From positions 1 to 15,015 of the forward strand of contig CALMWD010000442.1 in assembly GCA_937873105.1 (NCBI GenBank): a stretch of 15,015 nt of DNA, written 5' to 3'. Positions 1 to 15,015 of the stretch are shown here, piece after piece; the stretch's first letter is position 1; each line of letters starts with the position of its first letter. Origin of the DNA: an uncultured Rhodanobacteraceae bacterium. GTDB lineage: Bacteria; Pseudomonadota; Gammaproteobacteria; Xanthomonadales; Ahniellaceae. The translations under genes and the position numbers were made by a program. The notes under the pieces were generated by a model. It worked only from the letters and a program-made list of their open reading frames with translations. It did no database searches and was not told where the DNA came from.

Positions 1-336
1 GTGCTGTGGATGACGGTCATGGTCGGCCTCGGCGCCGGCCTGCTGGCCTGGCCGGCGTGGCGGCCGATCGCGACCGAACACTGGCCGGCGATCGCCGTCG
101 TCGGCATCGCCGGCGCGCTGGCGCAGTACGCCGTGACGATCGCGTTCAAGCTCGGCGAAGCCTCGGCGATCGCGCCTTTCGAATACACCGCGCTGGCCTG
201 GGGCGTGCTGCTCGACTGGCTGCTCTGGCAGACCCTGCCGGACCGCTACGTCTTCGTCGGCGCCGGCATCATCGTCGCCAGCGGCATCTACCTGATCCGG
301 CACGAGCGCGTGCACGCCGAGGCGGAACATCCCTGA
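1..336 (+). CDS. EamA/DMT-family transporter, C-terminal part
   Basis: This is the last 111 codons of a membrane transporter of the drug/metabolite (EamA) superfamily; the 5' part lies outside the window. The peptide alternates hydrophobic helices (about residues 2-18, 29-49, 56-78 and 82-98) and ends in a short charged tail (RHERVHAEAEHP). The 'A-I-A-P-F-E-Y-T-A-L-A-W' stretch followed by '...FVGAGIIVASGIYLI' is typical of the end of the second EamA repeat (family knowledge). Full-length members have about 280-300 residues and ten helices, so roughly a third is present. The GTG at base 1 is simply the first codon in frame and should not be taken as the start. Substrate cannot be predicted. 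Confidence 0.82.
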   Translation: MLWMTVMVGLGAGLLAWPAWRPIATEHWPAIAVVGIAGALAQYAVTIAFKLGEASAIAPFEYTALAWGVLLDWLLWQTLPDRYVFVGAGIIVASGIYLIRHERVHAEAEHP

Positions 337-365
337 TCGGCGACGGCTCGCCCCGTCGTCGCCGG
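337..365 (+). terminator. GC-rich hairpin after the EamA gene
   Basis: GGCGACG (339-345) pairs with CGTCGCC (357-363), extendable by one C-G and one wobble pair, starting directly after the TGA at 334-336. There is no T-run, so this is a weak or Rho-assisted terminator candidate. Confidence 0.3.
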
Positions 366-384
366 GCGGGCCCGCGCCGCCCCC

Positions 385-390
385 TAAGAT
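385..390 (+). promoter_or_regulatory. Candidate -10 element (TAAGAT) before the M13 peptidase gene
   Basis: TAAGAT lies 28 bases before the peptidase start. The same hexamer precedes the next gene (2491-2496), in both cases preceded by CC. No recognisable -35 hexamer is found 16-18 bases upstream. The element sits in the 10-base loop of an inverted repeat (GCCGCC 376-381, GGCGGC 392-397). The call rests on recurrence and on the TAnnnT pattern. Confidence 0.35.
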
Positions 391-418
391 CGGCGGCTCC
401 GATTCGATGGAGTTCGCC

Positions 419-2443
419 ATGCTGGTCCGTTCCCTGCTCGCCACCGCCCTCGCCCTGGCCCTCGGCCCCGTGTTCGCGCAGTCGAACGCGGCCGGCATCG
501 ACCCGAAGAATTTCGATGCGAACACGTCCGCCTGCAGCGATTTCTACCAGCACGCCAACGGCACGTGGCTGAAGAACAACCCGGTGCCGGCGGCGTATTC
601 GAGCTGGGGCACGTTCAACGAACTGGACGACCGCAACAACGCCAAGCTGCGCGAGATCGCGCGCGAAGCGATGGAGGTGCGCACCGTCGCGGCCGGCTCG
701 CCGCAGGTGCTGGTCGGATCCTTCTACGCCGCCGCGCTCGACGAGGCGACGATCGACCGACTCGACGTCCAGCCCATCGCCGCCGACCTCCAGGCGATCG
801 AGCGCCTGCGCCAGCGCGAGGACGTCGCCGCACTGGTGCGCGACTGGCACGCGCGCGGCACGCCGGTGCTGTTCGGTCTCGGCGTGCGCCAGGACCTGAA
901 GGACAACACCCGCATCATCGCCTACGCGACCCAGGGCGGCCTCGGCCTGCCGAACCGCGACTACTACACGCGCACCGACGCCGACTCGGTCAAGCTGCGC
1001 GAGCAGTACCGCGCCCATGTCGCGCGCATGCTCGAACTCTCCGGCGTCAAGGCGAGGAAAGCGCGCAAGCAGGCCGATGCCGTGCTCGCCATCGAGACGC
1101 GCCTGGCCGAAGCGGCCCTGCCGCGCGAGGAACTGCGCGACCCGAACAAGAGCTACAACATCGTCACCCTGGACGCGGCCAATGCGGCGACGCCGGCCTT
1201 CGACTGGCGCGCCCTGTTCGCGGCCATCGGCGTGGCCGAGGCGAAGGACTTCTCGCTCTCGCACCCGAAGTTCTTCGCGGCCATGCAGAACGAACTGGCG
1301 CGCACCTCGATCAAGGACCTGCAGGCCTACCTGCGCTGGCACCTCGTCAACGGCGCCGCCGCCCACCTGTCCAAGCGCTTCGTCGACGCCGACTTCGCGT
1401 TCGGCGGCACCCTCCTGCGCGGCCAGAAGGCGTTGAAGCCGCGCGACGAGCGCACCATCGACCAGATGAACGCCCTGCTCGGCGACCCGCTCGGCCAGCT
1501 GTTCGTGGCCAAGCATTTCCCGCCGGAAGCCAAGGCGCGCATGATGGAAATGATCGGCCATCTGAAGACCGCGCTGCGCACGCGCCTGGAGCAGCTGCCG
1601 TGGATGGGCGAGGCGACGCGCGCCCAGGCCATCGAGAAATGGTCCACCTTCACGCCCAAGATCGGCTACACCGAAAAGTGGAAGGACTACAGCGGCGTGG
1701 CGCTGGCGCGCGACGCCCATTTCGCGAACGTGCGCATCCTGCAGGCGCATCTCGCCAAGCTCAATTTCGCCAAGATCGGCGCGCCGATCGACAGGCGCGA
1801 ATGGGGCATGCCGCCGCAGCAGGTCAACGCCTACTACAACGCGGTGTGGAACGAGATCGTGTTCCCGGCCGGCATCCTGCAGCCGCCGTTCTTCGACATG
1901 AACGCCGACGACGCGCTGAACTACGGCGCCATCGGCGGCGTGATCGGCCACGAACTGCTGCACGGCTTCGACGACTCGGGCTCGCGCTTCGACGCCCAGG
2001 GCCGCCTGAACATGTGGTGGACGCCCGAGGACCGCAAGGAATTCGACGCCCGCGCCGACAAGCTGGTCGCGCAGGCCGGCGAATTCGAGGCCCTGCCCGG
2101 TCTCAAGCTCAATGGACGCGTCTCGCTCGGCGAGAACATCGGCGACCTCGGCGGATTGACGATGGCCCATGGTGCGCTCGAGCTCGCGCTCAAGAACAAG
2201 CCGCGGACGAAGATCGACGGCCTCACCCCGGAACAGCGCTTCTTCCACGGCTGGGCCCAGATCTGGCGCCGCAACTACACGGACGAAGCGCTGAAGATCC
2301 AGGTCAACGTCGGCCCGCATTCGCCCGGCAAGTTCCGCGTCAACGGTCCCTACGCCAACCTCGACGCCTTCGCCGAAGCCTTCGGCTGCAAGCAAGGCGA
2401 CGCCATGGTGCGCCCGGACGCGACCAAGGTGCAGATCTGGTGA
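419..2443 (+). CDS. M13 family zinc metallopeptidase (PepO/neprilysin-like), exported
   Basis: Secreted or periplasmic metallopeptidase of family M13, expected to cleave oligopeptides. The zinc site is visible: HELLH at residues 511-515 inside HELLHGFDDSGSRFD, and the third ligand Glu572 in ENIGD-LGG. The substrate-binding motif VNAYYN is at 469-474, followed by NEIVFPAGILQPPFF, and the protein ends in ...VQIW as this family usually does. The 674-residue length is normal. A Sec signal peptide is clear (MLVRSLLATALALALGPVFA, cleavage before QS). I chose the ATG at 419 over the in-frame ATG at 407 because GGAG (409-412) then sits six bases upstream and the protein starts with the signal peptide. 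One deviation: M13 members commonly have HE(L/I/V)THGFDD, and here the Thr is Leu. It is probably transcribed alone, since hairpins follow its stop. Confidence 0.93.
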   Translation: MLVRSLLATALALALGPVFAQSNAAGIDPKNFDANTSACSDFYQHANGTWLKNNPVPAAYSSWGTFNELDDRNNAKLREIAREAMEVRTVAAGSPQVLVGSFYAAALDEATIDRLDVQPIAADLQAIERLRQREDVAALVRDWHARGTPVLFGLGVRQDLKDNTRIIAYATQGGLGLPNRDYYTRTDADSVKLREQYRAHVARMLELSGVKARKARKQADAVLAIETRLAEAALPREELRDPNKSYNIVTLDAANAATPAFDWRALFAAIGVAEAKDFSLSHPKFFAAMQNELARTSIKDLQAYLRWHLVNGAAAHLSKRFVDADFAFGGTLLRGQKALKPRDERTIDQMNALLGDPLGQLFVAKHFPPEAKARMMEMIGHLKTALRTRLEQLPWMGEATRAQAIEKWSTFTPKIGYTEKWKDYSGVALARDAHFANVRILQAHLAKLNFAKIGAPIDRREWGMPPQQVNAYYNAVWNEIVFPAGILQPPFFDMNADDALNYGAIGGVIGHELLHGFDDSGSRFDAQGRLNMWWTPEDRKEFDARADKLVAQAGEFEALPGLKLNGRVSLGENIGDLGGLTMAHGALELALKNKPRTKIDGLTPEQRFFHGWAQIWRRNYTDEALKIQVNVGPHSPGKFRVNGPYANLDAFAEAFGCKQGDAMVRPDATKVQIW

Positions 2444-2480
2444 AGATCGCCTTCACATCCTCCGCCTCGCGGCGGAGGGT
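2441..2480 (+). terminator. Two consecutive hairpins after the M13 peptidase gene
   Basis: The first, TGAAG/CTTCA (2441-2455), includes the stop codon. The second is a stronger 8-bp stem, CCTCCGCC (2459-2466), TCGC loop, GGCGGAGG (2471-2478). No T-run follows, so termination is plausible but unproven. Confidence 0.35.
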
Positions 2481-2490
2481 GGAAGTCGCC

Positions 2491-2518
2491 TAAGATCCGG
2501 TTCTCATTCGACCAGGAG
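2491..2518 (+). promoter_or_regulatory. Candidate -10 (TAAGAT) and ribosome binding site for yccA-like gene
   Basis: CCTAAGATC at 2489-2497 repeats the sequence in front of the M13 gene. GGAG at 2515-2518 lies seven bases before the ATG at 2526. No good -35 box is seen, so the promoter call is tentative; the ribosome binding site is solid. Confidence 0.4.
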
Positions 2519-2525
2519 TTCCGCC

Positions 2526-3197
2526 ATGACCGATCCCCGCGCCATTCCGCAGTCCGTCGGCCTTGAACTGTCGATCAACAAGACCCTGCGTTCGGCCTTC
2601 ATCCTGCTCGCCATCGTGCTCGCCTGCGCGGCCGGCGGGACCTTCCTCGGCCTCGGCATCGAGCTGCCGCGCTTCAAGATGATGTGGCTGGTGTTCATGG
2701 CGGTGTTCATCGGCGGGCCGTTCCTGATCCGCTCGATCCGCAACCTGCAGACGGCGATCCTCGTGACCTGCGTCTGGGCCGGCCTGGTCGGCCTGATGAT
2801 GAGCCCGATGATCGGCCGCTTCCTGAGCTTCGCGGGCGGACCGGCCATCCTGTTCAACGCGCTCGCGACCACCGCGGTCGCCTTCGTCGCGCTGTCGGGC
2901 TACGCCATCGTCTCGCGCCGCGACTTCAGCTTCATGGGCGGTTTCCTGTTCGTCGGCTTCATCGTCGCGCTGGTGGCCATCGTCGCGAACATCTTCCTGC
3001 AGATCCCGGTGCTGTCGCTGGCGATCTCGGGCGCGGTGGTGCTGCTCTGCGCCGGCTCGATGCTCTACAACGTCAGCCGCCTGGTGCACGACGGCGCCGC
3101 CGACGCGCTGATGATCGTGGTCGAACTGTTCGCCGACATCGCGGTGATGTTCTCGCACCTGCTGAACCTGTTCGGGTTCATGGGCAGCGACGACTGA
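2526..3197 (+). CDS. yccA: Bax inhibitor-1/YccA family inner-membrane protein
   Basis: A 223-residue polytopic membrane protein of the BI-1 (UPF0005) family, closest by eye to E. coli YccA, which binds the FtsH protease and modulates its degradation of membrane proteins (established for E. coli). About seven hydrophobic helices fill residues 25-218 after a short N-terminal cytoplasmic segment. Shared stretches with YccA include 'LSGYAIVSRRDFSFMGG', 'ANIFLQIPVLSLAIS' and the end 'LLNLFGF'. Length matches the family (about 220). The start is supported by GGAG seven bases upstream. The gene follows the M13 peptidase by 82 bases with its own -10-like element, so it may be separately transcribed. 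Function in this organism is inferred. Confidence 0.9.
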   Translation: MTDPRAIPQSVGLELSINKTLRSAFILLAIVLACAAGGTFLGLGIELPRFKMMWLVFMAVFIGGPFLIRSIRNLQTAILVTCVWAGLVGLMMSPMIGRFLSFAGGPAILFNALATTAVAFVALSGYAIVSRRDFSFMGGFLFVGFIVALVAIVANIFLQIPVLSLAISGAVVLLCAGSMLYNVSRLVHDGAADALMIVVELFADIAVMFSHLLNLFGFMGSDD

Positions 3198-3204
3198 ATG
3201 GAGA

Positions 3205-3286
3205 TCGCGGGGCGGAGCCCGCTCCCACAAAAGCCGCAATCCACTGGATGGTGAGTGCTTCTGTGGGAGCGGGCTCCGCCCCGCGA
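3205..3286. repeat. REP-like palindromic pair between converging genes
   Basis: A 25-base arm (3205-3229) is repeated in perfect inverted orientation at 3262-3286. After one mismatch the pairing extends inward four more bases (to 3234 and 3257), leaving a 22-base loop. Each arm carries its own smaller dyad (GGAGC-GG-GCTCC). The sequence type (TGTGGGAGCGGG at one end, CCCCGCGA at the other) resembles the intergenic repeats scattered through Xanthomonadales and Pseudomonas genomes (recollection, not searched). It lies between yccA, ending at 3197, and the glxA-like gene, ending at 3294, and so may also act as a bidirectional terminator. No second copy was seen in the window. Confidence 0.85.
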
Positions 3287-3293
3287 CAAACAC

Positions 3294-4301
3294 TCAATGC
3301 GCGCGCAGGGTGAAGCGCTCGCGGTAGTCCGCCGGCGTGAGATGGGTTTCGCGCTTGAACAGCTTGCGGAAGCTGGCGGTGTCGGAATAGCCGCAGCGCT
3401 CGACGATCTCGTCGAAGCTGAGCCGGCTGGTTTCCAGCAGGGCCTTGGCGCGTTCGACGCGCAGGCGCTGCAGGTGCGCGAGCGGTCCCTCGCCGAACTG
3501 GGTCTGGCAATGCCGCAGCAGGGTGCGCTCGCTGGTGCCGACATGGGCGGCGATCTCGGCCACGGTCAGGGACCGATGCATCTCGTGCGACAGGAACTTC
3601 TCGATCTTCTCGGTCAGCGTCGAGCGCGGTTTTTCGATCAGGGCCGCCGACACGTAGGGCGCCTGGCTCTGCCGCTCCGGATCCACGAGCAGCAGCTTCG
3701 CGGGCTGCTGGGCGAGCGCCGCGTCGGTGACGCGGGCGATCTGGCGCAGCACGAAGTCGAGCACCGCCGACGCGCCGCCGGCGGTCGCGACCTCGCCGGA
3801 TTCCACCACCAGCTCGTCGGCCTGCAGGTCGACCAGCGGAAAGGCCTGGCGGAAGGCCGCGGCCAGCCACCAGCTCGTGGTCGCGGGGCGCCCGTCGAGC
3901 AGGCCGCTCATGGCCAGCAGGAAGGTGCCGGTGCAACTCGCGGCGACGCGCACGCCGCGCAGGTGCATGGCGCGGATCAGTTCGATTTCGGCGGTCAGCG
4001 CCGCCGTGGTCTGCAGCAGTTCGCCGGCGCTGCCGTGCATCACGCCCGGGATCAGCAACACGTCCGGGTCGCGGTCGGTCGCGACGATGCCGGACAGGGT
4101 CATGCCGCTCGAGGTCATCACCGAACCCGCACCGCGGGCGTGGACCAGTTCGGTGCGGAAAGCCGGGGCCGCCGCGCCGAAGCGCAGCTGCGCGAGCTTG
4201 TCGGCCACGCGCAGGGCGTCGCTCGGTGCGGCGATGCTCGACATCATCACCCCGTCGAAGACGAGGATGCCGAGCCGGAGCGCGGTCGGGCGCTCAGCCA
4301 T
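3294..4301 (-). CDS. GlxA-type transcriptional regulator (DJ-1/PfpI domain + AraC HTH)
   Basis: A 335-residue two-domain regulator. Residues about 8-180 form a DJ-1/PfpI (class I glutamine amidotransferase-like) domain; its nucleophile-elbow cysteine is visible as Cys123 in AASCTGTFLLAMSGLLDGRPAT. The C-terminal AraC/XylS domain has two helix-turn-helix units (about 245-266, LTVAEIAAHVGTSERTLLRH, and 294-316, LSFDEIVERCGYSDTASFRK), ending in LTPADYRERF. Relatives such as GlxA, ArgR and CdhR of Pseudomonas sense nitrogenous metabolites; the ligand here is unknown. The ATG at 4301 overlaps the upstream gene's stop by eight bases (ATGGCTGA), suggesting translational coupling. A GTG at 4316 would add five residues but has no better ribosome binding site. 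Confidence 0.88.
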   Translation of the reverse strand: MAERPTALRLGILVFDGVMMSSIAAPSDALRVADKLAQLRFGAAAPAFRTELVHARGAGSVMTSSGMTLSGIVATDRDPDVLLIPGVMHGSAGELLQTTAALTAEIELIRAMHLRGVRVAASCTGTFLLAMSGLLDGRPATTSWWLAAAFRQAFPLVDLQADELVVESGEVATAGGASAVLDFVLRQIARVTDAALAQQPAKLLLVDPERQSQAPYVSAALIEKPRSTLTEKIEKFLSHEMHRSLTVAEIAAHVGTSERTLLRHCQTQFGEGPLAHLQRLRVERAKALLETSRLSFDEIVERCGYSDTASFRKLFKRETHLTPADYRERFTLRAH

Positions 4302-4713
4302 CGACGCGCACCGCACCGTGGTCGCGGGCCAGGGTCCGGATCAGCTTGGCCGGCAGGTGCAGGCCGCCGCTGGCCGGCGAGTCGCAGGCCAGCAACGGGA
4401 TGCGTTCCGGATGGCCGGGCGGCAGCGGTGTCACCGACGGCGCGACCAGTTCGACCTGGCCGACCGCATCGGTCGTGACCAGCCACAGGCCGGGCGCGAC
4501 CGGGGCATCGTCGCGGCAGCGCGCATCCTGGCGCATCAGCGCGCCGGCGGCGGCCGGATGCAGCAGCCAGCTGCCCTGGGACTGGCTGTAGACCGCGGTG
4601 TACTGGGTCTCGGCAATGAAGGTCGGCTCATCCGCCGGCACCGTCGCGGCGACCTGCAGCGCCGCAGCCAAGGCCGCCAGACCGAATGCACGAACGACGG
4701 AAGAAACTCGCAT
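4294..4713 (-). CDS. Exported protein of unknown function, coupled to the GlxA-type regulator
   Basis: A 139-residue protein that I do not recognise. It begins with a likely Sec signal peptide (MRVSSVVRAFGLAALAAALQVAATVPA, cleavage near residue 27). The mature part is hydrophilic, with two cysteines (in ARCRDD and LLACDS) that could form one disulphide in the periplasm, and proline/glycine-rich turns (PLPPGHPERIPLLA). GGAG (4723-4720) lies six bases before the ATG, which supports the start. The 3' end overlaps the start of the GlxA-type regulator by eight bases, so the two are very probably co-expressed. Translation is open and signal-peptide-led, which argues for a real gene; no function is proposed. 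Confidence 0.7.
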   Translation of the reverse strand: MRVSSVVRAFGLAALAAALQVAATVPADEPTFIAETQYTAVYSQSQGSWLLHPAAAGALMRQDARCRDDAPVAPGLWLVTTDAVGQVELVAPSVTPLPPGHPERIPLLACDSPASGGLHLPAKLIRTLARDHGAVRVDG

Positions 4714-4784
4714 GACACGCTCCGAAAGGCGGACGGGATGTCCGCATGCCGACAGCTTGCCGCCCCGGACCAGACCGGAAGAGT

Positions 4785-4817
4785 GGCGGAAACGACTTTA
4801 TGCGAGTCATTTCCGCC
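4785..4817 (-). terminator. Terminator hairpin after the phoD-like gene
   Basis: GGCGGAAACGACT (4785-4797) pairs with AGTCATTTCCGCC (4805-4817) over 13 positions, with one G-U type pair and a 7-base loop. It starts 19 bases past the phoD-like stop, read leftward. The leftward side is followed by ACTCTTCC, the rightward side by TTT, so the U-tract is poor, but this is the strongest stem in the spacer. Confidence 0.55.
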
Positions 4818-4835
4818 TTTGCGATCCGTCGGAAG

Positions 4836-7040
4836 TCACCCTTGCTGGTAGTCGCCGGTCACGAACACGCCATCGAAACTGAAGCGGATCTCGCGTTGCG
4901 GACTCGGCGCCGACCCCGGCGGCGGGTTCAGGACGACCTGCGGGTCGTACTGGCGGATGTTGGCCTTGAACAGCTCGGGATCGGTTTCCAGCAGCGTATG
5001 TCCGGGTCGCGTGGTCTGAACGTATTCGAGTTCGGCGCCCTGCTCGATCAACTGGTCGAGCATCGGCAGCAGGGAGGCGGCGAGCGGCGCCAGCAGCGGA
5101 TCGTTCGCGGCCGTGTTCGCGAGCAGGGTGCGGAAGCTCGCCGAGGACACCGCCGGCGTCGTGATCTCGAACGCGCTGCCGCCGGAATGATGCGGTCCGG
5201 GCGGCAACGACGAACTGCCGACCAGGGTCGCATGGATGTCGCCGGACAGGATCACGACGCCATCCGTCAGCTGTGCCAGCGTCGTCCAGCGTCCTTGCGG
5301 GAAACCGTCCCACTGGTCGACGTTGAGCAGGAAGCGCTGGTTGAACGGCGCCGGCACGCCCAGGGCCGGATTCGTCAGATCCAGCACCAGCGGGCGCATC
5401 GAGACCGAACTCGCCACCACTTTCCATTTCGCCGTCGAGGCCGCCATCTGCGCCGACAACCAGCCCAGCTGCGCGTCGCCGAAGGCATTCTGGGTCTGCA
5501 GGCCGCGCGTGCGCTGGACCCAGTCGGCGTAGATCTGGAAGGTCTTCTCGACGACGAAGTAGCGCGAACCGACCGACCCGAACAGCGAGGTCTTGCCGAG
5601 CGTGTACCAGGCGATGCCGGTGTCGAGCGTCGCGATCAGCGCGTCCGGGATCAGCGGCACGCGCTGCGCCGGCGGCACCGCGGCGTTGTACTGCTGCAGC
5701 AGCGAGTTCAGGATCGTGGTCGCGACCGGGCCGCGCGCCGCATTCTGGGCGCGCAAGGCCGCCTGGCCGAGATCGATGCCTTCGTTGACGTAGGCCTGGG
5801 TCAGAGTCGCCTGCAGCACCTGCTTGTAGACCGCGTACTGCGGCTGGTCGATATCGAGGTAGGGCGAGAACTGCGCGCGCACCGCTTCGTACGGGATGTG
5901 CTGCGGGGCGAAGTACTGCGTCAGCGCGGCGCGATCCATCACCACGCCGCCCGGGAAGGCGTCCTCGGGGATCAGGTGGTCCGGGCGGTAGGAGCGGTAG
6001 TCGGTCAGGAACAGTTCGAGGTCGCGGCCGAAACGCAGCTTGCGATACAGGGTGGTACGCGGATAGAGGTTGGCGCGGTCCACGCCGAGCGCGCCCTGGG
6101 CGCCGCCGAGGTCGGTGTCGACCGGCATGAACTCGAAGTAGGCCTGCTCAGCATTGCGGCGGCGTTCCTCGTCGAGTTCCTCGAACAGGCCGTCGCGATA
6201 GGTGCCCATCGCCTTCCACGAGTCGTCGGAGAACTCGTGGTCGTCCCAGATCGCCACCACCGGGAAGCGCTGATAGAGCTGCTTCATCAGGCTGTCGTTG
6301 CGGTACGTGCGATGCAGCTGGCGGTAGTTGTCGAGGCTCTTCGCGGCCTGGTAGGTCGAACCGGCCGAGCCCAGCGTGATCGCGCCGTTGCGGTCGTCGA
6401 AGCTGATGCCGCGGGCCGCCGCGCCGCCCTGGAAGCTCGGGTCGCCGGTGGTTTCGTAGATCGAGTCGCCGAGATGCAGCACGAAGTCGAGGTCTTCGTT
6501 CAACAACGGCATCAGGGTCGTGAAATAGCGGCCGATGTAGTCGTTGCAGCTGATCGAGGCGAACTTCACCGGGGTCGCGTCGGTGGCGGCGCGCGCCGTC
6601 CTGGTGCGACCGGTGGCGGAGGCGAGGAAGTCGCCGTTGCGCGACAGCAGGAAGCGGTAGAAGTAGCGCGTGCCCGCGGTCAGGCCGGTGACGCGCACCT
6701 TGAGGCAACCATCGGCGGCGGCGCGCGCGGCGAAATCATGATTGACGAGCAGCTGCGAGAAGTTCTCGGTCGTCGACACCTGCAGGCGCAGGGTCGCATC
6801 GGCCTGCTGGCCGCTCTCGAAGAAGCGGGTCCACAGGACCACCGCGTCCGGCCGCGGATCGCCCGAGGCCACGCCCTGCGGGAACAGGGCCTCGCTCGGC
6901 ACCACGGCGCCGTTGCCTTGCGTCGGGCCCGGATCGGGGCTGTTGGAATCGCTGTCGCAGCCGCTGAGGCCGAGTGCGCTGGCGCTGGCCGCGACGGTCA
7001 GGATGCGCAGGATCTCGCGGCGGGTGGTCTTCGTCGTCAT
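4836..7040 (-). CDS. PhoD-like alkaline phosphatase/phosphodiesterase, Tat-exported probable lipoprotein
   Basis: A 734-residue metallophosphoesterase of the PhoD family, which releases phosphate from phosphomono- or diesters outside the cytoplasm. The N-terminus has a twin-arginine motif (TTRREIL, residues 5-11) and a lipobox-like LSGC with Cys28, followed by a Ser/Asp/Pro linker. A PhoD N-terminal beta domain spans about 50-150 (FPQGVASGDPRPDAVVLWTR is diagnostic). The catalytic domain shows SCNDY (164-168), HLGDSIYE (189-196), WDDHEFSDDSW (265-275), TDYRSYR (346-352), SGDIH (599-603) and TTRPGH (676-681). PhoD relatives commonly have GDYIYE and an NN pair after WDDHE; here they are GDS and SDD. 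At 734 residues it is longer than the usual 520-590; the excess lies largely between 352 and 599. GGGGAG six bases before the ATG at 7040 fixes the start; longer in-frame extensions upstream lack coding character. Confidence 0.92.
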   Translation of the reverse strand: MTTKTTRREILRILTVAASASALGLSGCDSDSNSPDPGPTQGNGAVVPSEALFPQGVASGDPRPDAVVLWTRFFESGQQADATLRLQVSTTENFSQLLVNHDFAARAAADGCLKVRVTGLTAGTRYFYRFLLSRNGDFLASATGRTRTARAATDATPVKFASISCNDYIGRYFTTLMPLLNEDLDFVLHLGDSIYETTGDPSFQGGAAARGISFDDRNGAITLGSAGSTYQAAKSLDNYRQLHRTYRNDSLMKQLYQRFPVVAIWDDHEFSDDSWKAMGTYRDGLFEELDEERRRNAEQAYFEFMPVDTDLGGAQGALGVDRANLYPRTTLYRKLRFGRDLELFLTDYRSYRPDHLIPEDAFPGGVVMDRAALTQYFAPQHIPYEAVRAQFSPYLDIDQPQYAVYKQVLQATLTQAYVNEGIDLGQAALRAQNAARGPVATTILNSLLQQYNAAVPPAQRVPLIPDALIATLDTGIAWYTLGKTSLFGSVGSRYFVVEKTFQIYADWVQRTRGLQTQNAFGDAQLGWLSAQMAASTAKWKVVASSVSMRPLVLDLTNPALGVPAPFNQRFLLNVDQWDGFPQGRWTTLAQLTDGVVILSGDIHATLVGSSSLPPGPHHSGGSAFEITTPAVSSASFRTLLANTAANDPLLAPLAASLLPMLDQLIEQGAELEYVQTTRPGHTLLETDPELFKANIRQYDPQVVLNPPPGSAPSPQREIRFSFDGVFVTGDYQQG

Positions 7041-7088
7041 CGGGTTCTCCCCAGGTCCGTTGGTGGTGGCGGACGAACCGCCGGGCTT

Positions 7089-7129
7089 GCGTCGGGATTC
7101 TGCACGCCCCATGTTGCAGATCCCGACGC
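7089..7129. promoter_or_regulatory. 15-bp imperfect dyad in the divergent phoD/NRDE spacer
   Basis: GCGTCGGGATTCTGCA (7089-7104) is the reverse complement of TGCAGATCCCGACGC (7115-7129) except for one extra T. The loop is 10 bases. It lies 49 bases before the phoD-like start and 44 before the NRDE start, a position that fits an operator controlling both, or an RNA hairpin in one leader. No known regulator site is recognised. Confidence 0.55.
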
Positions 7130-7133
7130 GGCT

Positions 7134-7139
7134 TATAGA
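7134..7139 (+). promoter_or_regulatory. Candidate -10 (TATAGA) before the NRDE gene
   Basis: TATAGA occurs in an otherwise very GC-rich spacer, 33 bases before the ATG at 7173. A TTGCAG at 7114-7119 is only 14 bases upstream, too close for a standard -35, and overlaps the dyad. Tentative. Confidence 0.3.
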
Positions 7140-7172
7140 CGCATTCCCGGATTTTGTCCCGCTGCAGCGCCC

Positions 7173-7931
7173 ATGTGCCTGATCGCCTTCGCCCTGAACC
7201 TGCATTCGCGCTACCGCCTGGTGCTCGCCGCCAACCGCGACGAGTTCCACGCGCGACCCAGTGCGGCCGCGGATTTCCACGCGGATGCGCCCGACCTGTT
7301 CGGCGGTCGCGACCTGCAGGCCGGCGGCAGCTGGCTGCTGGCGGCACGCAACGGCCAGGTCGCGGCCGTGACCAACGTACGCACCGGCCAACCGGAATCC
7401 GGACTGCGCTCGCGCGGCGAGCTGGTGCGCCGCGCCGCCGCGGCCGATCCGCTGCACGACGAATTGCAGTTCCTGCAGGCCACGGCCGCGCATTACGGCC
7501 GCTTCAACCTGCTCGCCTACGACGGCGCGCGGCTCTGGTTTGCCGGCAATCATCCCGAGGCACGCGTGTTCGCAGTCGACGACGGCGTGCACACGCTGTC
7601 GAACGCGGCCCTGGACACGCCGTGGCCGAAGACGCGGCGCCTGCAGGCGGCGATGCACGACTGGATCGGCCAGGGCGAGGGCGACATCGCGGTGCTGCTC
7701 GACGCCCTCGCCGATCCGCGCACCGCGCCCGACGACCAGCTGCCCCGGACCGGCGTGCCGCTGGACTGGGAACGTCGTTTGTCCGCCGCCTTCATCGTCG
7801 GCGCCGACTACGGCACCCGCGCCAGTACCGTCGTGCTGGTCGGAGACGACCATGTGCGTTTCGTCGAACGCCGCTTCGGTCCGCACGGCATGCGGCTCGG
7901 CGACACCGACCGCATCATCGAACGTCGATGA
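7173..7931 (+). CDS. NRDE/TANGO2 family protein
   Basis: A 252-residue member of the NRDE (TANGO2/Ser-Thr-rich T10) family. The protein begins MCLIAFALN with the family's invariant Cys2, and has the name-giving NRDE at residues 21-24 (ANRDEFHARP), then GGRDLQAGGSWLLA and, further on, LSNAALDTPWPKT. Length is typical. The fold is related to N-terminal nucleophile hydrolases, with Cys2 suggested as the nucleophile; TANGO2 relatives have been linked to heme trafficking, but the bacterial role is not settled. I chose the ATG at 7173 because it places Cys2 where the family has it; the ribosome binding site is weak. Its stop overlaps the glycosylase start by ATGA (7928-7931). Confidence 0.9.
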   Translation: MCLIAFALNLHSRYRLVLAANRDEFHARPSAAADFHADAPDLFGGRDLQAGGSWLLAARNGQVAAVTNVRTGQPESGLRSRGELVRRAAAADPLHDELQFLQATAAHYGRFNLLAYDGARLWFAGNHPEARVFAVDDGVHTLSNAALDTPWPKTRRLQAAMHDWIGQGEGDIAVLLDALADPRTAPDDQLPRTGVPLDWERRLSAAFIVGADYGTRASTVVLVGDDHVRFVERRFGPHGMRLGDTDRIIERR

Positions 7932-8455
7932 ATCGCCGCGTGCGCAGCTTTCCGCCGATCGTCGCCGCGAACGCGCGCGTGCTCATCCTCGGCTCGATGC
8001 CGGGCCTCGCCTCGTTGCAGGCGAACCGCTACTACGCGCATCCGCGCAACCAGTTCTGGCCGATCCTCGGCGAACTGCTCGGCTTCGATCCGCAGGGCGA
8101 CTATGCGCTGCGCGTGCAGTCGCTGCAGCGCGCCGGCGTCGCGGTCTGGGACGTGCTCGCCGAGTGCGACCGCGACGGCAGCCTCGACAGCGCCATCGAC
8201 CGCCACAGCGAGTTCCCGAACGACATCCCCGGCCTGCTCGCCGCACACCCGTCGATCCGGCGCGTCCTGCTCAACGGCCGGAAGGCCGCGACCAGCCTCC
8301 GCAGGCATCACCGCGAACTCGCCATCGACCACGTGATCCTGCCCTCGACCAGCCCGGCCCATGCCGGGATGGGCCACGCCGAGAAATCGGCCCGCTGGCA
8401 CCGCGTCTTGCGCGCGGCACTGGCCCGGTCAGGCGATCAGCCGCACTTGGAGTAG
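7928..8455 (+). CDS. Hypoxanthine-DNA glycosylase (uracil-DNA glycosylase superfamily, family 6)
   Basis: A 175-residue DNA repair enzyme expected to excise hypoxanthine (deaminated adenine) from DNA. Family 6 motifs are visible: LGSMPGLASL (21-30), YYAHPRNQFWPILG (35-48) with the conserved Asn of the active-site loop, and LPSTSPAHAG (138-147), the DNA-intercalating loop. It is a cytoplasmic single-domain protein of normal length. The ATG overlaps the NRDE stop (ATGA) and has no separate ribosome binding site, so translation is probably coupled. The last 19 bases overlap the 3' end of nrdJb on the other strand. Alternative labels in databases are 'DNA-deoxyinosine glycosylase' or 'G/U mismatch glycosylase'. 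Confidence 0.9.
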   Translation: MNRRVRSFPPIVAANARVLILGSMPGLASLQANRYYAHPRNQFWPILGELLGFDPQGDYALRVQSLQRAGVAVWDVLAECDRDGSLDSAIDRHSEFPNDIPGLLAAHPSIRRVLLNGRKAATSLRRHHRELAIDHVILPSTSPAHAGMGHAEKSARWHRVLRAALARSGDQPHLE

Positions 8456-9189
8456 CCGCAGTTCAGGCAGGTGGCGCAGCCGTCCATGATGATGGTGGCC
8501 TTGGTGTTGCACTTGTTGCACAGGGTCGCGCCGGGCGGGAACTGTTCGGCGACCTCGGTCGGCACGACCGGCGCTTCCGCGGCTACGTCAGTGTTTTTTT
8601 TTGAGCGCGACTCGTACTGCGCACGCTTCTCGGCGATCAGCTTGCGCGCTTCCGCGCTCATTTCCGGATCGTGGATCAGGCCGATCGACTTCAGGTGCTC
8701 CTCGACCACGGTGCCGATCTCGGCGACGATCGAAGGCATGTAGACGCCGCCGGCCTTGAAGTAGCCGCCGCGAGGGTCGAACACCGCCTTCATCTCCTCG
8801 ACCAGGAAGGTGACGTCGCCGCCCTTGCGGAAGACCGCGCTCATGATGCGCGTCAGCGCCACGATCCACTGGAAGTGGTCCATGTTCTTCGAGTTGATGA
8901 ACACCTCGAACGGACGGCGCAGCTCATGCTCCGTGCCCTGGTTCAGCACGATGTCGTTGATCGTCACGTACAGCGCGTGCTCGAACAGCGGCGACTTGAT
9001 CTTGTAGGTCGAGCCGACCAGCACGTCCGGGCGCTCGACCTGCTCGGTCATCTGGATGACTTCGGCGGTCTTCGGCAGGGCAATGGCTTCGGCCGGCGCG
9101 CTCATCGCGACCTCGGGGACGGCCCTGGCCTTGTCTTCCGGTCGCACCACGTTGTAGCCCTTGATCTTCTTGCCGATCTTGATCGCCAT
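8437..9189 (-). CDS. nrdJb: NrdJb: TSCPD-domain partner subunit of split class II ribonucleotide reductase
   Basis: A 250-residue protein matching the small half of the split adenosylcobalamin-dependent ribonucleotide reductase. Residues about 55-170 form a TSCPD domain (VGSTYKIKSPLFEHALYVTI ... GGYFKAGGVYMPSIVAEIGT). A charged linker (175-200) leads to a cysteine-rich tail: CNKC (224-227), CATCLNC (238-244) and the terminal YSKCG (Cys249). In one-piece class II enzymes the C-terminal cysteines re-reduce the active site, so this subunit presumably does so in trans for NrdJa; in P. aeruginosa both halves are needed (literature knowledge). The ATG at 9189 follows GGGA by six bases; an in-frame Arg-rich extension upstream to 9453 looks non-coding. 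A run of nine A residues lies at codons 196-199 (see findings). Confidence 0.9.
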   Translation of the reverse strand: MAIKIGKKIKGYNVVRPEDKARAVPEVAMSAPAEAIALPKTAEVIQMTEQVERPDVLVGSTYKIKSPLFEHALYVTINDIVLNQGTEHELRRPFEVFINSKNMDHFQWIVALTRIMSAVFRKGGDVTFLVEEMKAVFDPRGGYFKAGGVYMPSIVAEIGTVVEEHLKSIGLIHDPEMSAEARKLIAEKRAQYESRSKKNTDVAAEAPVVPTEVAEQFPPGATLCNKCNTKATIIMDGCATCLNCGYSKCG

Positions 9190-9459
9190 TGCTGTTCCCG
9201 TCCTGGTCTGGCGCATCGCTGCGCGCGTTGTCGTCGAATGGCGCCGTGGCGCCGGCGCCGCGCGACCCGCGTCGCGCGACACCCTTGGAAAGAGGCTCCT
9301 GCGCATGGTCATGCGCAGGAGGATGTCCGGGCCGGCACCGCGGATGCGCAGCGACCGGTGGACGCGCCTCAAACACACGCTGACCCGGCGTGTGCGAGAC
9401 CTCGGTCCGTCAATCGCGGAACGCCTAGACTGCAGCGCCCGCTGGACCGCCAAAACGCA
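9190..9459 (-). other. Structured leader between the H1-like terminator and nrdJb
   Basis: There is no convincing gene here. Read leftward, it holds three inverted repeats: CACACGC/GCGTGTG (9374-9394, followed by TTTG), CTCCTGCGCATG/CATGCGCAGGAG (9296-9321, 12 bp with a 2-base loop) and CGCGCGAC/GTCGCGCG (9259-9278). No cobalamin riboswitch signature was found. The nrdJb promoter, if separate, must be here, but no good -35/-10 pair stands out. Confidence 0.4.
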
Positions 9460-9476
9460 GGGCGAACGAGTCGCCC
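9452..9476 (-). terminator. Intrinsic terminator of the H1-like gene
   Basis: Read leftward, GGGCGA, a 5-base CTCGT loop and TCGCCC are followed by TGCGTTTTGG, giving a 6-bp GC stem and a short T-run. It starts six bases past the TAA of the H1-like gene. Confidence 0.6.
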
Positions 9477-9482
9477 ATGCGA

Positions 9483-9947
9483 TTACTTCTTCTTCGCGGC
9501 CTTCTTGGCAGCCTTCTTCGGAGCGGCCTTCTTCGCTGCCGGCTTCGCAGCCTTCTTCGGAGCGGCCTTCTTCACGACTTTCTTCGCTGCCGGCTTGGCG
9601 GCTTTCTTGACGGCCTTCTTCGGAGCGGCTTTCTTGGCAGCCTTCTTCGGAGCAGCCTTCTTGGCGGCCTTCTTCGGCGCGGCCTTCTTCGCTGCCGGCT
9701 TCGCCGCCTTCTTCGCGGCCTTCTTCGGAGCGGCGGCCTTCTTGGCCTTGGCCACGGCCTTCTTCACCGCCTTCTTCGCGGCGCCGGCCTTCTTGGCGAC
9801 CGCCTTCTCGGCCTTCACGACCGCCTTCTTGGCCTTGGCGACGACCTTCTTGGCGCCCGCCATCGCGTCGCTGGCCTTCTCGACCACCGCGGCCTTGGCG
9901 TCGGCCATTGCATCGGCCACGTTCGACATCATCGAATCATTACTCAT
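9483..9947 (-). CDS. Histone H1-like Lys/Ala-rich DNA-binding protein
   Basis: A 154-residue highly basic protein. Residues 1-32 are neutral to acidic and helix-prone (MSNDSMMSNVADAMADAKAA...). Residues 33-154 are almost entirely Lys, Ala, Val and Pro in repeats such as KKAAPKKAAKKAAPKK and KPAAKK, ending in KKK. This matches eukaryotic H1 C-tails and bacterial H1-like proteins (Bordetella BpH1, Chlamydia HctB, the AlgP tail), which bind and compact DNA without strong sequence specificity. GGAGG (9961-9957) nine bases before the ATG supports the start; ATGs at codons 6 and 7 are less well placed. Nearly every Lys is AAG and every Ala GCC/GCG, so it is not foreign in codon use. It lies between nrdJa and nrdJb, with its own terminator. 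Confidence 0.88.
   Translation of the reverse strand: MSNDSMMSNVADAMADAKAAVVEKASDAMAGAKKVVAKAKKAVVKAEKAVAKKAGAAKKAVKKAVAKAKKAAAPKKAAKKAAKPAAKKAAPKKAAKKAAPKKAAKKAAPKKAVKKAAKPAAKKVVKKAAPKKAAKPAAKKAAPKKAAKKAAKKK
9487..9760. repeat. Degenerate tandem repeats within the H1-like gene
   Basis: Units such as GCCTTCTTCGGAGCGG and GCCTTCTTGGCAGCC recur on the + strand, encoding (A)APKKAAKK blocks. Such tracts change length easily by slippage, so the gene is likely to vary in length between strains. Confidence 0.7.
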
Positions 9948-10163
9948 GGGATGAACCCTCCAGCTGCTTCAGTTGTGTAGTTGTGGTCAGTGGTCGGCAT
10001 CCGGTCCCGCCACCGCAACCGCCGGTTGCCCGGACGGCCGAAGGCCGACCGCGTTTCCACGATCGGCCGAACGCGCCATCCATGGCCCGCTGCATCGTCG
10101 GCGTTGCCGCCGACACACACCTTGATCTAACGCAACGCCTGCAAGGATTCGGACGCGCGCGGA
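9948..10163 (-). other. nrdJa to H1-like gene spacer with hairpins and an ANR-like half-conserved site
   Basis: No gene is seen in these 216 bases. The segment GGCGTTGC (10100-10107) can pair with GCAACGCC (10132-10139), while the overlapping GTCGGCG (10097-10103) can instead pair with CGCCGAC (10108-10114): two mutually exclusive stems. TTGATCTAACGCAA (10122-10135) resembles the FNR/ANR consensus TTGAT-N4-ATCAA with two mismatches in the right half. A promoter for the H1-like gene is expected here, but I cannot pick one. Confidence 0.35.
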
Positions 10164-12311
10164 TCAGAATTTCCCGTAATACCCTTCCTTCAGCGCGTCG
10201 AAGAGATTGGCCGCGGTGTGGATTTCGCCGTCGTACTCGATCTCTTCGTTGCCCTTTGCCTCGACCACGGTGCCGTCTTCCAGCTCGAATCGATACGTCG
10301 TGTTCTCGAGGTCCTGCTCCTTCACGAGCACGCCCTGGAACGCGGCGGGATTGAAGCGGAAAGTCGTGCATCCCTTCAAGCCCTTTTCGTACGCGTAGCG
10401 GTAGATGTCCTTGAAGTCCTCGTAGGCGTAGTCGGTCGGCACGTTCGCGGTCTTGCTGATCGACGAATCGACCCACAGCTGCGAGGCCGCCTGGATGTCG
10501 ACGTGCGCCTTCGGGGTGATGTCGTCGGCGGCCACGAAGTAGTCGGGCAGCTTCGCATCCGCCTCGCTGGCGTACGGCATCGCCTTCGGGTTCACCAGGG
10601 TGCGGTAGGCCAGCAGCTCGTAGGAATAGACCTCGACCTTTTCCTTCGACTTCTTGCCTTCGCGGATGACGTTGCGGCTGTAGTGGTGCGCGAACGACGG
10701 TTCGATGCCGTTGCTGGCGTTGTTGGCGAGCGACAGCGAGATCGTGCCGGTCGGCGCGATCGAGCTGTGGTGGGTGAAGCGCGCGCCGGTCTCGGCCAGT
10801 TTCGCCACCAGTTCCGGCGCCACCGAGGCGACACGCTGCATGTAGCGCGAATACCTGGCGTGCAACACCTTGCCCTTGAGCACATCGCCGACCTTGATGC
10901 CGTCGCGGATCATCTCCGGACGCTTGCGCAACATCTCGCCGGTGACCACGAAGTCCTGCTCCATGATCGGCGCCGGCCCCTTTTCCTCGGCCAGCGTCAG
11001 TGCCACTTCCCAGCCGGCCAGGGCCATTTCGCGCGACACGTCCTCGGTGAACTTGCAGGACTCCGGCGCGCCGTAGGCCATGCGCAGCATGGTCAGGGTC
11101 GAGCCGAGGCCGAGGAAGCCCATGCCATGGCGGCGCTTGCTCAGGATCTCGTGGCGCTGCTGCTCCAGCGGCAGGCCGTTGATCTCGACGACGTTGTCGA
11201 GCATGCGCGTGAACACGCGCACGACCTCGCGGTATTCCTCCCAGTCGAAGCGCGCCTTGCTGGTGAACGGATCGCGCACGAACTTCGTGAGGTTGACCGA
11301 ACCGAGCAGGCAGGAACCGTAGGGCGGCAGCGGCTGCTCGCCGCAGGGGTTGGTGGCGCGGATGTTCTCGCACCACCAGTTGTTGTTCATCTCGTTGACG
11401 CGGTCGATCAGGATGAAGCCCGGCTCGGCGTAGTCGTACGTCGAGACCATGATCATGTCCCACAGGTGCCGGGCGCGGATGTGGCCATAGATCTTGCAGG
11501 CGACCATGCCGTCGTCGCGGACGACGTAGTTCTGCTGGGTCGGCCAGTCGCGCCAGACCACCTGCCGGGCGTCGCCGAGGTCGATCTCGCCCTGTTCCTT
11601 GACGTGGATCGGGAACACCAGCGGCCAGTCGGCATCGGCGGCGACCGCGTCCATGAACTCGTCGGTGATCAGCAGGCTGAGGTTGAACTGGCGCAGGCGC
11701 CCGTCCTCGCGCTTGGCGCGGATGAAGTCCTTCACGTCGGGGTGCGACACGTCGAAGGTGCCCATCTGGGCGCCGCGGCGGCCCCCGGCGGACGAGACGG
11801 TGAAGCACATCTTGTCGTAGATATCCATGAACGACATCGGGCCCGACGTGTATGCGCCGGCGCCGGCCACGAAGGCGCCGCGCGGGCGCAGCGTCGAGAA
11901 CTCGTAGCCGATGCCGCAGCCGGCCTTCAGCGTCAGACCGGCCTCGTGCACCTTCTCGAGGATGCCGTCCATCGAATCGGTGATCGTGCCCGAGACCGTG
12001 CAGTTGATCGTGCTGGTCGCCGGCTTGTGCTCGAGCGCGCCGGCGTTCGAGGTGATGCGTCCGGCCGGGATCGCGCCGCGACGCAACGCCCACAGGAAGC
12101 GCTCGTACCAGTACTTCTGCTTCTCGGCGGTCTGCTCGGTTTCCGACAAGGCCCGGGCGACACGCTTGTAGGTGTCGTCGATGGTCTCGTCGATGGCTTC
12201 GCCGCGCTTGCTTTTCAGGCGGTACTTCTTGTCCCAGATATCGAACGAAGCCGGCTGCAGCGGGATTTCCACCGTTTCGCGGGCCACAGCTTCAAGGCGC
12301 ACTGAACTCAT
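10164..12311 (-). CDS. nrdJa: NrdJa: catalytic subunit of B12-dependent (class II) ribonucleotide reductase
   Basis: A 715-residue catalytic half of an adenosylcobalamin-dependent ribonucleoside-diphosphate reductase; it reduces ribonucleotides to deoxyribonucleotides independently of oxygen. Visible catalytic residues are the redox Cys104 in TINCTVSGT, the radical-site motif NPCGEQ (321-326: Asn321, Cys323, Glu325) and the second redox Cys334 in YGSCLLGSVNLTKF. TGTISLSLANNASNG, further on, belongs to the barrel. No ATP-cone is apparent at the N-terminus. The protein ends ...EGYYGKF without the C-terminal cysteine pair of one-piece enzymes; NrdJb carries it. The ATG at 12311 is preceded by GGAGG (12326-12322); the GTG at 12329 overlaps that site and is rejected. 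The start overlaps the stop of a small upstream ORF (ATGA). Confidence 0.94.
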   Translation of the reverse strand: MSSVRLEAVARETVEIPLQPASFDIWDKKYRLKSKRGEAIDETIDDTYKRVARALSETEQTAEKQKYWYERFLWALRRGAIPAGRITSNAGALEHKPATSTINCTVSGTITDSMDGILEKVHEAGLTLKAGCGIGYEFSTLRPRGAFVAGAGAYTSGPMSFMDIYDKMCFTVSSAGGRRGAQMGTFDVSHPDVKDFIRAKREDGRLRQFNLSLLITDEFMDAVAADADWPLVFPIHVKEQGEIDLGDARQVVWRDWPTQQNYVVRDDGMVACKIYGHIRARHLWDMIMVSTYDYAEPGFILIDRVNEMNNNWWCENIRATNPCGEQPLPPYGSCLLGSVNLTKFVRDPFTSKARFDWEEYREVVRVFTRMLDNVVEINGLPLEQQRHEILSKRRHGMGFLGLGSTLTMLRMAYGAPESCKFTEDVSREMALAGWEVALTLAEEKGPAPIMEQDFVVTGEMLRKRPEMIRDGIKVGDVLKGKVLHARYSRYMQRVASVAPELVAKLAETGARFTHHSSIAPTGTISLSLANNASNGIEPSFAHHYSRNVIREGKKSKEKVEVYSYELLAYRTLVNPKAMPYASEADAKLPDYFVAADDITPKAHVDIQAASQLWVDSSISKTANVPTDYAYEDFKDIYRYAYEKGLKGCTTFRFNPAAFQGVLVKEQDLENTTYRFELEDGTVVEAKGNEEIEYDGEIHTAANLFDALKEGYYGKF

Positions 12312-12406
12312 TCCGTTGTTTCCTCCCACAAGGTGTCGTCAACCCCGCCGGCCACGACACGGAAACCGCCCGCGACGGTGCAGATGAACTGCCCATCGTT
12401 TCTCAT
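12308..12406 (-). CDS. Small ORF (32 aa) overlapping the nrdJa start
   Basis: ATG at 12406 to TGA at 12310-12308, encoding MRNDGQFICTVAGGF... ending DDTLWEETTE. I do not recognise it. Its stop shares ATGA with the nrdJa start, and its start shares the A of TGATG with the stop of the small ORF before it, so three reading frames are chained. About three quarters of codons end in G or C. The ribosome binding site of nrdJa lies inside its last codons. It has no strong ribosome binding site of its own, so coupling to the previous ORF is expected. It could be a leader peptide that opens nrdJa for translation or a small protein in its own right. Confidence 0.5.
   Translation of the reverse strand: MRNDGQFICTVAGGFRVVAGGVDDTLWEETTE
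12333..12360 (-). promoter_or_regulatory. Hairpin just upstream of the nrdJa ribosome binding site
   Basis: GTGTCGT (12333-12339) pairs with ACGACAC (12354-12360) around a 14-base loop, six bases upstream of the GGAGG used by nrdJa and inside the 32-codon ORF. Ribosomes translating that ORF would melt it. Confidence 0.4.
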
Positions 12407-12498
12407 CAAAGACGGATTCCGCGGCTTGCGGCGAGGCCCCGGCACCCTGCGGTGCCGGTGGGTTCAACCTCATGGCAAACCCAATTGGTTGGGTTCAT
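12406..12498 (-). CDS. Small ORF (30 aa) at the head of the nrdJa operon
   Basis: ATG at 12498 to TGA at 12408-12406, encoding MNPTNWVCHEVEPTGTAGC... ending ASRGIRL. I do not recognise it. It has the best ribosome binding site of the region (AGGAG at 12508-12504, five bases before ATG) and lies about 36 bases behind a near-consensus promoter. Two hairpins are embedded in it: AACCCAA/TTGGGTT (12478-12495) straight after the start codon, and CCGGCACC/GGTGCCGG (12439-12458). Third-position GC (about 63%) is lower than in neighbouring genes, which fits a leader peptide under RNA-structure constraint better than an ordinary gene. It may be a leader peptide or a small protein with two cysteines. 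Confidence 0.5.
   Translation of the reverse strand: MNPTNWVCHEVEPTGTAGCRGLAASRGIRL
12439..12458 (-). promoter_or_regulatory. 8-bp GC hairpin inside the first small ORF
   Basis: CCGGCACC (12439-12446) and GGTGCCGG (12451-12458) form a perfect stem with a 4-base loop. No T-run follows, so it is not an intrinsic terminator; it could pause or control translation of the nrdJa leader. Confidence 0.4.
12478..12495 (-). promoter_or_regulatory. Hairpin directly after the first small ORF's start codon
   Basis: AACCCAA (12478-12484) pairs with TTGGGTT (12489-12495) around a 4-base loop, covering codons 2-7 of the 30-residue ORF, so it could influence initiation there. Confidence 0.4.
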
Positions 12499-12540
12499 GG
12501 AGGCTCCTCACCACTAGATGTTGTGACTCAGCGGAACGGA

Positions 12541-12569
12541 ACCTTACGCTTCGTGTCAGAGGGTGTCAA
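12541..12569 (-). promoter_or_regulatory. Near-consensus sigma-70 promoter for the nrdJa operon
   Basis: Read leftward: TTGACA (12569-12564, perfect -35), a 17-base spacer, then TAAGGT (12546-12541, TAnnnT -10). Transcription would start near 12534, leaving about 36 bases before the first small ORF and about 220 before nrdJa, so there is no room for a full cobalamin riboswitch. Confidence 0.75.
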
Positions 12570-12635
12570 CACGCGGAAACGCACGTGCCATCGTGCAAGT
12601 ATCTGCTGCGCCGCAAAAATTTGGACACCACCACG

Positions 12636-12663
12636 GGAACCCGCACCCAGCTTGAGGGTCCGA
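12636..12663 (+). promoter_or_regulatory. Candidate sigma-E (RpoE) promoter of the degQ-like gene
   Basis: GGAACCC (12636-12642), a 16-base spacer and TCCGA (12659-12663) resemble the extracytoplasmic stress consensus GGAACTT-N15/16-TCTGA, with two mismatches in the first box and one in the second. It lies 46 bases before the start codon. degP/mucD genes are classical sigma-E targets (established), which supports the call. Confidence 0.45.
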
Positions 12664-12709
12664 AGACCGACCCCACCTCGTCCGTTCGTGCTGTTCCGGA
12701 GTGCATTCG

Positions 12710-14068
12710 ATGTCGATCCGCCGCCTCAAGTCTGTTCTGCCGCTGCTGCTGGCGCCCCTGCTCGCAGCCGCACAGCTGCCCGCCGCGGTGGATGGCCAGC
12801 CGTTGCCTTCGCTGGCGCCGATGATCGAGCGCGTGCAGCCGGCGGTGGTCAACATCAATTCGCAGACACACGTGAAGGTGCGCGACCCGTTCTTCGACGA
12901 TCCGTTCTTCCGCCGCTTCTTCAACAGCCCGGCGGTGCCGCGCGAACGCGTCCAGCAGTCGCTCGGTTCGGGCGTCATCGTCGACGCGGTGAAGGGCTAC
13001 GTGCTGACCAACAACCACGTCATCGACGGCGCCGACGACATTCAGGTGACCCTGGCCGACGGGCGCACGCTGAAAGGCCGATTCATCGGCAGCGACCCGG
13101 ATTCCGACGTCGCCCTGGTGCAGATCCCCGCCGAACGCCTGTCGGCGCTGCCGCTCGCGGATTCGGACGCGCTGCGCGTCGGCGACTTCGTCGTCGCGAT
13201 CGGCAATCCCTTCGGCATCGGCCAGTCGGTGACCTCCGGCATCGTCTCGGCGCTCGGCCGCTCCGGACTGCGCGGCGTCGGTGTCCAGGACTTCATCCAG
13301 ACCGATGCCTCGATCAATCCCGGCAACTCCGGCGGCGCGCTCGTGAACCTGCGCGGCGAGCTGGTCGGCATCAACACCGCGATCTATTCGCCCTCGGGCG
13401 GCAACGTCGGCATCGGCTTCGCGATCCCGGCCAAGCTCGCCCGAGACGTGATGCGACAACTGCTCGCCTACGGCGAGGTGAAGCGCGGCTCGCTCGGCGT
13501 CGACACCCAGGACGTCACCGCCGACATCGCCCCGATGCTTGGCCTGAAGAGCGCGAAGGGCGCGGTGGTGACGCGGGTGCTCGCCAGCTCCCCGGCCGCC
13601 GCGGCCGGACTGCGCGAGGGCGACGTCATCACCGCGCTGAACGGCAAGCCGGTCAATGCCTCCGGAGAACTCGCCAACCTCGAAGGCCTGCTCCCGGTCG
13701 GCACCCCGGTGAAGATCTCGGTGCTGCGCGACGGCGCGCCGTTGAGCCTGACCGCCACGCTGAAGCCGACCGAGCTGCGCCAGACCACGGGCGACAAGCT
13801 CGACGCCGGCCTGGCCGGCGCCACGCTCGGCGATCTGCCCGACAAGTTCCGGCGCCAGGGCCTGTCCGGGGTGATCGTCAACGCCGTGGCCCAGGGTTCG
13901 CGCGCCGCCGCCACCGGCCTGCGCGCCAACGACCTGATCGTGGCCGTCAACCAGGTCGAGGTCCGCGACCTGACCGAGCTGGAGACCCGCGTCGCCAAGC
14001 GCCGCAGCACGCAGCTGTTGCTGACCGTGGTGCGCGGGCGAAGCGCGTACTACATGCTGGTCGAATAG
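12710..14068 (+). CDS. DegQ/MucD-like periplasmic serine endoprotease (Do family)
   Basis: A 452-residue HtrA-type protease/chaperone that degrades misfolded periplasmic proteins. A signal peptide is present (MSIRRLKSVLPLLLAPLLAAA). The S1 trypsin-like domain spans about 35-245 with the catalytic triad His103 (NNHVIDGA), Asp133 (DSDVALVQI) and Ser207 (INPGNSGGAL). PDZ1 is about 258-345 (SLGVDTQDVTADIA ... SPAAAAGLREGDVITALNG) and PDZ2 about 365-452 (GSRAAATGLRANDLIVAVNQ). The activation loop after the signal peptide is short (PFFDDPFFRRFF), as in DegQ/MucD rather than DegP. No cysteine is seen. The ATG at 12710 follows GGAG by eight bases; the GTG at 12701 overlaps that site. Unlike mucD in many gammaproteobacteria, it is not beside rpoE/mucA here; it stands alone, divergent from nrdJa, with a strong terminator. 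Confidence 0.94.
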   Translation: MSIRRLKSVLPLLLAPLLAAAQLPAAVDGQPLPSLAPMIERVQPAVVNINSQTHVKVRDPFFDDPFFRRFFNSPAVPRERVQQSLGSGVIVDAVKGYVLTNNHVIDGADDIQVTLADGRTLKGRFIGSDPDSDVALVQIPAERLSALPLADSDALRVGDFVVAIGNPFGIGQSVTSGIVSALGRSGLRGVGVQDFIQTDASINPGNSGGALVNLRGELVGINTAIYSPSGGNVGIGFAIPAKLARDVMRQLLAYGEVKRGSLGVDTQDVTADIAPMLGLKSAKGAVVTRVLASSPAAAAGLREGDVITALNGKPVNASGELANLEGLLPVGTPVKISVLRDGAPLSLTATLKPTELRQTTGDKLDAGLAGATLGDLPDKFRRQGLSGVIVNAVAQGSRAAATGLRANDLIVAVNQVEVRDLTELETRVAKRRSTQLLLTVVRGRSAYYMLVE

Positions 14069-14072
14069 GCCG

Positions 14073-14088
14073 CGGTCGTTCACGACCG
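14073..14088 (+). terminator. Short hairpin right after degQ
   Basis: CGGTCGT (14073-14079) and ACGACCG (14082-14088) form a 7-bp stem four bases past the stop codon, with only a 2-base loop. It precedes the stronger terminator and may protect the 3' end. Confidence 0.3.
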
Positions 14089-14091
14089 GGT

Positions 14092-14124
14092 GCGGCGCGC
14101 GTGTTAAGGTGCGCGCCGCGTTTT
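14092..14124 (+). terminator. Intrinsic terminator of the degQ-like gene
   Basis: GCGGCGCGC (14092-14100), a 10-base loop, GCGCGCCGC (14111-14119), then GTTTT. The 9-bp all-GC stem with a T-tract lies 24 bases past the stop. The loop contains TAAGGT (14105-14110), the same hexamer as the nrdJa -10, 29 bases before the next gene. Confidence 0.7.
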
Positions 14125-14139
14125 CCCGTGCCTTCGCCC

Positions 14140-15015
14140 ATGCGTTCGTCGTTGTTCCCGCGCCTTCTGAGCCTGCCTTTCCTGCTGTGTCTCTGCGCGG
14201 GTGGCGCCTTCGCCCAGAACCTGATCGAGGGACGCGCCGACAGCATCAGCCTGCGCGCCTTCGGGGAGGAATCGGCCAGGCTGTTCCAGGCCAGCGAGCA
14301 ACGCCGCGTACGCCTGTCGGCGCTGTCGACGGTCAGCGCGATCGAGGCGGTCGCGCGCGGCGACGCCGAAATCGCCCTGGCGGCACGCGGACCGCACGCC
14401 TTGAAGGCGGACGAAGCCAGCCTCGATTTCTACGCCGTCGCCTGGGAGGCCCTGGCCCTAGTCACGCATCCGGGCAACCCGACGCCATCGCTCAGCCTGC
14501 GCCAGATCCGCGACATCTACCTCGGCAAGATCACGCGCTGGGACCAGGTCGGCGGACCGCCTCGGCCGATCAACCTGTATGCGGTGGCCGGCCCGCTCGA
14601 CGGCGCCGAATACGGCCTGCGCCGCGCCCTGTTCGGTGCCGGCCACCGCCCGGTCGCGGCGACACGCTGGTATCTCAACACCGAACAACTCGAAGCGGCG
14701 ATCGCCATCGACCCCAGCGGGCTCGGCGTCAGCGCCCTGTCCAACGTGTTCCAGAACAAGAAGCTGCGCATGATCAAGGTCGAGGGCGTGACGCCGCTGC
14801 TGAAGACCATCCGCAGCGGCGAGTACCTGCTGACCACGCCGCTGTACTTCGTGCACCGCGGCGACCTGATCCCGAGCGAAGTGGCGATGCGCTACGTGCG
14901 CTTCCTCGAATCGCCGACGACGGCGAGCTGGCTGAAGCGGCGCAAGCTGTTGCCGATCCGCGAAGCACGACTGCTGAACGAGACCTTTGCCATCCGCGAG
15001 CGGCGCTTGCTGGAA
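14140..15015 (+). CDS. PstS-like periplasmic substrate-binding protein, 3' end outside window
   Basis: 292 codons are present and the frame is still open at the right edge. The N-terminus is a Sec signal peptide (cleavage after GGAFA, before QN, near residue 25). The mature part has the layout of a PBP-like (PstS-type) phosphate-binding protein: an early AFGEESARLFQ and VARGDAEIALAARGP, then the diagnostic RQIRDIYLGKITRWDQVGG (121-139), and near the end YVRFLESPTTASWL. The usual PstS phosphate-contact motif (S-x-G-S-G-T-x) is not evident in the expected place after FG, so the ligand may not be phosphate. The ribosome binding site is poor; the ATG at 14140 is chosen because it gives a clean signal peptide. 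No pst permease genes are visible. The sequence after residue 270 might run into a further domain. Confidence 0.8.
   Translation, partial: MRSSLFPRLLSLPFLLCLCAGGAFAQNLIEGRADSISLRAFGEESARLFQASEQRRVRLSALSTVSAIEAVARGDAEIALAARGPHALKADEASLDFYAVAWEALALVTHPGNPTPSLSLRQIRDIYLGKITRWDQVGGPPRPINLYAVAGPLDGAEYGLRRALFGAGHRPVAATRWYLNTEQLEAAIAIDPSGLGVSALSNVFQNKKLRMIKVEGVTPLLKTIRSGEYLLTTPLYFVHRGDLIPSEVAMRYVRFLESPTTASWLKRRKLLPIREARLLNETFAIRERRLLE

Follow-up and report, generated by a model that had tools for sequence, protein, structure and literature searches.

A predicted tandem NrdR operator and a candidate leader ORF upstream of the class II ribonucleotide reductase gene nrdJa in an Ahniellaceae bacterium

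Results

The window analyzed here, a stretch of 15,015 nucleotides from an uncultured Rhodanobacteraceae bacterium (contig CALMWD010000442.1; GTDB family Ahniellaceae), carries on its minus strand the gene nrdJa (10164..12311), encoding an adenosylcobalamin-dependent ribonucleotide reductase of 715 aa (NCBIfam TIGR02504, 587 bits with a cut-off of 400; Pfam PF02867). The leader of this gene is preceded by a sigma-70-type promoter (12541..12569) with TTGACA at 12569–12564, a 17-nt spacer and TAAGGT at 12546–12541. It contains a 30-codon ORF with an AGGAG site (ORF1), a 32-codon ORF starting in TGATG (ORF2), the ribosome-binding site of nrdJa itself, GGGAGG (12322..12327), and the nrdJa ATG at 12311 within ATGA. 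The original prediction had described the promoter, the two small ORFs and the overlapping starts together with three hairpins, and direct reading of the sequence placed all of these elements on the minus strand at the sites named, the hairpins being present as inverted repeats at 12494–12479, 12458–12439 and 12360–12333. The TTGACA-N17-TAAGGT promoter of nrdJa is absent from the output of a generic promoter scan. Among 103 anchored leaders of nrdJ homologs the best fit had a TTGACA-like −35 hexamer (at least 5 of 6) in 99 cases and a 17-nt spacer in 89, and both features occurred jointly in 88 leaders, whereas 20 shuffles gave 2.9 on average and 7 at most. The promoter is above chance level. 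The complete set of homologs comprised 106 loci, from which L001 (same place as L002) and four duplicates had been removed and in which near relatives, with three near-identical pairs, remain.

Directly behind the promoter lie two palindromes with the features of NrdR boxes. Box 1, TCACAACATCTAGTGG (12511..12526, minus strand), begins 14 nt past the −10 hexamer and fits all core positions of the 16-bp palindrome, which has a C and a G nine positions apart and an AT centre. Box 2, ACCCAACCAATTGGGT (12479..12494, minus strand), is degenerate; it fits the C and G and the flanking A/T positions and misses the central AT. Both boxes are 32 bp apart from centre to centre, i.e., about three helical turns. 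The box-1 core CWANATNTWG is present within 450 nt in 103 of the 106 leaders and at −524 in one more (104 of 106), and in 0.8% of mononucleotide shuffles. The strict motif CACWANATNTWGTG was found at one place in the source draft genome (12512–12525) and at a single place in eight of ten family genomes, each at most 0.42 kb upstream of nrdJ. The anchoring passed over an additional box-like site in L007 (−406) and in L010 (−416); in G006 the strict motif is this −416 site. Strict partner boxes at an offset of +31 to +33 yielded 39 matches among 105 boxes, compared to 12 for 93 other offsets together, and the partner of most boxes is only degenerate. A gene for NrdR (TIGR00244) was found in 17 of the 21 genomes searched, both genus mates (G001 and G002) included, and not in the source draft (67% complete), G007, G008 and G016. 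The hairpin predicted originally next to the first start codon does exist as a repeat, but in the DNA it is box 2, which at the same time forms codons 2–7 of ORF1 (NPTNWV). As judged from the sequence, the conserved control element of the leader is a tandem NrdR operator, to which NrdR is predicted to bind.

ORF1, MNPTNWVCHEVEPTGTAGCRGLAASRGIRL (12406..12498, minus strand), consists of 30 codons and TGA, and its Shine-Dalgarno sequence is located at 12504..12508. In the three genus members this site reads AGGAG, AGGAG and AGGAA; outside the genus it is moderate in G003 and G004 and weak in the remaining genomes. An ATG directly before box 2 is present in nine of ten family genomes, G008 being the one without it; among the boxes of other loci, 6 of 94 have an ATG at the corresponding position. 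In the nine genomes ORF1 spans 30, 30, 30, 30, 36, 31, 31, 34 and 34 codons, the 36 being 38 when counted from an ATG two codons earlier (for L005 and L103 the inner of two in-frame ATGs was used, the outer ones giving 38 and 37 codons). A range as narrow as 30–36 codons was reached in none of 1000 shuffles over seven lineages, and of the natural control frames 9 of 243 (3.7%) fell within it. Start and length are thus retained beyond expectation, within a window that was noticed before being tested and by statistics that ignore shared ancestry.

The peptide behaves differently from its frame. Nonsynonymous changes in ORF1 occurred at the neutral rate (P 0.13–0.48), i.e., no purifying selection was found among the three genus members, which differ by 5–13 substitutions per pair and, being only three, give this test low power; codons 2–30 of nrdJ, used as control, are under purifying selection (P ≤ 0.001). 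ORF1 is therefore regarded as a candidate coding frame only. Avoidance of in-frame stops within the genus was not significant (P 0.70). Between genera, the peptides are barely alignable except at the box-2 codons; only the G003 peptide bears a partial likeness and shares 43% identity with the source ORF1. Past box 2 the DNA of these two agrees at 36 of 69 positions, and an unrelated locus, shifted by one register, comes to 34 of 69 (mean 19.9, sd 4.0 over 283 comparisons). One unrelated site outscores the G003 ORF1 genome-wide, another ties its peptide score locally, and the identity is evenly distributed over the codon positions (12, 13 and 11 of 23). The resemblance is regarded as suggestive. 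No C-rich, G-poor stretch as expected for Rho was found past the ORF1 stop; by overall counts, G exceeds C between this stop and nrdJ in all nine family genomes bearing ORF1. As far as a comparison of genomes can tell, it is probably the act of translating ORF1, and not its peptide, that matters.

Leader ORFs are also found in other nrdJ groups of the order. Contained ATG ORFs of 12–45 aa with a Shine-Dalgarno sequence occur in 29 of 91 leaders compared to 7.2 ± 2.3 in shuffles, and the same count with 13 other triplets instead of ATG as start gave values of 1–14. With one random locus per group this contrast shrinks, as 7.0 of 30 leaders contained such an ORF (shuffles: 2.5 ± 1.6, maximum 7). 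Without the Shine-Dalgarno condition ATG ORFs were present in 59 of 91 leaders compared to 36.1 ± 3.9 in shuffles, with other natural triplets reaching up to 52. The length of these ORFs is near-constant within Stenotrophomonas (22 codons), Pseudoxanthomonas (18–19) and Arenimonas (31). None of the three groups exhibited purifying selection in frame, with the nrdJ control of Pseudoxanthomonas itself reaching only P 0.076, and in-frame stops were not significantly avoided in Stenotrophomonas (P 0.32) or Pseudoxanthomonas (P 0.06). Loci of the genus Stenotrophomonas in which no nrdJ start fitted the search pattern (L149, L154, L156–L160) and four further loci (L161, L162, L177, L178) are outside this analysis; L147 and L148, which have no uORF ATG, were omitted from the list of lengths, and L169, picked by a second pattern, from the selection and stop tests.

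It is possible, but rather unlikely, that only the NrdR operator matters and that the ATG before box 2 is a family-specific extension of it (ATGA), with ORF1 as an untranslated by-product. Such an extension would fit the TGA of ATGA, which is kept before box 2 in all ten family genomes, even in the ATG-less G008, and it would agree with codons 2–7 being box-2 DNA and with the drifting peptide. However, it leaves unexplained both the narrow length of 30–36 codons and the excess of Shine-Dalgarno-preceded ATG ORFs in nrdJ leaders.

It appears improbable that a structured, riboswitch-like leader RNA regulates nrdJ and that the ORFs merely overlap with it. The repeat within ORF1, CCGGCACC-GCAG-GGTGCCGG (12439..12458, minus strand), has an inner stem GGCACC/GGTGCC, which reads GGTACC/GGTGCC in G002, and the repeat ahead of the nrdJ ribosome-binding site, GTGTCGT...ACGACAC (12333..12360, minus strand), has one pair broken in the same genome. 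The source leader does fold better than shuffles (z −3.2; −3.3 for the part after box 2), and 15 of 90 leaders fall below −2. However, the mean over these 90 leaders is −0.46 (sd 1.5) and G002 reaches merely −0.67, i.e., the fold is strong in two genus members and weak in the third. Four pairs change on both sides among the three genus members, compared to 1.7 ± 1.0 in shuffles, of which 17 of 500 reached this number; this is a weak covariation that was counted on a structure derived from the same three sequences and in which 7 of 252 cells are broken. Moreover, a dozen nrdJ leaders end about 35–50 nt past box 2 and therefore have no room for such an RNA. A precedent is the nrdJ RNA (RF03034) upstream of Streptomyces nrdJ (PMC8079986). 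Yet, scans with the full Rfam library (release 15) gave no match to this or any other family in the window at gathering score and none in 12200–12750 at E up to 5. Across 18 loci at E up to 1 only two unrelated matches far below the cut-offs appeared, mir-598 (L060) and SgrS (L002, outside the leader), and no cobalamin riboswitch was matched in any of the three scans. A riboswitch or known RNA was rejected on this basis. As no riboswitch family matched, the sensing of B12 or amino acids through the leader, as suggested originally, is unlikely; the likely sensor is NrdR, responding to dATP/ATP.

Still less probable is a translational coupling of ORF1, ORF2 and nrdJ via TGATG and ATGA, on which nrdJa had been predicted to depend. 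ORF2 (12308..12406, minus strand; 32 codons and TGA) provides the stop-start geometry in the window, and GGGAGG is mostly paired in the fold predicted for the source leader alone (unpaired probability 0.18–0.33), both of which would be in line with coupling. However, the start of ORF2 is absent in G002 (TGACG instead), and in G001 ORF2 ends before nrdJ and the ATGA link is gone. No convincing homolog of ORF2 outside the genus was found in 200 genomes of the order, and its nonsynonymous changes occurred at the neutral rate, without purifying selection (P 0.28–0.94). Among 106 leaders, ORFs ending in ATGA were found in 28 (shuffles: 31.3 ± 4.3) and two-link chains in 5 (dinucleotide shuffles: 3.1 ± 1.8), so the two-link chain is not above chance. 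In addition, nrdJa has a strong ribosome-binding site of its own. Of the 106 homologs, 104 keep a Shine-Dalgarno-like 4-mer between −18 and −5, whereas 20 shuffles gave 18.8 on average and 25 at most, and the ATGA overlap results from nrdJ beginning with Met-Ser. Of the predicted frames and overlaps, start and length of ORF1 are thus conserved in the family, but ORF2 and the overlapping stop-start junctions are not, and both are judged to be a coincidence. Finally, a direct action of either small peptide, ORF1 or ORF2, on the reductase, the other option raised originally, has nothing but position in its favour and is hardly conceivable, as neither ORF is under purifying selection while nrdJ codons 2–30 are, and as the ORF1 peptides are so poorly alignable between genera.

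Discussion

The region ahead of nrdJa probably comprises the promoter, operator and mRNA leader of a class II ribonucleotide reductase gene under NrdR control, in which repression by NrdR is combined with a translated ORF1. The interpretation in the original prediction is partly supported. At high dATP, NrdR would bind both palindromes behind the promoter and stop transcription, by a mechanism established elsewhere. Upon derepression the mRNA would begin, by prediction, about 7 nt past TAAGGT and shortly ahead of box 1, and ribosomes would translate ORF1. This might keep the structured leader open to about 90 nt before nrdJ, with the act of translation and not the peptide being selected. The start codon of ORF1 lies directly before box 2, and its length is retained in the family while the peptide drifts; an effect of ORF1 on nrdJ is predicted.

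The amino-acid attenuators of the trp and his operons likewise combine a short leader ORF with neighbouring inverted repeats. Unlike these, the leader described here lacks a series of regulatory codons, and the minus strand between 11500 and 13000 yielded no terminator-like site.

The operator corresponds to what has been described for the NrdR regulon. The NrdR tetramer suits a pair of boxes spaced by about three helical turns, in which conserved G-C pairs are separated by nine positions (PMC9110341), and, as here, such a pair of palindromes precedes the class II reductase genes nrdJab in P. aeruginosa and nrdRJ in Streptomyces coelicolor (PMC9110341, PMC4409342). In P. aeruginosa, which shares the split into nrdJa and nrdJb, an nrdR mutant shows aerobic derepression of nrdJa, and without oxygen this effect is reversed (PMC4409342). 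Here, both boxes follow the predicted transcription start, unlike the boxes described in PMC9110341, which are located upstream of the start and overlap it. A further difference from these systems lies in box 2, which is degenerate and also supplies codons of a leader ORF. The operator part is the expected NrdR control, traced here through the Lysobacterales; the literature searched, mostly outside subscription journals, yielded no paper joining NrdR and Xanthomonadales and one with Xanthomonas in a reference only.

Short ORFs that act from a leader have precedents. The toiL uORF of E. coli (topAI-yjhQ) is likewise short and lies in a 5′ leader with structure, but there ribosomes stall at positions within the uORF (PMC12121999), whereas the codons of ORF1 drift and hold no conserved stall motif. 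For the CruR-type uORF (DUF2946) of Bordetella, translation of the upstream ORF controls downstream expression, as proposed for ORF1; CruR, however, needs conserved CXXC and RAPP motifs (PMC9426467), and in ORF1 only the box-2 codons are conserved at the peptide level. The nrdJ RNA of Streptomyces is also a leader element before a class II reductase, unlike the present leader in having an Rfam family; the part of PMC8079986 available names this RNA and no nrdJ leader peptide. No nrdJ leader ORF was among the matches listed in the literature searched, again mostly outside subscription journals.

Across the order, we tentatively propose a class of Lysobacterales nrdJ leader ORFs whose start, stop and length may be selected and whose peptide is not, and in which translation over a set length might control the class II reductase beside NrdR; the start codon of the Ahniellaceae ORF is located between the NrdR boxes. 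If true, this would be an unusual kind of regulatory uORF, of which only the translated span is conserved and which gene finders and tests for peptide conservation would tend to miss. ORF1 would then add a translational layer to the control of dNTP supply.

nrdJ leaders and the predicted NrdR operator

Leaders of nrdJ were collected from 61 genomes including the window's own, of which 51 had an nrdJ match and 30 yielded loci, and from a named-genome scan covering the best 80 of at least 586 relatives. After dropping locus L001 and four duplicates, the final set comprised 106 leaders including that of the window. All ten examined genomes of the family contain nrdJ. In the Stenotrophomonas-containing genus, an nrdJ match was present in only 25 of 91 genomes, which makes the class II reductase patchy there.

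The nrdJa gene encodes an adenosylcobalamin-dependent reductase (TIGR02504, 587 bits). Its leader lies on the minus strand, where the promoter TTGACA-N17-TAAGGT (12569-12541), ORF1 (30 aa, 12498-12406), ORF2 (32 aa, 12406-12308, starting within TGATG) and the nrdJa start within ATGA (ATG at 12311) were re-read at the same places as in the original prediction. ORF1 is preceded by the Shine-Dalgarno sequence AGGAG (12508-12504, minus strand) and nrdJa has its own ribosome site, GGGAGG. Between nrdJa and an nrdJb-like TSCPD gene (8437-9453) lies a histone H1-like gene with lysine/alanine/proline repeats (9483-9947, minus strand), for which no Pfam or NCBIfam match was found. A Do-family (DegP/DegQ-type) serine protease gene (12710-14068, plus strand) is divergent from nrdJa. 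Similar antisense protease frames occur upstream of nrdJ in L015, L029, L047, L049, L057 and L107, which suggests a kept neighbourhood in some relatives.

The strong conservation of the leader is explained by a known regulatory module, a predicted NrdR operator. It consists of box 1 (TCACAACATCTAGTGG, 12526-12511, minus strand), recognised by its core motif, and the partner box 2 (ACCCAACCAATTGGGT, 12494-12479, minus strand), 32 bp away centre to centre. Of 106 leaders, 103 carry the core CWANATNTWG within 450 nt upstream, compared with 0.8% of mononucleotide shuffles; in L014 it lies further out, at -524, and the search of the 106 leaders found no core in L064 and L066. Partner palindromes are mostly degenerate, and the strict pattern matched 39 times at 31-33 bp among 105 boxes versus 12 times over 93 other offsets. 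Among the 103 anchored loci, +31 is C in 88% and +42 is G in 82%. According to an excerpt of PMC9110341, the NrdR tetramer fits a pair of boxes separated by about three helical turns, in which the G-C pairs stand nine positions from each other, and both spacings in the window agree with that system. As described in an excerpt of PMC4409342, nrdJ of P. aeruginosa is likewise preceded by NrdR boxes, and an nrdR mutant showed aerobic derepression and anaerobic lowering.

A genome-wide motif search located CACWANATNTWGTG at a single place in eight of ten family genomes, always upstream of nrdJ. G009 has it at two places, one of them upstream of nrdJ, and G008 contains a variant box instead. The other place in G009 (G009:C66:16352-16365, L137), a second perfect NrdR-type palindrome, is on a contig other than that of nrdJ. 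Of 21 genomes searched, 17 have the nrdR gene, both genus mates among them; it was not found in the window's own draft genome, which is 67% complete. A -35 element plus 17-nt spacer occurred jointly in 88 of 103 leaders (shuffle mean 2.9). As the box core lies 12-20 nt past the best-fitting -10 in 102 of 103 loci, both boxes would be inside the transcribed leader, provided that the predicted transcription start is correct. The first of three hairpins originally proposed is indeed present as an inverted repeat, but it equals box 2, which is also the DNA under the NPTNWV codons of ORF1; hairpin and codons are thus explained as DNA features.

ORF2 and the stop-start chain

The suggested translational coupling of ORF1, ORF2 and nrdJa did not hold. 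The genus mate G002 has ACG in place of the ORF2 start codon, and in the other one, G001, the frame terminates short of nrdJ. Among 200 genomes of the order, no convincing homologue of the ORF2 peptide was found outside the genus (next match E 0.02). ATGA opens 104 of 106 nrdJ genes because nrdJ proteins begin with Met-Ser or Met-Asn. ORFs of at least 12 aa terminating in it were counted in 28 of 106 leaders (31.3 ± 4.3 in shuffles) and two-link chains in 5 of 106 (3.1 ± 1.8 in shuffles). In the synonymous/non-synonymous test of the three genus members, substitutions were neutral in ORF1 (P 0.13-0.48) and ORF2 (P 0.28-0.94), with small numbers of 5-15 substitutions per pair, unlike in nrdJ codons 2-30 (P ≤ 0.001). 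As its start and link are not kept and chains occur at shuffle frequency, ORF2 with its coupling was rejected as coincidence.

ORF1 and short ORFs in other leaders

Judged from sequence, ORF1 probably represents a genuine leader ORF under selection for start and length. An ATG stands directly ahead of box 2 in nine of ten family genomes, spanning all six genera, within a linker otherwise diverged among genera; of the boxes elsewhere, 6 of 94 have ATG at the corresponding distance of 24-27 nt from the core. The nine ORFs measure 30, 30, 30, 30, 36, 31, 31, 34 and 34 codons. So narrow a range was reached in 0 of 1000 shuffles of the post-box-2 sequence (seven lineages), and lengths of 30-36 codons are seen in 3.7% of natural control frames (9 of 243), statistics which overstate the case as the lengths were known before testing and shared ancestry contributes. 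A six-frame search of 200 genomes yielded nothing convincing for the ORF1 peptide outside the genus, a syntenic match in G003 (E 0.007) being surpassed by an unrelated one in G185 (E 0.003).

Among the 91 leaders that reach 150 nt or more, 29 fully enclose an ATG ORF of 12-45 aa preceded by a Shine-Dalgarno sequence, versus 7.2 ± 2.3 in shuffles. The same count gave 1-14 for 13 other triplets as starts, all exceeded by ATG; without the Shine-Dalgarno condition the excess was smaller (59 versus up to 52). When each group was represented by a single randomly drawn locus, 7.0 of 30 remained versus 2.5 ± 1.6. The Stenotrophomonas genus shows GGAAGGCGTGC[AG]ATG in 15 of the 17 loci having a recognised nrdJ start (seven further loci lack one). 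The ORF has 22 codons in 14 of these 15 (L138-L146, L150-L153, L027; about -160 to -80 from nrdJ, GGAAGG ahead), and its stop (TAA 10, TGA 3, TAG 1) is, by eye, placed in an inverted-repeat loop, e.g., GGCGCG-TAACC-ACGCGCC. In Pseudoxanthomonas, 14 of 15 loci (L163-L175, L019; about -165 to -85) have an ORF of 18-19 codons, mostly beginning with MRQEN or MGQE and ending in TGA in 14 of 14. All four Arenimonas loci contain a 31-codon ORF, one measured from the inner of two ATGs. A substitution test revealed no purifying selection on the leader peptides of these three groups, and avoidance of in-frame stops in the leader ORFs was not significant. In Lysobacter and related leaders, a GGGG...GGCGCATG-like stretch recurs by eye about 80-110 nt past box 1 (L040, L051, L060, L080, L096, L102), with ATG absent in some (L061, L073); it is possibly a further leader element.

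Leader structure and possible role of ORF1

The window leader folds with a z of -3.2 versus shuffles; that of G001 also folds well, whereas that of G002 does not (z -0.67). Across 90 nrdJ leaders the mean z is -0.46, with 15 below -2. In the consensus fold of the three genus members, the second half of ORF1 is paired with a stretch that takes in the initial two bases of the nrdJ ribosome site. This fold shows 4 two-sided changes versus 1.7 ± 1.0 in shuffles (17 of 500 as high), and 7 of 252 cells are broken. If this fold is real, a ribosome translating ORF1 would open it, and this is the mechanism which we would favour for ORF1.
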